Shown here piece after piece: positions 1 through 64,000 of a stretch of 64,000 nt of DNA (positions are counted from its first letter, which is position 1; every line of letters starts with the position of its first letter). Under the pieces are notes generated by a model that saw nothing but the letters and a program-made list of their open reading frames with translations, made no database searches and had not been told where the DNA came from. The stretch is taken from NCBI RefSeq assembly GCF_005937185.1, contig NZ_VCNI01000003.1, positions 124,001 through 188,000 on the forward strand, given 5' to 3'. Origin of the DNA: Flagellimonas algicola (GTDB lineage Bacteria; Bacteroidota; Bacteroidia; Flavobacteriales; Flavobacteriaceae). A program made the position numbers and the translations under genes.

Positions 1-117
1 GGATTTTGTGGTAACAGCTCTGTCCAACTGACTCGAAATTTTATCCCAAGCTCCTGGAGATGGCTTGATTTCCCGATTCCCCAGTTTGTCCTTGATATGT
101 TTTTCCAGTTTCTCCAT
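1..117 (-). CDS. Probable anti-sigma/membrane regulator, N-terminal part only
   Basis: Only the first 39 codons are inside the window; the gene continues past base 1. It starts with ATG at 117, eight bases after the stop codon of the ECF sigma factor, so the two are almost certainly co-transcribed. The visible part begins MEKLEKHIKDKLGNREI and continues KPSPGAWDKISSQL. The pattern of an Arg-x-Ile-x-Pro-Ser stretch followed by a Trp-Asp-Lys motif is what I associate with small flavobacterial membrane proteins encoded just after sigma factors. The anti-sigma role is inferred from position and this motif; no membrane segment can be seen in the fragment. Confidence 0.55.
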   Translation of the reverse strand, partial: MEKLEKHIKDKLGNREIKPSPGAWDKISSQLDRAVTTKS

Positions 118-125
118 AACTCCTT

Positions 126-695
126 CTATTTTTGTCTAGACTGCGTTCGACTTGTCATTCCTTGTAATTTTAAATTCTCCTGCAGCATTTTCCTAGCCTT
201 GAACAATTGCGATTTTGAAGTGCCTTCGGATATATGCAACATTTCTGCTATTTCATGGTGCTTGTAGCCTTCAATGGCGTATAGCAAAAACACCATTTTA
301 TACCCTTCCGGTAGATTATCTATCAGCTGCTGCACATATTCCACATCCAAAATGGAGGATTGTTCTTCCAATTTTTCTACCTGCTGATAGGCCTCATCAT
401 CATAAACCACAAATTGCTTTTTCCGTAAAAAGGAAATGCTCTCTCTCACCATTATTTTTCGAATCCACCCTTCAAAACTTCCCCTGTGCTCAAAGGAAGC
501 CAGATTGCGAAACACCTTCACAAATGCACTGATCATAACATCCTCCGCAAACTGCACATCCTTTATGTACTGACGGCAAACGCCCAACATTTTGGGAGCA
601 AATTTTTCATAAAGCAACTTCTGACAATTGGAATCGCCAGAAATGGACTTTTTGATCAGTTGCTTCTCGTTCGTATATAATGACACGATTTTCAA
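126..695 (-). CDS. RNA polymerase ECF-type sigma-70 factor
   Basis: 189-residue ECF sigma factor that would direct RNA polymerase to a small regulon. Region 2 lies at about residues 20-90 (YEKFAPKMLGVC, the DVMISAFVKVF helix, GSFEGWIRKIMVRE) and region 4 at about 125-175 (LPEGYKMVFLLYAIEGYKHHEIAE then EGTSKSQLFKARKML). The listed start is TTG; a GTG three codons downstream is possible and no ATG gives a full region 2. The last ten or so codons (MTSRTQSRQK) are read from a copy of the REP-like repeat at 136-159, so the C-terminal tail appears to be acquired and not part of the family fold. The next gene is its probable anti-sigma partner. Confidence 0.9.
   Translation of the reverse strand: MKIVSLYTNEKQLIKKSISGDSNCQKLLYEKFAPKMLGVCRQYIKDVQFAEDVMISAFVKVFRNLASFEHRGSFEGWIRKIMVRESISFLRKKQFVVYDDEAYQQVEKLEEQSSILDVEYVQQLIDNLPEGYKMVFLLYAIEGYKHHEIAEMLHISEGTSKSQLFKARKMLQENLKLQGMTSRTQSRQK
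136..159. repeat. REP-like short repeat copy at the 3' end of the sigma gene
   Basis: Reads CTAGACTGCGTTCGACTTGTCATT on the plus strand in two parts: a core AGACTGCGTTCGACTT and the tail TGTCATT. Related copies occur at 30444-30468, 56764-56791 and around 45.2-45.6 kb. It sits inside the sigma factor reading frame and supplies its last codons and stop. Confidence 0.6.
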
Positions 696-804
696 CAGTG
701 GTTCTCGTTTAGTTTGTTATAAAGATAGACGAGGCGCTTTTCAAAATGGTTGCCTCTTGGAAAAATTTAATGGGATATAGTTGCAGAATGAGCGCCTTAA
801 ACCT

Positions 805-825
805 TCTAGCATCTAGCATCTAGCA
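805..825. repeat. Heptamer tandem repeat, three units of TCTAGCA
   Basis: Three perfect copies of the 7-bp unit TCTAGCA lie directly downstream of the polyprenyl synthase stop codon, in the gap between it and the sigma gene. Period and position resemble the longer heptamer array at 1969-2038 on the other side of the same gene. Confidence 0.8.
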
Positions 826-829
826 AAAT

Positions 830-1807
830 CTATTTTTTACGATCCACAACATAGTTGACCATCAAGGTAAGCGCGCTCTTGTATTCGGAATCTGGGTAAT
901 TGTTAAGAAGGTCTAAAGCCTCGTCCTTGAACTCAAGCATTTTTGTGACTGCGTATTCCAAGCCGCCCATTTCTTTTACATAGGCTATAACTTCCTTTAC
1001 CCGTTTCTTGTTCTTATTGTGCTTTTTGATGGAATTAATTAGCCAACGCCTCTTGTCTTTATCACTCTGGTTCAATGCATAAATAAGCGGAAGGGTCATC
1101 TTTTGTTCCTTGATATCTATTCCAGTGGGCTTTCCGATTTTCTCCTCGCCGTAATCGAACAGGTCATCCTTTATCTGAAAGGCCATTCCGCAGAGTTCCC
1201 CAAACCGTCTAAAAGTTTCCACTTCTTCTGAATCCGGTTTAACCGAACAAGCCCCCATACTACAGCAGGCAGCAATAAGGGTCGCGGTTTTTTGCCTGAT
1301 GATATCATAATAGACCTCTTCGGTGATATCCAAAAGTCGGGCTTTTTCAATTTGAAGCAGCTCTCCCTCGCTCATGTCCCTTACTGCATTGGATATAATA
1401 TGCAAAAGGTCATAATTTTTGTTCTCCAGTGCCACCAAGACCCCTTTGGAAAAAAGAAAATCCCCAACAAGTACGGCAATCTTGTTTTTCCACAGGGCAT
1501 TAATAGAAAAGAAACCTCTTCGTTTATGGCTGTCATCCACCACATCATCATGAACTAAACTTGCGGTATGGATCAATTCAATAATCGAGGCACCGGTATA
1601 TGTTCTTTCGTTGACATTTCCTCCATTGATCAACTTGGCGGTCAGAAAAACGAACATGGGTCGCATTTGCTTCCCTTTCCGGTTCACTATGTAGAAAGTG
1701 ATTCTATTGAACAATGCTACCTTGGAAGACATAGATTTGAGAAACTTCTCCTCAAATAGTTGCATTTCCCGTTCAATAGGTTCCCTAATCTGTGAAACTA
1801 CCTTCAA
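830..1807 (-). CDS. Polyprenyl (octaprenyl-type) diphosphate synthase
   Basis: 325-residue trans-isoprenyl diphosphate synthase that condenses isopentenyl diphosphate onto an allylic primer; in this group the product is probably the menaquinone side chain. The first aspartate-rich motif is HDDVVDD at about residues 86-92 with the following Arg-Arg-Gly, and the second is QIKDDLFDYGEE at about residue 212. The basic GKQMRP stretch near 45-50 binds diphosphate. The start is TTG at 1807; I keep it because relatives in this group begin with the same MK-x-V-x-Q-I-x-EPI sequence, and the next ATG would remove it. Chain length cannot be decided from the sequence by eye. Confidence 0.9.
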   Translation of the reverse strand: MKVVSQIREPIEREMQLFEEKFLKSMSSKVALFNRITFYIVNRKGKQMRPMFVFLTAKLINGGNVNERTYTGASIIELIHTASLVHDDVVDDSHKRRGFFSINALWKNKIAVLVGDFLFSKGVLVALENKNYDLLHIISNAVRDMSEGELLQIEKARLLDITEEVYYDIIRQKTATLIAACCSMGACSVKPDSEEVETFRRFGELCGMAFQIKDDLFDYGEEKIGKPTGIDIKEQKMTLPLIYALNQSDKDKRRWLINSIKKHNKNKKRVKEVIAYVKEMGGLEYAVTKMLEFKDEALDLLNNYPDSEYKSALTLMVNYVVDRKK

Positions 1808-1968
1808 AACTTAGACGTTAGCAAATTTGGTTTTGGACGCTAAAAGTAGGGAAAATGGAAGAGTTCATCGCCGGATGTCCAAAGTTTTAAGATGGGTGGC
1901 CTAAAGCGTCGATAAAATACAGTTGAGAATTATCAATAAACAATTATTCAAAGGTGTTGAATGCTGGA

Positions 1969-2038
1969 TGTTTGGTGTTTGGAACTTGGTACTTGGAACT
2001 TGGTACTTGGTACTTGGTACTTGGTACTTGGTACTTGG
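1969..2038. repeat. Heptamer tandem repeat, ten units of (T/A)(A/G)(C/T)TTGG
   Basis: Two TGTTTGG units are followed by alternating AACTTGG and TACTTGG and then five TACTTGG units, ten in all with no spacer. The array fills the middle of the 273-bp gap 1808-2080 between rlmN and the polyprenyl synthase; the rest of the gap is AT-rich, with loosely repeated AACTGTT and ATTAACCAC words just after it. A 7-bp period does not keep a reading frame and no gene is here. Copy number may vary between strains. Confidence 0.9.
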
Positions 2039-2080
2039 TTAAAATTAACTGTTTGCTGTTAACTGTTCACTATTAACCAC

Positions 2081-3121
2081 TTATTGCTTATTGGCCAACT
2101 GCCCACATGCAGCATCTATATCCTTACCCCTAGAACGCCGAACGGTTACCGTAATCCCATTTCGTTCCAATGTCCTTTTGTACATTTCCACAGCGGCTTC
2201 CGAAGCTTGCTGGAACTCCCCATCATCAATAGGATTATATTCGATAAGATTCACTTTGGAAGGTGCAAATCGGCAAAACTTGACCAAAGCATCCACAGCC
2301 TCTTGCGTATCGTTGATTCCCTTCCAGACCACATATTCGTACGTAATTCTGTTTTTGGTTTTTTGATACCAATATTCCAAGGCTTCCCTAAGATCTTTCA
2401 AAGGAAAAGTGGCATTAAAGGGCATAATGGATGTTCGTACTTCATCTATGGCAGAATGTAAGGATACTGCCAAACTGAATTTCACCTCTTCATCAGCCAT
2501 TTTTTTGATTATTTTGGGCACACCTGAAGTGGACACCACAATTCTTTTTGGCGACATGCCCAATCCTTCCCGGGAAGTTATTTTTTCAATGGCTTTGAGC
2601 ACATTGTTATAGTTCATAAGGGGCTCGCCCATCCCCATAAAAACAATATTGCTTAGCGGACGATCAAAATACAATCGACTTTCATTGTCAATGGCCACTA
2701 CCTGATCATAGATTTCATCCGGATTCAGATTCCGCATTCTTTTAAGACGGGCAGTTGCGCAAAACCTGCAATCCAAACTGCATCCTACTTGGCTAGAGAC
2801 GCAGGCCGTAGTTCTTGTCTCCGTAGGTATCAGTACGGACTCCACCACCAAACCGTCATGTAGCCGGACGGCATTTTTTATGGTCCCATCCGAACTGCGC
2901 TGCATCTGATCCACTCTTATGTGGTTGATTACAAAGTGGTCCTCCAACATTTGCCGCGTTTGCTTGGAAATGTTGGTCATGGCATCAAAAGAGTGTGCAG
3001 ATTTTTGCCAAAGCCATTCGTACACCTGATTTCCCCGGAAAGACTTATCTCCTTGGGAAACAAAGAAATCCCGCAGTTGTTCCTTGGTCAATGCCCGTAT
3101 GTCCTTTTTTTTGATTTCCAC
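2081..3121 (-). CDS. rlmN: 23S rRNA (adenine-C2)-methyltransferase RlmN
   Basis: 346-residue radical-SAM enzyme that methylates C2 of adenine 2503 in 23S rRNA and, in known members, adenine 37 of some tRNAs. The iron-sulfur motif C-x3-C-x2-C is at residues 114-121 (CSLDCRFC), preceded by Cys107 in TTACVSSQVG. FMGMGEPLMNY is the SAM-binding glycine motif. The second catalytic cysteine is in the C-terminal DAACGQLA. Length and full motif set are normal for the family. The start is GTG at 3121. It lies downstream of queA but behind a strong terminator, so it is probably transcribed separately. Confidence 0.97.
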   Translation of the reverse strand: MEIKKKDIRALTKEQLRDFFVSQGDKSFRGNQVYEWLWQKSAHSFDAMTNISKQTRQMLEDHFVINHIRVDQMQRSSDGTIKNAVRLHDGLVVESVLIPTETRTTACVSSQVGCSLDCRFCATARLKRMRNLNPDEIYDQVVAIDNESRLYFDRPLSNIVFMGMGEPLMNYNNVLKAIEKITSREGLGMSPKRIVVSTSGVPKIIKKMADEEVKFSLAVSLHSAIDEVRTSIMPFNATFPLKDLREALEYWYQKTKNRITYEYVVWKGINDTQEAVDALVKFCRFAPSKVNLIEYNPIDDGEFQQASEAAVEMYKRTLERNGITVTVRRSRGKDIDAACGQLANKQ

Positions 3122-3140
3122 CGTTTAAAGATAGTCAAGA

Positions 3141-3175
3141 AAAATCCCGAGAAGCAATCTACTACTCGGGATTAT
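3141..3175 (-). terminator. Rho-independent terminator after queA
   Basis: On the minus strand ATCCCGAG and CTCGGGAT pair around a 13-base loop and are followed by a short T-run. It lies 35-70 bases after the queA stop codon and just before the rlmN start. A smaller CTCCT/AGGAG hairpin follows the queA stop immediately. Confidence 0.75.
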
Positions 3176-3210
3176 TAGCTTGTGATTCCTCCTAATGAGG
3201 AGCTATTATT

Positions 3211-4260
3211 TCAGATGATCAACATGGCATCACCATAGGAGTAGAATCTATACTGCTCCAAAATAGCCTGCTTGTACGCCTTTTTCATCAGATCGTGACC
3301 AATAAATGCCGAAACCATCATCAATAGTGTGGATTTTGGCAAATGGAAGTTGGTGATCATACAGTTGGCAATGCTAAAATCATAAGGTGGGAAAATAAAC
3401 TTATTCGTCCAACCTTCAAAAGTGTTCAATGAGTGTTCTGATGAAACCGCACTTTCCAAACCACGCATTACCGTTGTGCCAACTGCACAAACTTTCCTTT
3501 TACTGTTCTTGGCGCTGTTCACCACCTCTGTGGCCTTTTCATCAATAACCAATTCCTCGCTGTCCATTTTGTGCTTGGACAAATCTTCTACTTCAACTGG
3601 ATTGAAAGTTCCCAATCCCACGTGTAGGGTTACCTCCGCGAAATCGATACCCTTGATCTCCAATCTTTTCAGCAAATGTTTGGAGAAGTGCAAGCCTGCG
3701 GTAGGCGCTGCCACGGCACCCTCGTACTTGGCATAAATAGTCTGATAGCGCTCTTCATCCTCTGGCTCTACATCCCTCTTAATGTATTTGGGAAGCGGAG
3801 TTTCTCCTAGTTCTCTTAACTTCCTTCTAAAGTCAGTGTATGATCCATCATAAAGGAAACGCAATGTTCTTCCCCTTGAGGTAGTATTGTCTATTACCTC
3901 AGCTACCAAGCTTTCATCTTCACCAAAATATAACTTGTTTCCAATTCTGATTTTTCGCGCAGGATCAACCAAAACATCCCAAAGTCTTTGCTCTTGATTT
4001 AGTTCGCGAAGCAAAAACACTTCAATTCTTGCACCGGTCTTTTCTTTGTTTCCATAAAGTCTTGCTGGAAAAACCTTGGTATTGTTCAAAACCATTACAT
4101 CCCCCTCGTCAAAATAATCGATAAGGTCTTTGAACATTTTATGCTCAATTTTCCCAGTTTCCCGATGAATCACCATGAGTTTGGACTCATCCCGATTTTC
4201 AGCTGGGTATTCGGCCAATAGTTCCTTAGGTAATTCAAAGTTGAAGTTTGATAATTTCAT
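3211..4260 (-). CDS. queA: S-adenosylmethionine:tRNA ribosyltransferase-isomerase QueA
   Basis: 349-residue enzyme that moves the ribosyl part of SAM onto 7-aminomethyl-7-deazaguanine in tRNA and rearranges it to epoxyqueuosine, the penultimate step of queuosine formation. The family signatures are all present: [18 protein letters not shown] at the N-terminus, [13 protein letters not shown] at about 57-68, the [14 protein letters not shown] motif near 185, [11 protein letters not shown] and [17 protein letters not shown] near the C-terminus. It begins with ATG at 4260 and has the usual length. No preQ1 riboswitch is visible in the short upstream gap. Confidence 0.97.
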
Positions 4261-4346
4261 GTAGACTTTTTTTGGAAATTTTTAAAGAGCGCAAATATAC
4301 AATCTCGACATAGGGGATGTCAAGTAATTTGGTGATTAAATGTTAA

Positions 4347-5576
4347 TTACAGCGTATCCACTCTAAAACCAAGGGTTTCAAGATCCTTCCAATAATCCGG
4401 ATAGGATTTGGACACGACCTCAGCTTCATTGACCATCAAAGTGGTTTTCAAGCCCAAAGGGCCAAAGGCCATTGCCATTCTGTGATCGTGGTAGGTATCA
4501 ATAGCAACATTTGAAATGATGTTTTGGGAAGGTTCCAAACTTAGGCTTTCATGATCTATGGCCACTTTTGCTCCTACTTTCTCCAATTCGGTTTTCATGG
4601 CTCCCAACCTATCGGTTTCTTTAATGGGCAAGGTGTGCAAACCGGTCAAATGGCAACCCATACCCAATCCAAAACAAGTTACTGAAATGGTCTGCGCAAT
4701 GTCCGGGGCATTGGCCAGGTCATAGTCAACGCTTTCCAAATCACATTCCTGAACTTTCTCCAGGGTTATTTGAGTGCCAGAGTATGTTGTTTTTACACCA
4801 AAATCCTGATAAATCTGGGCAAGTACACTGTCGCCCTGCAAAGAGTTTTCCTTGTATGCCGAAAGCCGGATCTTGGTTCCCACTTCGCTCAATGCCGCTA
4901 TGCTATAGAAATAACTTGCAGAACTCCAATCCGATTCCACAACCAAGGTACTGTCCATAACCTTTTCTTTATGGGCAACTTGGATAAGGTTACCTTCAAA
5001 CTTGGTCTCCACTCCTATTTGACCCAGTAATGCCAAGGTCATTTTTATATAAGGCACCGAAGTGATTTTCCCAACAAGTTCCAACTCCAAGCCGTTGGCC
5101 AAACTAGGAGCTATTAAAAGGAGGGCAGATATATACTGGCTGCTTATATTGGCAGGCAGGGAAACGCGATTTTTAGTCAAGGTTTTTCCCGTTATTTTGA
5201 TGGGTGGGTATCCTTCATTTTTTTCATAGGATATTTCGGCTCCCAAGTCCCGTAATGCATCCACCAAAACCTTTATGGGCCGTTCCTGCATACGCTTGGA
5301 ACCTGTCAGTACTACCTCCTTTCCTTCTTGGGAGGCAAAAAAGGCGGTTAAAAACCGCATGGCCGTACCGGCATGATGGATATCGACTATCCCATGAGAA
5401 GTAGCCAAACCTTTTTGCATGACTTGACCATCATCTGAGTTGGACAAATTTTGAATAGCAACATTGGGAAACAATGCCTGCAAGAGCAAAGACCTATTGG
5501 TCTCACTCTTTGAACCTGTAACTGCAATGGATTTATCTATTATTTTACTTTGGGCAAAGGACAGTTTTAGTTTCAA
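4347..5576 (-). CDS. aroA: 3-phosphoshikimate 1-carboxyvinyltransferase (EPSP synthase)
   Basis: Sixth step of the shikimate pathway, joining phosphoenolpyruvate to shikimate 3-phosphate. Substrate-binding signatures are complete: GSKSETNRSLLLQA at residue 21, GTAMRFLTAF near 85, SSQYISALLL near 145, DWSSASYF near 216, KETDRLGAM near 320 and the C-terminal YHDHRMAMAF. At 409 residues it is slightly shorter than the enterobacterial enzyme, as is common in Bacteroidota. The start codon is TTG at 5576. It is not part of the Phe/Tyr operon 8 kb away. A small CCCTGTACAGGG palindrome (5628-5639) follows the upstream MazG gene and may be a weak terminator. Confidence 0.96.
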   Translation of the reverse strand: MKLKLSFAQSKIIDKSIAVTGSKSETNRSLLLQALFPNVAIQNLSNSDDGQVMQKGLATSHGIVDIHHAGTAMRFLTAFFASQEGKEVVLTGSKRMQERPIKVLVDALRDLGAEISYEKNEGYPPIKITGKTLTKNRVSLPANISSQYISALLLIAPSLANGLELELVGKITSVPYIKMTLALLGQIGVETKFEGNLIQVAHKEKVMDSTLVVESDWSSASYFYSIAALSEVGTKIRLSAYKENSLQGDSVLAQIYQDFGVKTTYSGTQITLEKVQECDLESVDYDLANAPDIAQTISVTCFGLGMGCHLTGLHTLPIKETDRLGAMKTELEKVGAKVAIDHESLSLEPSQNIISNVAIDTYHDHRMAMAFGPLGLKTTLMVNEAEVVSKSYPDYWKDLETLGFRVDTL

Positions 5577-5645
5577 AGCCTAGCTGTTTGGTTGAAAGAC
5601 CAAAACTAGAAAAAACACCCCTAAAGTCCCTGTACAGGGCTAACT

Positions 5646-5972
5646 TTATTTGAGCTTTTTGTTATTCTGATGACGATCATGGTCACGCTTGGCCTTCAAG
5701 TCCAATTTTTTATCGAAGGCTTCCTGCAGGTCCACCCCTGTTTGATTGGCCAAACAGAGCACAACAAACAGCACATCGGCCAGTTCCTCCCCTAAATCCT
5801 TGTCCCTATCGGACTCCTTTTCGCTTTGTTCGCCGTAGCGCCTAGCAATGATGCGGGCCACCTCCCCAACTTCCTCGGTGAGTTGGGCCATATTGGTAAG
5901 CTCGTTGAAATAGCGAACTCCGTGATTTTGGATCCATTTATCAACCGCTTGTTGGGCATTTTGGATATTCAT
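5646..5972 (-). CDS. MazG-like nucleotide pyrophosphohydrolase
   Basis: 108-residue all-alpha nucleoside triphosphate pyrophosphohydrolase, likely a house-cleaning enzyme that removes non-canonical or excess NTPs. The metal-binding motif is split as usual: QLTEEVGEVARII (E-E-x-x-E) at about residues 31-43 and DLGEELADVLFVV (E-E-x-x-D) at about 60-72. It is the short single-domain type, not the long two-domain MazG. It starts with ATG three bases after the upstream DUF3857 gene ends, so it is probably the last gene of that operon. Confidence 0.88.
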   Translation of the reverse strand: MNIQNAQQAVDKWIQNHGVRYFNELTNMAQLTEEVGEVARIIARRYGEQSEKESDRDKDLGEELADVLFVVLCLANQTGVDLQEAFDKKLDLKAKRDHDRHQNNKKLK

Positions 5973-5975
5973 GGT

Positions 5976-7985
5976 CTACACTTTGGACAAAACTACTTTT
6001 TCTGACTGTTTTAGGATCAAATTTTTATAGTATTCTTTAAGTGCATCGTAATATTCCACTGGAAAAAAGGCAGAATTCAACTCTGTAGTGGCATTTACTC
6101 GAATCTGATTGCCTTGTGAAAGCACCTTAAATGAAAACTTGCCCGAATTCTCCGGTAACTGAACTACGGCACTCTCAGGTAAGGACTCCACTTTATATCC
6201 CTCAGGAATCGTTAGGCTAATCATATATTTCTTTTGTCTTGGAAAGCTAAAATCCACTGGATATTCCCTTTTTTCCATTTTAAAGGGATTGCTGGACTCG
6301 GCCAAGAACAGCATCGGCTTAAAGTAAATTTTTTGACCGATAATCTCACACTGATTCTCTTTGACAAAGTCACAGGTTTCTATCATCGGTTTTTCTAGTT
6401 GCTCCTTATTTTTCAATTCATAGCCATCAATCTCCATTTCCCCATGCTGGTTTTCCATGTTCTCCAAATAGGTTTCCTCATCGGTTTTTTCCAATTTGTC
6501 CCTTAGTTCCAAAGCCAGTTGGTTGGTGTATTGGGTTCTCGTTTTTCCGTCTACGGATCCATCCTCATGGATAGTGGCGGTCACATAATGTATTTCTTTA
6601 GACAGTTTCTTTGGTGTTAGCTCTACTTGTGAAGAAGAGCCATCTTTCCTCACCAATCTTCCCATCCAATTGAGTGCCCTGTTGGGTAAAACCCCTGGGA
6701 TGGTATTTTTCTCAGTCGCATCGAATAAAATAACATTATCGAGTACTTCCATGCCGGCAATCACATAATTGAATCCATCTGTAGTTGGAAAAAGTGGTAT
6801 CCCATTAGACCGGGTACTAACCAAAATTGGGTTGGCATTTAATCCCGCATAACGGAACATAGAAGTAAGCATGAGATTGATCTCTGCCGCATTGCCAGCT
6901 CCTTCTTTAAAAGCTTTTTTTATGCCATCCCTACTACAGGTAACCCCATAGTAATCGTTCCAGTTCATCTTGGATTGCACAAACTCAAAGATCAGTTTGG
7001 CCTTTTCCCTATCATCTGTTATCCCGTCTATGATCTGATCCACCTCATCCTTATAATAATTCTCTCTTCGCAATTCCGTTCCAAAACTTTCATATTCATA
7101 TATGGATTTGGCAACGCCCTCCCAGGTGAGGCTGTAATCTTTATAGGGTCTGTTCGGAAATTGTGTGGAGGCCAATTCAAATTTGATGGCGCTCCTATAA
7201 TTATTAATGTTACTGGTATATTCTTCCTCCACCATAGAAGGTAAATCAGATGCCTGAACCTCGTATACATTTTCATAGAAACTCAGGTTATGGGATTGCC
7301 TGGAAGTTTTTCCCAATTTACCTGCCACGTCTTCGGTTCTATAGGATATATTGATGGACCTACTTTCACGGGATTGCTGGAATTGAATGGGGTAATAACC
7401 CTTGGAGTGTCTCTTGAAAACAAAGTACTGTGGTATATCCAATCTAAGGTCCACCCGGTTTACCGGGATGCTGTATTGAAACCGGAAATCGTCCATATAC
7501 CAGTAAAGCGGAGAGTTTACCTTAAATTCGATATCCAATACGCTGCCTTCCTTAACTTCAGGCATGGTGATGGAAGCCTTATTTCTGTATTTGTTTACCT
7601 CCTCCACGAAAATTCCATCTTTTTTGAGCTTTTCTTCCACAATTTTACCATCGATCATATTGAAGGTGATTCCCTTTACATTAGCGATTTTCTCCTCGTC
7701 ACCTTGGGAAGCATACAATGGTATTTGAAGTGTTGCCCAGCTAAATCCCTCCTTGTTGTAGATCTTGATTCTGTAATGTGCCTCCTTGGTCAATGACCAC
7801 CCTTGTTCCGCATTGTAATTATAGAAGACCCTTTCTTTTTTATACAAGATTGCAGCATCTGCATCTGGTTCCAAATGATGTTGGGTTTCGGCGACTTCTT
7901 GTTCTGAAACCTTTCCAAATTTTACTTCATTGGCTTGGGTTAGGTGGGTTCCTACCAACAGCAGGATCAGCAATCTTACTTTCAT
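5976..7985 (-). CDS. Secreted DUF3857 protein with transglutaminase-like domain lacking the catalytic Cys
   Basis: 669-residue exported protein with a signal peptide (MKVRLLILLLVGTHLTQA). An N-terminal DUF3857 beta domain spans roughly residues 55-260 and a transglutaminase-like domain about 300-430. Where the active family members have a Gly-Asp-Cys-Lys motif, this protein has EGAGNAAEINLML, so the nucleophile is missing; the histidine position reads GFNYVIAG and the aspartate is kept in LFDATEK. It is therefore probably a binding or structural protein rather than an enzyme. It lies two bases after the next DUF3857 gene, which retains the Cys. Function in either is unknown; periplasmic location is inferred from the signal peptide. 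Confidence 0.8.
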   Translation of the reverse strand: MKVRLLILLLVGTHLTQANEVKFGKVSEQEVAETQHHLEPDADAAILYKKERVFYNYNAEQGWSLTKEAHYRIKIYNKEGFSWATLQIPLYASQGDEEKIANVKGITFNMIDGKIVEEKLKKDGIFVEEVNKYRNKASITMPEVKEGSVLDIEFKVNSPLYWYMDDFRFQYSIPVNRVDLRLDIPQYFVFKRHSKGYYPIQFQQSRESRSINISYRTEDVAGKLGKTSRQSHNLSFYENVYEVQASDLPSMVEEEYTSNINNYRSAIKFELASTQFPNRPYKDYSLTWEGVAKSIYEYESFGTELRRENYYKDEVDQIIDGITDDREKAKLIFEFVQSKMNWNDYYGVTCSRDGIKKAFKEGAGNAAEINLMLTSMFRYAGLNANPILVSTRSNGIPLFPTTDGFNYVIAGMEVLDNVILFDATEKNTIPGVLPNRALNWMGRLVRKDGSSSQVELTPKKLSKEIHYVTATIHEDGSVDGKTRTQYTNQLALELRDKLEKTDEETYLENMENQHGEMEIDGYELKNKEQLEKPMIETCDFVKENQCEIIGQKIYFKPMLFLAESSNPFKMEKREYPVDFSFPRQKKYMISLTIPEGYKVESLPESAVVQLPENSGKFSFKVLSQGNQIRVNATTELNSAFFPVEYYDALKEYYKNLILKQSEKVVLSKV

Positions 7986-7987
7986 AG

Positions 7988-9883
7988 TTATAGCTTAGTT
8001 AAAATAATTCTTGAATTGTCGTACCGGGCCACTTGCTTTCGGAAATCCCGGTAGGGTTTGTAATCTTCTTTGGTGTATTGGCCGGATTTAACCAGCAGTT
8101 TTCTTTTATAAACCAATATTCCCGGCTCCTTTTGCTCCAATGAAATTTCGTAACTACCATACGTGGTCTCCAGTTTAAGCGGTTCCATCAAATTTTCTAG
8201 TTGATATCCTTCTGGTAAATGGATGGTGAACTCATCCTCATCCAGATACCCACGGGAAATAACCAAGTCGGTCTTTCTACTTCTACTGCGTTCTGGGACT
8301 ATCAAATTTCTATTGTAAAGATTAGGGGCCAAAAACAACTTTCCATCCATATTGGAAAGGTAGTTGTCCGCTTCTATTTCTATTTCTTCAACAAAAACTG
8401 TATTCTGCTTGTCATTGTTGAATTCAATTTTTCCAAGGGTAAGGTTATTCACGTAGTTCCAATATTCTTTGTAATACTCTTCCTTTTCTATTTCCGATTT
8501 TAATCCATTTCTGAATTTTTGGTAATACTGGATCCCGGTGGAAGCAATGGTAACTTTACCGGTTACCCTTCCGTTTTCATGCACAACATACTCCCCTTTG
8601 GATCCTTGATGGTTGTCCTCATCCAGATATTGTTTGGATCGTATCAACTCGCCCCCTTTGGGTGTAACCCGCAATACATTTCTGTTATCTGTAAAAGTGC
8701 CCAAATGATCCACAGGGGTCACCTGGCTGGTGCATTCCAACCAGATATCATCTTCATCCAATGGAATATTCAGAATAACATGATTGCCTTGCATGGAAGG
8801 GAATTCAGCGTCCAAGTCGCGCTTTCTGGAACCTGCATGAACCACGGTGTAATAGGATTCCACGCCAACGGCTTTCAATAGAGCCATGGTATAATTGGTC
8901 AGTCCCTTACAGTCACCATATTTGACCCTGTCCACTTCAATGGCACTGATGGGCATCCAGCCCCCAATACCTAGTTGTACGCTGATGTACCTGGTATTGT
9001 CCTGCACATATTGATAGATTTTGGACACCTTATCCCGAGGATCTTCCAAATCCTTAACCAATTCCTGTACTTTTTGGATTGTATGTTCATCCAAATTGCC
9101 CTGCCCCACCAATAGCTTATCGTACATCCACTTTCCAAGGTCTTCCCAACTCTTTGCAGTTCCATCCACACCTTCCAGATGAAATTCTTCCAAAGCCAAC
9201 TTAATGTGAGGGGCCATGGACTGAAACGACGGAGACAAAGGTTCACTTTTAAATGCTTTTAGGTTAGTACCTGAGGATCTTAATTCAGAATCTGAAACTT
9301 CAACGGTAATGGAATAAGCATCAAGGTTTAAATTTTTATGTCTAAAAGGAATTCCACAGTTTACGGTAAAATTGAATTCACTTTGTTCCGTAGAGACCCG
9401 ATATCCATCAATAAAATTCCACGATGGCGCAAATGCAGTATTGGTGGTAACATAGGAGTCTGTAAATTCAACGGTATAAGGGTATTCCGTAGGTGTATAC
9501 CTCATGTACATGACACGCGAATCCGAATAAAGGGTTCCACCTCCCACCGCACTTTGATCAAAAAAATCCTTTTTCTTGAATTTCTTGACTTCCTCACCAT
9601 TCCGATCATAGATTCTAGCTTCTATGGAACCTATTTTGTGACCGTCATCGTAGTAGGCGGAGGCATGCACGAATCGGTTACCATTTTCATTCAATACCGT
9701 AACTACCCTTATCGAGGTAACAGTCATCTGATCCCGGGCTTCCACTACAACGTCCATTTTGTCCAATCGAACCACAGCATCGGCATTGACCAGAAGTTCA
9801 TCCGGGATGTCGCTGTAGGTATAATTTTGGGAAAAGGAAATAAAAAAACTTAGGAAGGTAAGAAGGAAAGTAAGAATTCGCAT
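7988..9883 (-). CDS. Secreted DUF3857/transglutaminase-domain protein
   Basis: 631-residue exported protein; the signal peptide is MRILTFLLTFLSFFISFSQ. DUF3857 occupies about residues 45-230 and a transglutaminase-like fold about 255-380. The catalytic cysteine is present in KYGDCKGLTNYTMALLKAVGV, the histidine in QGNHVILNIPL and an acidic residue in WLECTSQ, so this member could be an active cysteine protease or amidase. It is immediately upstream of a paralog that has lost the Cys, an active/inactive pair. The substrate is unknown. Confidence 0.82.
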   Translation of the reverse strand: MRILTFLLTFLSFFISFSQNYTYSDIPDELLVNADAVVRLDKMDVVVEARDQMTVTSIRVVTVLNENGNRFVHASAYYDDGHKIGSIEARIYDRNGEEVKKFKKKDFFDQSAVGGGTLYSDSRVMYMRYTPTEYPYTVEFTDSYVTTNTAFAPSWNFIDGYRVSTEQSEFNFTVNCGIPFRHKNLNLDAYSITVEVSDSELRSSGTNLKAFKSEPLSPSFQSMAPHIKLALEEFHLEGVDGTAKSWEDLGKWMYDKLLVGQGNLDEHTIQKVQELVKDLEDPRDKVSKIYQYVQDNTRYISVQLGIGGWMPISAIEVDRVKYGDCKGLTNYTMALLKAVGVESYYTVVHAGSRKRDLDAEFPSMQGNHVILNIPLDEDDIWLECTSQVTPVDHLGTFTDNRNVLRVTPKGGELIRSKQYLDEDNHQGSKGEYVVHENGRVTGKVTIASTGIQYYQKFRNGLKSEIEKEEYYKEYWNYVNNLTLGKIEFNNDKQNTVFVEEIEIEADNYLSNMDGKLFLAPNLYNRNLIVPERSRSRKTDLVISRGYLDEDEFTIHLPEGYQLENLMEPLKLETTYGSYEISLEQKEPGILVYKRKLLVKSGQYTKEDYKPYRDFRKQVARYDNSRIILTKL

Positions 9884-9964
9884 TAAAAGACAGTAGGTTG
9901 ATTTAGTCGTTGCTAAGATGCCAATTTTCCTACAAATTAAAAAACACTAATCGACAAAAGTGCA

Positions 9965-10417
9965 TTATTCCTTGTTCTTTGTATCAATTATAATGGTAAC
10001 CGGGCCATCATTGCGCAAGTCCACTTTCATATCGGCACCAAATACTCCAGTCCCTACGTTCCTGCCCAATTCCAGTTCCATGCTTTGCACAAACTTTTCA
10101 TACAAGGGAATAGCGATTTCAGGTTTAGAGGCTTTAATATAGGAGGGTCTGTTTCCTTTTTTGGTCAGGGCGTGCAATGTAAACTGACTCACAACGATTG
10201 CATCTCCTTCTTCGTCCAGTACGGAACGGTTCATAACCCCGTTGGTATCGTTAAAAATTCGAAGATTGGAAATCTTTTTGGCCAACCATTGTATGTCAGA
10301 ATCATCATCCGCATCCTCAATCCCAAGCAGCACCAAAAGTCCATGATTAATTTTGGACACCACTTTACCTTCAACCGTTACACTCGCTTCGGAGACCCGT
10401 TGTATTACTGCTCTCAA
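9965..10417 (-). CDS. dtd: D-aminoacyl-tRNA deacylase
   Basis: 150-residue enzyme that hydrolyses D-amino acids from mischarged tRNA and so keeps translation homochiral. It has the MRAVIQRVSEASVTV N-terminus, the SQFTLHA motif with the nucleophilic Thr at about 78-84, and the C-terminal DGPVTIIID motif with the Gly-cisPro pair that excludes L-amino acids. The start is TTG and follows the rsgA stop codon with no spacer, which suggests translational coupling. Confidence 0.96.
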   Translation of the reverse strand: MRAVIQRVSEASVTVEGKVVSKINHGLLVLLGIEDADDDSDIQWLAKKISNLRIFNDTNGVMNRSVLDEEGDAIVVSQFTLHALTKKGNRPSYIKASKPEIAIPLYEKFVQSMELELGRNVGTGVFGADMKVDLRNDGPVTIIIDTKNKE

Positions 10418-11368
10418 TTATCGCTCTTTATATATGTCTGTTCTGTAATTCTCTTCCTCACCAGTAATCATCTGTACATAGCTTCTATACCTGCTCCAGG
10501 CCAGCGCATTGTTTTCCAAGGCATTTTTAATGGCACATTTGGGTTCATCCAGATGTAGGCAATTATTGAACTTACATTCAGACTTTAGCTTGAAAAACTC
10601 TGGAAAATAATCCCCAATCTCATCCTCTTCCATATCCACAATCCCAAATCCTTTGATTCCAGGAGTATCAATAATCCTTGCCCCAAATGACAAATCGTAC
10701 ATCTCTGCAAAGGTGGTAGTGTGTTGCCCTTGCAGATGTTGCTCCGAAATCTCTGCCGTTTTTAACTTCAATCCCGGTTCCAGCGCATTGACCAAGGTTG
10801 ATTTTCCCACCCCGGAATGGCCCGCAAACATGCTGGTTTTTTCCAACATCAATTCTTTGACTTGCCCAACATTGGTACCTTCCTTGGCTGCGATCTCCAG
10901 ACATGGGTACCCAATGCTTCTATAGAGCTGCACGAGATAATCCACTTCCACCATCTCATCCTCATCATAACCGTCCATTTTATTGAACAGCAATACAACA
11001 GGAATATCATACGCTTCCGCAGTTACCAAAAATCGGTCTATAAAACTTGTAAATGTTGGGGGATTGTTGAGGGTAATCAACAAAAAAACCTGATCCAGAT
11101 TTGTGGCAATTATATGTGTCTGTTTGGAGAGGTTCACCGATTTACGAATGATGTAATTCTTTCGTTCCTTTATTTCGGAAATCACCGCAACGGTCTCATC
11201 CCCAATTTTTTGCAAATCAAAGACAACCTCATCCCCCACGGCAACGGGGTTTGTGCTCTTAATTCCTTTGATTCGGAACTTGCCTTTTATCCTACACTCG
11301 TAAAAATCAGCATCTTCCGATTTCACGGTGTACCAACTTCCAGTGGATTTATAAACAGTTCCTTGCAC
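10418..11368 (-). CDS. rsgA: Small ribosomal subunit biogenesis GTPase RsgA
   Basis: 316-residue circularly permuted GTPase that acts late in 30S subunit assembly. An N-terminal OB-fold is followed by the permuted G motifs in the order G4 (LLFNKMDGYD), G1 (FAGHSGVGKSTLVNAL) and G3 (IIDTPGIKGFG), and by a zinc-binding C-terminal domain with CKFNNCLHLDEPKC. All are intact. The start is GTG at 11368. It is transcribed with dtd and divergently from the secreted protein at 11461. Confidence 0.97.
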   Translation of the reverse strand: MQGTVYKSTGSWYTVKSEDADFYECRIKGKFRIKGIKSTNPVAVGDEVVFDLQKIGDETVAVISEIKERKNYIIRKSVNLSKQTHIIATNLDQVFLLITLNNPPTFTSFIDRFLVTAEAYDIPVVLLFNKMDGYDEDEMVEVDYLVQLYRSIGYPCLEIAAKEGTNVGQVKELMLEKTSMFAGHSGVGKSTLVNALEPGLKLKTAEISEQHLQGQHTTTFAEMYDLSFGARIIDTPGIKGFGIVDMEEDEIGDYFPEFFKLKSECKFNNCLHLDEPKCAIKNALENNALAWSRYRSYVQMITGEEENYRTDIYKER

Positions 11369-11422
11369 TTATTTGTTCATATTTTCAATGCAAAGAAACA
11401 ATAATCCTCCCATTGGGGCGTA

Positions 11423-11430
11423 TATCTTTG
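11423..11430 (+). promoter_or_regulatory. Promoter -7 box (TATCTTTG)
   Basis: Exact match to the Bacteroidota TAnnTTTG element 31 bases before the start codon at 11461. No clear TTG at the -33 position is visible. Confidence 0.5.
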
Positions 11431-11460
11431 TGTACAGTATTAACTATAATCAATCCAATT

Positions 11461-11901
11461 ATGAAAAAAATCTTATTTATCGCTTTTATTGCGCTGGCCA
11501 CAACCTTTGAAATGAATGCGCAACAGTACAAGGTAATCACCAGTGTGGAATCCATTGTTCCAAATGGACTTGGACGTTCTCGAATTGTAAATGCCCTTGA
11601 GGACAAGGACTACCGAGAGTACACCAGCGTACAGACCGAAGAGGATAATACCAGGAACAAATCCAAGCGTGGAGAAATCCGAGTAAAGAACTTTGAGGAA
11701 ACCAAATTGTTGAACTTTTATAACTTGGGTGGTATCCGGTTTCAAAATATAGCGGCCAACGATGCTCTAATTACTTCCATGATCAATAGTATGATTGCTG
11801 ATGGATGGGAACTGGCCTTTGTGAACAGTGCAGTGGAAAGTGAAGGTGGTAAAGGAGATGGACAGGGTATTTTTATTACTCGATATATTTTTAGAAAATA
11901 A
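11461..11901 (+). CDS. Small secreted protein of unknown function, DUF4177-like C-terminus (paralog 1)
   Basis: 146-residue exported protein with a signal peptide ending at about residue 21 (FEMNAQ). It contains YKVITSVESIVPNGLGRSRIV, a charged middle with EDNTRNKSKRG, and a C-terminus DGWELAFVNSAVES then GIFITRYIFRK. The final 'gly-trp-glu-leu...phe-x-arg' pattern resembles DUF4177-type small proteins, but I do not recognise a function. I start at ATG 11461, where the signal peptide begins, and not further upstream. The gene is followed by its own terminator and then by a close paralog at 12009. Confidence 0.8.
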   Translation: MKKILFIAFIALATTFEMNAQQYKVITSVESIVPNGLGRSRIVNALEDKDYREYTSVQTEEDNTRNKSKRGEIRVKNFEETKLLNFYNLGGIRFQNIAANDALITSMINSMIADGWELAFVNSAVESEGGKGDGQGIFITRYIFRK

Positions 11902-11920
11902 AACACCTATGGTGTATTGG

Positions 11921-11950
11921 AAAGCCCTTGGAAATCCAAGGGCTTTTTTT
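11921..11950 (+). terminator. Rho-independent terminator
   Basis: AGCCCTTGG and CCAAGGGCT form a perfect 9-bp stem with a 4-base loop followed by seven T residues. It separates the two tandem secreted paralogs, so they are independent transcription units. Confidence 0.9.
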
Positions 11951-12008
11951 ATGCATGCAACCCTTGGTTATTTCATCTTGTCTTTAGAGCAGAATAAATT
12001 AAGACATT

Positions 12009-12449
12009 ATGAAAAAAGCATTTATCATTATCGGAATGGCCTTAGGAGTAAATTTTGGTCTTTCCGCCCAGGAATACAAGGTAATTACCAGTGTAGAATC
12101 CATAATCCCCAGTGGACTAGGTCGTTCACGGATTATCAACGCATTGGAGGACAAGGATTATAAGGAATATACCAGTGTACAAACCGCTGAGGACAACACC
12201 CGAAACAAATCCAAAAGAGGAAACATTAGAGTGAAAAATTTTGAGGAAACCAAACTCCTTAACTTCTTTAACCTCGGTGGCATCCGCTTTCAGAACATTG
12301 CTGCCAATGACGCCATGTTGACTTCTATGATGAACGATATGGTGGCCAACGGTTGGGAATTGGCCTTTGTAAGTAGTGCCGTTGAGAGCAATGCAGGGGA
12401 AGATGACCATCAAGGTATCTTTATTACACGCTACATCTTTAAAAAATAG
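12009..12449 (+). CDS. Small secreted protein of unknown function, DUF4177-like C-terminus (paralog 2)
   Basis: 146 residues, the same length as the gene at 11461 and nearly identical in the blocks YKVITSVESI, GLGRSRI, EDNTRNKSKRG, RVKNFEETKLLNF, LGGIRFQNIAANDA and GIFITRYIF. Signal peptides have diverged (MKKAFIIIGMALGVNFGLSAQ here). This is a tandem duplication with each copy keeping its own terminator. Strong conservation of the whole mature protein implies both are functional, but the function is unknown. Confidence 0.82.
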   Translation: MKKAFIIIGMALGVNFGLSAQEYKVITSVESIIPSGLGRSRIINALEDKDYKEYTSVQTAEDNTRNKSKRGNIRVKNFEETKLLNFFNLGGIRFQNIAANDAMLTSMMNDMVANGWELAFVSSAVESNAGEDDHQGIFITRYIFKK

Positions 12450-12461
12450 AAAGTTCAATCC

Positions 12462-12500
12462 AAAAAAAAGCCCAGTGTATTCCCACTGGGCTTTTATTTT
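12462..12500. terminator. Bidirectional Rho-independent terminator
   Basis: AGCCCAGTG and CACTGGGCT pair around a 6-base loop, with an A-run on the left and a T-run on the right. It lies between two convergent genes (12009-12449 plus, 12514-13188 minus) and can serve both. Confidence 0.9.
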
Positions 12501-12513
12501 TATACTGATCTAG

Positions 12514-13188
12514 CTAATCCACAACATGAATTCTTCCACCGGCAAAGGTATTCTTGTACACTTTTTTGGGTTTTCCATACACGTTTACATCACCTCCGGC
12601 CCGTACATTGATATCCACAACTTCCGAAGCAAAAACATCAGCTTCGCCTCCAGCAGAAATCTTGATGTCCGTGTTAGAAGTTCGCAAATCCCTTCCATCA
12701 AAAATACCTCCGGTATTTAAGACAATGGACTGATTATTGGCCAATCCTGTAGCTTCTACAATACCTCCTGTCACCGCTCTGATGTCCACATTTTCTACAT
12801 CCATTCCAATTCGTATCCTAGCGCCTTCCTGGGCCCTTAACTCCAGGTTGTTCTTTGTAACAAGTTCGTTGCAGGTGATTTGGGCTCCTTCATTTCCATC
12901 AATAACATCTAAACCAGTGTAGTACACCTCAATAAAAGTATCCTCTCCTGTGAATTTCTTCTCCAATTGCATCCTAAGCTTCAAGACACCTTTCTTGTTC
13001 ATCCATTTGATGTCGTCCACATTTCTTCCTTTGATCACGATTCTATTTTCATCGGATTGGATCAAATTGACTTCGATAAGGTCAAAAACCTTAATTTCAT
13101 TGAACTCCCCCACTTCGGTATCAATGGTGCGCTGCGCAAAAAGAACTGAAGATGAAAGGATAAGGCTGAGTAGTAGCAGTTTTTTCAT
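12514..13188 (-). CDS. Secreted DUF2807 (GIN domain) protein
   Basis: 224-residue exported protein with a GIN/DUF2807 right-handed beta-helix domain ('putative auto-transporter adhesin head'), seen as repeating short beta segments rich in Gly, Asn and Val (VEATGLANNQSIVLNTGGIFDGRD, then KISAGGEADVFASEV). The start is ATG 13188, where the signal peptide MKKLLLLSLILSSSVLFAQ begins; an in-frame extension further upstream has no signal-like sequence. Its biochemical role is unknown. A second member of the family is at 29698. Confidence 0.82.
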   Translation of the reverse strand: MKKLLLLSLILSSSVLFAQRTIDTEVGEFNEIKVFDLIEVNLIQSDENRIVIKGRNVDDIKWMNKKGVLKLRMQLEKKFTGEDTFIEVYYTGLDVIDGNEGAQITCNELVTKNNLELRAQEGARIRIGMDVENVDIRAVTGGIVEATGLANNQSIVLNTGGIFDGRDLRTSNTDIKISAGGEADVFASEVVDINVRAGGDVNVYGKPKKVYKNTFAGGRIHVVD

Positions 13189-13249
13189 GACTATTGGTGT
13201 TAACTTTCTAAAAGATAATCCATTTTGGAGATTGTTACAGTTAACGCAT

Positions 13250-13297
13250 AAAAAAAATGCCATTTGCCCAAGGACATATCCCTGATTCAAATGGCAC
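13250..13297 (-). terminator. Terminator of the Phe/Tyr operon
   Basis: On the minus strand TGCCATTTG and CAAATGGCA pair around a 21-base loop and are followed by a run of seven T. It begins about 23 bases after the stop codon of the last operon gene. Confidence 0.8.
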
Positions 13298-13319
13298 TTT
13301 ATAAGCTTGACTTTAAACG

Positions 13320-14402
13320 CTATGCGTTAATAATCTTCTCTTGGTGGTTTATGGACTCTTGGTGGATGGCTTTGAACATTCTCAAAACAAATTCCTCGCT
13401 AAGTCCTTGGGACTCTCCTTCCAAAATCATTTTGCCCAAAATGGCGTTCCATCTGTTGGATTGCAAAACGGCCACGTTCCTTTGCTTTTTAAGCTCTCCG
13501 ATTCCATCTGAAACTTTCATACGCTTTCCAAGAATATCGATCAATTGATTGTCGATTACATCGATTTGGGCCCTTAAATTGCTCAATTCGCTGTTGTACT
13601 CTGCTTCAGGGTCCGTTTCTTTTCTAATGCGAAGGTCTTTCATAATCTGTACCAAAGCAGCCGGTGTTACCTGCTGCGCCGCGTCACTCCATGCACTATC
13701 AGGATCATGATGTGTCTCGATCATCAACCCATCAAAGTTAAGATCAAGGGCCGTTTGGGATACATCAAAAATCATATCGCGTTTTCCGGTGATATGGCTC
13801 GGGTCATTAATGATGGGCAAATCCGGAAACTTGGACTGCAGTTCAATGGCCATTTGCCATTCCGGGATATTTCTGTACTTCGTTTTTTCGTAAGTTGAGA
13901 AACCTCTATGGATCACACCCAATTTCTTGATATCCGCAGAATACAATCTTTCCACGGCGCCCAACCACAAGGACAAATCAGGGTTAACCGGGTTTTTGAT
14001 CAAAACAACTTTGTCAGTTCCTTCCAAGGCATCCGCAATTTCTTGCACTATGAATGGGCTTACGGTTGATCGCGCCCCAATCCAAAGCAGGTCTACATCA
14101 TGCTCCAATGCAAGGTCCACATGAGCCCTGTTGGCTACTTCGGTGGCGGTTTTCAAACCTGTTTCTTCCTTGACTTTCTGTAACCATTTTAGGCCTATGG
14201 CCCCCACCCCTTCAAAATTTCCCGGGCGCGTCCTTGGCTTCCAGATACCTGCCCTATAGTAGTTGACATCCGTATCCTTCAAATCATGGGCAATTTTTAG
14301 CACCTGCTCTTCTGTTTCTGCACTACAGGGTCCGGCAATTACCAATGGATGTGGTAAATCCAAGTCATCCAGCCATTTTCTCATTTCTTTATTGTTTTCC
14401 AT
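13320..14402 (-). CDS. Bifunctional 3-deoxy-7-phosphoheptulonate synthase / chorismate mutase (type II)
   Basis: 360 residues in two domains. Residues about 10-255 are a DAHP synthase of the short KDO8P-synthase-like class (PCSAETEEQVL, IWKPRTRPGNFEG, LIKNPVNPDL, NDPSHITGKRD), catalysing the first committed step of aromatic synthesis. Residues about 270-355 are an AroQ-type chorismate mutase (LRAQIDVIDNQLIDILGKRM, IGELKKQRNVAVL, RWNAIL), which makes prephenate. This fusion order is typical of Bacteroidota and lets the mutase domain act as a feedback sensor. It is the last of four genes in the operon starting with pheA and sits eight bases after tyrA. Confidence 0.94.
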   Translation of the reverse strand: MENNKEMRKWLDDLDLPHPLVIAGPCSAETEEQVLKIAHDLKDTDVNYYRAGIWKPRTRPGNFEGVGAIGLKWLQKVKEETGLKTATEVANRAHVDLALEHDVDLLWIGARSTVSPFIVQEIADALEGTDKVVLIKNPVNPDLSLWLGAVERLYSADIKKLGVIHRGFSTYEKTKYRNIPEWQMAIELQSKFPDLPIINDPSHITGKRDMIFDVSQTALDLNFDGLMIETHHDPDSAWSDAAQQVTPAALVQIMKDLRIRKETDPEAEYNSELSNLRAQIDVIDNQLIDILGKRMKVSDGIGELKKQRNVAVLQSNRWNAILGKMILEGESQGLSEEFVLRMFKAIHQESINHQEKIINA

Positions 14403-14410
14403 AATCAGTC

Positions 14411-15271
14411 CTAACTTTTTGTGAGGGGTATTCCTTTTAATATTTGTTTTATTCTGTTGGTATTGTTCATTTCTCGATGGACATCCTCAAACTCGTTGTC
14501 CAAGAGCAACTGCTTAAAGGTTGCCAAGTTTTGGATGTACTCTTCAAGCGATTCCACCACATTCTCTTTGTTCTGTTCAAATATGGGGGTCCACATGTCT
14601 GGTGAACTCTTGGCCAAACGCACGGTACTCTCAAATCCACTACCTGCGAGATCAAAAATATCACGCTCATTTTTTTCTTTCTCAATAACCGTTTTTCCCA
14701 ACATAAACGAGCTTATATGTGATAAATGGGAGACGTAGGCTATGTGTTTATCATGCGCTTGCGGATTCATGTACCGAATGCGCATCTTCATCTCTTGGAA
14801 AAGTTCCAATGCCCGTTCTTGAAGCTTAAAGGCGGTTTTTTCCACTTCGCAGATAATATTTGTCTTGCCTTCGTACAAACCATGTATGGCGGCAGAAGGT
14901 CCAGAAAACTCAGTACCGGCAATTGGGTGACAAGCCAAGTAATTTCTTCTTTTAGGATGGTCTTTGACTGCTTCACAGATCAGTCCTTTGGTTGATCCGG
15001 CATCCATGACCACGGTATCATCATCAACAGCATCCAAGATCTTTGGCAATTCTTCCGTTAATGCGTTTACCGGGATGCTTACGTAGACCACATCGGCTGA
15101 AGCCAAAGCATCGAAACCGCCTTTTTGATCTATGATTCCCAATTCTAGGGCCTCATCCAAATGGGATTCGTTTTTATCAATTCCAACTATATGGGTGTCA
15201 GGATGCATTTTTTTGACATCCTTGGCGAAAGAGCCCCCAATCAACCCTATTCCGATGACAACTAATTGCAT
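14411..15271 (-). CDS. tyrA: Prephenate dehydrogenase
   Basis: 286-residue NAD(P)-dependent enzyme that oxidatively decarboxylates prephenate to 4-hydroxyphenylpyruvate on the tyrosine branch. The Rossmann motif is VIGIGLIGGSFAKD at the N-terminus, the substrate-site histidine lies in ACHPIAGTEFSGP at about residue 130, and YVSHLSHISSFML follows near 180. No ACT domain or fused chorismate mutase is present; mutase activity comes from the next gene. It begins with ATG. Confidence 0.93.
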   Translation of the reverse strand: MQLVVIGIGLIGGSFAKDVKKMHPDTHIVGIDKNESHLDEALELGIIDQKGGFDALASADVVYVSIPVNALTEELPKILDAVDDDTVVMDAGSTKGLICEAVKDHPKRRNYLACHPIAGTEFSGPSAAIHGLYEGKTNIICEVEKTAFKLQERALELFQEMKMRIRYMNPQAHDKHIAYVSHLSHISSFMLGKTVIEKEKNERDIFDLAGSGFESTVRLAKSSPDMWTPIFEQNKENVVESLEEYIQNLATFKQLLLDNEFEDVHREMNNTNRIKQILKGIPLTKS

Positions 15272-15328
15272 GCCACTGGATTTGGGATTTGAAAGCTGAG
15301 ATGTGAGTTTATTGACTTCATCTTCTAT

Positions 15329-16471
15329 TTAAAATCTATTGATAGCTTCTTTAATTTTTTCTTCTTTCACACAAAGTGAAAAACGAATGTAACCCTCCCC
15401 ATTGCTCCCGAAAATGGTTCCAGGTGCGATAAAGATGTGCTTGTCGTTCAGCACTTGATCTATAAATTCTTCCGAAGGAACCGAACCTTCCGGCAATTTG
15501 GCCCAAACAAACATTCCCACAGCATTTCTATCATAGGAACATCCCAGTTTTTCCACCAATTGGAACATCGATTCCCTCCTTTTTGTATACACCTCATCCA
15601 AAGCCTTGAACCATCCTTGCCCGCTTTTTAAAGCGGCTATGGCTCCCTTTTGGATGCCGTAGAACATTCCTGAATCCATGTTGCTCTTCACTTTTAGCAC
15701 CGCATTGATATGATCTTGGCTTCCCAATACCATACCCACACGCCAACCGGCCATGTTGAAGGTTTTGCTTAAACTGTTCAGTTCCAAAGCGCAATCCTTG
15801 GCGCCTGGGATGGACAAAATACTGGTCGGGTTCTTGGACAATACAAAACTGTACGGATTATCATTGACCAGTAGTATTTCATGCTCCTTCGCAAAATTCA
15901 CCAAGGCCAAAAGTTTCTCTAGACTAGCTGTGGCTCCTGTTGGCATATGCGGGTAGCTTACCCACATTAATTTCACTTTGGATAAATCCCTTTGAGCCAG
16001 CGCCTCCAAATCTGGGAACCATCCGTTTTCTTCCTTTAGGTCATACGATTTGGGCACCGCACCAATCAGTTTGGTAACCGAGGTATAGGTAGGGTAGCCT
16101 GGGTTGGGCAATAAAACTTCATCCCCCTCATTCAAAAAAGCAAGTCCTATATGCATGATGCCTTCTTTGGATCCCATTAAAGGAAGAATTTCCGTTGTTT
16201 CATCTACCTGCACCCCAAACTTTTCTTGGTAGAAATCTGCAATGGCCATCCGGAGTTCCGGCAGCCCTTGGTAGCTCTGATACTGATGCGCCCCAGTATC
16301 CGTGATGGCATCCCTAAGTGTTTCCAAAACCTCTGGGGACGGGGCTAAATCAGGACTTCCTATGCCCATATTTATTATGGGCTTACCCTCCTGGATCATC
16401 CTCCTTACTTCCCTAAGCTTTCTAGAAAAGTAGTATTCTTGGACTGTTTGCAACCTATCTGCTGTAATCAT
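15329..16471 (-). CDS. PLP-dependent class I/II aminotransferase, probably aromatic
   Basis: 380-residue fold-type I aminotransferase. The PLP lysine is in ELNSLSKTFNMAGWRVG at about residue 235, with the Asn/Asp-Tyr pair in VNDNPYSF near 200 and the C-terminal substrate Arg in YIRFSLC. Flanked by pheA and tyrA, it most likely transaminates phenylpyruvate and 4-hydroxyphenylpyruvate to Phe and Tyr. The substrate is inferred from the operon; the family includes diaminopimelate, aspartate and aromatic enzymes. The start overlaps the pheA stop by four bases. Confidence 0.88.
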   Translation of the reverse strand: MITADRLQTVQEYYFSRKLREVRRMIQEGKPIINMGIGSPDLAPSPEVLETLRDAITDTGAHQYQSYQGLPELRMAIADFYQEKFGVQVDETTEILPLMGSKEGIMHIGLAFLNEGDEVLLPNPGYPTYTSVTKLIGAVPKSYDLKEENGWFPDLEALAQRDLSKVKLMWVSYPHMPTGATASLEKLLALVNFAKEHEILLVNDNPYSFVLSKNPTSILSIPGAKDCALELNSLSKTFNMAGWRVGMVLGSQDHINAVLKVKSNMDSGMFYGIQKGAIAALKSGQGWFKALDEVYTKRRESMFQLVEKLGCSYDRNAVGMFVWAKLPEGSVPSEEFIDQVLNDKHIFIAPGTIFGSNGEGYIRFSLCVKEEKIKEAINRF

Positions 16472-17298
16472 GGCAACAATGCATTTTTATATTCTCCCAA
16501 CAACCTGAAATCTTCGGACATGATCTCCAATAAGGATTTGGCCTTGGTAAAATGATCATAGGCCTCAAAAGTGACATCCACAAAAAAGGCATATTTCCAA
16601 GGTGTTTCTATCACGGGCAAAGATTGAATCTTGGTCAGGTTAAGGTTGCAATCACTCATCACGTTCAATACCGTAGCCAAACTTCCGCGTTTGTGATCGG
16701 TAATAAATCGCAAAGAGGCTTTGTTGATCGCCTCTTTGGGCAACACTTTATTCTTTTTCTTGAGGATGATAAACCTAGTGGCATTGTTTTTTATGGTCTG
16801 GATTTCTGGAGCAATGATATCCAAATCATACAAATCCGCTGCAACCTTAGGAGCAATGGCCGCTACCTTGGTCAATTGATTATCCCTAATACGTTTTGCG
16901 GTTTCCGCCGTGTCCACATCCTCCACCAATTTGATATGTGGGTACTGTTTTAAAAAAGTCTTACACTGAAGCAAAGCCATGGGATGCGACCTAACTTCCT
17001 CCACATCCTCAATGGCTGTTCCCTTAAGTGCCATTAGATTGTGGTGAATACTTAAGTAATGCTCTCCTATAATGTGAATGTTATTGTGATACACCAAATT
17101 GTAGTTGGGTATTATGGATCCGGCGATGGAATTTTCTATGGCCATAATCCCTTTGTCAGCTGTGCCTTGACATAGGTGGTCGATCATTGCATCAAAAGAG
17201 AGACATTCCACCAGCTCAATTTGCTCCCCGAAGTACTCCTTGGCTACTTGATTATGGTTAGATCCCTTGATTCCCTGAATGGCTACTTTTAAATTCAT
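16468..17298 (-). CDS. pheA: Prephenate dehydratase
   Basis: 276-residue monofunctional prephenate dehydratase that makes phenylpyruvate for Phe. Catalytic-domain motifs are GIMAIENSIAGSI at about 55-67 and NNATRFIILKKK at about 180 (the Thr-Arg-Phe motif), followed by a C-terminal ACT domain (SLATVLNVMSDCNLNLTKIQSLPV) expected to bind Phe for feedback inhibition. I take ATG 17298 as start; the longer frame runs back through a terminator hairpin. This is the first gene of the operon and is directly preceded by the attenuator at 17299-17428. Confidence 0.94.
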   Translation of the reverse strand: MNLKVAIQGIKGSNHNQVAKEYFGEQIELVECLSFDAMIDHLCQGTADKGIMAIENSIAGSIIPNYNLVYHNNIHIIGEHYLSIHHNLMALKGTAIEDVEEVRSHPMALLQCKTFLKQYPHIKLVEDVDTAETAKRIRDNQLTKVAAIAPKVAADLYDLDIIAPEIQTIKNNATRFIILKKKNKVLPKEAINKASLRFITDHKRGSLATVLNVMSDCNLNLTKIQSLPVIETPWKYAFFVDVTFEAYDHFTKAKSLLEIMSEDFRLLGEYKNALLP

Positions 17299-17428
17299 GG
17301 CAAAAAAAAATCCCGTCAAAACGGGACTTTATCTATTTTATATACTTATCGTACATCTAGAGCAGTCCCATACTTCTTTTAAAAAAGAAGTAGAAATAAA
17401 AACTGTTCCAGAAATACGTCTTTGTCAT
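17299..17428 (-). promoter_or_regulatory. Ribosome-mediated transcription attenuator for Phe/Tyr (pheA leader)
   Basis: All parts of a classical attenuator can be read on the minus strand. A leader peptide (17357-17428) holds the aromatic codon run. Region 1 TACTTCTTTT (17383-17392) pairs with region 2, which begins AAAAGAAGTA (17371-17380) and continues into GGGACT (17364-17369). Region 3 AGTCCCGT (17321-17328) can pair either with GGGACT as antiterminator or with region 4 ACGGGA (17311-17316) as a terminator with nine T residues (17302-17310). The T-run ends three bases before the pheA ATG. A ribosome stalled on the Phe/Tyr codons would cover region 1 and free region 2 to block the terminator. 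A weak -7-like TATCTTAG lies just upstream. Confidence 0.88.
17357..17428 (-). CDS. Aromatic leader peptide of the pheA operon (23 aa)
   Basis: A 24-codon reading frame from ATG 17428 to TAG 17357. Ten of 23 residues are aromatic: six Phe, three Tyr and one Trp, including the run FYFYFFF at residues 10-16, followed by KRSMGLL. It is preceded by an A-rich stretch (GTAAAAA), the usual flavobacterial start context. Its only likely role is to report Phe-tRNA and Tyr-tRNA charging to the attenuator in which it lies. Confidence 0.85.
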   Translation of the reverse strand: MTKTYFWNSFYFYFFFKRSMGLL

Positions 17429-17613
17429 TTTTTACAAATCTTGAGCTAAGATAGCTATTCATTTGAATATCGATTGCTGATGGCGAATTTTTTTTGATTT
17501 TTTGTTGAACTCCTGCTTTTTTTGAATTTTACTCGCTCAAATCCCCCTTTCTTTATGAATATTCAATAATGGGAATTATCAAATAAGGATTTATGGGAAT
17601 CTATCTAAAGCTG

Positions 17614-17621
17614 TATTTTTG
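17614..17621 (+). promoter_or_regulatory. Promoter -7 box upstream of gldA (TATTTTTG)
   Basis: Exact TAnnTTTG match, 17 bases before the gldA ATG, implying a very short leader. No good -33 TTG is seen. Confidence 0.45.
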
Positions 17622-17637
17622 ATTCAAATTCGCATTC

Positions 17638-18531
17638 ATGTCCATCATCGTAAAGAATGTTTCCAAAGACTTTGGAAAGCAAAAAGCCCTCAAAGATGTA
17701 TCCTTTTCCATAGCAAAAGGGGAGATTGTGGGATTTCTTGGGCCCAATGGTGCTGGTAAATCCACTATGATGCGCATTTTGACCACTTACTATAAAGCGG
17801 ATGACGGAAATGCCGAGGTCAATGGGTTTGATGTACAGGATGCAGAAAGTGAGGTTAAAAAGAGTATCGGGTACCTCCCAGAGCACAACCCGCTTTATTT
17901 GGATATGTATGTAAAGGAATACTTGGCGTTCAACGCAGATGTCTACAAAGTCTCCAAAAATCGTGTTGATGAAGTCATAGAGCAAACTGGCCTGACACCT
18001 GAATCACATAAAAAAATAGGTCAACTTTCCAAGGGCTATCGACAACGTGTTGGATTGGCGGCAGCCTTACTTCACAATCCGGAGGTCTTGATTTTGGATG
18101 AACCAACTACGGGCCTTGACCCTAACCAATTGGTGGAAATCCGAAAATTGATTCGGGAAATTGGGAAGGAAAAGACCATTTTACTCTCTACCCATATCAT
18201 GAAGGAAGTAGAAGCGGTCTGCGACCGTGTTATTCTTATTCATAAAGGAAAGCTAGTGGCAGACAAAAAAATGGAAGAACTTCGAGAGGTCAATGAGCAG
18301 ATCATAGAAGTTGAATTTGATTATCGGGTGGAAGAGGTCTTACTCAACCAGTTACCTAATGTCTCCAAAGTAAAAAACACAGGTGGTTTTGTTTACGAAA
18401 TTACTTTTTCCACGGATAAAGATATGCGTCCTGCTGTATTTGACTTTGCACATGATAATGAGCTCAAAACCTTGAAACTGAGCAGAAAGAACAAAAACCT
18501 GGAGAGCTTGTTCGCAGAATTGACTTCTTAA
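17638..18531 (+). CDS. gldA: Gliding-motility ABC transporter ATP-binding subunit GldA
   Basis: 297-residue ATPase with Walker A GFLGPNGAGKSTMM at about 37-49, Q-loop, signature QLSKGYRQRVGLAAAL, Walker B VLILDEPTTGLDP and switch His in LLSTHIM. The C-terminal part after residue 225 is the regulatory extension of this family. Length and sequence fit GldA, which in Flavobacterium works with the permeases GldF and GldG in gliding and related secretion. gldF and gldG are not next to it here, as is also the case in F. johnsoniae. Members of the same family serve other exporters, so the gliding assignment is strong but not proven. Confidence 0.85.
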   Translation: MSIIVKNVSKDFGKQKALKDVSFSIAKGEIVGFLGPNGAGKSTMMRILTTYYKADDGNAEVNGFDVQDAESEVKKSIGYLPEHNPLYLDMYVKEYLAFNADVYKVSKNRVDEVIEQTGLTPESHKKIGQLSKGYRQRVGLAAALLHNPEVLILDEPTTGLDPNQLVEIRKLIREIGKEKTILLSTHIMKEVEAVCDRVILIHKGKLVADKKMEELREVNEQIIEVEFDYRVEEVLLNQLPNVSKVKNTGGFVYEITFSTDKDMRPAVFDFAHDNELKTLKLSRKNKNLESLFAELTS

Positions 18532-18588
18532 TTCGGATTGGATTTACTCAGCATTTTGGCGTTTGTGGATTCAGTGATTCAAAAACCC

Positions 18589-18648
18589 GTCAGTTCGAGT
18601 TTTTTCCAAAGGAAAAAGTACCTGCCTGCCGGCAGGCAGGTCGAGAAC
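18589..18648. repeat. REP-like repeat with nested CCTGCC palindrome
   Basis: Between gldA and the DinB gene lies GTCAGTTCGAGT (18589-18600), then a perfect 20-bp palindrome of CCTGCCTGCC and its complement (18621-18640), then TCGAGAAC (18641-18648). The outer TCGAG parts resemble halves of the other REP-like copies. No gene is in this gap. Confidence 0.7.
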
Positions 18649-18681
18649 AGATTCTTGCAACCTATAGTTACGGATTTTAAG

Positions 18682-19224
18682 TTACTGATACAAAACATAT
18701 CTAGGAGGTCTTAGCTCATTTAGTCGCAAATAAACAAGCATTTGCCCTCGGTGATGGGTAATGTGGTCGGCAAGTAATAGCAAAATCTGTCTTTTTGTTC
18801 TATCCGCTCCAAAATAATCCAATCTCTCCTTAAGTCTATTTGGGTCAAAATTTGTGATAAATTTTATTGTTTTGTCAAAGGTTTCGCTGATTTTGTCAAT
18901 CATTTCCTTTATTGATTTGTTGGCCACTTTAAGTTCCTCATCGGTATTCCAATCTCTGGCTTTACGTTCACCCATTAATGATTGACTGTGCCAATCCATT
19001 GCCCACCCGATATGCATTAAATTTTCAGCAAAACTCATTGATTCTGGAGTTGCTTTAAAATTGTATTTGTCCTCTGGCATAGTTTCCGCGACAAGAATTA
19101 AGTACTTTTTTGAATTTTCTAGTCGTTCGAGGTATTCCTTGATAAAGCTATTTTCCTGAGCGTAAATTGGTAGCATCAATGAGGAGAACAATATTATCGA
19201 GGTCAAGATTGATATAAGTTTCAT
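18682..19224 (-). CDS. Secreted DinB-family protein
   Basis: 180-residue protein with a signal peptide (MKLISILTSIILFSSLMLPIYA) and a DinB/YfiT-like four-helix bundle. The three metal-binding histidines of the fold can be proposed in ENLMHIGWAMDWHS (about residue 75) and LLADHITHHRGQMLVYLR (about 150). DinB-like proteins are metal-dependent and include thiol-transferases and hydrolases; the substrate here is unknown. I start at ATG 19224 because it begins the signal peptide and avoids overlap with the receptor gene upstream. Confidence 0.82.
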   Translation of the reverse strand: MKLISILTSIILFSSLMLPIYAQENSFIKEYLERLENSKKYLILVAETMPEDKYNFKATPESMSFAENLMHIGWAMDWHSQSLMGERKARDWNTDEELKVANKSIKEMIDKISETFDKTIKFITNFDPNRLKERLDYFGADRTKRQILLLLADHITHHRGQMLVYLRLNELRPPRYVLYQ

Positions 19225-19295
19225 ATTTTTCGTTTTATTCAGTTTCCTTATTCGAATGAGTTGGTTCACATTGAACAACAGCAAGGGTTCAATTT

Positions 19296-21617
19296 TCAAT
19301 TTATCCGTTCTAAATTAGAGTCCACATCCCGATTCTTAAAATCTGCACTTTTCTTATTCCCAAATCGATATTTTAATGATAGGGCCACTTCCCTCTCATC
19401 TGCATAATACACCCCATCTGCATTAACCCCGTTTATGGCATAACGCTCCTCAAAGTTCATGGCTCGGGTAATATCATTGAATCGTAGGGTACAATCCCAA
19501 TTGGTGAAAAGGGTTTTGGATATGGACGCCTCAAAAACTACCAGGCCATTTCTTTTAAAAATACCCTCTTGCCGTCTGCCCATACCCCAGGCTCCCAAAA
19601 CCAAAGTGGTATCCTTTGCAATCTTAAGCTGATGATTGGTATAGGCATAAACAAAAGGTTTAACCGAAGAAAAACCGGCATCACCATCCTTTAGCTTGTT
19701 ATAATTCAAGGAGATTGTGTTGTTTGAAGTCCAAATCCCCTTGGTGTAGGGTAAGGTCACACCCGCATAAAACCCAAGTTCCTTGTCTAAATTTACTTGG
19801 GAAAGGATTGCCCTATCATTTGTTTCGTCATAGGAAATGGTAAAGTTCATGGGGTTCTCACTTTGGTAGTAGGTCATAAATAATGTTTTGTTCTTTTTTT
19901 GGTAGTTAAGTGAAACTTCATTGGTACGGGTGGGAATTAGGTTTACGTTACCCGCTCCTTCCAAAAAAGGATTGATAAAAACCGTAATGGAGCTGGCCCT
20001 AGAAAAATCCGGTCGCCGGATGCTCCTCCCATAATTTAGGTTCAGGGTTTGGCTGGAATCCAAAGCTACGGACACATTGGCCTTTGGAAACAGATTGGTC
20101 TGCGCTCTGGAAACTATGGGTGAACCGTCATTTACAGTAGCTCCATCAACCTTATTATATTCTACGCGCATACCCATTTCAAAATCGGTTTTCTTGCTGA
20201 GCTTGCCGGAGACGGAACTGTACGCAGCGTACAATTTCTCTTCGTATGAAAAATCGATTATAGTTTCTTCGGCATTTGATAAATCTTGGACTTCGGTAAA
20301 CGCATCGGCCTTGGCCTGACTCAGATTTATCCCCGATTCCCATTTATGATCTTGGGATAAGGTTTTTTCAACATCCAGTCGGAAAGCCAACGAATGAATA
20401 TCATACTCCTGTTCCCGCTTTTGGTCAATTACAAACTCCGAATTGTCAATATTGTTTGCAATCTCCGTGGATAGGGTTTGACTAAAGCCGGTACTCTGTA
20501 CCCCAGTAAAAAAGTTCCAAGAATCACTTAACTTTTTGTTGAAATTGAACGAGGCACTATAGTAGTTCTTCGTTTGGTCATTCTCGGTATCGGTTTGGAT
20601 AAATTGCTCGGCCCCATCCCTTAAAAAAGTATCCGTCACTATAGGGGCATCATCGGTCTGCAAGCGCAAGGTGGTATTTAACGACACATAATCGGTCTCG
20701 TTCCATTGAAAGTAAGTCCCAAATCCAGCGTTGAGCTGCATTCTATCGTTTCTGGGTACCAAAACGGTGTAATCCACCGCGACGTCCCTTGCCGGTATTT
20801 CGAACAGAAAACTATTGCTTTCCCACTGCAGCAGCTGGTTGTAGGCCAAATTGCCCCGAAATGTCCAATCATCGCTGGCATAACTTGAGTTAAAATCCAG
20901 ATAGTTATTAAAATTCTGTTTTGAAGACGCTGTTTCGGATACGCTTCCACGAAAACCAAGTTGGGCATTCTTTTTCAAGCTTATCAATAAAACTGCCCGA
21001 CCTTCAGCTTCATATTTTGCAGATGGGTTATTGATCAGTTCAATCGTGGCAATCCCGTCAATCGGCAGCGCAACAAACTCTTCCATTGAAATACGTTGAT
21101 TGCCCAGATAGATCAAGGGATTGCCCTTCCCCAAAATGGAAATGGATTCCCTATCCGGTGCTACTTGCACATTGGGAAGTCTGGATAACAAATCGATGGG
21201 ATTGGGTATGGATGCGAAATAGGGATTCTGGACATCCACCTTTATATTACCTGATTTGTATTCTATGGGATTCTTAGCTGCCACCACCTCAACTTCGCTT
21301 AGTTGGGTTGCTTCTACTTTCAGGCTTATGGAGAACTGACGATCACCGGTAAGGGAAAAAGTTTCCCTATAGGATTCAAATCCGAGGGCAGATACCTGCA
21401 ATAGGTACTCCCCGTATGGGACATCCTCTAAGGCAAAATGACCTTCCAGTATCGTGGCATACTTTGCCAAAATTTCAGTTCCTTTTTTAAACAGAAGTAC
21501 ATCCCCTACAGATACTGTGGCACCGTTTTCATCCAAGACTTGCCCTGTGATTTGATGGGTGCCTTGCGCGTTGGATTGATAAACAACAAAAAAAACTAAA
21601 ACAATTATCCGTCTCAA
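19296..21617 (-). CDS. TonB-dependent-receptor-like outer membrane protein
   Basis: 773-residue outer-membrane beta-barrel protein. After a signal peptide (RRIIVLVFFVVYQSNAQG) comes a carboxypeptidase-regulatory-like beta sandwich (ITGQVLDENGATVSVGDVLL, about 22-105), a plug-like region (IDLLSRLPNVQVAPD... LIYLGNQRISMEEF), and an OMP_b-brl_3-type barrel rich in Tyr/Asn strands, ending in VALSLKYRFGNKKSADF. No obvious SusD partner follows, so it is the stand-alone kind. The ligand is unknown. The start codon is TTG. The adjacent membrane-anchored LuxR regulator may control it. Confidence 0.85.
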   Translation of the reverse strand: MRRIIVLVFFVVYQSNAQGTHQITGQVLDENGATVSVGDVLLFKKGTEILAKYATILEGHFALEDVPYGEYLLQVSALGFESYRETFSLTGDRQFSISLKVEATQLSEVEVVAAKNPIEYKSGNIKVDVQNPYFASIPNPIDLLSRLPNVQVAPDRESISILGKGNPLIYLGNQRISMEEFVALPIDGIATIELINNPSAKYEAEGRAVLLISLKKNAQLGFRGSVSETASSKQNFNNYLDFNSSYASDDWTFRGNLAYNQLLQWESNSFLFEIPARDVAVDYTVLVPRNDRMQLNAGFGTYFQWNETDYVSLNTTLRLQTDDAPIVTDTFLRDGAEQFIQTDTENDQTKNYYSASFNFNKKLSDSWNFFTGVQSTGFSQTLSTEIANNIDNSEFVIDQKREQEYDIHSLAFRLDVEKTLSQDHKWESGINLSQAKADAFTEVQDLSNAEETIIDFSYEEKLYAAYSSVSGKLSKKTDFEMGMRVEYNKVDGATVNDGSPIVSRAQTNLFPKANVSVALDSSQTLNLNYGRSIRRPDFSRASSITVFINPFLEGAGNVNLIPTRTNEVSLNYQKKNKTLFMTYYQSENPMNFTISYDETNDRAILSQVNLDKELGFYAGVTLPYTKGIWTSNNTISLNYNKLKDGDAGFSSVKPFVYAYTNHQLKIAKDTTLVLGAWGMGRRQEGIFKRNGLVVFEASISKTLFTNWDCTLRFNDITRAMNFEERYAINGVNADGVYYADEREVALSLKYRFGNKKSADFKNRDVDSNLERIN

Positions 21618-21682
21618 ACTATTGGGTTTATAGACAAAATAAAATCGTAAACTCGCTTAGTAAAGCATTTTAGCGGTATGAA

Positions 21683-22660
21683 TTAGGTACTAGCACCCGT
21701 ACTTTTTTGTAGTAACTCTTGTCTACCCTTAACATTGAGCTTGCTGTAAATACTCGTTATATGGGTTTTTACGGTGCTAAGGCTTATAAAAAGCTCATTG
21801 GCAATTTCCTTATTGGTTTTACCCTCCAATATCAAGGCCTTGACATTTTTTTCCTGTCTGCTCAAATGTGCATTGGGTAGGGAACGTCTGTGAAGTTTAA
21901 TGCTGAGGATACCAAGACCCGCGACCAAAACAAGCAGAATCAGATTAAGCCATCTACTGGTTTTTAACTCCTGCTCCATTGCCAGCTGGGTCAAATAAGC
22001 CAACCTTTTCTCCAAAAACCAGTATTCGGAGGCCTCAATGGGACTTTCTTTTAATGCTGACAACAATTCAAGATAGTAGGTTGGGTTTTCAGAAATGTCC
22101 TTGTCCAACAACTTTTTATCCGCCAATTGTTTTATTCCAATCAGTTTCACCATCAAAATCTGCAATGAATCCTTCACAAAACCCTTTCTTGGGTCGATTT
22201 GGTTTTCTTGAGCCAGATATTGTCTTACCAAATTCGACTCAAAGGTTTTCAGTTTTTGCCACTCTCTGTCCCCTCGATTGGTATTGGTATACGCTCCAAA
22301 AACCTGAGGCCCTTTTTTAAATTCGATTTTATCCTTCGCAGAGAACATAAAACGAACCTCCTTGGTCACTGAATCGTTTACAATTTTTCTGATCCGTTCC
22401 ACATGGAGACGATAAATCTTGTTGCTATCCGAAAAGTGCTTTTTATCAAACTTAAAGAAGCCATTTTTTTGAACATCCGCTATAGCAATGGGCGTTACTT
22501 CGTTTTGGTTTGTGGTATTCGAAACGGACAAGTGGCTCAAATATATCTGTGGTTTCCAGTCGGAGGAACTGTCAAAGTTTACAAAACCGGAAACCGCCTG
22601 CTGTGCATTGAGATGCAAACCGGTAAAAATGAAAACAAGAAGCGGAATAAGGTTCTTCAT
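21683..22660 (-). CDS. Membrane-anchored LuxR-type transcriptional regulator
   Basis: 325 residues: signal peptide (MKNLIPLLVFIFTGLHLNAQ), a periplasmic sensor region of about 215 residues with no domain I recognise, one transmembrane helix (WLNLILLVLVAGLGILSIKL, about 235-255) and a cytoplasmic LuxR/GerE helix-turn-helix (LSRQEKNVKALILEGKTNKEIA... LSTVKTHITSIYSKLNV). This is a one-component membrane regulator: an outside signal would be passed to a DNA-binding domain tethered to the membrane. It is divergent from the decarboxylase at 22806 and upstream of the receptor at 19296, so either may be a target. Confidence 0.82.
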   Translation of the reverse strand: MKNLIPLLVFIFTGLHLNAQQAVSGFVNFDSSSDWKPQIYLSHLSVSNTTNQNEVTPIAIADVQKNGFFKFDKKHFSDSNKIYRLHVERIRKIVNDSVTKEVRFMFSAKDKIEFKKGPQVFGAYTNTNRGDREWQKLKTFESNLVRQYLAQENQIDPRKGFVKDSLQILMVKLIGIKQLADKKLLDKDISENPTYYLELLSALKESPIEASEYWFLEKRLAYLTQLAMEQELKTSRWLNLILLVLVAGLGILSIKLHRRSLPNAHLSRQEKNVKALILEGKTNKEIANELFISLSTVKTHITSIYSKLNVKGRQELLQKSTGAST

Positions 22661-22678
22661 CGCTTAAATGTACAGTAT

Positions 22679-22783
22679 TTGTATTGTGGATACAACAATA
22701 TCCCCAGTTTCATCTTTTTTGGTGCATGGACAACATTTTAGATCAAAAATCATATAATCTCGATGTCCAAATCGGTATTTTTG
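22679..22783 (+). promoter_or_regulatory. Divergent control region: dyad TTGTAT-N5-ATACAA and -7 box
   Basis: The gap between the LuxR regulator and the decarboxylase contains a 17-bp dyad, TTGTAT TGTGG ATACAA (22679-22695), next to the regulator start, and an exact TATTTTTG -7 box (22776-22783) 23 bases before the decarboxylase ATG. An operator role for the dyad is a guess. Confidence 0.4.
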
Positions 22784-22805
22784 CGCTTCAGTATAATCCG
22801 ATTTC

Positions 22806-24257
22806 ATGAAAAAGAACCCTGCACAGCTCGAATTATCCAAAGAAGCCATGCAAGCTTATGGGTATCAGGTTGTTGATGCCATTGTAAACCACCATTGCAC
22901 CCAAGGTGACCAGAAACCTGTTGCCCTGGGATCTAGGGAGGAAATGGACTCCCTGTTTTTGGAAGAAGCTCCTGAAAAGGGAACAAATCCCGAACAGGTA
23001 CTTCAATTTGTCTTGGAAGAGGTTATGACCAATAGCACCAATATGTCCCACCCCAAGTCCTATTCCTTTGTTCCAGGCCCGAGCAACTATGTCAGTGTAA
23101 TGGCCGATGCGCTCGCCACAGGATACAATATTTTTTCGGGTGGGTGGGCAGCTTCGCCAGCCGCTGCCGAATTGGAAATCATTACCATTCAATGGTTGCT
23201 CAAAATCTTTGGATTTCCGGCTAAAAAAGGGGGTGGAATTTTTACCAGCGGGGGTTCTATGGCCAATCTTACGGCTCTTACTACGGCAAGGCGGGTAAAG
23301 TGTGGTCAGGATTTCTCCAAAGCCATGATTTACTTGTCAGACCAAGCCCATTCTTCCAATATTAAAGCCATCCGGGTTCTCGGTTTTAAAAAAGAACAGA
23401 TACGTATTATCCCAACGGATAGTGAATTTAAGTTCTCCGTAAACAAGCTTAAAAACTGCATCGCCAAAGACCGGTTGGAGGGCTTACAGCCCTTTTGTTT
23501 GATTGCTACCTCTGGCACGACCAATACCGGTACCGTGGATCCCTTGCTGGAATTGGCCAAAATCTGCAAAAAAGAAAATATTTGGTTCCATATTGATGGT
23601 GCCTACGGGGCCGCGGCCATTTTATCCAAAAAAGGTAAATCCCTATTGAAAGGTATTGAAAAAGCGGATTCCTTGACCGTGGATCCTCACAAGTGGTTTT
23701 TCCAGCCTTATGAGATGGGTTGTCTCTTGGTACGTAATCATAAACACCTCAGCCAAACCTTTACTGAAAAGCCAGAATATCTCAGGGATATTGAAGGCAA
23801 TACCTCCGAAATCAACTTTTATGATCATGGAATCCAGTTGACCCGTAGGTTTCGGGCGCTTAAGTTCTACATGTCCATTAAAACATTCGGATTAAAGGAA
23901 TTCAGAAAGGCCATTACCTTTAGCATTGAACTTGCCGAGGAAGTTGAGAACCATCTGCGGAGCAGTCAAAAATGGGAGGTGATTTTTCCGGCAACCTTGG
24001 CGGTCATCAATTTTAGATATCATCCTATTGGAAAAAAGTACACGCAAAAACAACTGGATCAATTCAATCAGTACATTTCCGAACAAGTGGTTTCTTCTCG
24101 AAAAGCTTTATTGGTCACCACTTTGTTGCATGGGCAAGTGGTACTACGCATGTGCTTGATCAATCCTAGAACAAGCTTATCCGACGTGATGGAGACTTTG
24201 GGACTTTGTGAACATTATGCTTGGGAATACACTCAAAAACTCCAAGAAAATAACTAG
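22806..24257 (+). CDS. PLP-dependent group II decarboxylase (aromatic-amino-acid-type)
   Basis: 483-residue pyridoxal decarboxylase. The PLP lysine is in SLTVDPHKWFFQPYEMG at about residue 295, the PLP-stacking His in YLSDQAHSSNIKAI near 185, and the IATSGTTNTGTVD and HIDGAYGAAAIL motifs are intact. The family converts Tyr, DOPA, Trp, Glu or diaminobutyrate to the amine; the substrate cannot be told from visible residues. Its stop codon overlaps the convergent haemoglobin gene by four bases. Confidence 0.87.
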   Translation: MKKNPAQLELSKEAMQAYGYQVVDAIVNHHCTQGDQKPVALGSREEMDSLFLEEAPEKGTNPEQVLQFVLEEVMTNSTNMSHPKSYSFVPGPSNYVSVMADALATGYNIFSGGWAASPAAAELEIITIQWLLKIFGFPAKKGGGIFTSGGSMANLTALTTARRVKCGQDFSKAMIYLSDQAHSSNIKAIRVLGFKKEQIRIIPTDSEFKFSVNKLKNCIAKDRLEGLQPFCLIATSGTTNTGTVDPLLELAKICKKENIWFHIDGAYGAAAILSKKGKSLLKGIEKADSLTVDPHKWFFQPYEMGCLLVRNHKHLSQTFTEKPEYLRDIEGNTSEINFYDHGIQLTRRFRALKFYMSIKTFGLKEFRKAITFSIELAEEVENHLRSSQKWEVIFPATLAVINFRYHPIGKKYTQKQLDQFNQYISEQVVSSRKALLVTTLLHGQVVLRMCLINPRTSLSDVMETLGLCEHYAWEYTQKLQENN

Positions 24258-24661
24258 CGATAGGGTTCTGTTTTGCGCTTTTGCTGTTCAAAAATGGTGA
24301 TGAACATGCGAACGCTAATATTTCGAGCACGTTGTTTGGCCTTTTCGGCATTGGCCCCTACAAAATAGGTGTCAATAGTCTCAATCCAATGTCGTAGCCA
24401 AATCCCGAAGTGATAATTGGTAATGGTATTGCCCATACTTTCGTCCACCTCCGCATGCACCTTTAGAGGATTGCCCTTATACTTTTGGACAAAGAACAGA
24501 TTGGTCTCCCAAAAATTGACCAGTTTTTCAATATGTTCCGGCCAATCTTTGATAGTTTCATTAAAAAAATGACCTATTTCCTTGTCCGCCCTCACTTTCT
24601 CATAAAAGCGGGTGACCAATAGGGTCACATTTTCCCGGGATTCAATTTCTACTCTGGACAT
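24254..24661 (-). CDS. Group III truncated haemoglobin
   Basis: 135-residue 2-on-2 globin. The proximal haem His is in the F-helix stretch NYHFGIWLRHWIETID at about residues 82-97, the B-helix has VTRFYEKVRAD, the E-region FNETIKDWPEHIEKLVNFWE, and IEFEQQ-like helix H ends the protein. Group III globins are linked to NO or peroxide handling in other bacteria. It ends an operon with Crp/Fnr and MarR regulators and redox proteins, which fits such a role. Confidence 0.87.
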   Translation of the reverse strand: MSRVEIESRENVTLLVTRFYEKVRADKEIGHFFNETIKDWPEHIEKLVNFWETNLFFVQKYKGNPLKVHAEVDESMGNTITNYHFGIWLRHWIETIDTYFVGANAEKAKQRARNISVRMFITIFEQQKRKTEPYR

Positions 24662-24662
24662 C

Positions 24663-24962
24663 TCACAACAAATTTAAAATTAATACCACGGTACTCACCA
24701 CTAAACTAAGGATAAACAGGTTTATAACGATTTTGGGTTTTTGTTGGGACAAAACTGCGGCGTTAAATCCCATGCACGCGATAGTGACCAAAAAAAGTTG
24801 CACCATCTGCCATGCTTGCACCCCATTGATCAAGATATACATGGCAGCCACAGAACCCAAACAGCTTTGGGCAATGATAAAAATTGTGGAATAGCCCCTT
24901 GCATCCTTTTCAAATGTCTTTAAACTTTTAAGATATAGTTCCATAATCCTGTCATTTGTCAT
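24663..24962 (-). CDS. Small membrane protein of unknown function
   Basis: About 99 residues with three hydrophobic helices (YSTIFIIAQSCLGSVAAMYIL, WQMVQLFLVTIACMGFNAAVL, VINLFILSLVVSTVVLILNLL) and a short charged N-terminus. I use ATG 24962; the frame continues upstream to 25022 through an ATG at 25016, so a start 18-20 codons earlier is possible. It is placed one base before the haemoglobin gene, so the two are co-expressed. I recognise no family. Confidence 0.65.
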   Translation of the reverse strand: MTNDRIMELYLKSLKTFEKDARGYSTIFIIAQSCLGSVAAMYILINGVQAWQMVQLFLVTIACMGFNAAVLSQQKPKIVINLFILSLVVSTVVLILNLL

Positions 24963-25036
24963 TGTATGGAACAAATTTATTTCCGATTGATCGGGCTTTT
25001 TTATGACCGAAATCATATCCAAGTCAATCTGGAAAG

Positions 25037-25633
25037 CTATCGTAGGATTTTATGGGATTGTAATTGTAAAAGTCCCTTTTTTTCCAGGGATTTTACCGTC
25101 CTAATTACCGTTTCAACCCTTAAGCCTGTCAAGTCGGCCATTTGCTGCCGGGACAATTCCACCAAATAGGGTTCGGATTCGGGAATATGATGGATATGGG
25201 TCTTGAAGTAATCGATGAGTTTCAGTAAGCGGTGCTCCGGATTCTCCGTAGAAATTTCGGCCACCATGGTTGCTTTATAGTGCAACCTACTGGCCAGAAC
25301 CTTTGTTAATTCAAGGTGTACTTCGGGATGTTCTTTTAGCAATTGCAAAAATTTGGACTTCTCCAATTTCCAGACCACTGCATCGTCAACAGCCTCAGCT
25401 TGTGCGGGATAATCCAAATCCTGAAACAAGGGAGGTTCACCAAAACTGGAGCCCGGGGGGAAAATACCTTGAATGTATTCTTTACCATCCTCGCTATAAT
25501 TGTTCATTTTGATCTTACCGGACAAAATTTGAAAGTAAAACCGGGGTTGGGTATCTATATGAAAAAGAACCTCCTTCTTCTTTAAGGCTATTTTTTGTGC
25601 TCCATATTGATCTAATAGGTCGTCTGGAATCAT
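25037..25633 (-). CDS. Crp/Fnr-family transcriptional regulator
   Basis: 198 residues: an N-terminal cyclic-nucleotide-binding-like beta barrel (about 15-115, with FQILSGKIKMNNYSEDGKEY and GSSFGEPPLF), a dimer helix and a C-terminal winged helix (LSRQQMADLTGLRVETVIRTVKSLEKKGLL). No N-terminal cysteine cluster is present, so it is not an Fnr-type iron-sulfur sensor; the cAMP phosphate Arg is not evident. In an operon with a haemoglobin, a haem- or NO-responding member (Dnr-like) is a plausible guess. Its start overlaps the MarR stop by four bases. Confidence 0.87.
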   Translation of the reverse strand: MIPDDLLDQYGAQKIALKKKEVLFHIDTQPRFYFQILSGKIKMNNYSEDGKEYIQGIFPPGSSFGEPPLFQDLDYPAQAEAVDDAVVWKLEKSKFLQLLKEHPEVHLELTKVLASRLHYKATMVAEISTENPEHRLLKLIDYFKTHIHHIPESEPYLVELSRQQMADLTGLRVETVIRTVKSLEKKGLLQLQSHKILR

Positions 25634-26238
25634 GGCCTTTCTTCAAATTCAATGCAATCCAAGCGAATGTCTTCATGCTTCAACTGCTTTTCCAACAAAT
25701 GACAATAATGATTGGCTCTTGTTTTCTCATAAAATTTACAGGCAAAACAAGTACGCTGAACGGTTAATATACCCTCCTTGTTCAACTTGCTGATCAGTTG
25801 GGTCAAGACTTTAAAAAAGCCTTCCTTCTCCTCGGGCATAACGTCATCAAAAAAATCACTGAGGCCACCTGCAAAATGTTGCGTGCTTTTCACTATTTCG
25901 CTTCCCAAACTTGACAACAAAATGGTATAGCTACGGTTATCCTCGGAGGAGTAATCCTTTATAATCAAGGATTTTTTATCCAGAATCCGAATGGCATCAC
26001 TGATCGTAGGTTTGGTCACATTGAATTCCTGGGCCAATGCGCTAACATTATTGTGTTCACTTTTGTGATGCGCCACAAAAATCAAGATTTGAATCTGTAT
26101 CGGGCTCAGTCCAAATTCTTTGGCCTTATTCCAAAGCAGTACCTTAAAGGCCTGGGAAATACGCTCAAGTCCAATAACAATTTTACTGGAAAGGTCTTCT
26201 TGCTGCCTAGTGGGGTCAAATGTGCTTTTGTCTTTCAT
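25630..26238 (-). CDS. MarR-type regulator with Cys-rich C-terminus
   Basis: 202 residues. Residues about 15-155 are a MarR winged-helix domain (LSPIQIQILIFVAHH, SALAQEFNVTKPTISDAIRILDKKSLI, SYTILLSSLGSEIV). The last 45 carry four cysteines: TCFACKFYEK (C-x2-C), HYCHLLEKQ and RLDCIEFE, suggesting a metal or iron-sulfur site or redox switch. I start at ATG 26238; an extension upstream would translate a REP-like hairpin. Palindromes of TTAGGA/TCCTAA type lie upstream of this gene and of two others in the cluster and may be its operators. Confidence 0.8.
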   Translation of the reverse strand: MKDKSTFDPTRQQEDLSSKIVIGLERISQAFKVLLWNKAKEFGLSPIQIQILIFVAHHKSEHNNVSALAQEFNVTKPTISDAIRILDKKSLIIKDYSSEDNRSYTILLSSLGSEIVKSTQHFAGGLSDFFDDVMPEEKEGFFKVLTQLISKLNKEGILTVQRTCFACKFYEKTRANHYCHLLEKQLKHEDIRLDCIEFEERP

Positions 26239-26244
26239 AAAAAA

Positions 26245-26272
26245 GTGCCTGCCGGGAGTACCGACAGGCAAA
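26245..26272. repeat. Hairpin repeat GTGCCTGCC...GACAGGC
   Basis: TGCCTG and CAGGCA flank CCGGGAGTACCGA, directly upstream of the MarR gene. The CCTGCCGG words recall the palindrome at 18621-18640. It lies between DUF2024 and MarR and may also act on the transcript. Confidence 0.5.
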
Positions 26273-26291
26273 GTTAGCTATCCTAATTAAA

Positions 26292-26555
26292 TTAGGAACA
26301 ATTTTCCATTTCGACGATGTAGTACCCTTTGGTTCTAATTTCGTCTTCCACCTCAGTTTGTACGGATTGGATATGGCAAAATCTGCATTCGTTGGAGGTA
26401 AGCGTACCTGTTTTAAATGTTTTGGTACCCAAATACTGCTGCCCATATGAAAAAATTCGACCCTCATCAGTCAATTCCTTGGGAACCAAAATATCGAAAT
26501 GCATGGTTATCCCATCTTCCCTTTCCACGTAGGTATCCCATACTGCTATTTTCAT
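26292..26555 (-). CDS. DUF2024 family protein
   Basis: 87-residue small protein. The N-terminus MKIAVWDTYVEREDGITMHFDILVP and the C-terminal SNECRFCHIQSV with a C-x2-C pair are the family marks. The fold is known but not the function. In this operon it sits among a thioredoxin-like protein, a Cys-rich MarR and a haemoglobin, so the C-x2-C motif may be redox or metal related. The stop codon is inside a 17-bp palindrome, TCCTAATTAAATTAGGA (26281-26297). Confidence 0.82.
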   Translation of the reverse strand: MKIAVWDTYVEREDGITMHFDILVPKELTDEGRIFSYGQQYLGTKTFKTGTLTSNECRFCHIQSVQTEVEDEIRTKGYYIVEMENCS

Positions 26556-26560
26556 ATGGC

Positions 26561-27283
26561 CTACTTTACGGTATAAGGTAAGGATAGGTCTCCACTGCGG
26601 ATACCATAAACCTCGTAAACACCCAACATGGGCAAATCTTCGTTACTCGTGTTTACTTTCATGAATGCGGACACTCCATCGTAATTAAATTCCGTTTGAT
26701 GCTGTATCCGATAGTCCGGAACCACCACTTTAATTTGGTGATCCTTTGTGACAACAGGATATCCCGGAGAATCCATATACATGGGCATACCAGGATTTGT
26801 TGGGGGCAACACGACAGTCTCATCCGCCTTTTTAAATTGTTTGACGGATAGGCCACCAGCCACTCTTTTATCATCTACCAGCACCACCCAATGCGGATGC
26901 CAAATGACCCCATCATTGTTCAAATTGGCATCCCCGTTTTCATCCCATAAGGGTGTATCATCAAAATCTGGGTGGGAAGTCAGTGCCAAAGCCAAGATTC
27001 CATCGGCCTTGCCAAATCCAACAAACTCTGGTTTAAGGGTTGTAGGAAACACATACCCCAGCACTGGGGCACCATCTAGCTGACCCAACTTTTGCGGCAC
27101 CGTGTTTCCTGCGCTTCCCTCCACCTTAATTTCCCAAATGGTGACACCCAATTCCTCTTGATGGGTTACCTGAACGTCTTGTATCTTAAAATCCTCATTG
27201 TTGTAAGGAGTCTGTTGGCCACAGGAGGTGAACATATTTCCCATTAAGAGCAGTCCCAACAAGTATAAAGTTTTTGCTTTCAT
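26561..27283 (-). CDS. Lipoprotein of unknown function
   Basis: 240 residues with a lipoprotein signal peptide and lipobox (LLMGNMFTSC, Cys at about residue 20). The mature part is beta-rich and acidic, with DGVIWHPHWVVLVDD near the middle and a C-terminal GVYEVYGIRSGDLSLPYTV. I recognise no family. It lies five bases before DUF2024 and 37 bases after the thioredoxin-like gene, and a TTAGGATTCCTAA palindrome sits just upstream of its start. Confidence 0.7.
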   Translation of the reverse strand: MKAKTLYLLGLLLMGNMFTSCGQQTPYNNEDFKIQDVQVTHQEELGVTIWEIKVEGSAGNTVPQKLGQLDGAPVLGYVFPTTLKPEFVGFGKADGILALALTSHPDFDDTPLWDENGDANLNNDGVIWHPHWVVLVDDKRVAGGLSVKQFKKADETVVLPPTNPGMPMYMDSPGYPVVTKDHQIKVVVPDYRIQHQTEFNYDGVSAFMKVNTSNEDLPMLGVYEVYGIRSGDLSLPYTVK

Positions 27284-27292
27284 ATTATTTAT

Positions 27293-27305
27293 TTAGGATT
27301 CCTAA
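27293..27305. promoter_or_regulatory. Candidate operator TTAGGATTCCTAA
   Basis: A 13-bp palindrome nine bases upstream of the lipoprotein start. A near copy, TAAGGATTCCTAA, occurs at 27599-27611 upstream of the thioredoxin-like gene. The shared word suggests one regulator, possibly the MarR protein of the same cluster. Confidence 0.45.
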
Positions 27306-27320
27306 CTATATATTTTAAAA

Positions 27321-27554
27321 TTAAACCTTCACGTCTTCAATGGAAGCTCCAAAATTGATGTGAAGCACATTTCCATTAGGTGTAACCAATGCTGGAACTG
27401 ACTTTACTCCATATTGTTCTGCTTCCGGAATTCTTGATTTATCCTCGCCTATATTGACGATGGTGACCTTTTCACTTCCAATAAGGTTTACCAAATCCTG
27501 TTCGGCACTTACACATACTGGACATCCCGCATGATAAAAAACTGATTTACTCAT
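27321..27554 (-). CDS. Small thioredoxin/glutaredoxin-like protein
   Basis: 77 residues with the redox motif CPVC at residues 11-14 (YHAGCPVCVSAEQDL), a beta strand KVTIVNIGED and the cis-proline in GVKSVPALV at about 53. This is the minimal thioredoxin fold found in stand-alone glutaredoxin-like proteins. It is the first gene of the probable seven-gene redox operon running down to the haemoglobin. Confidence 0.85.
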   Translation of the reverse strand: MSKSVFYHAGCPVCVSAEQDLVNLIGSEKVTIVNIGEDKSRIPEAEQYGVKSVPALVTPNGNVLHINFGASIEDVKV

Positions 27555-27572
27555 TTGTCTTAAATTTAAGTT

Positions 27573-27611
27573 ATGGCATTATTGCCATACAAATATAGTA
27601 AGGATTCCTAA
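27573..27611 (-). promoter_or_regulatory. Promoter with two palindromes upstream of the thioredoxin-like gene
   Basis: On the minus strand an exact TATATTTG -7 box (27590-27597) is preceded by TTAGGAATCCTTA (27599-27611), which falls between the -33 and -7 positions, and followed by ATGGCAATAATGCCAT (27573-27588), a perfect 16-bp palindrome at the expected transcription start. Both placements would suit repressor binding. Confidence 0.55.
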
Positions 27612-27614
27612 TTA

Positions 27615-28706
27615 TTAATGATTTTCCAGTAAATATTTTATTATTGCGTTTAGTTCATCCTGCACTTTGGGGTCTGTGCTGTTAATCAGGATGGCGATTA
27701 CCATCTCTTCTTTGGGATAGATAAAAAGATTGGAATATGCCCCTACGCTATTGCCAACATGCCCTACAAACGATTTGCGTTGTTCATCTTGACTCACTTG
27801 AAACCCCAATCCGTAGTAGGTAGCATTTCCATTCACCTTTTGTGAAGTGAGAATTTCCTGCATTACCTCAGGTCGAATCAACTTGCCCTCCAGAATAGCC
27901 AAGCCTAACTTGCCTATATCAGAAGCTGTGGAAAGGTAGCCCCCACCAGCCAACTTGTATTGATTGTTCACTGAAATTGCCTTCTTAAAACCTCCTCTGG
28001 TTTTGGTATAAAACTCAGCCTTTTGCAAACCTTTGGTCATTAAAACGTTTGGGTTTTGCTCAACCTGATTGGGTGAAAGGGTATGTTGCATGTCCAATGG
28101 CCCTAGTACCCGGTCCCTAACATACTCTTCAAAAGAAACTCCACTAGCTTCCTGCATGGCCAAGGAAAGTAACACAAAATCAAAGCTGTTGTACAGATAA
28201 CCCTTTCCCGGTTGAAACTGCAAGGGGGCGTCCTTAAAAATCTCAATGCTGTCCTTTATAGAATAAGGACTGTTCAACGCAAATTCCTTTCCGCGATAAG
28301 ATCTGATTCCAGCGGTATGGCCCGCCAATTGCCTCAAGCTAAAATCAAACTCTTTTTTGGGAAAATAGGATACATGTTTATAAAAGGAATCGTCCAGGTC
28401 TAAGAGCCCCTCCTCTACCATCCTCGCCAAAGCAAGACCCGTTATGCATTTGGATACGCTGGCAATTCTAAACAAGGTGGTGTGAGGGTCAACCTCTGTT
28501 TTGTCCTCCAAATTGGCATAGCCATAGGCTTTTTGCAGCAATTGTTGACCACGCTTTATCACACTCACCGACATTCCAGGAATTCGAGTTTCTGTTGCTA
28601 AACTTGCCAACATGGCGTCTACCTTTTCAAGACCCTGCAAATCCTCAATTGATTTTGTCTTAGTATTGGAAAACCAATTTTTAATGTTTGAGAAAAATGC
28701 CTTCAC
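27615..28706 (-). CDS. Serine hydrolase of the beta-lactamase/penicillin-binding class C family
   Basis: 363 residues. Active-site Ser-x-x-Lys is ASVSKCITG (Ser83-Lys86), the Tyr motif is GYLYNSFDF at about 180, and the third motif is FVGHVGNSVGAY near 312 (His-x-Gly). No signal peptide is seen, unusual for the family; the GTG start may be misplaced but no better hydrophobic start is in frame. Such proteins include esterases and D-amino-acid peptidases; real beta-lactam hydrolysis is not implied. Confidence 0.85.
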   Translation of the reverse strand: MKAFFSNIKNWFSNTKTKSIEDLQGLEKVDAMLASLATETRIPGMSVSVIKRGQQLLQKAYGYANLEDKTEVDPHTTLFRIASVSKCITGLALARMVEEGLLDLDDSFYKHVSYFPKKEFDFSLRQLAGHTAGIRSYRGKEFALNSPYSIKDSIEIFKDAPLQFQPGKGYLYNSFDFVLLSLAMQEASGVSFEEYVRDRVLGPLDMQHTLSPNQVEQNPNVLMTKGLQKAEFYTKTRGGFKKAISVNNQYKLAGGGYLSTASDIGKLGLAILEGKLIRPEVMQEILTSQKVNGNATYYGLGFQVSQDEQRKSFVGHVGNSVGAYSNLFIYPKEEMVIAILINSTDPKVQDELNAIIKYLLENH

Positions 28707-28790
28707 CTTATATCCTTAAGTCACCTAACATAGTGAGAATTCCAAAGAACAAAAAACTGGTTTTATCCTAATTGAGCAAGAACGGAAAAG

Positions 28791-28818
28791 TTGCCCGTAC
28801 AAATTCCGTATACATTTG
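28791..28818 (+). promoter_or_regulatory. Promoter of the AraC-type gene (TTG-N17-TACATTTG)
   Basis: A TTG at 28791-28793 and TACATTTG at 28811-28818 with 17 bases between them match the flavobacterial promoter consensus in sequence and spacing. The ATG follows 18 bases later. Confidence 0.65.
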
Positions 28819-28836
28819 TGTTAAACAAAACAGGAA

Positions 28837-29697
28837 ATGCAATCCACGGACAATAGACAACTTTATCATCAAAAATTGAATCGTGTTTTGGAATACATAC
28901 ATAACCATTTAGACGAAAAAATTGACGTAAAGGCTTTGGCAGAACTCTCCCACTTTTCCCCCTTTCATTTTCACCGGATAACACGGGCCATGTTGGGTGA
29001 ACCTATCGGAGCGTACATCAATAGGGTGCGTTTGGAAGCGGCGGCCAAAATGATTCGATATACTACATTGTCCATGGAAGAGATTGGGTACAATATTGGA
29101 TATGAAACCCCTTCTTCCCTAACCAAGGCCTTTAAGCAGCATTTTGGGGTAACCCCCTCGGCTTACAGAAAAAGTAAAACAATGAACTTAAATAGCGTAA
29201 ATAAGATGGAAACAACATCCCTAAACATTAAAAAACCAAAAATCCTGACCGTTGAGGATAAAAATTGTATCTACATTACCCTCAAGGGGGCTTATCAAAA
29301 ATTGGACTACCCTTCCGCCTGGGCTACCCTCTGGGCAGAGGTCAAGAGCCAAAAACTGTTCACCGCTGGCATTGAACATATCGGTCTCCCGTTTGATGAT
29401 CCCAAGGTAACCGAAGAAAGCAATATCCGCTACGATGCTTGCCTAATCATTCATAAGGAAGCCAAGCCCAATGGAAAGGTTGGCGTTAAAACCATAGCTG
29501 GTGGAAAATTTGCCGTGTGCCACTATCAAGGTAGTTATAAGCGCTTGGAACAGGTCTATAACTATATCTTCAATACTTGGCTATTGCAAAGTGAGTATGA
29601 ACTCCGGGATGAACCCGTTCGTGAGAAATATTTGAACAATGCCGAAAAAACTGAGGAAAGCAAGCTTAAAACTGAGATTTACATCCCAATCAAATAA
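28837..29697 (+). CDS. AraC-family regulator with GyrI-like effector domain
   Basis: 286 residues. The AraC double helix-turn-helix is N-terminal (NRVLEYIHNHLDEKIDVKALAELSHFSPFHFHRITR, then IGYNIGYETPSSLTKAFKQHFGVTPSAYRK, to about residue 110). The C-terminal half (about 130-286) is a GyrI/AraC_E_bind ligand domain (AGIEHIGLPFDDP, AGGKFAVCHYQGSY). This is the Rob/BmrR-like arrangement, where a hydrophobic or cationic small molecule is sensed. Confidence 0.9.
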   Translation: MQSTDNRQLYHQKLNRVLEYIHNHLDEKIDVKALAELSHFSPFHFHRITRAMLGEPIGAYINRVRLEAAAKMIRYTTLSMEEIGYNIGYETPSSLTKAFKQHFGVTPSAYRKSKTMNLNSVNKMETTSLNIKKPKILTVEDKNCIYITLKGAYQKLDYPSAWATLWAEVKSQKLFTAGIEHIGLPFDDPKVTEESNIRYDACLIIHKEAKPNGKVGVKTIAGGKFAVCHYQGSYKRLEQVYNYIFNTWLLQSEYELRDEPVREKYLNNAEKTEESKLKTEIYIPIK

Positions 29698-30501
29698 TTA
29701 ATCCCTAAAAATCAATCGCCCATTAAAGATTTCTTCCACATCAATTTCTGGAGGGCGATTGATGCTTACAACATCCCCGGTACTCCGGATTGTCCCTGAA
29801 ATCCGTTGCTGGGGGTTTACTAGGACATCGTTGGTGCCTCTGTGGTTCACACTCACATTTTCAGCCACCAAATTTTCCGCTTCCACCCGGGAGTCCCCCG
29901 CAGGTATGTTAATATTGAGATTGGTGGTAGTTCCACGCAACTTAAAATAAGCAATACCGTTGACCACAACACTAACAGTAGTAGTGTTCAAGTTTAAATC
30001 AAAAGATCCATCGGTGGTTTCCGTTTCTGGATTGATGAAACTTTCGGATATTAAACTGAGACTAGGGTATGAAAGCACACCATTACTGGAAATCAATAGC
30101 CCTGTGCTGCTTCTAATTTCTTCAATGTTTGGAGACGTTACATGAATAGTGGTTAGGCCATAGTCCCGAATAAAATTGCATCCATTGGCATTCTCAAGGA
30201 TGAGCCTGTCCCCTGTAACCTTCGCAGACACTTCATTCTGAAGAAATTCTCCAGTTTCTATTTCCACCCTCTGGGTGTCGCCCTCGGATAACACCAGGTT
30301 GATATTCTCAAAAACAGTGATTTTTGTAAAGTTGGATACCTCAACAGTCCTGCGGGTCAAATCTCCCGCATTTTGAAAGCAATCCGGAACGTTTTCGCCG
30401 TTGCAAGCAGCGAAAAGAAAAGCCAAAATCAAATAAAAAGACCTCTCGACTACGTTCGAGGTGACATTCGCCCTATTTTTTGGTTTTCTCAATGCTTTCA
30501 T
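29698..30501 (-). CDS. DUF2807 (GIN domain) lipoprotein with a repeat inserted in its signal region
   Basis: 267 residues. The lipobox is LAFLFAAC at about residues 27-34, and the mature part is a GIN/DUF2807 beta-helix (VSNFTKITVFENINLVLSEGD, YFKLRGTTTNLNINIP). The N-terminal region before the hydrophobic stretch is unusually long: ANVTSNVVERSF is encoded by a REP-like repeat (30444-30468) that split the basic MKALRKPKNR from the hydrophobic core. I start at ATG 30501; the longer frame to 30558 overlaps the upstream gene. Confidence 0.78.
   Translation of the reverse strand: MKALRKPKNRANVTSNVVERSFYLILAFLFAACNGENVPDCFQNAGDLTRRTVEVSNFTKITVFENINLVLSEGDTQRVEIETGEFLQNEVSAKVTGDRLILENANGCNFIRDYGLTTIHVTSPNIEEIRSSTGLLISSNGVLSYPSLSLISESFINPETETTDGSFDLNLNTTTVSVVVNGIAYFKLRGTTTNLNINIPAGDSRVEAENLVAENVSVNHRGTNDVLVNPQQRISGTIRSTGDVVSINRPPEIDVEEIFNGRLIFRD
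30444..30468. repeat. REP-like repeat copy inside the DUF2807 signal region
   Basis: Core TCGACTACGTTCGAG with the tail GTGACATT. It matches the copy at 56764-56791 (TCGACTGCGCTCGAA then CTGACAGG) and that at 136-159. It is in frame with the coding sequence. Confidence 0.65.
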
Positions 30502-30508
30502 TACATAT

Positions 30509-31615
30509 CTATAATCTGACCCCAATTCCAAATTCAACAGTTTCTGCTTTAGCTCCATGTGATTTTAAGGTGATGGCCCCAAAGACCTTATCCCCGAAAT
30601 AGCGCTTCAATCCAATTCTATTGTACATACGGCCTTCAAAATCGAACGGATAGTACACATAGTATCCCAATTGGGTTTCAATACTCATTTTATTGATAAA
30701 TAGTTCGTGACCTGCAAAAACCCCTACCCTCTTAAAATCGGTATCTGGTGCCACATCCAACTCAGGAAAGGAAGTGGCCTGAAGCCGAATCAGCTCTTTT
30801 AAAAAATTAGAGAAAAAAGCATCGACCCCAAACTGAAGGGCACTTTTTCGTCCCAAACGCTTGTCTGCATAAGCGGAAAATATCCAAAATCCATAGCGAC
30901 CAGAATTAATCACGTCACTCTCATTCACCCCGCCTCGTAACGCTAAATTATAGCGGATTGGATAGCTCTGCTCCTCTACTTTTTCCGCAGCAATGAAATC
31001 ATAGATTTGTCCACCACTTAAATCATAGGTCAATCCCAGATTTAGGGCAAAGGTATTGGTTGATGTATTGGGAGCCTTAAAATTGGCATTGGAATAGTGA
31101 ATCAAAGAAATTCCCGCCTTCAACCCCAAATTATGCCATAAATTGTCTTTTTGATAATTGACCATGGCCATGGTTGAGCTCAATAAATGCGTGCCATACG
31201 CATTGTTCCTAAAATTGTTGTTCTTATCGTATGGATTGGTATTATAGGCAACGCCCTGCCCCACTCTTACTTGTAGCTTCCGTTTCAGGAAATAGAAATT
31301 GTAATGGGCATATAGACCAAAATGCTCTCCCAAGGTGGGATTGTCCATGTTCTGATAGATAAATGTAAATCCAGTATCGGGATACCCATACAGACCTTCC
31401 CAAGCTTCTTGCCCAAATCGCTTTCTGTTAATTCCTAAAATAAATCCGCTTGGATGCTCGGTGATTAGATGGGAAATATCTGGGTTGTGCAAAAGGATGG
31501 AGCCATAGAAGTAATTCGCATCTATGATATACTTTTTGGGTGATTGGTCATCCTGGCCAAATCCGCAGGTCACAGATAATCCCAATAGGGCACATAAAAG
31601 AAGTAGGTGCTTCAT
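30509..31615 (-). CDS. PagL-like acyloxyacyl hydrolase / lipid A deacylase family protein
   Basis: 368 residues with signal peptide MKHLLLLCALLGLSVTCGFGQ. The body is an outer-membrane beta-barrel with alternating aromatic strands. The His-x-Ser-Asn-Ala motif of PagL-type lipid A 3-O-deacylases appears as LIHYSNANFK at about residue 185, preceded by GLKAGIS. The protein is about twice PagL length, as usual for the Bacteroidota members; activity is inferred. Start ATG 31615 is preferred over an upstream TTG. Confidence 0.75.
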   Translation of the reverse strand: MKHLLLLCALLGLSVTCGFGQDDQSPKKYIIDANYFYGSILLHNPDISHLITEHPSGFILGINRKRFGQEAWEGLYGYPDTGFTFIYQNMDNPTLGEHFGLYAHYNFYFLKRKLQVRVGQGVAYNTNPYDKNNNFRNNAYGTHLLSSTMAMVNYQKDNLWHNLGLKAGISLIHYSNANFKAPNTSTNTFALNLGLTYDLSGGQIYDFIAAEKVEEQSYPIRYNLALRGGVNESDVINSGRYGFWIFSAYADKRLGRKSALQFGVDAFFSNFLKELIRLQATSFPELDVAPDTDFKRVGVFAGHELFINKMSIETQLGYYVYYPFDFEGRMYNRIGLKRYFGDKVFGAITLKSHGAKAETVEFGIGVRL

Positions 31616-31696
31616 GAGGGGCAAAAATAGACATAATTGATTGAATCCGATGGCTTACAAACCCAGCTTATCCCCTTGCCCCCAAACTGATAAATC

Positions 31697-32650
31697 TTAG
31701 AAAACAGCCTTGGCTATTGCCTTTATATTATCCGATTTACCCATTGAATAATAGTGGAGTACGGGTACCCCTGCATCCTTTAACTCCTTGGATTGCTGAA
31801 TACACCATTCCACGCCTATTTGACGTACTTCTTTGTTATTCTTACAGGATTCCACAGCTTCTATCAGATCTTCTGGAATATCTACCCGGAATACTTGGGG
31901 CAATAGTTGCAAATGTCTTTTCACGGCAATGGGCTTAATTCCAGGGATTATGGGCACATCAATGCCAATTTTTCGGGCTTCGTCCACAAATTCAAAGAAT
32001 TTTTGATTATCGAAAAACATTTGTGTTACCACATAATCAGCTCCCAATTCCACTTTCTGCTTCAGTCTTTTTAAATCCGATTTCAAGGAGGGTGCCTCCA
32101 TATGCTTCTCTGGATATCCCGCCACTCCAATGCAGAAATCTGCGCAATTATCCGTTTCAATCACCTCATGTAGATAATTACCCTTGTTCAATTCTTGGAT
32201 TTGCCCCACAAGGTCGGAAGCGTACTTATGCCCGCCAGAGGTCGGGGCAAAATACTTTTCCTCTTTCATGGCATCGCCCCTTAGCGCCATGACGTTATCT
32301 ATACCCAAATAGTGACAGTCCACCAATAAATATTCAGTTTCCTCCCTGGTAAACCCACCACATAGCACATGAGGTACGGTATCCACATTGTATTTATGTG
32401 TTATAGATGCGCAAATTCCTAGGGTGCCGGGACGCATACGAGTGAGTTTCTTATCCAAAAGCCCATCACGGTCAATATAGACAAACTCCTCCCTTGAGGT
32501 GGTCACATCTATAAACGGTGGCTTAAATTCCATTAAGGGGTCTATATTATTATATAGCTCTTGAATGCTCCTGCCTTTTACTGGAGGAATAATCTCAAAA
32601 CTAAAAAGGGTTTCTCCTTTAGCATTTTTTATGTGATCTGTTACTTTCAT
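31697..32650 (-). CDS. metF: 5,10-Methylenetetrahydrofolate reductase
   Basis: 317-residue TIM-barrel flavoenzyme giving 5-methyl-THF to methionine synthase. Motifs: FSFEIIPPVKGRS at the N-terminus with the catalytic Glu, VTTSREEF, ALRGDAMKEE at about 120 (FAD site), GVAGYPEKHMEAPS near 175, and YVVTQMFFDNQKFFEF near 208. It is the last gene of the riboswitch-controlled operon with the two metH genes, 42 bases after metH. Confidence 0.96.
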   Translation of the reverse strand: MKVTDHIKNAKGETLFSFEIIPPVKGRSIQELYNNIDPLMEFKPPFIDVTTSREEFVYIDRDGLLDKKLTRMRPGTLGICASITHKYNVDTVPHVLCGGFTREETEYLLVDCHYLGIDNVMALRGDAMKEEKYFAPTSGGHKYASDLVGQIQELNKGNYLHEVIETDNCADFCIGVAGYPEKHMEAPSLKSDLKRLKQKVELGADYVVTQMFFDNQKFFEFVDEARKIGIDVPIIPGIKPIAVKRHLQLLPQVFRVDIPEDLIEAVESCKNNKEVRQIGVEWCIQQSKELKDAGVPVLHYYSMGKSDNIKAIAKAVF

Positions 32651-32692
32651 TCAATTTATGTTGCTGTAGGTTTATTGGTTATTGAAATAGAA

Positions 32693-35383
32693 TCAATTCT
32701 CTATGATGTTAGGTGCCAGCCATTTTTCCGCCTCCTCCATTGGTATTCCTTTTCGTTCCGCAAAATCCGCTACTTGATCTAGTTTGATTTTTCCCAATCC
32801 AAAATACTTCGTTTCTGGATGTCCAAAATAATAGCCACTCACGCTGGCCGCCGGCCACATGGCCAAGCTGTCGGTCAGTTGAACTCCGATTTTTTCTTCC
32901 ACTTTGAGTAATTCCCAAATGGTCAACTTTTCCAAATGGTCAGGACACGCCGGATAACCAGGAGCTGGACGTATCCCTTGATACTTTTCGTCAATAAGGT
33001 CATCATTGGACAATGTCTCCGCCTTGGCATAACCCCAATGTTTGGTCCGTACTTCCTTATGCAGATATTCCGCAAAGGCTTCTGCCAAACGGTCGGCCAG
33101 TGCCTTTACCATGATGGAGCCGTAATCGTCCAGGTTTTTTTCATATTCCTGTGCCAATTCTTGGGTACCAAATCCTGTGGTCACACAAAAGCAGCCCATA
33201 TAATCCTGAATTCCCGTTGTCTTTGGAGCGATAAAATCCGCCAGAGCAATATTGGGAACGCCTTCCCGCTTTTTTAACTGTTGTCGTAGAGTGCGGAAAA
33301 CATACTGGGTGCTTTTGCCTTCCCCATTCTGGATAGCAAGTGCAATATCATCCTCATTGACCTGATTGGCTGGAAACAATCCAAAAATCGCTTTGGCTTT
33401 CAGCAGCTTTTCATCCAAAATCTGATCCAACATCTTTTGGGCGTCTTGAAATAGTTCTTGAGCTTGTTCGCCAACAACATCATCCTGGAGAATGTTGGGG
33501 TACTTTCCGTGAAGGTCCCAACTTCGGAAGAAGGGGCTCCAGTCAATGAAATCTTTTAGTTTTTTTAAATCGAAATCCTCCCAAACTTGAATTCCCAAGG
33601 CTTTGGGTTTTGTGATATCTGAAGCCTTCCAATTGATTTGCAATTTGTTTTGGCGTGCTCCCTCCAAGGTCAAATACTCCTTTTGTTTGGTCCGATTCAA
33701 AAATCGATCCCTGAAGCTTTCATAATCCAGTTTGATGGATTTTTTATAACCTTCTGAGGTATCTTTTTGCAAGAGGTCACCCACCACTGTTACCGCCCTA
33801 GATGCATCATTTACATGCACTACGGATTGGCTATACACCGGGTCAATCTTTACAGCTGTATGAGCTTTACTGGTCGTTGCTCCCCCTATCAGCAAGGGTA
33901 CGGTAAACTGTTGCCGTTCCATTTCCTTGGCCAAAAAAACCATCTCATCCAAGGAGGGTGTGATCAAACCACTTAAACCGATTACATCTACTTGTTCTTC
34001 CTTAGCCTTCTGAATTATGATTTCTGGGGGTACCATAACCCCTAAGTCCACAATTTCATAATTGTTGCAGGCCAAAACCACACTCACAATATTCTTTCCT
34101 ATATCGTGGACATCGCCTTTGACTGTTGCCATCAAAATTTTTCCTGCTGCGGAGGTAGTAGCATCCTTAGAGTCTTCAATATAAGGTGTGAGATAGGCAA
34201 CGGCTTTTTTCATCACCCTAGCCGATTTAACCACTTGCGGTAAAAACATTTTACCGCTTCCAAAGAGATCACCTACCACATTCATTCCGGTCATCAGATT
34301 GCCTTCAATAACCTCTAAAGGTCTTGATGCTTGTTGCCTTGCCTCCTCTATATCCTCCACAATAAATTGGTCTATTCCTTTGACCAAAGCACGCGTAATC
34401 CTGTTTTGAAGGGGTTCCTTGCGCCAGGATAAATCCACCTTGCTTTCTTTGGCCTTGCCAACTACCGTCTCTGCAAAATCCAAAAGGCGTTCGGTAGCAT
34501 CATCCCGTCTGTCCAGAATTACATCCTCCACATGCTCCAGTAGGTCTTTGGGAATATCATCATAGACTTCCAGTAAGGCAGGATTTACAATCCCTATGTT
34601 CATACCTGCCTGGATGGCATGATACAAAAACACGGAATGCATGGCCTCCCGTACCGGATTATTTCCTCGAAATGAGAATGAAACGTTGCTCACACCTCCG
34701 CTTACACTGCAATGCGGTAAGTTTTGACGAACCCAGCGAGTTCCCTCAATAAAATCGATGGCATTTTTGCGGTGCTCATCCATTCCTGTGGCCACTGGGA
34801 AAATGTTCAAATCGAAAATAATGTCTTCTGGAGGAAAGTTAACCTGATTCACCAAAACCTCGTAAGAGCGTTTGGCAATCTCTATCCTGCGCTCATAGTT
34901 GTCTGCTTGTCCTACTTCATCGAAAGCCATCACAATGACCGCAGCGCCATATCTTTTAATCAAAGTGGCCTGTCTTATAAACTCATCTTCCCCTTCTTTT
35001 AAGCTGATGGAATTCACCACACATTTCCCTTGGACAACCTGCAATCCTGCTTCAATAATTTCCCATTTGGAACTATCGATCATGATAGGAACACGGGCTA
35101 TATCAGGCTCCGAACCGATAAGGTTCAAAAAGTTGACCATGGCCTCCTTACCATCTATTAGGCCATCATCCATGTTAATGTCGATGATTTGGGCGCCGCC
35201 CTCTACCTGATGACGGGCCACATCCAAGGCTTCCTCAAATTTCCGCTCCTTGATCAAGCGCAGAAACTTTTTGGATCCGGCAACATTGGTCCGCTCCCCC
35301 ACATTGACAAAGTTGCTTTCTGGGGTGATGATCAGTGGTTCCAGACCACTAAGTTTCAGGTATTTTGTGTTTTTATCTATCAT
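32693..35383 (-). CDS. metH: Methionine synthase, pterin/cobalamin/activation part (MetH C-terminal subunit)
   Basis: 896 residues holding three of the four MetH modules: the methyl-THF domain ([18 protein letters not shown], about 25-290), the cobalamin domain with [19 protein letters not shown] (Asp-x-His-x-x-Gly; His is the cobalt ligand) near 415, and the SAM-dependent reactivation domain (about 580-896, with [12 protein letters not shown]). The homocysteine domain is a separate gene two positions upstream, so MetH is split. The ATG follows the stop codon of the ABM gene with no spacing, suggesting coupled translation. Confidence 0.95.
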
Positions 35384-35665
35384 TTAGCTATAATGCAATA
35401 CTTCAGGAAAAGGTTCATAATACCGATGCAATAGATTTTTCCAGTCTTGATATTCATTTGATTTTCGAAATCCTTCCTCATGGTCCTCCAAGGTTTCCCA
35501 TTGGACCAGTAAAATGTACTGGTCTGGCCGTTCGATACACTTTTTGAGTTCATGGCGAATGTAGCCTTTCATCGTTTCAATAATTAATGAAGCTTTTTTA
35601 AAACTCGCTTCAAACTCCGATGTACGGCCATTCTTTATGTTCAATATTGCCACCTCTAGTACCAT
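35384..35665 (-). CDS. Antibiotic-biosynthesis-monooxygenase (ABM) domain protein
   Basis: 93 residues with a ferredoxin-like ABM fold (VLEVAILNIKNGRTSEFEASF, QYILLVQWETLEDHEEGFRKS, LHRYYEPFPEVLHY). Family members range from quinol and haem oxygenases to small isomerases, and no catalytic residue settles the role here. It is placed between the two halves of methionine synthase, six bases after the first and touching the second, so it shares their SAM-I control. Confidence 0.85.
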   Translation of the reverse strand: MVLEVAILNIKNGRTSEFEASFKKASLIIETMKGYIRHELKKCIERPDQYILLVQWETLEDHEEGFRKSNEYQDWKNLLHRYYEPFPEVLHYS

Positions 35666-35671
35666 ATCACC

Positions 35672-36673
35672 TTAAATCATCACCTGGGACATACGCGGTT
35701 CGTATTCCTTAACTAAATCTGCAATGGCCCTGATATGGTCGGGAGTGGTTCCGCAACAGCCGCCAACTATATTCACCAAACTCTTTTCCAAATATTCCTT
35801 GATCTGTTCGGCCATTTGCTCGGGAGTTTCGTCATACTCCCCAAAGGCATTGGGTAATCCGGCATTAGGGTGTGCAGAAATTGCAAATTCCGATTTGGCG
35901 GAAACCACCTCCAAATGGGGAACTAGTTGATTCGCACCCAAAGCACAGTTGAATCCAACGGACAAAATGGGCAAATGGGAAATGGATATCAAAAATGCCT
36001 CGGCGGTTTGGCCAGATAATGTTCTACCGGAAGCATCCGTAATAGTACCACTAACCATGATGGGAACATGGATGTTCCGTTCTTCCTTCACCTCTTCAAT
36101 TGCGAACAAGGCCGCCTTGGCGTTCAGGGTATCAAAAATGGTCTCTACCAACAGAATATCGGCTCCCCCATCCAACAAGGCTTCCACCTGCTGTTTATAG
36201 GCTATTCGCAACTCATCAAAAGAAATCGCCCTAAAACCAGGGTCATTTACATCGGGTGACATGCTGGCCGTTTTATTGGTAGGGCCTATACTTCCAGCTA
36301 CAAACCTAGGTTTGTGCGGTTCCTTGGCCGTAAATTCATCTGCCACTTTTTTGGCAATTCTGGCCGACTCGTAATTAAGTTCATAAACCAATTCTTCCAT
36401 GTGGTAATCTGCCATTCCAATGGTAGTTCCAGAAAAGGTGTTGGTTTCTACGATATCCGCACCCGCGTCAAAGTACTTGGCATGAACCTCGGCAATGGCC
36501 TTGGGTTGTGTCAGTGACAAAAGATCGTTATTCCCCACCAAAGGATGTTCCCAATTTTTGAAACGTTCCCCACGGAAATCTTCTTCGGTAAATTTATAAC
36601 GCTGCAGCATGGTACCCATAGCACCATCCAATACTAGTATGCGTTTTTGTAAAATGTCTTCAATTGCTTCCAT
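35672..36673 (-). CDS. metH: Methionine synthase, homocysteine-binding subunit (MetH N-terminal part)
   Basis: 333-residue homocysteine S-methyltransferase domain. [21 protein letters not shown] is the MetH N-terminus; zinc ligands are the Cys of [11 protein letters not shown] (about 245) and the pair in [14 protein letters not shown] (about 311-312). Length matches the first module of MetH, so together with the 896-residue protein this makes a two-subunit enzyme. A SAM-I riboswitch lies 115 bases upstream of its ATG. Confidence 0.95.
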
Positions 36674-36787
36674 AACAACATAGTCCCGTAAAGGGATTTA
36701 GAGGTATCAAGAAAGTTGCGGAAACGACGTTGAGAAGTATTCTTTGCGTTATCCATCCCAGAACAATCAAATATTGACGTTTTGTGG

Positions 36788-36882
36788 GTAGAATGTAGCA
36801 CCTTCTTAGATCCAAGAAATGGAATTCCTAAGGGTTGCTAAGGCTTCATCGGGTCTATTCCCTCCACCTTTCTTGATAACCA
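36788..36882 (-). promoter_or_regulatory. SAM-I (S-box) riboswitch upstream of metH
   Basis: The minus strand carries the conserved core in order: ATCAAGAAAGGTGGAGGGA, then GACCCGATGAAGCC, TTAGCAACCC and, after a variable stem, AAGGTGCTACATTC. This matches the S-box pattern of kink-turn, J1/2 and P4 segments. It is nearly identical to the aptamer before metY. High SAM should reduce expression of metH1-ABM-metH2-metF. I could not identify a clear terminator, so control may be translational; a TCCC/GGGA hairpin lies just before the metH ATG. Confidence 0.93.
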
Positions 36883-36907
36883 ATTCAATTTTTTAATGAA
36901 CTGAGGA

Positions 36908-36938
36908 CAAAATAACCACGTTTTGTCCTCAAAAACAA
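36908..36938 (-). promoter_or_regulatory. Promoter of the metH operon, inside an inverted repeat
   Basis: TTG (36936-36938), 20 bases, then TTATTTTG (36908-36915), one mismatch from TAnnTTTG. Transcription would begin about 20 bases before the aptamer. The sequence is also a hairpin: GAGGACAAAA and TTTTGTCCTC (36903-36930) pair around 8 bases. Confidence 0.55.
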
Positions 36939-36958
36939 CAGAAATCTACATTTTGTTG

Positions 36959-36997
36959 GTCAATACCCTCCTAAGCGTTGCATAAGAGGGCGTTGAC
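36959..36997 (-). terminator. Possible terminator after the sulfite-reduction operon
   Basis: GTCAA..CCCTC and GAGGG..TTGAC pair with a two-base internal mismatch, 27 bases after the ferredoxin-NADP reductase stop. There is no T-run after it, so termination is uncertain. Confidence 0.4.
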
Positions 36998-37023
36998 TAA
37001 CTCAAAATAATCTAAAAAAAGCT

Positions 37024-38085
37024 CTAGACTATGCTTTGCACCACCTCTTTTTTGGCTTCTTTTTTGGAGCCGTCAAATCCTTGCACTCCGCCAACGGTGG
37101 TATATTTCATTACAAATCGTTTATCTGGATTGATAATTTGATACGCATACTGACACATTACAGCCGCTTCATGGAATCCGGATAAAATCAATTTCAACTT
37201 ACCTTCATAGGTGTTTACGTCGCCAATAGCAAAAACACCCGGAATATTGGTCTGGTAATCCTTGGCATTGTTTACTTTGATGGCGTTCTTCTGAATTTCC
37301 AAGCCCCAGTTGCCGATGGGGCCCAATTTTGGTGACAAACCAAACAATGGAATAAAGTAGTCTGTTTCCACATAGGTCTGACCCTTGGCTTCATCATTAT
37401 GTTTGATGACCACCGCTTTTAGCTCATTTTCTCCATGGATTTCCTTCACTTCCGCCTCTGTATACAATTGGATTTTTCCCAATTTGGCCAATTCAGAAGC
37501 TTTTTCAACAGAATCCAAGGCTCCTCTAAACTCATTTCTTCGGTGTACTAAGGCCACTTCCGAAGCTATGTCTGCCAAATAGATGGCCCAATCCAAGGCA
37601 GAATCACCTCCACCTGCGATCACTACTTTTTTATCCCGATATACTTCAGGGTCCTTGATCATATAGACCACACCTTTGTCCTCGTATTTCGCAATATTGG
37701 AAATTAAAGGTTTTCTGGGCTCAAAAGAGCCTAATCCACCAGCGATTACAACAACTGGAGCATGGTGTTGGGTTCCTTTGTTTGTGGTAACAATGAAGGA
37801 ACCATCTTCTTGCTTCTCCAAGGTTTCGGCACGTTCTCCCAAAGTAAACCCTGGCTCAAAAGGCTTTATTTGCTCCATCAGCCTATCTACTAAATCTCCT
37901 GCCAAAATCTCTGGATAAGCAGGGATATCATAAATCGGTTTTTTGGGATAAATCTCTGAACATTGGCCCCCTGGTTGCGGAAGTGCGTCAATCAAATGGG
38001 TCTTAAGCTTTAAAAGTCCAGCCTCAAACACGGTAAATAAACCGGTTGGTCCAGCTCCAATAATAAGTATATCTGTCTTTATCAT
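37024..38085 (-). CDS. Ferredoxin-NADP reductase, thioredoxin-reductase-like type
   Basis: 353-residue FAD/NAD(P) oxidoreductase. FAD motif DILIIGAGPTGLFTVFEAG at the N-terminus, NAD(P) motif VVIAGGGDSALDWAIYLAD at about 155, and GVFAIGDVNTYEGK near 290. The Cys-x-x-Cys of true thioredoxin reductases is missing (QCSEIYPKKPIYDI region), which places it with the TrxR-like ferredoxin-NADP reductases. As last gene of the sulfite-reduction operon it probably reduces the ferredoxin used by the sulfite reductase. It overlaps cobA by four bases. Confidence 0.92.
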   Translation of the reverse strand: MIKTDILIIGAGPTGLFTVFEAGLLKLKTHLIDALPQPGGQCSEIYPKKPIYDIPAYPEILAGDLVDRLMEQIKPFEPGFTLGERAETLEKQEDGSFIVTTNKGTQHHAPVVVIAGGLGSFEPRKPLISNIAKYEDKGVVYMIKDPEVYRDKKVVIAGGGDSALDWAIYLADIASEVALVHRRNEFRGALDSVEKASELAKLGKIQLYTEAEVKEIHGENELKAVVIKHNDEAKGQTYVETDYFIPLFGLSPKLGPIGNWGLEIQKNAIKVNNAKDYQTNIPGVFAIGDVNTYEGKLKLILSGFHEAAVMCQYAYQIINPDKRFVMKYTTVGGVQGFDGSKKEAKKEVVQSIV

Positions 38086-38864
38086 CTTATTCCTTTTTCT
38101 ACTAACTCCAATTCTTTGTTTCTGTTTTCTTTTTGAATTTCCAATAATCGCTGTCGATGGTTCACCACCTCGCCAATAATTATAATGGCAGGATTGGATA
38201 ACTGCTGCTCCTTTGCCTTGTACTCAATGGAAGCAACAGTTCCAATTCCTATTTTTTCGTTCTCTTTGGTTCCATTTTGAATAATGGCCACCGGAACTTC
38301 CGATTTTCCTTCTTTTTTGAACAACTCCACTATCTGCGACAACTTTGACATTCCCATCAAAATCAGAACCGTTGCGTTTGATTTCGCCGCCAATTCCACA
38401 TCCTTGGAAAGTTGGTGTTCTTTGGTAGTACCTGTAATCACCCAGAAACTCTCGGTTGCCCCTCTCTTGGTGACCGGAATATTCTGTGATGCCGGGACGG
38501 AAACTGCGGATGAAATCCCTGGCACAACGGCTACTTCAACACCAAATTGGGCAGCGTATTCCATTTCCTCGGCACCGCGGCCAAAAACGAACGGATCCCC
38601 ACCTTTAAGACGCACCACATGACCTTTGGTCTGTGCCCTTTGAACAATCAATTCATTGATTTGGTTCTGCTGGTAGGCATAGCATCCCTTTCGTTTTCCT
38701 ACGAAAATCTTCTCTGCATTTGGCGCATATTCCAAGAGTTGGGCATCCACCAAGGCGTCATAAAGAACCACATCGGCAGCTTCCAAGGCTTTGATTCCCT
38801 TGAGCGTTATCAAATCCACATCCCCGGGACCTGCTCCAACTACTGTCAATTTTCCGTTATACAT
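38082..38864 (-). CDS. cobA: Uroporphyrinogen-III C-methyltransferase
   Basis: 260-residue SAM-dependent methylase that makes precorrin-2, the precursor of sirohaem. Motifs: VVGAGPGDVDLITLKG at residue 6, VRLKGGDPFVFGRGAEE near 83, GISSAVSVPASQNIPVTKRG near 110, TVLILMGMSK. It is the single-domain type, without the CysG oxidase/ferrochelatase half. Start ATG 38864 overlaps the sulfite reductase stop by eight bases, so it supplies the cofactor of its upstream neighbour. Confidence 0.95.
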   Translation of the reverse strand: MYNGKLTVVGAGPGDVDLITLKGIKALEAADVVLYDALVDAQLLEYAPNAEKIFVGKRKGCYAYQQNQINELIVQRAQTKGHVVRLKGGDPFVFGRGAEEMEYAAQFGVEVAVVPGISSAVSVPASQNIPVTKRGATESFWVITGTTKEHQLSKDVELAAKSNATVLILMGMSKLSQIVELFKKEGKSEVPVAIIQNGTKENEKIGIGTVASIEYKAKEQQLSNPAIIIIGEVVNHRQRLLEIQKENRNKELELVEKGIR

Positions 38865-40947
38865 GTGCCAGTTCCAATTTTCTATAGGCTTCCAATTTTT
38901 CCAAAACTGATTTCGCATCAATCAGAAAACTCTCTGCAAATGCTTGGCTTGGTTTGTTCTTGTTCAACTGAAGTGCCAAATCCGAAAAACTTCCTGCAAG
39001 GCCAATTTTATCGGTTTCCACATAGAGTCTATCGAAATCCTTGATAATCCCTGAATGGGTATTCACTTTTACTTTTTCCGAAGTCAACAGGGCCTTGGCC
39101 GAGTTCACTATGGATTGATAGGAGTAATAAATACTTGCGGCCCATTTTTCCTCATTCAGCGCTTCTTGGGCACTGTCAATTTTTTCTTGACTTTCAAAGA
39201 ACAGGGTAGCTACAAGATCCACGATGACCCCGGCACACTCCCCAATACCTATCTCCTTTTTATATTTTTCCTCGGTTCCCCAATCAATAAAGTCTTCTGG
39301 GGTAAGGTTTTCAATATCCGCCAAAGGTTTTAGGAAATCATAGAAATAATGTTCTCCTTTTTCCCAATAGTAATCAGCAAATGAGGCGCCGTTTCCGTTA
39401 CTGTTGAAATCGTCCAAAATCAACCGCAATGCTTGAGGTCCCCTTTTACTTGGAACCTTAATCACTTTGTCCGCAAATCTGGCTTTTCCATTTCCAAAGT
39501 TTCCACCTCCCAATAACACTTGAAGTGCCGGCGCTACCAATTTGTCTTTGGTACGAATGGACATTCCTTGAAAACCTATATTGGCCATATTGTGTTGCCC
39601 ACAGGCGTTCATACAACCGCTAATCTTGATGACCACATCAGGGTTGCTGATATACTGCGGATATTCTGCTTTGATTACCCGCTCCAATTCCTCAGCTATA
39701 CCTGTGCTACTTGAAATTCCAAGATTACAGGTATCCGTACCAGGGCAAGCCGTGATGTCCAGGGCCTTATTATACCCAGCCTCTACGAATCCCAATTTTT
39801 CCAATTCGCTATAAAAGAATGGCACCAACGCTTCCTTCACATACGGAATTAATATATTTTGACGCAGTGAAAGTCGAATTTCCCCTGCCGCATAGTCTTG
39901 AACCAATCGAGCCAGTTTTCTGGCTTTATCGGTATAGAAATCACCCAATAACACTTTTATTCCAATGGCAACATAGCCCTTCTGTTTTTGCTGAACCAAG
40001 TTGGTGGATTTCCAATTATTGAAAGCTTCAGCATCCTCAATTTGCACTTGAGGTACCTCCACATTGGCCACTACAGGCCTTGGATAAGTTTCAAAGTCAA
40101 TAGGGTAAGTTTGATGGGGGATAGCCAATTGCTCTTCCTCCAAAAGTGCCTTGAATCCATCAAGCCCAATGTCTTTCAGCAAGAATTTCAATCTAGCTTT
40201 GGCCCTACTCTTTCTTTCTCCATGCCGGTCAAAAATGCGGATAACTCCTTCCATGAGGGGAATGATTTTATCCGTAGGTAAGAAGCTATATAATTCATCA
40301 GCATGACGCGGTTGAGATCCAAGACCACCGGCCAACATCACCTTAAATCCTCTTTCCCCATTTTTGATTTTGGCTATAAAGCCCAAATCGTGCATGTATG
40401 ACAGTCCGGTATCGGCATCACTGGCAGAGAAGGAAACTTTGAACTTACGTCCCATTTCCTGACCGATAGGATTTCTCAAAAAATATTGGAATACCGCATG
40501 GGCATAAGGGGAAACATCAAAAGGTTCATCGACATCTATTCCAGCGGTTTCACTGGCGGTAACGTTCCGAACTGTATTACCACAAGCTTCGCGCAGGGTA
40601 ACGTCGTCCCGCTCCAATTCTGCCCATAGTTCAGGGGTACGTTCCAAGTCTACATAATGGATTTGTATATCCTGTCTCGTGGTAATGTGCAATCTCCCTC
40701 TGGAATATTCATCAGAAACATCACAAATACGAAGTAGTTGCTTGGAGGACACCTTGCCATAAGGCAACTTGATCCTAACCATCTGCACACCTTGCTGACG
40801 CTGCCCATAGACTCCACGAGCTAAACGGAGGCTTCTGAATTTTTCCTCGTCCACCTCGCCACCTTTGAACTGTCGAATTTTTCTTTCCAATTCGATGATG
40901 TCCTTTTCTACTACAGGATTTTCTATTTCTGTTCTAAAGCTTTGCAT
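38857..40947 (-). CDS. sir: Sirohaem-dependent sulfite reductase with C-terminal HEPN domain
   Basis: 696 residues. About 1-560 is a nitrite/sulfite reductase with two half-repeats; the [4Fe-4S]/sirohaem ligands are ITACPGTDTCNLG (C-x5-C) near 405 and KISGCMNACGQH (C-x3-C) near 445. Residues about 590-696 form a HEPN-like helical domain (ALNEEKWAASIYYSYQSIVNSAKALL, NTHSGIIKDFDRLY) without the Rx4-6H RNase motif. It reduces sulfite to sulfide, probably with ferredoxin. Nitrite reduction is possible in this family, but the flanking cysH and cobA favour sulfite. The tail's role is unknown. Confidence 0.93.
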   Translation of the reverse strand: MQSFRTEIENPVVEKDIIELERKIRQFKGGEVDEEKFRSLRLARGVYGQRQQGVQMVRIKLPYGKVSSKQLLRICDVSDEYSRGRLHITTRQDIQIHYVDLERTPELWAELERDDVTLREACGNTVRNVTASETAGIDVDEPFDVSPYAHAVFQYFLRNPIGQEMGRKFKVSFSASDADTGLSYMHDLGFIAKIKNGERGFKVMLAGGLGSQPRHADELYSFLPTDKIIPLMEGVIRIFDRHGERKSRAKARLKFLLKDIGLDGFKALLEEEQLAIPHQTYPIDFETYPRPVVANVEVPQVQIEDAEAFNNWKSTNLVQQKQKGYVAIGIKVLLGDFYTDKARKLARLVQDYAAGEIRLSLRQNILIPYVKEALVPFFYSELEKLGFVEAGYNKALDITACPGTDTCNLGISSSTGIAEELERVIKAEYPQYISNPDVVIKISGCMNACGQHNMANIGFQGMSIRTKDKLVAPALQVLLGGGNFGNGKARFADKVIKVPSKRGPQALRLILDDFNSNGNGASFADYYWEKGEHYFYDFLKPLADIENLTPEDFIDWGTEEKYKKEIGIGECAGVIVDLVATLFFESQEKIDSAQEALNEEKWAASIYYSYQSIVNSAKALLTSEKVKVNTHSGIIKDFDRLYVETDKIGLAGSFSDLALQLNKNKPSQAFAESFLIDAKSVLEKLEAYRKLELAHV

Positions 40948-40954
40948 AATCGAA

Positions 40955-41578
40955 TTATTGTAAATGAATTCCGCACTCCCTTGTTTCCAAGGCTTTTACA
41001 GGATCAAAATAGGTGCTGTTTTTTGGTAAATCGTAGGCTTCCAAATAGCTGTCCAGGTCATCATCTGTCCAATAGTAAAAGGGACTCACTTTCAAAACAC
41101 CTTCTTTTGAATAGCTCAAAATATCTTTCTCACTTCTGAGTGCAGTCTGGCGAATCCGAATATTGGTGAACCAAATGTCGGGCTGGTGATCTTCCAACGC
41201 TCTGCGAAAAGGTTCAAGTTTTACGATTTCCGAAAACTCCAAATGTTCAGGTTGATCCGACGCAGGAAAACCCAATCGATGCTCTATAAATGCCCGTGTC
41301 TCCCTAGGCACATACGTATTTAGTTTGAGTTTGAACCGATCAGTCAATATGCCCGCATGTTCATATGTTTCGGGAAGATTGTATCCAGTATCACACCACA
41401 CCACATCGATTTCGGGATCGATTCGTTGAAAAGTGCTCAACAAAACGGCAGAATACTTTCCAAAACTTGTCGTCACAATTCGCTTATTGGACAATCGCAT
41501 CGCCCATTCAATAATTTCTTCAGGTGGTATGCCCCTAAACTGTTTGTTATAATATTCGGTGTCGATATTTAATTTCAT
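40955..41578 (-). CDS. cysH: Phosphoadenylyl/adenylyl-sulfate reductase (CysH-like, copy 1)
   Basis: 207 residues. The PP-loop is RIVTTSFGKYSAVLLSTF at about 33-50, followed by VVWCDTGYNLPETYEHA and the catalytic C-terminal ETRECGIH. There are no extra Cys-Cys pairs of the iron-sulfur APS reductases, which points to the PAPS type. It makes sulfite for the sulfite reductase that starts seven bases later. ATP sulfurylase genes are not in the window. The promoter carries a pair of 17-bp palindromes. Confidence 0.9.
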   Translation of the reverse strand: MKLNIDTEYYNKQFRGIPPEEIIEWAMRLSNKRIVTTSFGKYSAVLLSTFQRIDPEIDVVWCDTGYNLPETYEHAGILTDRFKLKLNTYVPRETRAFIEHRLGFPASDQPEHLEFSEIVKLEPFRRALEDHQPDIWFTNIRIRQTALRSEKDILSYSKEGVLKVSPFYYWTDDDLDSYLEAYDLPKNSTYFDPVKALETRECGIHLQ

Positions 41579-41583
41579 ATTAC

Positions 41584-41679
41584 CCTATGGATTTAATAGG
41601 AATATCAAAGATAGTCCTTCAGACATAACAAATGGTTAAAAACTTTATAAATTTACATTTACCCTATAGTTTTTATAGA
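41584..41679 (-). promoter_or_regulatory. cysH/sulfite-reductase promoter with two CCTAT-N7-ATAGG operators
   Basis: Proximal palindrome CCTATGGATTTAATAGG (41584-41600) and distal CCTATAGTTTTTATAGA (41663-41679) are 79 bp apart start to start. Between them on the minus strand is an exact TATCTTTG -7 box (41606-41613), five bases from the proximal site. The proximal site thus lies at the transcription start, about six bases before the ATG. Spacing is the same at 42770-42866. Confidence 0.75.
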
Positions 41680-41751
41680 TTTAATGAAAATCGAGGCTAA
41701 TTTTTATGGATTTTCCACCTACATCCTATGTAAACAGCATATTTTTTGACC

Positions 41752-41844
41752 TCAAGAAAGTAAATAGATCAAGTTGGTGTTTCAAATTATTTCCAATGCA
41801 GCGTCCCTGACTTACGGCTTTAACCCGTGCATGGAACGCTTGTT
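41752..41844 (-). pseudogene. Relic of an Rrf2 regulator gene, last 31 codons
   Basis: Between cysH2 and the cysH1 promoter the minus strand reads NKRSMHGLKP, stop, VRDAALEII, stop, NTNLIYLLS, stop. It aligns without gaps to the C-terminus of the intact Rrf2 protein at 42938 (NKCSVHKLMIQVRDSALEVY then RNTTLADLIS), with 16 of 30 residues identical. The distance from its terminal stop to the distal operator (72 bases) equals that at the intact gene (71). Two internal stops and loss of a Cys show it is dead. Confidence 0.85.
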
Positions 41845-41854
41845 AAATTAGAGT

Positions 41855-42478
41855 TTAGGTATGTAACCCGCACTCCCGGTTTTCCAACACTTTGGTGGGG
41901 TCAAAATACTTGTGTTCGTTGGGGAGTTTGTACTCTGCCAAATAGAAATCCAACTGGGTATCGCTCCAATAGTAAAACGGGCTTACTTTTAGCACACCGT
42001 CACTACTTAAACTTAACACATCCAACGAGTCTCTATGGGCAGTTTGTCCCTTTCTCAGGTTGGTGAACCAAACATCCGGTTTATGCTCTTTCATCGCCCT
42101 TCTAAATGGTTCGAGTTTCACTTGTTCGGTGAAAATAACATGCATGGGATCATCAATCTGCGGGATTCCCATAATGGCATCCCTATGGGCCGAGGTTTGC
42201 AGTGGGACATAATGCTTAATATTCAAACCCAAACGTGAAATCAGTTCTTCAGCATGTTTATAGGTCTGGGGAGTATTATAGCCCGTATCGCACCAAATAA
42301 CAGGTATATCGGTGTTCACATCGGAAACCGCATGCAAAATAGTTACCTCATAAGGCCGAAAATTGGTGGTAACCACAGGATTTTTTCCATTCTTGATGGC
42401 CCAAGAAATTATTTCCTGAGGAGGAATACCTCTAAACTGCCTGTTTAAACTCTCAATGTCTTCTGTTGTGAATGCCAT
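41855..42478 (-). CDS. cysH: CysH-like protein with altered PP-loop (copy 2)
   Basis: 207 residues, clearly homologous over its full length to the cysH at 40955 (IPVIWCDTGYNTPQTYKHAEEL, VKLEPFRRAMKEHKPDVWFTN, GVLKVSPFYYWSD, ENRECGLH). The PP-loop is changed: VVTTNFRPYEVTIL in place of VTTSFGKYSAVLL, so the Ser-Phe-Gly and second Ser are lost although the catalytic C-terminal Cys stays. It may accept another substrate or act as a partner subunit. It follows a DUF2061 gene by 12 bases. Start ATG 42478. Confidence 0.82.
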   Translation of the reverse strand: MAFTTEDIESLNRQFRGIPPQEIISWAIKNGKNPVVTTNFRPYEVTILHAVSDVNTDIPVIWCDTGYNTPQTYKHAEELISRLGLNIKHYVPLQTSAHRDAIMGIPQIDDPMHVIFTEQVKLEPFRRAMKEHKPDVWFTNLRKGQTAHRDSLDVLSLSSDGVLKVSPFYYWSDTQLDFYLAEYKLPNEHKYFDPTKVLENRECGLHT

Positions 42479-42490
42479 AACCAAATATTT

Positions 42491-42754
42491 TTATTTGCCC
42501 CAGGAAATTGTATTCCAAATTCTCTCATGAAAAAAGTACAACACCATTTTGGTGACCAACTCTACCAAACCAATTGAAAAAGCCAAGCTCAACGTTCCTG
42601 TAATAATCCATGAAATGATAATGGTATCAAGAGTTCCCACAATCCTCCAACTGATGGATTTAGCGATGCTGCGCTTAGGGCTTTCAGAATTTTTATCCTT
42701 TGCGAAGGAATCTTTTTGGCCTTCTTTGTTTAGTACTAACTGATCTGCTAACAT
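42491..42754 (-). CDS. DUF2061 membrane protein
   Basis: 87 residues: a charged N-terminus (about 1-30), then KSISWRIVGTLDTIIISWIITGTLSLAFSIGLVELVTKMVLYFFHERIW, which is the DUF2061 signature with two membrane helices. The function is not known; in other bacteria it is often near sulfate-assimilation genes. It is first in the operon with the second cysH and directly behind the duplicated operator pair. Confidence 0.85.
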   Translation of the reverse strand: MLADQLVLNKEGQKDSFAKDKNSESPKRSIAKSISWRIVGTLDTIIISWIITGTLSLAFSIGLVELVTKMVLYFFHERIWNTISWGK

Positions 42755-42769
42755 TTGTTCTTCTAATTT

Positions 42770-42866
42770 CCTATGGACTTAATAGGTTAATCAAAAGTAG
42801 TACTCTTTTTTAATACTAATCGTTAATTCGAGTATAAAATTGCTATTACCCTATAGTTTTTATAGG
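42770..42866 (-). promoter_or_regulatory. DUF2061-cysH2 promoter with two CCTAT-N7-ATAGG operators
   Basis: Proximal CCTATGGACTTAATAGG (42770-42786), -7 box TACTTTTG (42792-42799) and distal CCTATAGTTTTTATAGG (42850-42866). The sites are 80 bp apart and the gap between -7 box and proximal site is five bases, exactly as at 41584-41679. Flanking bases also align. The nearest regulator is the Rrf2 gene whose 3' end lies 71 bases upstream. Confidence 0.75.
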
Positions 42867-42937
42867 TTTTGCCAAAATCCGCCTGATTTTTTAGGGATTT
42901 ACCACTCTTTTGCCAAAGAATTAGTAGGATTTTAGTG

Positions 42938-43348
42938 CTAAGAAATTAAATCCGCCAAAGTGGTATTTCGGTATACTTCCAGGGCGCTGTCCCTGACCTG
43001 AATCATTAGTTTGTGGACAGAACACTTATTTTCATCGGGGCAATCATCACATTTCTCATAGAAATTGAGGCTTACACAAGGAACCATGGCAATAGGCCCT
43101 TCCAATACCCGGATAACAGAAGTCATCAGAATTTCTTTTGGTTCCCTAATCAAATAGTAACCTCCACCCTTTCCTTTTTTGGAACCCAAAAATCCGTTGC
43201 GTCGAAGTGTAAGAAGAATACTTTCCAGAAACTTTTGGGAAATGTTCTCATGTTTTGCGATTTCGGCTATTTGAACAGGTTCCTTGCAATCTATGGAAGC
43301 TAGATAAGTAAGTGCTTTTAGGCCATATTTTGTCTTCTTGGAGAGCAT
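42938..43348 (-). CDS. Rrf2-family transcriptional regulator with Cys cluster
   Basis: 136 residues. Winged helix at the N-terminus (MLSKKTKYGLKALTYLASI, EIAKHENISQKFLESILLTLRRNGFLGSKKGKGGGYYL), and a C-terminal loop with four cysteines, PCVSLNFYEKCDDCPDENKCSVH, like the cluster-binding segment of IscR. It is likely a redox- or sulfur-responsive regulator of the two adjacent cysH promoters. Start ATG 43348 is chosen because Rrf2 proteins begin just before this helix. No operator copy is seen before its own gene. Confidence 0.9.
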   Translation of the reverse strand: MLSKKTKYGLKALTYLASIDCKEPVQIAEIAKHENISQKFLESILLTLRRNGFLGSKKGKGGGYYLIREPKEILMTSVIRVLEGPIAMVPCVSLNFYEKCDDCPDENKCSVHKLMIQVRDSALEVYRNTTLADLIS

Positions 43349-43435
43349 CCCACGAATATAAAGAATAAAAGCGCAATATATACATACTAACAAGCTTACC
43401 ATGTCGTTTTAAAAAGAATTCCTTAAACCTCCAAA

Positions 43436-44017
43436 ATGAATAAAATCTACACCTACTTAATAATGTTGCTCATACTATTGGTATCCTGTGAAACTAGCGA
43501 AGATGTTGAAACTGATTCGGCAAAAATAGCATCTCAACTATTGGGTTCTTGGGAACTGGTAGAAATCACCTCTGAAGATGGTAGAATTGGGTCAAACTTC
43601 GCCGGCGACCCAAATTACTTTGAAATCCTATATACAGGCGAAGCAAGCAATTTAGATGTAACCATGACCTTTTCTGAAGATCCCAACGCACTTGACATAA
43701 CAGGGGAAGGATTTCAATATGAAAGAACGGTGACGCAAACGTCTGACCATTTGGAGACCGAAGGTGATAAAATTATTGATCAATGGACATTTGCCTATGA
43801 TTTTCTATCTCCCGGTACAGGCTGGAAGGTAGAGGAACAAAAATATTTGTACGATGATACCCGGGGAAGTCTTTGGGTTGATTTTGGGGCGGAAATCCTC
43901 GAGCAAAATGAAACCACACTAGTACTTAAAATGGATTACAGGAAAGATTTTCCAAAGACAGGATGGAGATTGGGAACCGAAACTAATACCTTTTATGCGA
44001 CTTTTGAAAAGCAATAA
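43436..44017 (+). CDS. Lipoprotein of unknown function, lipocalin-like
   Basis: 193 residues; the lipobox LLILLVSC places the lipid Cys at residue 18. The N-terminal SQLLGSWELVEITSEDG and repeated beta strands (WTFAYDF, WVDFGAEIL, TLVLKMDY) suggest a lipocalin-like barrel. The role is unknown. It is divergent from the Rrf2 gene, and ends two bases from the convergent metZ stop. Confidence 0.72.
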   Translation: MNKIYTYLIMLLILLVSCETSEDVETDSAKIASQLLGSWELVEITSEDGRIGSNFAGDPNYFEILYTGEASNLDVTMTFSEDPNALDITGEGFQYERTVTQTSDHLETEGDKIIDQWTFAYDFLSPGTGWKVEEQKYLYDDTRGSLWVDFGAEILEQNETTLVLKMDYRKDFPKTGWRLGTETNTFYATFEKQ

Positions 44018-44019
44018 AA

Positions 44020-45207
44020 CTAAGCATCGAGCGCCTGTTCTATGTCTTGAACAATATCGTCAATATGCTCCAGTCCAACCGAAACACGAACCATTCCATC
44101 TGAAATACCAACAGCCCTGCGCTCCTCTGTGGTCAGTTTACTATGCGTAGTGGACGCGGGATGGGTAACAATACTTCTAGAATCCCCAAGATTGGCAGAT
44201 AGAGATAACATTTTTATCGAATCAAAGAATCTTTTGCCCGCTTTCAAACCTCCTTTTACCTCAAAAGCAACCACACACCCCCCTGCTTTCATTTGTTTTT
44301 TGGCAATTTCGTATTTGGCATGTGACTTTAGAAAAGGATATTTCACCCATTCAACTTTGGGATGATCTTCCAAAAAAGTGGCCAATGCCAAAGCATTGGA
44401 ACAATGCCTATCTACCCGAAGCGCCAAGGTCTCAAGGCTTTTGGATAGTACCCAAGCGTTAAAAGGAGACAATGCAGGCCCTGTAATTCGGGCAAAACGG
44501 TAAATTTTATCCATGAGCTCATGACTCCCAACGGTAATACCTGCCAGTACCCTACCTTGACCATCCATTAATTTGGTTCCGGAATGAATAATCAAATCAG
44601 CACCGAATTTAATAGGTTGTTGCAAATAGGGCGTTGCGAAGCAATTGTCGATGATAAAAATCAGTCCATGTTTTTTGGCAATTTTCCCAAGCAGTTCCAA
44701 ATCCAAGACATCAACACCGGGATTGGTTGGTGTTTCCGCATAAATAATCTTAGTCTTGGAGGTAATGAGACCTTCTACCGCATCTAGATCATTAACGTCA
44801 AAATAACTGGTGGAAATGTCCCACTTTGGAAAAAATTGGGTAAACAACGTATGGGTGGATCCAAAGACGCTCTTGCAAGACACAATATGATCTCCGCTTT
44901 CCAGCAAAGCCACAAAAGTGGAATACACGGCGGCCATACCTGATGCAAAAGCAAAACCAGCTTCCGCCCCTTCCATTTTACAAACCTTGTCGATGAACTC
45001 TGTGGAAGTGGGATTGGAATATCTAGAATAAATGTTTCTGTCTTTTTCTTCCGCAAAAGAAGCTCTCATATCCTCAGCATCCTCAAATACGAAACTTGAT
45101 GTGAGGTACATTGGCGTGGAATGCTCCAAAAATTGTGATCGTTCTGTTTGCGTTCTTACCGCTTCCGTTTCGAATTTACGGGTATTATTATCTGATTCCT
45201 TTGTCAT
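44020..45207 (-). CDS. metZ: O-succinylhomoserine sulfhydrylase-type Cys/Met PLP enzyme
   Basis: 395-residue fold-type I enzyme of the Cys/Met metabolism family. PLP Lys is in LIIHSGTKLMDGQGRVLAG at about 208, with RYSNPTSTEF near 62, FASGMAAVYSTF, and C-terminal SRSIVTHPASTTHSKL. It would form homocysteine from activated homoserine and sulfide. The neighbouring MetX is probably an acetyltransferase, so the actual substrate may be O-acetylhomoserine; cystathionine gamma-synthase is another option. Confidence 0.85.
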   Translation of the reverse strand: MTKESDNNTRKFETEAVRTQTERSQFLEHSTPMYLTSSFVFEDAEDMRASFAEEKDRNIYSRYSNPTSTEFIDKVCKMEGAEAGFAFASGMAAVYSTFVALLESGDHIVSCKSVFGSTHTLFTQFFPKWDISTSYFDVNDLDAVEGLITSKTKIIYAETPTNPGVDVLDLELLGKIAKKHGLIFIIDNCFATPYLQQPIKFGADLIIHSGTKLMDGQGRVLAGITVGSHELMDKIYRFARITGPALSPFNAWVLSKSLETLALRVDRHCSNALALATFLEDHPKVEWVKYPFLKSHAKYEIAKKQMKAGGCVVAFEVKGGLKAGKRFFDSIKMLSLSANLGDSRSIVTHPASTTHSKLTTEERRAVGISDGMVRVSVGLEHIDDIVQDIEQALDA

Positions 45208-45224
45208 ATTCTTCTATTCAGTGA

Positions 45225-45239
45225 CTAAGCGTAGTTGAA
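45225..45239. repeat. REP-like repeat, left copy beside the GIY-YIG gene
   Basis: CTAAGCGTAGTTGAA, matching CTGAGCGTAGCCGAA at 45621-45635 at 12 of 15 positions and in the same orientation. It lies between metZ and the GIY-YIG reading frame. Confidence 0.55.
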
Positions 45240-45245
45240 AGCACA

Positions 45246-45563
45246 CTATTCCTTCTCTTTAAAATATCTATAATGTGTTTCATTCTTGCATTCAGCTAAA
45301 TTGGGAAGGGTTTCAAATGCTCCATTAATCAGAGCTTCTTTTTTAATCCTGGACCAACCTTGAATTTGTTTTTCACGTTTAAATGCAGTATCAATTCTCA
45401 AATATTCTTCAACGTATGCTAATTGTACTGGTAATCTTTTCTTAGTATGATTCGCTCCTCTTCCGTCTTTATGCTCATTAAGCCTTTTATCCAAATCTAT
45501 AGTACTGCCCGTATAATAGCTTCCATCTGCACATTCCAATATATAAACATACCCCTTTATTAT
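45246..45563 (-). CDS. GIY-YIG nuclease-domain protein with no standard start codon
   Basis: The frame encodes a complete small GIY-YIG domain: GYVYILECADGSYYTGSTIDLDKRLNEH, with later conserved HTKKRLPVQLAYVEEY and REKQIQGWSRIKKEALI. Relatives begin M-x-G-Y-V-Y-I-L. Here the codons before Gly-Tyr are ATA ATA AAG, preceded by an in-frame TAG, so no ATG, GTG or TTG gives the whole domain. TTG 45539 would drop the first motif half. Either an ATA start is used or the gene lost its start recently. REP-like repeats flank it, and it separates metZ from metX-thrA. Confidence 0.7.
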   Translation of the reverse strand: MIKGYVYILECADGSYYTGSTIDLDKRLNEHKDGRGANHTKKRLPVQLAYVEEYLRIDTAFKREKQIQGWSRIKKEALINGAFETLPNLAECKNETHYRYFKEKE

Positions 45564-45575
45564 CTATTTCCATTG

Positions 45576-45639
45576 TGACTTCGACTTCGCTCAGCCACCA
45601 AAATCAAATTTTCAAGGTAGCTGAGCGTAGCCGAAGCTA
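45576..45639. repeat. Inverted pair of REP-like repeats
   Basis: TTCGACTTCGCTCAG (45580-45594) and CTGAGCGTAGCCGAA (45621-45635) are near-perfect inverted copies with 26 bases between; the outer bases GGTGG/CCACC-like also pair. The TAG stop of the metX-thrA gene is read from this element. Confidence 0.75.
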
Positions 45640-48600
45640 TATCTTTTCTGCTATTCTAAGTATGTCACCAAATACGCCTCTGGCCGTTACCGCTGAACCA
45701 GCACCAGCACCCTGAATCACTAAAGGATTCTCACCATAGGACTCCGTATAAATCTCTATAATTGAATCTGAACCACTCACCTGTCCCAAAGCACTTTCTT
45801 TGGGAACGGAAACCAGCTTTACGTCCAAAATGCCTTTGTCCTTTTGCAAGTCACCATGCAAATCCCCAATATATCTAAGCACATGCCCATCTTCTTGTTG
45901 TCCTTTAATGGATTCATAGATATTATCCATCTTTTCAATTTGGGAAATGAATGCATCAAAATTCAAGGGTCGTAGTTCCTCTGGAATAAGGTTTTCAACC
46001 GAGATATCTGAAAATTCATTTTGAAGATCCAACTCCCTTGCCAGTATCAATAATTTTCTTCCCACATCGTTGCCAGATAAATCTTCTCTGGGATCAGGTT
46101 CTGTAAATCCCTTGGCCATTGCCTCTTTCACTATGGATGAAAACGGAACTTTCTTTTCAGAAAAAGTATTAAAAATATAACTCAACGAGCCTGAAAAAAC
46201 ACCCTTGATTCTAGTGATATTCTCCCCGGAAAGATGGAGTAATTTAATGGTATCTATCAAAGGAAGTCCAGCCCCTACATTGGTTTCATAGAGGTATTGC
46301 TTTTGATTCTTTTCCAAGTTTCTTCGTACGGATTTATAGTAATCAAAACCTAGGGTGTTGGCAATTTTATTGGAGGATACCAAGTCAAAACCACCCTCAA
46401 TCAATGCATCATAGTTGGAAACAAAGGTCTCGCTAGCTGTATTGTCTACAGCAATCAAGTTCTCCAAATGATGCTCCTTGGCATAATCTATAATGTCTTC
46501 GACCGTGTAAGGTTCACCTTTGGAATCCAAGTCCTCCCTCCATTGAGTTGAAATACCATTGCTGTTCAACCAAGCTTTTTTGGAATTGGAGACTGAAAAA
46601 ATCCTTAAATCCAGACCTTTTCGGTTTTCTATGCTTTTTTGGGAATCCAAAATCTGGTCAATCAAGGTTGCGCCCACATTGCCGTGCCCAAAAATGGCAA
46701 GATTTACCTTTTTGGCTATACCAAAAATCTGCCCGTGAACCACATTGATGGCCTTGTGCAAGTCAGATTTGTTGACCACCAAGCTCACATTTTTACCGGT
46801 GACCGTATTGTTAAAAAGCAAGGGTACAACCTGATTCTTAACCAAAGCATTAAAAGGTTTATGGAAGGTGCTTAAATCCATTCCAACAATCGAGATTACA
46901 GAAACATCGTGAAGTACCGTAATCTCGTTCACATCCTGTGCGGAATAGTCGGTTTCAAACTCCTGATCCAGTACTTTTTTGGCCTTTTGGGCTTTTTTGG
47001 CATCAACCACCAATCCAATTCCTCTTTCTGAAGAACCTTGGGATATAATTCCAACATTAATATTGTTTTGTCCCAAGGTCTTAAATATTCGGGCATCAAT
47101 CCCCACTTTTCCCAACAACCCTCTACCTGATAAGTTAACCAAGGCCACATCCTCCAAAACCGATAGGGATTTAATCCCGCCGTTATCCGTTTTTGGACCA
47201 ATCAAGGTTCCATTACTTTCGGCATTGAAGGTGTTTTTTATTCGTAGAGGAATATTCTTTTCAATTAGGGGAATTATGGTCTTTGCATGCAGGATATTGG
47301 CGCCAAAATTGGCCAATTCATTGGCTTCCGCATACGAAATGGAATCAATCAGCTTGGCTTCGGAAACCAGGTCGGGGTTAGCGGTGAAAATTCCGTCGAC
47401 ATGGGTATAATTTACCAGAACCTGTGCATCCAAAAAGTTGGCCAAAAGTGCAGCGGAATAATTACTCCCATTCCGTCCCAAGGTGGTGGTCTCTCCTTTA
47501 TTGGTGGACGCAATAAATCCAGTAGTAATGGCTACCGCCCCCGCTTCCAACTCCCTAAAACAACGTATCACATTTTCTTTGGAAACAGCTTCATCCACCT
47601 CGGCATTATTAAAGGTATCGTCCGTTTTGATTAGGGATCGCGAATCGATAAATTTAGCCTTTACGCCACGTTCCAAGAGCAAAGCTGTGACCACCTTCGC
47701 CGATATCAGTTCACCGTAAGCCAGTAGTTCATCTTTGGTTTTTAAACTATAGTCACCTGTAAGGGAAACCCCTTTTAACAATTTTTCTATGGTTTGGAAT
47801 TCCTCTACCAAATCCACTTGTGGCAAGGCCGCTTTTTGGTAATCGGAAAACTCATCAAACGAAGTTGCAAAATCCTCTCCCCGGGCAGCCTTTTTGAGCA
47901 GGACCTCTAGTTGGTCCGTTGCCTTGCCCCTTGCGGACAGAACTACTCCAAAATGCTCTTTTTCTTGGGCTCGCTTAGTAATTATGGACAAAACACTTTC
48001 AAGTCCATCCCCATTGGCCAACGACTTACCTCCGAATTTTAGGATTTTGATACGCTCCTTAACGGTTTGCTCATGAAAAATTGGTTTTAACAGGTTTTCC
48101 AGCTGTTGGAACTCAATTAAAAAAGCATCATGCCCATGAAGTGATTGCACTTCACCATAGGTGACATTGGCGTTGGCCTGGGCCAAATGCCTAAAAGTTT
48201 CCTTATTTTCTTCGGCCGTAAAAAACAAATCCGAATTAACCCCAATAATATGAATCCTGGTTTCACTGCCCTGCAATTCTTGAAAGGCTTTATCACCATC
48301 CCTAGTTATGTCAATGGTTTTCAGGAGTTGGTTCATCAATTTGTAGGCCGAGAGTTGAAACCGCTCTTGAAGCTTCTTGCCATGGTGCATTAGCCAACTT
48401 TCCACATTGAACACCTGTAGTTCTTCGTTCGTACTTCGCTTGAACCGTTCCTTAAAAGATTCCGGAGTCCTATAGCACAGCATGGCGTGCATACGCGCAT
48501 CGTGCACAGGTTGCTTGGAATTGATCAAAAATTGCTCCTGAATCTGACAGTTGGCAATCAACCAATCCGTGGATTTCCAATCCGATGCAACAGGAATTAG

Positions 48601-49023
48601 ATGTTTGGTGATTTTTGGATTTAATGCTGCCATTTCCCAAGCAACCCCTCCCCCCAAAGATCCACCAATGATAGCAAAAAGTCGTTCCACATTAAGTTCC
48701 TCCAGACCTTGCAAAAAGATTTTGGCAATGTCCCCGGCCACAAAATCCTTATAGTTATCGATTACAAAACCATCAAATCCGTTTCCAGGTATATTGAAAG
48801 CCAATATGGTATAGGTTTCCGTGTCAATGCACTTGTCCTTCCCAATAATGTCGGACCACCAACCATTTTCTCCAGTAACATTGGAGTTACCAGTTAACGC
48901 ATGATTGACCAAAACTATAGGTGCAGTATGCAGTTCCTGGCCAAAAACCTGGTAGGACAATTGCAAGTCCTGTGAAATTCCACCTAAGGTCTTGTATTCC
49001 TTTATGTCTAATTTATGGAGCAT
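45637..49023 (-). CDS. thrA: Trifunctional homoserine O-acyltransferase / aspartate kinase / homoserine dehydrogenase
   Basis: 1128 residues in three parts. About 1-320: MetX-type alpha/beta hydrolase (VNHALTGNSNV, nucleophile in IIGGSLGGGVAWE, Asp in GVNSDLFF, His in LHGHDAFLIE). About 330-770: aspartate kinase (IKILKFGGKSLANGDG, TLGRNGSNYSAALLA) with ACT repeats. About 785-1128: homoserine dehydrogenase (LAIFGHGNVGATLIDQ, SSNKIANTL, ETNVGAGLPLIDTI, DPREDLSGNDVGRKLLILAREL). It takes aspartate to homoserine and activates it for sulfhydrylation. It is 35 bases behind metY, in the SAM-I operon. Confidence 0.92.
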   Translation of the reverse strand: MLHKLDIKEYKTLGGISQDLQLSYQVFGQELHTAPIVLVNHALTGNSNVTGENGWWSDIIGKDKCIDTETYTILAFNIPGNGFDGFVIDNYKDFVAGDIAKIFLQGLEELNVERLFAIIGGSLGGGVAWEMAALNPKITKHLIPVASDWKSTDWLIANCQIQEQFLINSKQPVHDARMHAMLCYRTPESFKERFKRSTNEELQVFNVESWLMHHGKKLQERFQLSAYKLMNQLLKTIDITRDGDKAFQELQGSETRIHIIGVNSDLFFTAEENKETFRHLAQANANVTYGEVQSLHGHDAFLIEFQQLENLLKPIFHEQTVKERIKILKFGGKSLANGDGLESVLSIITKRAQEKEHFGVVLSARGKATDQLEVLLKKAARGEDFATSFDEFSDYQKAALPQVDLVEEFQTIEKLLKGVSLTGDYSLKTKDELLAYGELISAKVVTALLLERGVKAKFIDSRSLIKTDDTFNNAEVDEAVSKENVIRCFRELEAGAVAITTGFIASTNKGETTTLGRNGSNYSAALLANFLDAQVLVNYTHVDGIFTANPDLVSEAKLIDSISYAEANELANFGANILHAKTIIPLIEKNIPLRIKNTFNAESNGTLIGPKTDNGGIKSLSVLEDVALVNLSGRGLLGKVGIDARIFKTLGQNNINVGIISQGSSERGIGLVVDAKKAQKAKKVLDQEFETDYSAQDVNEITVLHDVSVISIVGMDLSTFHKPFNALVKNQVVPLLFNNTVTGKNVSLVVNKSDLHKAINVVHGQIFGIAKKVNLAIFGHGNVGATLIDQILDSQKSIENRKGLDLRIFSVSNSKKAWLNSNGISTQWREDLDSKGEPYTVEDIIDYAKEHHLENLIAVDNTASETFVSNYDALIEGGFDLVSSNKIANTLGFDYYKSVRRNLEKNQKQYLYETNVGAGLPLIDTIKLLHLSGENITRIKGVFSGSLSYIFNTFSEKKVPFSSIVKEAMAKGFTEPDPREDLSGNDVGRKLLILARELDLQNEFSDISVENLIPEELRPLNFDAFISQIEKMDNIYESIKGQQEDGHVLRYIGDLHGDLQKDKGILDVKLVSVPKESALGQVSGSDSIIEIYTESYGENPLVIQGAGAGSAVTARGVFGDILRIAEKI

Positions 49024-49058
49024 TCCCAGAAAATCAATTGAGTATTAAAGTTGTGTTC

Positions 49059-50333
49059 TTATAAGGTTGCGAAAGCACTTTCCAAATCAGCCTTCAAGTC
49101 TTCAAGGTTTTCCAAGCCTACTGACAACCGGATTAAATCCTTGGTTACCCCTGTGGATTCCTGTGCAGCCTCATCCAATTGTTGGTGCGTGGTACTAGCT
49201 GGGTGAATAATCAAGGACTTGGTGTCCCCAATATTGGCCAGAAGAGAGAAAATCTTGGTTTCATCAGCGATTTTTTTGGAGGATTCAAATCCGCCTTTAA
49301 CCCCAAAGGTCAAAATACTGCTCTGCCCATTTGGCAAATACTCATCTGACAGCTTTTTATATTTACTGGACTCCAAACCGGGATAGTTGACCCAGGTAAC
49401 TTCCTCCTTGGTCTCCAGCCATTGGGCAAGTGCCAGCGCATTTTCACTATGTTTTTTCATCCGGACTTCCAAGGTTTCAAGGCCCTGGATGATTTGGAAT
49501 GCATTGAACGGGCTTAAACATGCTCCGTGATCGCGTAATCCCTCTATCCTAACCTTTGCGATAAAGGCAGCTGGCCCCAAAGCATCATGATAAACCAACC
49601 CGTGATAACCTGGAGAGGGTTCTGTAAATTCAGGAAATTTTCCGTTGGCCCAGTCAAACGTACCTGCATCGATTATGGCCCCACCTAAAGCGGTACCATT
49701 TCCATTGATGTATTTGGTCAGGGAGTGAATCACGATATTTGCTCCATGCTCAATCGGGTTCCATAAAGCTGGGGATGCCACCGTATTGTCCACTATAAAA
49801 GGCACCTTTGCTGCTTTGGCCTCCTTGGAAATGGCTTTTAAATCCAAGACATCCAGCTTTGGATTTCCCAATGACTCCACAAAAAAGGCCCGGGTGTTCT
49901 CCTGCACCGCCTTTCCAAAGTTGGCAGGATCGGACGGATCCACAAAGGTTGTGGTGATTCCCAACCTAGGAAGGGTAACGCTAAAAAGATTATAAGTACC
50001 TCCATATAAACTGTTGGAAGCCACAATATGGTCACCGGCCTTCAACAATACCAAAAGGGCGGTATTGATCGCTCCAGTTCCCGAAGAACAAACAACAGAA
50101 GCGATTCCTCCCTCCAACGTAGCCAAACGCTGCTCCAGAATATCATTGGTTGGATTGTTTATTCTTGTATAAATGTTTCCAAATTCCGCTAAGGAGAATA
50201 GATTGGCCGCATGATCCGAATTGTTGAACACATAGGCGGTGCTTTGGTAAATGGGAACTGCCCTAGTTCCGCCATTCGTGGTAACATCGTGCCCAGCATG
50301 AAGGGCATTGGTTGCAAAGTTTTGATCACTCAT
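49059..50333 (-). CDS. metY: O-acetylhomoserine sulfhydrylase (aminocarboxypropyltransferase)
   Basis: 424-residue PLP enzyme making homocysteine from O-acetylhomoserine and sulfide. PLP Lys in IVIHSLTKYINGNGTALGG at about 205; YTRINNPTNDILEQRLATLEGG near 55; SSGTGAINTALLVLL; the C-terminal KSLIIHPASTTHQQL. The 424-residue length and the insertion after the lysine (KFPEFTEPSPGYHG) are typical of MetY and not of MetB/MetZ. It leads an operon with metX-thrA under the SAM-I element at 50527. Confidence 0.95.
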   Translation of the reverse strand: MSDQNFATNALHAGHDVTTNGGTRAVPIYQSTAYVFNNSDHAANLFSLAEFGNIYTRINNPTNDILEQRLATLEGGIASVVCSSGTGAINTALLVLLKAGDHIVASNSLYGGTYNLFSVTLPRLGITTTFVDPSDPANFGKAVQENTRAFFVESLGNPKLDVLDLKAISKEAKAAKVPFIVDNTVASPALWNPIEHGANIVIHSLTKYINGNGTALGGAIIDAGTFDWANGKFPEFTEPSPGYHGLVYHDALGPAAFIAKVRIEGLRDHGACLSPFNAFQIIQGLETLEVRMKKHSENALALAQWLETKEEVTWVNYPGLESSKYKKLSDEYLPNGQSSILTFGVKGGFESSKKIADETKIFSLLANIGDTKSLIIHPASTTHQQLDEAAQESTGVTKDLIRLSVGLENLEDLKADLESAFATL

Positions 50334-50526
50334 GATTTCCAGTTTTTTAAATTTTCGTTCAAATAATTAATTTAAAAAGCCAAACCCCTATAGGAAATGC
50401 ACAGCCCATGGGTAAAATCAAAAAGTTATAAGAAAGAGAAATCGAAAATATTCGATTGTTGTTATCTATTCCTATCTCAATTATGGTTTTATCCGGTTTG
50501 AGGTCCTGAAACAATTTCAGGACAAG

Positions 50527-50612
50527 GATAGAATTTAGCACCTTCTTGGACTAGGGCCAAGGGTTGCTAAGGCTTCATAGGGTCTATTCCCTCCACCTTT
50601 CTTGATAACTAT
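50527..50612 (-). promoter_or_regulatory. SAM-I (S-box) riboswitch upstream of metY
   Basis: Minus strand: ATCAAGAAAGGTGGAGGGA, GACCCTATGAAGCC, TTAGCAACCC, then a P3 stem and AAGGTGCTAAATTC. The core differs from the metH copy by a few bases only. The 190-base stretch between aptamer and metY ATG (50333) contains TCCTGAAA/TTTCAGGA (50505-50524) and an in-frame 60-codon reading frame that I do not accept as a gene. SAM should repress metY, metX-thrA and perhaps metZ. Confidence 0.93.
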
Positions 50613-50637
50613 TCAATACGTGTTTGAACTTACAGGA

Positions 50638-50645
50638 CAAAGATA
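50638..50645 (-). promoter_or_regulatory. Promoter -7 box of the metY leader (TATCTTTG)
   Basis: Exact TAnnTTTG on the minus strand, about 25-30 bases before the aptamer. A clear -33 TTG is not seen. The bases TTTGTCCT are shared with the metH promoter. Confidence 0.55.
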
Positions 50646-50792
50646 AGGGTAGATTATTTTAATATCCTAATCTTTTTTAAAATTTCAGAAATCAATATCG
50701 ACTAAAACTACCTAAAGGCACTTGCAAAACTGTATTGAAGCTGAAAATCAGGTAGTTCCTTTCATTTTCTTTGCCTGTCCAAGGAAAACAAA

Positions 50793-50937
50793 CAAGAGAT
50801 ACGACACTTTCTTCGAAAGAATTTTGCATTGAAAATAATGGAAACCCATTTCGAAACCTCGCCATTCAGCTTTAGCTGAATGAGTACCCATCGAGGATTT
50901 CTCAATCTATTCTCGAAGAAAGAAAAGGTATCTCTTG
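50793..50937. repeat. 145-bp compound inverted repeat
   Basis: Outer arms CAAGAGATAC (50793-50802) and GTATCTCTTG (50928-50937); next CTTTCTTCGA (50807-50816) and TCGAAGAAAG (50913-50922); inside CCTCG/CGAGG and a perfect ATTCAGCT-TT-AGCTGAAT palindrome. It ends two bases before the peptidase stop codon. It has no coding capacity; it could be a MITE-like element, a structured RNA or a terminator. Another pair, AACTACCT/AGGTAGTT (50706-50757), lies beside it in this 600-bp gene-free gap. Confidence 0.7.
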
Positions 50938-50938
50938 G

Positions 50939-52873
50939 TTATCTTAAAACAGAAAACTCAATCTGGGAATCAGTAAAAACCGTATGCGTTTGAGTTTTAA
51001 AATCGCTTTCCTCTGCCTTAAAGATATTGTCCACATAGGTTTGCGGATTTAAATCGATGAGCGGAAACCAAGTACTTTGTACCTGAACTTGAAGCTTATG
51101 CCCTTTTTTGATGGTATGAAATACATCCTGCAATTTGATGTTCACCTCCGTTTTTTGATTAGGCACAAACGGCTCTGGCTTGGAGAAACTGTTTCGGAAC
51201 CTGCCCCGTAACACCTCACTCCTAACCATTAAATGGTAGTTGGCCAATTTTAGATGATCCTGCATTTCTTCATTGGTCTCCACATTCATGGGATGCACAT
51301 CAATCACCTTTACTATCCAATCTGCGGCGGTTCCCGTTGTGGCCACTTTCAATTGGGCCATGATATCCCCAGCTAAGGTGAGGTCTTCTTCCAAAACTTC
51401 GGTTTCAAACACCAACACGTCGGACCTTCTGGCCGCAAAACGTTGGTCATCCGTCATATATTTTCTTGGCGTGAAAACCGATTTTATATCCTCTGAATAA
51501 GGAACCGGTTTCTTAACATCACTAACAAATTTGAGAGGAACTGTACTTTCAGCCCCTTGGGTTAATTCTTGGTCTTCCGAAAGAAAAAATGTTTGTTTTT
51601 CAGCTTCTTTGGGCGGCCAAGCATCCAATGTACCCCACTCTTTTTTCCCAGAATCGAACACATAGGCTTCTGGCAGGCCACTATTTTGACCTCCTTCTCC
51701 CTTTAGGAAGTGATTGAAAAATTTGGTCTCTATGTTCTTCTGATAAAACAGGGATATAGAATCCCCGAAATAGTAATTCCCTACTGAATTTCTGGCTTTT
51801 TTTCTAGCCCAACCCCCATGGTCCCATGGTCCAAATACCATGGTGTTGTAGTTTCCAGTATTGTGTTTTTCAATGTTTTTATAGGTTTCCAATGGCCCAT
51901 AAAGGTCTTCAGCATCAAACCATCCTCCCACGATCATGGTGGCCACATGGGATTTTACATTTTTCAAATGTTGGATAATGCCCCTGCTTTGCCAGAGTTC
52001 GTCATAGTTTGGATGTTCCTTCAGCTCATTCCAGAAATAATCATCGGTTACCCCATCGGGTCTCAAGGTTGGAGTATCCACCGTTTCATACTCAAAAAAG
52101 GAATTTAGGTTTTTGAGTGGGCCATTGTCCAAAAAGAACTGGTACTGGTCTTCCGTCTGAATATCAGGTAAAACATACCAGGCGGTGTCAATGGGTTGGT
52201 CATTATTGGGTCTTGGCGTACCGAAAAGGGAAGTTGCCCTAAAGTAACTCAGCAAATAAGCTCCATTATGGTGAAAATCGTCAAAAAAGAAATCCCCGAT
52301 ACAGGCTTGGGGTGAGGCCGCTTTTAGCGCTGGATGTGCATCCACGGTGGCATAGGTAGCGTAAAATCCGGGATACGAAATCCCCCAAACACCCACTTTT
52401 CCATTGTTATGTTCCAGATTGTTCACCAACCATTCAATGGTGTCATAGGTATCCGAGCTTTCGTCCACTTGTTCATTGGAAGTCTTGTTGGGTATGTAGG
52501 CCCGCATATTTTCATAATGCCCTTCGCTCAACCATCTCCCACGGACATCTTGGTAAACTATGATGTTGCCCTCTTTCATCAAATGTTCATTGGGACCAAT
52601 TTGTGTCCGATAGTTTCCTGCTCCATAAGGTCTGGAACTGTAAGGTGTTCGCTGCATCAAGATGGGATATTCTTTTGAAGTATCCTTTGGAGTGTATATA
52701 GTAGTGTGCAATTTTACCCCGTCCCGCATTTCAATATCCACCTCTTGCTTGGTATAATTCTCTTGAACAAAATTGACCTCGGTCGCCGTTTCAGTTTTGA
52801 CTGTTTTTTTACAGCTTGAAAGAGTCAAGAATAGACCAATAATCGCTACCAAGGTTCGGATGGAAAATCTCAT
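50939..52873 (-). CDS. CocE/NonD-type acyl hydrolase or X-Pro dipeptidyl-peptidase, lipoprotein
   Basis: 644 residues. Signal peptide with lipobox LFLTLSSC (Cys near 21), an S15-type alpha/beta hydrolase (VWGISYPGFYATYATV with the nucleophile Ser near 172, and GPWDHGGWARKKA with the His near 348), and a C-terminal jelly-roll (PEPFVPNQKTEVNIKL) as in CocE and glutaryl-7-ACA acylase. It is an exported ester or amide hydrolase; the substrate is not evident. Confidence 0.88.
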   Translation of the reverse strand: MRFSIRTLVAIIGLFLTLSSCKKTVKTETATEVNFVQENYTKQEVDIEMRDGVKLHTTIYTPKDTSKEYPILMQRTPYSSRPYGAGNYRTQIGPNEHLMKEGNIIVYQDVRGRWLSEGHYENMRAYIPNKTSNEQVDESSDTYDTIEWLVNNLEHNNGKVGVWGISYPGFYATYATVDAHPALKAASPQACIGDFFFDDFHHNGAYLLSYFRATSLFGTPRPNNDQPIDTAWYVLPDIQTEDQYQFFLDNGPLKNLNSFFEYETVDTPTLRPDGVTDDYFWNELKEHPNYDELWQSRGIIQHLKNVKSHVATMIVGGWFDAEDLYGPLETYKNIEKHNTGNYNTMVFGPWDHGGWARKKARNSVGNYYFGDSISLFYQKNIETKFFNHFLKGEGGQNSGLPEAYVFDSGKKEWGTLDAWPPKEAEKQTFFLSEDQELTQGAESTVPLKFVSDVKKPVPYSEDIKSVFTPRKYMTDDQRFAARRSDVLVFETEVLEEDLTLAGDIMAQLKVATTGTAADWIVKVIDVHPMNVETNEEMQDHLKLANYHLMVRSEVLRGRFRNSFSKPEPFVPNQKTEVNIKLQDVFHTIKKGHKLQVQVQSTWFPLIDLNPQTYVDNIFKAEESDFKTQTHTVFTDSQIEFSVLR

Positions 52874-52923
52874 GTGAAAAATTTTAGTTGCTAAAGCTAC
52901 TAAAGTTCATAGGAGTATGCCAA

Positions 52924-52952
52924 TAAAAAAGGGAACCAAAAGGCTCCCTTTT
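52924..52952 (-). terminator. Rho-independent terminator after metK
   Basis: On the minus strand AAGGGAGCC and GGTTCCCTT pair (one G-T) around TTTT and end in a T-run, 27 bases past the metK stop. Confidence 0.88.
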
Positions 52953-52978
52953 CCTGTCTATGATGAACACGGGGGATT

Positions 52979-54232
52979 TTAAATTCCAAATTCTCTTTTT
53001 ACCTCATCCTGCATGTTCAATTTCTCCCAAGTAAAAAGTTCCACTTCCTTTTCTACACGCCCATTGTATGGGGATTCAAACACCTTGGTCAAAGTCTGGG
53101 GTTGTTTGCCCATATGGCCGTAGGCTGCCGTTTCCAAATAAATGGGGTTTCGTAATTTAAGTCGGTCTTCAATGGCTGAAGGCCGCATGTCGAATAATTT
53201 GGCTGTTTTTTCCGCTATTTCCCCATCTGAAAAATTAACGTTGGAAGTGCCGTAGGTATCCACAAAAATGGAGGTAGGTTCCACCACTCCAATGGCATAG
53301 CTCACCTGTACTAAAATCTCATCGGCCACTCCTGCTGCCACCAAATTTTTGGCTGCATGTCTGGCAGCATAGGCGGCACTGCGATCCACCTTACTTGGGT
53401 CTTTACCGCTAAAAGCTCCACCACCGTGAGCGCCTTTACCACCATAAGTGTCCACAATAATCTTCCGCCCTGTAAGTCCGGCATCTCCATGAGGGCCCCC
53501 AATCACAAATTTTCCTGTTGGATTGATATGGTATTTAATGTGATCGTTGAACAAGGCCTGGATATTGGTAGGCAATAACTCCTTTACCTTGGGAATCAAA
53601 ATAGCTATGATATCCTCTTTAATTTTATCCAACATCTTTTGATCAGAGTCAAACTCATCATGTTGGGTGGAAACTACAATGGTATCTATCCGTTGCGGAA
53701 TGTTCTCATCCGAATATTCTATGGTTACCTGTGCCTTGGCATCAGGGCGTAAGTACCCAATTTGAGATTCCTCACGTCTTAACTCCGCCAAAACCTGAAG
53801 GATTTTATGGGAAATATCCAGCGCCAAAGGCATATAATTATCGGTTTCCTTGGTGGCATAACCAAACATCATTCCTTGATCTCCTGCACCCTGTTCTTCC
53901 TTGCTCCCCCTGTCCACACCTTGATTGATGTCTTGGGACTGTTCATGAATCAGCGAAATCACCCCGCAGGAATCTCCGCTGAATTGATATTCCCCTTTGG
54001 TGTATCCAATTTTGTTAATTACCTCACGGGCAATGTTTTGTACGTCCAAATAGGTATTGCTCTTTACCTCACCTGCCAATACCACTTGACCGGTTGTTAC
54101 CAAAGTTTCGCAGGCTACTTTGCTTTCGGGGTCAAAGGCCAGAAAGTTATCCAATAGGGCATCACTGATTTGGTCCGCAATTTTATCTGGGTGTCCTTCA
54201 CTTACCGATTCTGAAGTAAACAAATATGCCAT
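52979..54232 (-). CDS. metK: S-adenosylmethionine synthetase
   Basis: 417 residues making SAM from methionine and ATP. Motifs: [24 protein letters not shown] at the N-terminus, [15 protein letters not shown] near 120, [45 protein letters not shown] near 245-290. All active-site residues of the three-domain fold appear present. It is preceded by a SAM-II-like aptamer and by the divergent kinase gene, and followed by a strong terminator. Confidence 0.97.
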
Positions 54233-54277
54233 AGTCCTTTTTTAGTTGGATAGGATTTGACGGAAAAGCACAAAGGA

Positions 54278-54392
54278 GTTTACAAATCTCTTGAGAGAAG
54301 CCCGAATCCCGTCCGGGTAAACTGCTTTAGCATTTTTTGCTGCTGAATTCGAATCAGTTTATGAGGTTGCAATCAGTCAAATCTATCCTCAT
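54278..54392 (-). promoter_or_regulatory. SAM-II-like riboswitch and expression region upstream of metK
   Basis: The aptamer (54324-54392) reads, on the minus strand, GAGG, ATAGATTTGACTGATTGCAA, CCTC (a P1 stem with the conserved SAM-II loop words GATTTxA and TTGCAA), then ATAAA, an extra hairpin CTGATTCGAATTCAG, and the 3' word TGCTAAAGC. Order and words match SAM-II, including forms with an extra stem. Downstream, GTTTAC/GTAAAC (54317-54322 and 54278-54283) enclose a CCCG/CGGG and a TCTC/GAGA hairpin. That the aptamer is some 90 bases from the ATG is unusual for SAM-II. Confidence 0.7.
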
Positions 54393-54401
54393 CATGATGC
54401 G

Positions 54402-54409
54402 CAAAAATA
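54402..54409 (-). promoter_or_regulatory. Promoter -7 box of metK (TATTTTTG)
   Basis: Exact TAnnTTTG; the expected transcription start falls a few bases before the P1 stem, so the RNA would begin with the aptamer. Confidence 0.55.
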
Positions 54410-54556
54410 CACCTTTGACAGAAATTTATAAAACTTTATTCTACAGATCTTTTAAACCCATTTCCACCTGTTTTTTTTCGTCAACTGGATATACTTTGTA
54501 TATTGCGCTTAGGGTTTCCCCATAGTATAAACACCAATCTAAAACACTACTACCCC

Positions 54557-55171
54557 ATGCATATTGCTGTAGCCGGAAACATTGGCGCTGGAAAGACTAC
54601 ACTAACCAATTTACTAGCAAAACATTATAAATGGGAGGCTCATTTTGAGGACGTGGTAGATAATCCGTATCTGGATGACTTTTATACACAGATGGAGCGG
54701 TGGAGTTTTAATCTTCAAATTTACTTCCTGAACAGCCGTTATAGACAGATCCTAAAAATTAGGGAAAGTGGCAAAAACGTGATCCAAGATCGTACCATAT
54801 ATGAAGATGCGCATATTTTTGCACCCAACCTGCATGCCATGGGATTGATGACCAACAGGGATTTTGAGAACTATTCCAGCCTGTTTGAACTCATGGAAAG
54901 TTTGGTACAACCCCCAGATCTCCTTATTTATTTAAGGAGTTCCATTCCCAATTTGGTAAACCAAATCCATAAAAGGGGTCGGGATTATGAAAACAGCATT
55001 TCCATTGATTATCTGAGTCGATTGAACGAACGGTATGAGGCCTGGGTAAACACCTACGAAAAAGGCAAATTACTGGTTTTTGATGTGGACAACATCAACT
55101 TTGTTGATGAACCTGAGGATTTGGGCAAGGTTATCAACCGTATTGATGCCGAACTGCACGGGTTGTTCTGA
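54557..55171 (+). CDS. Deoxynucleoside kinase
   Basis: 204 residues. P-loop VAGNIGAGKTTLTNLL at residues 4-19, the ERS-like catalytic element VIQDRTIYEDAHIF near 78 (Asp-Arg), and a lid IHKRGRDYENSISIDYL near 140. It phosphorylates deoxynucleosides in salvage; specificity is not visible (dGK/dAK-like). I use ATG 54557, directly before the P-loop strand. Confidence 0.9.
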   Translation: MHIAVAGNIGAGKTTLTNLLAKHYKWEAHFEDVVDNPYLDDFYTQMERWSFNLQIYFLNSRYRQILKIRESGKNVIQDRTIYEDAHIFAPNLHAMGLMTNRDFENYSSLFELMESLVQPPDLLIYLRSSIPNLVNQIHKRGRDYENSISIDYLSRLNERYEAWVNTYEKGKLLVFDVDNINFVDEPEDLGKVINRIDAELHGLF

Positions 55172-55250
55172 TGATCCACTCTCCGAACATTTCTAGACCA
55201 TACCAACCACCAACCCATTTCCGGTATTGCCGGATTATAAAAACAAAACC

Positions 55251-56639
55251 ATGAGAAGCATTATTCCCATTCTGCTTGCCATTTTAGCGGCCTCTTGTAC
55301 CCAAAAGGAAGCCAAAGAGGAATATGCCATCATTTCAGGCAAACTATCCAATTCCGATATTGGGTCGGTCAGATTGATTTCAATTAATGGTGATTTCAAC
55401 AAGGAAATTCCTGTGAACAAAGAGGGACAATTTTTGGACACCCTGTTTTTAACGGCCGAGATGCCCCACAGATTGACCGACGGCGTCAACCACATTGTAC
55501 TATATCTTGAAAAAGGTTATTCTGCACATCTCAACTACGACCCAAAAGATTTTGGCAATTCAATTCGATTTGAAGGCAGTGGAGCCGATCTCAACCGTTA
55601 CTATCTCCAAAAACAGGATAAAAACCGCGAAATAGAAGGAATGGATTTTGAAACTTTTTATGGTCTTGAAGAACCTGCTTTCATCAAAAAAGTTGAAGAA
55701 TTGAACCTAGCTATCAATGGTTTGCTAGATTCAACCGTTAACATTCCAGAATATGTTCGTGAAAAAGAGAAAAGGGCCATTGATCATTACAGTATAATTC
55801 AACTTGCGCAGTATAAAGATTTTGCCCATGCAGATGTTACGGCAAATCCAAATTTCAAGGTTTCAGAGAGCTTTGAGGATAAAAGGTCCAGCATGTCTTT
55901 TTTGAACAAGGAGGATTTTGACTATTCCGTCATGTACAATTCCCTGGTACAACTCCATTTTAAAGAGCAAATAAAGCAGCGTGCTCAAAAAGACAGTTTG
56001 GTGGATCCCAATGAGGTCTTTTTTCAAGTGGTTGGGGAAATTCCGGTAGAAAACATCAAAAATGCAGTTCTTTATAGAACGGTCTGGGGCAGCATTCCTT
56101 ATATCAAAAATGTGGATTCCTACTATGAAAAGTTTATGTCCCTTTCCACCAATGAGACCCATAAAAAGGAAATCACAGATGCGTACAACCGAATCAAAAA
56201 AATAAAGCCAGGTGCCAATTCCCCAACTTTTGAAGCTTATGAAAACCATGCTGGCGGGCATTCATCATTGGAAGACTTTCAAGGCAAGTACGTGTACATT
56301 GATGTTTGGGCGTCCTGGTGCGCTCCCTGTATCAAGGAGGTTCCGGACTTAAAGGAAGCGGAAAAGAAATACCGAGGTAAAAACATTGAATTTCTAAGCA
56401 TCTCCATTGACACTGACCGAAGTTATGATGATTGGAAAACAATGGTGGTTGACAAAGCGTTGGTAGGAGTTCAATTAATAGCGGACAAGGCTTGGGATTC
56501 AGAATTTGTAAAAGATTACCAAATCAAGGGTATTCCTCGCTATATTTTGGTTGACCCGGAAGGGAAGATTGTGAATGCCATGGCACCAAGCCCTTCTTCT
56601 GATGAACTGGAGGCTACTCTCAAAGAACTAGATCTATAA
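55251..56639 (+). CDS. TlpA-like thioredoxin-domain lipoprotein
   Basis: 462 residues. Lipoprotein signal MRSIIPILLAILAASC, a DUF4369-like N-terminal beta domain, a helical middle, and a C-terminal thioredoxin fold from about 335 with WASWCAPCIKEVPDL (C-x2-C) and cis-Pro in IKGIPRYILVDPEG. It is a periplasmic or outer-membrane thiol-disulfide reductant with unknown client. Start ATG 55251 begins the lipoprotein signal. Confidence 0.88.
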   Translation: MRSIIPILLAILAASCTQKEAKEEYAIISGKLSNSDIGSVRLISINGDFNKEIPVNKEGQFLDTLFLTAEMPHRLTDGVNHIVLYLEKGYSAHLNYDPKDFGNSIRFEGSGADLNRYYLQKQDKNREIEGMDFETFYGLEEPAFIKKVEELNLAINGLLDSTVNIPEYVREKEKRAIDHYSIIQLAQYKDFAHADVTANPNFKVSESFEDKRSSMSFLNKEDFDYSVMYNSLVQLHFKEQIKQRAQKDSLVDPNEVFFQVVGEIPVENIKNAVLYRTVWGSIPYIKNVDSYYEKFMSLSTNETHKKEITDAYNRIKKIKPGANSPTFEAYENHAGGHSSLEDFQGKYVYIDVWASWCAPCIKEVPDLKEAEKKYRGKNIEFLSISIDTDRSYDDWKTMVVDKALVGVQLIADKAWDSEFVKDYQIKGIPRYILVDPEGKIVNAMAPSPSSDELEATLKELDL

Positions 56640-56763
56640 GTATACCCCCACTCCCTCAACAAAAGGGTGCATTCCCTCATTCTTGGTTTTTTAAACTTGA
56701 TTTTCAAGCTAGCTTGGTTCTAGAATTATTTCTATGTCTAACAAGAAGCAATTTACATGTACT

Positions 56764-56791
56764 GGTTCTCGACTGCGCTCGAACTGACAGG
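56764..56791. repeat. REP-like repeat copy upstream of tonB
   Basis: GGTTCTCGACTGCGCTCGAACTGACAGG in parts: core TCGACTGCGCTCGAA, imperfect palindrome, and tail CTGACAGG. This is the most complete copy in the window. The surrounding 180-bp gap holds nothing else that I recognise. Confidence 0.7.
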
Positions 56792-56820
56792 ATGAATTGC
56801 TTGTCAAAAATTTGAAAATT

Positions 56821-57528
56821 ATGGAACCCAAAAAGAATCAAGAATTGGATTTGAAACGAAATAGTCTGCTCTATTTTAGCATTGGACTGGCCGCAGTGCT
56901 CTTACTGGCTTATGTGGCCTTGGAGTGGAAATCATTCCACAAAACACCCTATGAGGACATAGCCCATCTAAAATTGGAGGATGACCTCAGGGAAAATGCT
57001 CCTATAACCATTCAAAAGCTCCCACCTCCTCCCCCACCTAAAATTCATACACCACCGGTTATTGAAATAATAGATGATGATGATGACAAAACAGAAACCT
57101 TTATTGAGTCAATAGAGCCAAATCACACAACGGAAGTTGCCAGTATAGGTGAAATTGAGGTTGCCAAAGAAGAAGAACCTGAAATTGTTCCCTGGAAAAC
57201 GGTGGAAGAAGCCCCAATGTTCCCTGGTTGTGAAAATGCGACTGACCACAGAGTGTGTTTTCAAGAAATGATACAGAAGCATATCCGTAAAAATTTCCGC
57301 TATCCAAAATCAGCCCAAGAAATGGGACTACAGGGTCGAGTTAATGTAGTTTTCACCATTCAAAAAGATGGAAGTATTGGTGATGTTAGAATGCGCGGAC
57401 CTCATAAAATATTAGAAACAGAGGCTTCAAGAATCATCTCCAAACTTCCCAAAATGAGTCCTGGAAAGCAAAGGGGAACGCCAGTTAAGGTTCCTTTTTC
57501 CATTCCCATTACTTTTAGATTGAATTAG
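56821..57528 (+). CDS. tonB: Energy transducer TonB
   Basis: 235 residues. A single membrane helix (SLLYFSIGLAAVLLLAYVALEW, about 16-36), a periplasmic linker with KLPPPPPPKIHTPP and an acidic DDDDDKTE stretch, and a C-terminal TonB domain (FRYPKSAQEMGLQGRVNVVFTIQKDGSIGDVRM, about 160-235). It passes proton-motive energy from ExbB/ExbD to TonB-dependent receptors. exbBD are not in the window. ATG 56821 is preferred to an upstream TTG. Confidence 0.9.
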   Translation: MEPKKNQELDLKRNSLLYFSIGLAAVLLLAYVALEWKSFHKTPYEDIAHLKLEDDLRENAPITIQKLPPPPPPKIHTPPVIEIIDDDDDKTETFIESIEPNHTTEVASIGEIEVAKEEEPEIVPWKTVEEAPMFPGCENATDHRVCFQEMIQKHIRKNFRYPKSAQEMGLQGRVNVVFTIQKDGSIGDVRMRGPHKILETEASRIISKLPKMSPGKQRGTPVKVPFSIPITFRLN

Positions 57529-57550
57529 CCCAATCGAGATTGAAGGGAAT

Positions 57551-57579
57551 AAAAAACCACGCCTTTGGCGTGGTTTTTT
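57551..57579. terminator. Bidirectional terminator between tonB and hppA
   Basis: AAAAAACCACGCC and GGCGTGGTTTTTT, a perfect 13-bp stem with a TTT loop, between two convergent genes. Confidence 0.92.
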
Positions 57580-57598
57580 ATGTTATGTAATCAAAGGG

Positions 57599-59998
57599 TT
57601 ATCCTTTATTTGCCGATTTGTGGTCGTCCACTAATTTTTGAACTTCTTCTTTGGTAGCAGCAACAAACTCTTCGATCTCCTCTTTTTGCTCTCCGGCAAC
57701 TTCATAAGTTGAAGTAACCACAGCTTTGAATTCGCCTTCAGCGGTATTGCTCATTTCAACCTTGATTTGCTTTTCTACAGGAACAGTTTCTTTAATCCCA
57801 TCTGTGGTTATGGAAATTGTTGTTCCGTCTTCCTTAAGCATGCCTACCTCATCAGCTGGAGACAAACTCACCAAACTAGGGGCAATAACCAAGGCCACAA
57901 CGGACATCAATTTCAACAAGATGTTCAAAGATGGGCCTGAAGTATCCTTGAATGGATCACCAACAGTATCTCCAACAACGGCAGCTTTATGGGCATCGGA
58001 ACCTTTACGGCCATCACTTTCAATGGTCTTTTTGGCATTATCCCAAGCACCACCTGCATTGGACTGGAAAATGGCCATTAAAACACCTGCGGTTGTAACA
58101 CCGGCAAGTAAGCCACCTAGCATCTCAGCTCCGCCAATAAATCCAACAGCTACGGGAACCGCAATTGCCAATAGACCTGGCAGCACCATTTCCTTAATGG
58201 AAGCTGTAGTGGAAATAGCCACACATTTATCGTATTCAGCTACCCCATCGGCAGCATCAAAAATCTTTCTGTCCTCATCAGATGCTTTTGAAATATCGGA
58301 ATCGTACTTACGCATTACTTCCAAAGCAGCTTTCAACTGAGGTATATCCCTAAATTGACGACGAACTTCTTCGATCATGGCCATTGCAGCTCTACCCACA
58401 GCATTCATGGAAAGCGCAGAGAATACAAAGGGAAGCATTCCCCCAATTAATAGACCTGCCATAATATCAGGTTGCGAAACGTCAATTGAAGTTACATTTG
58501 CCGTTTTCATGAAAGCAGCAAACAAAGCCAAAGCGGTAAGGGCAGCAGACGCAATTGCAAAACCTTTGCCAATGGCGGCAGTAGTGTTACCTACAGCATC
58601 CAATTTATCAGTACGCTCGCGTACTTCTGGGTCTAATTCAGCCATTTCGGCAATACCTCCAGCGTTATCAGAAATTGGTCCGTAAGCATCAACAGCCAAT
58701 TGGATACCTGTATTGGCCAACATACCAACGGCAGCAATCGCAATTCCGTAAAGACCAGCAAAATGGTGTGAAACCAAAATCGCAGCCGCAATTAAGAGGA
58801 TAGGAATCATCGTTGACATCATACCAACACCTAAACCTGCAATAATATTTGTAGCAGCACCGGTTTCGGACTGACGTACAATTGAGTTAACAGGTTTGGT
58901 TCCCGTTCCTGTATAATATTCCGTTACCTTACCAACGGCAAGACCAGCAACAAGACCAGCAATGGTAGCCCAAAAAACGCCCATTGCAGAATATGTTGTT
59001 CCAGCTTCCACCCAAGATTCAGGAAGCATTGAATTAATTATAAAATAGGAAGCAACCAGCATTAATCCGGCAGAACCAAATTCACCAATATTTAAAGCAG
59101 TTTGGGGATTTCCTCCATCCTTAACGCGGACAAAGAAGGTTCCTAGAATGGACATTACAATTCCTACAGCGGCTAATGCCAAAGGAAGATATACAGCTCC
59201 CAATCCATTATATGCTCCTGCAAATTCTGGCAGTGTAGCAAAAACAGCTCCCAATACCATGGTACCAATAATGGATCCAACATAAGATTCAAAAAGGTCG
59301 GCACCCATACCGGCGACATCCCCAACATTATCACCTACATTATCTGCAATGGTTGCAGGATTTAAAGGGTGATCTTCCGGAATACCAGCTTCAACCTTAC
59401 CTACCAGGTCAGCACCAACATCTGCAGCTTTGGTATAAATACCGCCACCCACACGGGCAAAAAGCGCAATGGATGAAGCTCCCAAAGAGAAACCTGAAAG
59501 TACATTCAATACCTCAGCAATTGCCCATCCTTGTCCACTATAAATCATAAAAAGGCCACTCAATCCGAGTACACCCAAACCTACAACACCAAGACCCATC
59601 ACGGCTCCACCTGCAAACGCAACTTCCAAAGCTTTGCCCAAAGAGTTTCTTGCAGCATTTGTAGTTCTAACATTTGCCTTGGTGGCTACCTTCATTCCGA
59701 TAAAACCAGCCAAAGCTGAACATATAGCACCCACAATAAAGGAAACGGCCACCATGCCATTGGAGCCCGCCTCGTTACTCCCTTTAAAGTAAAGAAGTAT
59801 GGCAACTGTGATTACGAAAATGCTGAGTATTTTATATTCTGCCTTTAAAAATGACATTGCCCCATCGGCAATATTTTTGGCTATCCTAGCCATTTTGTCA
59901 TCCCCTACTTCTTGTTTTGAGACCCATACGTTTTTGATGAATACGTATAACAAGCCCAAAACACCGAATGCGGGCAGAAATTTTACGATTAGTTCCAT
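57599..59998 (-). CDS. hppA: Membrane-bound ion-pumping pyrophosphatase
   Basis: 799 residues with about 16 membrane helices. The catalytic motif [45 protein letters not shown] is near 195-240, and a second acidic motif [12 protein letters not shown] near 445. [10 protein letters not shown] has Ala where K+-independent enzymes have Lys, so it should be K+-dependent; whether it pumps Na+ or H+ is not settled here. An unusual acidic C-terminal extension (about 730-799, ending [17 protein letters not shown]) follows the last helices. Confidence 0.94.
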
Positions 59999-60057
59999 AG
60001 TTGTGAAGTTATTTTTGAGTTTTCAATGGCAGCAAAAGTAGTAAAATACAGACTAAT

Positions 60058-60091
60058 AAAAAAAATGCGCTTTTGGTGGCCAAAAGCGCAT
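60058..60091 (-). terminator. Rho-independent terminator after ppa
   Basis: A perfect 12-bp stem, ATGCGCTTTTGG with CCAAAAGCGCAT (60065-60091), 3-base loop and T-run on the minus strand. It separates ppa from hppA. Confidence 0.92.
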
Positions 60092-60111
60092 AAAAATCAT
60101 GATAATTTTGC

Positions 60112-60639
60112 TTAAATAGTAAAGGTTCGCTTCTTTTTGTGTTCACTTTCCTCATAACGCTTTACGCACTGGTGGTAAATCTCAACAGCCTCTGTGACGT
60201 CACCCCAGCCTCCTGTGTCTACTTTCTTTTCCTCAAGGTCTTTGTATACCTTGAAAAAGTGTTCAATTTCCTTTTGTCTGTGCGGATTGATATCGCTAAT
60301 GTTATCCTTTTTGTTCCAAACCGGGTCGTTTACAGGAACGCAGATTATCTTTTCATCTGGACCTTTTTCATCGGTCATATGGAAAACCCCAATAGGCTTC
60401 ACTTCCATCACCACCATCGGATAAGTAGGTTCGGTACCTAAAACCAAAACATCCAAAGGATCTTTGTCCAAAGCCAAGGTTTCAGGAACAAATCCGTAAT
60501 CTCCAGGATACATCATGGAAGAGAAAAGGGTTCTATCAAATCGTATTTTATGTAGGGTAAAATCGTATTCGTATTTGTTACGACTTCCTTTTGGGATTTC
60601 TATCAATACATCAAAGGTAACTTCTGCATTTTTCGCCAT
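60112..60639 (-). CDS. ppa: Soluble inorganic pyrophosphatase, family I
   Basis: 175 residues. Typical family I residues: IEIPKGSRNKYEYD near 13, FDRTLFSSMMYPGDYGFVPETLALDKDPLDVLVL near 40-70 with the Asp triad, and WNKKDNISDINPH. Start ATG 60639 (MAKNAEVTFDVLIEIPKG). Both pyrophosphate-hydrolysing systems, soluble and membrane-bound, lie next to each other but with a terminator between. Confidence 0.95.
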   Translation of the reverse strand: MAKNAEVTFDVLIEIPKGSRNKYEYDFTLHKIRFDRTLFSSMMYPGDYGFVPETLALDKDPLDVLVLGTEPTYPMVVMEVKPIGVFHMTDEKGPDEKIICVPVNDPVWNKKDNISDINPHRQKEIEHFFKVYKDLEEKKVDTGGWGDVTEAVEIYHQCVKRYEESEHKKKRTFTI

Positions 60640-60716
60640 GAGTGCGCTATTTAATTTTTTGCAAAAATAGCCACAAACCAAAGATTTACGTCAACAAATT
60701 GCACTGATTATGTTGA

Positions 60717-63212
60717 TTAAAAGTTAAATCCGAAGGTTCCTGTTACCCCAAAGCGTCTTGCATCGAGATTATCGAGGTAATTGCCACGGAAATTGAAGTC
60801 AATCCGAAAGATTTTAAAGATGTTCCCGATGCCAAAGGAGTATTCCCAATAGATCTGATCTTCTGGTGCCATTAAAGGAATGTTGGTAGGTGCGCTAAGT
60901 GCTTTATTTTCATCTGAAAGCTGGCCCCACGCTCCCCGAAGTCCTACAATTTCCCTTAAATTCCAATTTCGAAGTACCGGAATTCTTGAAAACAAGCGAC
61001 CATTGAAGTTATGCTCTAGGTGAAGGGTAGCATAGGTATCCGTCACGAATTCATAAAAATCCAGATTGGGGAATGCATTATATAAGGAAAACAAGGTCTG
61101 GTTGCCTGGCACAACGCTCAGCAAGCTTAGTGGTACCTCTCCAAATGTTTTCCCCAATTCTACGCTACTTGTCAACCTTCCAAAACCACCTATTTGCCAG
61201 GGTTGTCGGTAGGAGAATTGGATTCTTTCGTAGTCAAAATCGCTCTCTAAAAAACCACTGATCCCTTTGGTGTAGTTAAGAAGGATGGTACTGTAATCAT
61301 CATTTACAGCAACGGGTTCTACCCCGTATCCAATAATTCTTCTCCCTGGGGTATAGATCAAGGTAGTGTTGATATCAAATTGTTTGACTTCCGAAGAGAT
61401 ACCACCAGGAGCTTCAGGATCTATGTAATCCAAGCTAAAATCATCCGGTAAGGCTGAGCTTAGGGCTCGCATGGAACTCCCTAGTCGTACCCGGAAATTT
61501 TTAAATGGTTCCATTTCCAAATTGAAGGTGGACAAATCAATATTGGTCAATCGATTGTTATTCCCAACTGTAACAAGGGAAGACGAAGCTATACTTCTGC
61601 CCAGCACATCATTTGTACTCGTTAGGCTCAGTCCCAGCTGTTCAATATCCCTTCGATGTCCCCCTGACAGAATCAATCTTGACTTTCTATCCAACAAAAA
61701 CTTAGCAGAAAGACCATGCTTGAACTTTTTATCCGTAAAGCCATAGGCCATATAACCTTCCAATCGCCAGGTATCGTTTTGACCAAAATAGGTTCTTGCA
61801 CCCGCTCTTAAACGAGCTCCTTCTGCATCGTTAAACCCAAAAGTGCTGTAAATGTCACCTATATCAATATTCCATTTGTCTATTTCAATGTAACCGGAAC
61901 CAAGAATGCTGACAATATCATAGTAGGTACGGAATTTGGGCACCGTCTTAAGGGTGTCCAATAATTTAAAAATCCCAGATTCGTCCTCATTCAGTCGTTC
62001 CAAACGGGCATTGCTCCAGAACGTACTGTCGCGTGAAAAGACCCTCGGGTCATAAGGGTCGGATACGGCTTTATAAAAATCCTCTGGACGACTGGTATCG
62101 AACTGGTAGTTATCATAAACTGAGGTACGCTTGCCATAAATTCCTCGTGATTTCTCCTTTTTGGAAAAACTGAAATCACTCAACATATGATCTCGTTTCA
62201 AAAGAAAAACAGAATCGTTCACCACATCAAACTCTTGTTCAATATAAATTTCCTTGACCCAGTTGATATTAGCACTCTTGGTAACTTGCAGGTTGATTTT
62301 CTTGATCGCATAAGTGGTATCAGCAACCCAAAAGTCCCCTTTAAAGGTCAGCTCGTTCTTCCGTCTGGGATAGTAAATAATGTTATAGCACCATTTGTCA
62401 TCGATATAGGTACTATCTGACAACACATAATTATAGGTATCCACTCCGGTTTTGGACAATGGACTGGTGAAACTCTTATCAAAAAACTTCAGGTAGTTTT
62501 CATACACATCATAGTCAGAATACAGGTCTTCCACAAATGCGGTTATGGACTGGTGTCCATCAAAACCAGAACTTTTATTCCCCAATACATCCTCTTTTTC
62601 TTCTCCCAAAAGGTTGTCGCCATAAACTTTGGAGAATGTTTCGTTCAAAAACATGGGGAGATAGGTCTTTCCAGTCACCCTTGACGTATCCAGATTTTCG
62701 AACATGAATTCCAGTCCTTTAAAGAGCTTACTTTTGATCAGGGCACTGTCAATGGTGTTCAGATCAAACTCTACCTTTTCATATTTATCATATTGGTATT
62801 GTTTGAACTTTCGCACCCCATTTTCCCTTTTTTTGGCCCAAATTTTCTTCAGAATGTCAATGGCGGGATTATTCTTTTTGGATTGCTTGCCCGTATATAC
62901 AATCACCTCCTTTAATTGTTCCGTGGATTCCTCAAGTATTACCTGCATATCATAGTTGACCTTCTGGGCCAATTCGATTACCACGGATTCATAACCAATA
63001 AAGGACACCTCAACTGAAGAATAGGTATTATCAGATTCCAGATAAAAACGACCATTGTCGTTGGTAATGGTCCCTTCTGTAGAATTTGGGAACACAATAT
63101 TGGCAAAAGCAATGGGTGAGCCATCGGCGTCCACTACAATACCGCTGACTTTGGTTTGCGAGAAAAGGGAACAAAAGGATAAAAGAAAAATAGCGACAAG
63201 GAATCTTCTCAT
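60717..63212 (-). CDS. DUF5686 outer membrane protein with carboxypeptidase-regulatory-like domain
   Basis: About 831 residues: signal peptide MRRFLVAIFLLSFCSLFSQ, a CarboxypepD_reg-like sandwich (VSGIVVDADGSPIAFANIVFPNSTEGTITNDNGRFYL, about 20-105), and a long DUF5686 part ending in a barrel-like C-terminus (FGIGNIFKIFRIDFNFRGNYLDNLDARRFGVTGTFGFNF). It is a probable outer-membrane protein of unknown function, common in Bacteroidota. An ATG four codons upstream is an alternative start. Confidence 0.87.
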   Translation of the reverse strand: MRRFLVAIFLLSFCSLFSQTKVSGIVVDADGSPIAFANIVFPNSTEGTITNDNGRFYLESDNTYSSVEVSFIGYESVVIELAQKVNYDMQVILEESTEQLKEVIVYTGKQSKKNNPAIDILKKIWAKKRENGVRKFKQYQYDKYEKVEFDLNTIDSALIKSKLFKGLEFMFENLDTSRVTGKTYLPMFLNETFSKVYGDNLLGEEKEDVLGNKSSGFDGHQSITAFVEDLYSDYDVYENYLKFFDKSFTSPLSKTGVDTYNYVLSDSTYIDDKWCYNIIYYPRRKNELTFKGDFWVADTTYAIKKINLQVTKSANINWVKEIYIEQEFDVVNDSVFLLKRDHMLSDFSFSKKEKSRGIYGKRTSVYDNYQFDTSRPEDFYKAVSDPYDPRVFSRDSTFWSNARLERLNEDESGIFKLLDTLKTVPKFRTYYDIVSILGSGYIEIDKWNIDIGDIYSTFGFNDAEGARLRAGARTYFGQNDTWRLEGYMAYGFTDKKFKHGLSAKFLLDRKSRLILSGGHRRDIEQLGLSLTSTNDVLGRSIASSSLVTVGNNNRLTNIDLSTFNLEMEPFKNFRVRLGSSMRALSSALPDDFSLDYIDPEAPGGISSEVKQFDINTTLIYTPGRRIIGYGVEPVAVNDDYSTILLNYTKGISGFLESDFDYERIQFSYRQPWQIGGFGRLTSSVELGKTFGEVPLSLLSVVPGNQTLFSLYNAFPNLDFYEFVTDTYATLHLEHNFNGRLFSRIPVLRNWNLREIVGLRGAWGQLSDENKALSAPTNIPLMAPEDQIYWEYSFGIGNIFKIFRIDFNFRGNYLDNLDARRFGVTGTFGFNF

Positions 63213-63306
63213 GTTCTGATACATACGCACAGCAAAACCGAGGTGGTTTTTCAAAAGTGCTTGGTCAATTTTGTTTAAAAGTAATTTTCTATCAAAAACT
63301 ATTCCT

Positions 63307-63343
63307 TAAAAAAAGCCTCATCAACTTTTTGGTTGACGAGGCT
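63307..63343 (-). terminator. Rho-independent terminator after pdhB
   Basis: AGCCTCGTCAAC and GTTGATGAGGCT pair (minus strand, one wobble) around a 6-base loop, followed by seven T. Confidence 0.9.
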
Positions 63344-63368
63344 AATATACCGTACAAATATATGTAAC

Positions 63369-64000
63369 TTATTTATATAACACTTTCTTAACAGCCTTGA
63401 TCACATCGTTATGATTGGGCAACCACTCGGCCAACAATACGGGAGAGTATGGAGCCGGGGTATCAGCTGTATTGATTTTTACGATAGGAGCATCCAAATA
63501 ATCGAAAGCCTTATCCTGAACATGATAGGTAATTTCGGTAGCTACGTTGCCAAAAGGCCAAGCTTCTTCCAAAACAACCAAGCGATTGGTTTTTTTAACA
63601 GAATTTAGAATGGCATCATGATCCATTGGGCGAACTGTACGAAGATCAATAATCTCGCAGCTAATTCCTTCTTTTTCCAATTCATCAGCAGCTTTGTAAG
63701 CCTCCTTGATAATTTTTCCGAAGGAAACTATAGTAACATCCGTTCCTTCCCTTTTAATATCCGCAACGCCTAGTGGAATGGTGTATTCGCCCTCTGGCAC
63801 TTCCCCTTTATCCCCATACATTTGTTCCGATTCCATAAAAATAACCGGATCATCATCACGGATGGCAGCTTTCAACAAGCCTTTGGCATCAGCCGGATTG
63901 GATGGCACCACCACTTTTAACCCCGGGCAATTGGCAAACCAGCTTTCAAACGCTTGTGAATGCGTGGCCGCCAGCTGACCTGCGGAGGCCGTTGGCCCTC
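63369..64000 (-). CDS. pdhB: Pyruvate dehydrogenase E1 component, beta subunit (3' part)
   Basis: About 210 C-terminal residues; the 5' end lies beyond the window. Visible: RGPTASAGQLAATHSQAFESWFANCPGLKVVVPSNPADAKGLL (in two halves across the first 45 residues), DDPVIFMESEQMYG, VADIKREGTDVTIVSFG, and the E1-beta C-terminal domain IDLRTVRPMDHDAILNSVKKTNRLVVLEE. The frame continues upstream of the apparent Met codon at 63914 with family sequence, so that codon is internal. The AASHSQAF-like segment contains the catalytic His. Confidence 0.94.
   Translation of the reverse strand, partial: GPTASAGQLAATHSQAFESWFANCPGLKVVVPSNPADAKGLLKAAIRDDDPVIFMESEQMYGDKGEVPEGEYTIPLGVADIKREGTDVTIVSFGKIIKEAYKAADELEKEGISCEIIDLRTVRPMDHDAILNSVKKTNRLVVLEEAWPFGNVATEITYHVQDKAFDYLDAPIVKINTADTPAPYSPVLLAEWLPNHNDVIKAVKKVLYK

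Follow-up and report, generated by a model that had tools for sequence, protein, structure and literature searches.

A decayed rrf2 3' end in a Flagellimonas sulfate-assimilation locus as the probable scar left by recombination with an imported cysH cassette

A decayed rrf2 3' end lying between two cysH genes of Flagellimonas algicola (genome G000) probably marks the recombination by which a cysH cassette was imported, and is less likely to be the trace of a tandem duplication. It lies in a window of 64,000 nucleotides, the whole stretch of DNA that was analysed. We consider it likely that the cysD-cysN pair of an operon of form A (defined below) gave way to a fragment carrying an rrf2 tail, a promoter and cysH1, and that the relic is the trimmed edge of this fragment. 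A pseudogene scrap is usually read as decay after duplication; here it is better explained as the scar of an allele exchange between species, in which one can identify the cassette that was exchanged as well as the genes that were lost and the flanks. The main interest of the scrap is the pathway swap that it exposes, the hybrid locus being probably a half-finished one. The locus also draws attention to a family of cysH genes, spread over several Flavobacteriaceae genera, which has no Fe-S cysteines and probably reduces APS, and the repeated swaps between two forms of the sulfate-assimilation operon within one genus make the evolution of APS versus PAPS reduction testable in close relatives.

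The relic, its gene row and its promoter

The features of the locus are collected in Table 1. Pfam searches along the gene row matched Rrf2, DUF2061, two PAPS_reduct domains, nitrite/sulfite reductase with HEPN, tetrapyrrole methylase and pyridine nucleotide oxidoreductase. The HEPN domain (PF05168) forms the C-terminus of the sulfite reductase-like protein, scoring 27.8 bits against a cut-off of 22. Elsewhere in the window, one frame of 1128 residues (45637-49023, minus) was judged by eye to combine a portion resembling homoserine acetyltransferase with one resembling aspartokinase/homoserine dehydrogenase.

Table 1 Coordinates of the features of the rrf2-cysH locus in the window
Feature	Position	Strand	Remarks
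Ferredoxin-NADP reductase-like gene (fnr)	37024..38085	minus	same gene row
SUMT-like methylase (sumt)	38082..38921	minus	same gene row
Sulfite reductase-like gene (sir)	38857..40947	minus	right flank; clusters with A-type neighbours over its first 1400 bases
cysH1	40955..41578	minus	B-type reductase, P-loop SFGKYS, without Fe-S cysteine pairs; probable PAPS reductase; imported in the favoured reading
Second promoter P' before cysH1	41579..41751	minus	two candidate operators, ~41663-41679 and ~41584-41600; G000 and G302 copies 88% identical
Relic of rrf2 3' end	41752..41844	minus	30 codons with two internal stops, then the final stop; edge of the import in the favoured reading
cysH2	41855..42484	minus	A-type reductase, P-loop NFRPYE, without Fe-S cysteine pairs; probable APS reductase; resident in the favoured reading
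DUF2061 membrane protein	42491..42754	minus	part of the putative resident A-type operon
Resident promoter region	42755..42937	minus	two candidate operators, ~42850-42866 and ~42770-42786
Intact rrf2 regulator gene	42938..43348	minus	start set at the conserved MLSKKTKYG; open frame extends to 43402

Translated on the minus strand from 41844 to 41752, the relic reads NKRSMHGLKP*VRDAALEII*NTNLIYLLS*. It aligned without gaps over 30 residues with the C-terminus of the intact Rrf2 (NKCSVHKLMIQVRDSALEVYRNTTLADLIS), with 16 identical residues and two internal stops, and its final stop falls where the intact rrf2 stop falls. The BLOSUM62 score of this match was 63. The 276-bp gap was shuffled 2000 times with its dinucleotides preserved and each shuffle was scored in six frames; the mean was 28.2 and the maximum 51, so that none reached the observed score. 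As a natural control, 184 other stretches of the same locus in relatives were scored in the three forward frames, with gaps below 30 bases dropped and the cysH2-cysD gap taken as the 250 bases that follow cysH2; rrf2 scored at most 33 in them, and no scrap resembling the relic exceeded that value. These results confirmed that the stretch is a real decayed Rrf2 3' end whose similarity is above chance, as the first-pass annotation had described it, and the comparison with shuffled sequence which it had proposed came out in its favour.

The same gap was read in the second genome with both cysH genes, G302, which was taken as Muricauda myxillae 2012CJ39-3 from the same gene order in L189. It holds a more decayed relic, in which 68 of 99 aligned bases match the relic of G000 (69%). 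In DNA this relic scored 50 against rrf2 tails, the maximum of 200 shuffles being 36, and at the protein level the match to rrf2 is gone (score 24, derived from the mean of two gaps). The drift of the relic between the two genomes, at 69% identity, far exceeds that of P', at 88%. The DUF2061 gene of G302 (L123), lying between rrf2 and cysH2, is truncated and out of frame, and its cysH2 is intact.

The promoters behind the intact rrf2 and behind the relic also align, with a DNA score of 71 against a maximum of 28 in 500 shuffles, and the homology of relic, promoter and cysH to the intact unit holds as first claimed. The candidate operators in Table 1 follow the pattern CTAT-N7-ATAG. The genome as a whole has seven strict matches to CTAT-N7-ATAGGNTA, and the two promoters account for four of these; a reversed-pattern control gave six. 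The distance from relic to operator equals that of the intact gene to within one base, which the first-pass annotation had taken as a mark of duplication. The measured agreement stands. From the rrf2 stop to the first operator-like site, the median distance was 67 bases in A-type loci (range 60-147, 53 of 53 loci) and 70 in B-type loci (range 56-302, a site being present in 13 of 14). Because the same geometry is found across the genus, the spacing is no sign of a local duplication.

Two forms of the locus and two types of cysH

For the census of the genus, 71 genomes were searched with cysH1 and the locus stretches were then read. The locus takes two forms. Form A, metB-rrf2-DUF2061-cysH2-cysD-cysN-sir, was found in 53 genomes, and form B, metB-rrf2-cysH1-sir-sumt-fnr, in 14. 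Both cysH genes were present in two genomes, the hybrids G000 and G302, and no cysH match was obtained in the remaining two (in G044 the contig breaks off behind rrf2, and G030 is 71% complete). The operon includes cysN in 53/53 A and 0/14 B genomes. Operon cysDN is absent from both hybrids, which are thus the only genomes with cysH2 in the genus to lack operon cysN. The gap between rrf2 and cysH1 is 408 bases long in G016 and G036 (L078, L097), with a small membrane-like frame, and 163-179 bases in the other 12 B genomes.

The forms were also followed outside the genus. Among 80 named loci, including some genomes already in the genus count, 73 had cysH1 only, six cysH2 only and one both (L189, which is G302). 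The loci with cysH1 only came from Croceivirga, Winogradskyella, Formosa, Tamlana, Mangrovimonas and others, and DUF2061 precedes cysH1 in many Winogradskyella, as it precedes a cysH1-type gene in G143, also outside the genus. A survey of 199 family genomes, one per genus, gave a cysH match in 125 and two cysH genes in two, G000 and G240, the copies in the latter being ~150 kb apart. Twelve A-like loci were seen outside the genus. With a cysD query sequence that begins at an internal methionine, cysD was found after cysH2 in nine of them, and one is cut by the contig end. In the other two, G289 (L056) and G194 (L062), which belong to two other genera, cysH2 is followed by sir with no cysD between, so the loss of cysDN need not mean import.

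A tree of 101 cysH sequences, which takes in the family loci whose sequence was read and not all 125 matching family genomes, separated a cysH1-type clade (n = 33, support 0.991) from a cysH2-type clade (n = 68, support 0.979), each spanning several Flavobacteriaceae genera; here and below, tree supports are FastTree values. On this tree cysH1 and cysH2 are placed as old ALTERNATIVES, in clades that predate the genus. The P-loop is SFG[K/V/I]YS in 33/33 cysH1-type and NFRPYE in 67/68 cysH2-type sequences; the one remaining cysH2-type sequence carries SFGPYA. Fe-S cysteine pairs are absent from both types, since all 101 sequences have two or three cysteines in total (two in 64 and three in four of the 68 cysH2-type sequences).

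PAPS reductases are marked by an SFG P-loop and a C-terminal ECGxH motif that holds the active-site cysteine. The cysH1 of the window has both an SFGKYS P-loop and a C-terminal RECGIH. It aligns with the E. coli PAPS reductase CysH (1SUR) over 174 residues, the SFG P-loop being present in both; cysH2 is alignable with CysH too, but it has no SFG. Unlike the E. coli enzyme, cysH1 falls under the curated NCBIfam cut-off for PAPS reductases (120.9 of 154 bits), which cysH2 also missed (116.8 of 154). Nor did cysH2 match an Fe-S APS reductase (TIGR02055), having two cysteines only and scoring 45.0 of 235.3 bits.

These distributions bear on the conclusion of the first-pass annotation that a whole rrf2-promoter-cysH unit was anciently duplicated in place, after which one regulator was reduced by decay to its final 93 bases. 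Tails, promoters and cysH genes are indeed homologous and stand in tandem. Yet the split between cysH1 and cysH2 came before the genus, and elsewhere the two genes are single alternatives at the same place. Divergence of the copies within the lineage that carries them is contradicted by the two separate multi-genus clades. The absence of operon cysN in the hybrids alone speaks against the duplication as well, as does the genus-wide spacing of relic and operator. An intermediate with two adjacent intact units was sought with cysH in the 71 genus genomes and the 199 family genomes, with rrf2 in 60 of the 71, and among the annotated genes of the 80 named loci, and none was found. Second rrf2 copies were seen in G010, G043 and G053 among the 60 genomes; they are located elsewhere and are 36-45% identical, and those of G010 (L121) and G043 (L122), at 44%, have no query gene adjoining in the stretches read.

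The distribution of the two forms was further compared with a ribosomal-operon tree of 39 of the 71 genus genomes (14,599 columns); of the 40 genomes taken for it, G002 was excluded because its stretch is short. The two forms lie scattered on this tree, with 10 parsimony changes on 39 tips against a shuffled mean of 11.6; 146 of 1000 shuffles gave 10 changes or fewer, and in this count G044, whose form was not read, was scored as A. Such scatter is what might be seen if both units were ancestral in the family and one or the other had been lost in most lineages. This account requires many parallel losses, however, and no tandem pair was seen outside G000 and G302: two cysH genes occur in 2/71 genus genomes, in 2/199 family genomes, with the G240 copies far apart, and in 1/80 named loci, which is G302. 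It also leaves the low divergence of cysH1, given below, unexplained, and we regard it as highly improbable.

Origin of the hybrid locus

On the ribosomal tree, the sampled genomes that stand nearest to G000 and G302 (G032, G026 and G055) are of form A. In both hybrids, metB, cysH2 and sir, the last over its first 1400 bases, fell in A-only clades with these three genomes, joined by A-type G053 in the metB clade and by A-type G301 in the sir clade, with supports across the clades from 0.25 to 0.99. Form A was taken as the probable resident because metB, cysH2, sir and the clade itself are all A-type. The cysH1 of the hybrids groups instead with B-type G028 (0.886) and with Croceivirga MAGs (0.933), the closest sequence outside the pair being 76% identical in DNA. 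In the rrf2 tree G000 and G302 are paired with a support of 0.72 only. On the ribosomal tree G302 joins A-type G032 and not G000, so that the hybrid can only be explained with a transfer from lineage to lineage or with a reversal.

Divergence between the two hybrids also sets cysH1 apart from its neighbours. The synonymous divergence (pS) was 0.43 for cysH1 and 0.68-0.77 for metB, rrf2, cysH2, sir, sumt and fnr (0.71 for the six), and this contrast was matched by none of 5000 permutations. In the adjoining 35-codon windows the values were 0.77 and 0.88 where cysH2 ends, and 0.62 and 0.88 where sir begins. Values along the row are uneven: one of five cysH1 windows reaches 0.73, and low values of 0.37-0.45 also occur in two windows of sumt and one of fnr. 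As a control, the 46 of 91 B pairs with a sir pS of 0.60-0.78 were examined; cysH1 minus sir averaged +0.05 with a minimum of -0.10, against -0.27 in the hybrids. A close B pair outside this range, G016/G036, had 0.02 for cysH1 and 0.24 for sir. The cysH1 tract thus probably entered the G000 and G302 lineages, or passed between them, after their split. Between the hybrids, cysH2 has an amino-acid-changing divergence (pN) of 0.066, similar to the values of 0.059 and 0.071 found when A genomes are compared, and since the gene is intact in both hybrids this suggests that it is still used. Low cysH1 divergence beside more diverged flanks speaks against a duplication in place, and on phylogeny, distribution and this contrast we rejected tandem duplication as very unlikely.

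The import that we favour would have run as follows. The resident would be form A, with the order rrf2-promoter-DUF2061-cysH2-cysD-cysN-sir, into which DNA from a relative of form B (rrf2-promoter-cysH1-sir) would have recombined. The left end of the import would lie inside the donor rrf2, ~93 bases before the end of the gene, and would have been joined just after cysH2; the right end would lie at or near the start of sir. The exchange would have removed cysD and cysN, leaving sulfate activation to the distant cysC-cysD-cysN module. The rrf2 scrap would never have been a whole gene here, and would have drifted since the exchange, when P' and cysH1 stayed conserved.

The same final gene order would result from an import in reverse, with form B as the resident, the relic as its own rrf2, and an A-type rrf2-DUF2061-cysH2 fragment entering upstream and truncating it. 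The tight spacing of cysH1 and sir in the hybrids, which is that of B-type G028 and G025, would agree with such an event. Against it, the nearest sampled members of the clade are A-type, metB and sir cluster with these, and the gene whose divergence between the hybrids stands out is cysH1 rather than cysH2; we therefore think it unlikely. For the right crossover of the favoured import, a window scan of sir gave no clear break, and the 5' 400 bases of sir fall in a clade (0.961) shared with B-type G305, G027 and G038. No microhomology was readable at the joint of cysH2 and relic, where the A-type sequence is too diverged.

The main weakness of import into an A-type operon is that the relic and its promoter are no more B-like than A-like. 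The relic alone scored a mean of 32.4 for A and 31.3 for B, which does not separate the two forms. The relic with P' of G000 scored best with A-type G035 (158), then with its own intact unit (150), the B maximum being 118; that of G302 scored best with the intact unit of G000 (139), with 113 as the B maximum and 111 for its own unit. The places taken by the intact unit of G000 would also fit the tandem duplication rejected above. Naming the donor from relic and P' was tried and rejected, as the best scores were with A-type units and none was a close match. The closest match of P' outside the hybrid pair is only 0.67, which leaves this donor test with little power. As relic and P' are not B-like, a B-type donor is suggested by cysH1, not by the relic, and among the sampled genomes no donor lineage was found, the closest cysH1 being that at 76%.

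The P' promoters of the two hybrids are 88% identical, against 69% for their resident promoters. Among the B promoters, the nearest neighbour was A-type in 3/14 (G002, G025, G028) and B-type in 11/14, and the promoter of B-type G025 is 95% identical with that of A-type G020. Judged from these sequences, promoter and cysH need not move together.

Mosaic operons, which Omelchenko et al. in 2003 reportedly traced to horizontal transfer and gene displacement in situ, are alike in that a foreign homologue takes its place inside a conserved operon. Both the discordant phylogeny of cysH1 relative to metB, cysH2 and sir and its lower, if uneven, pS are in keeping with such an import. The difference is that displacement here would be incomplete, with cysH2 kept beside the putatively imported cysH1 and the import edge visible as the rrf2 scrap.

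Regulation and the choice between APS and PAPS

The one intact Rrf2 is predicted to control both cysH genes, probably, because the same kind of operator pair stands before each. The regulator exceeded the Rrf2 superfamily cut-off (116.8 vs 73.3). It shares this family with CymR and IscR, but lies under the equivalog cut-offs of both (84.5 of 195 for CymR, 74.6 of 207.55 for IscR). At the distant cysCDN genes the strict operator pattern had no match; one 15-base match each was seen in L269 and L272, within coding sequence. An operator-like CCTAT-N7-ATAGG site or near-match also precedes sir in several genomes of both forms, among them G032, G026 and G055 of form A and G056 and G039 of form B. 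The gap before sir is too short for such an extra site in the hybrids, G028 and G025.

Full-length APS kinase (cysC), counted as a PF01583 match of at least 100 bits with weaker matches discounted, was found in 13/14 B genomes, 7/53 A genomes and 2/2 hybrids, and also in G044. The association of APS kinase with the form of the locus gave a Fisher p of 3.8e-8, uncorrected for kinship. The sole B genome without it, G027, is 88% complete. Five well-supported sister comparisons were made (G025/G020, G028/G004, G008/G034, G015/G053, and G013+G016+G036 vs G001+G005), and every B member had the kinase; the A members were without it in four, and in the fifth A-type G005 had it and G001 did not. In the 46 of 53 A genomes that have no full-length APS kinase, PF01507 matches were counted by eye. 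Among the matches listed, exactly two, CysD and CysH2, were present in 40 of the 46, which leaves CysH2 as their one sulfonucleotide reductase, and a third in the other six (G010, G020, G041, G049, G050, G298).

Because APS kinase is common in B and rare in A, cysH1 probably reduces PAPS and cysH2 probably reduces APS, the latter without an Fe-S cluster. According to PMC2275785, APR-B of the moss Physcomitrella is an Fe-S-free APS reductase, acting on APS without Fe-S cysteine pairs, and cysH2 is predicted to do likewise. It differs from APR-B in being bacterial and in its NFRPYE P-loop, and the only sign of its substrate is that most A genomes have no APS kinase. Among the literature matches listed, none dealt with the rrf2-cysH locus or with an APS reductase of Bacteroidota that has no cluster.

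More tentatively, at somewhat less than even chance in our estimate, the rrf2-cysH locus in Flagellimonas-like bacteria might act as a recombination-driven switch between an APS mode, with the cluster-free NFRPYE reductase, and a PAPS mode, with the distant cysQ-cysC-cysD-cysN genes. G000 and M. myxillae would then stand midway, with both reductases under one Rrf2.

The only cysN of the hybrids lies in this distant module, cysQ-DUF2061(x2)-cysC-cysD-cysN. In G000 the module adjoins two sulfotransferases and a UDP-sugar dehydrogenase, and in G302 it is followed by a weak sulfotransferase match (27%); no sulfotransferase was seen near it in the stretches of G056, G032 and G005. Two DUF2061 domains in a row stand between cysQ and cysC in the distant module (L269-L273, L146-L148).
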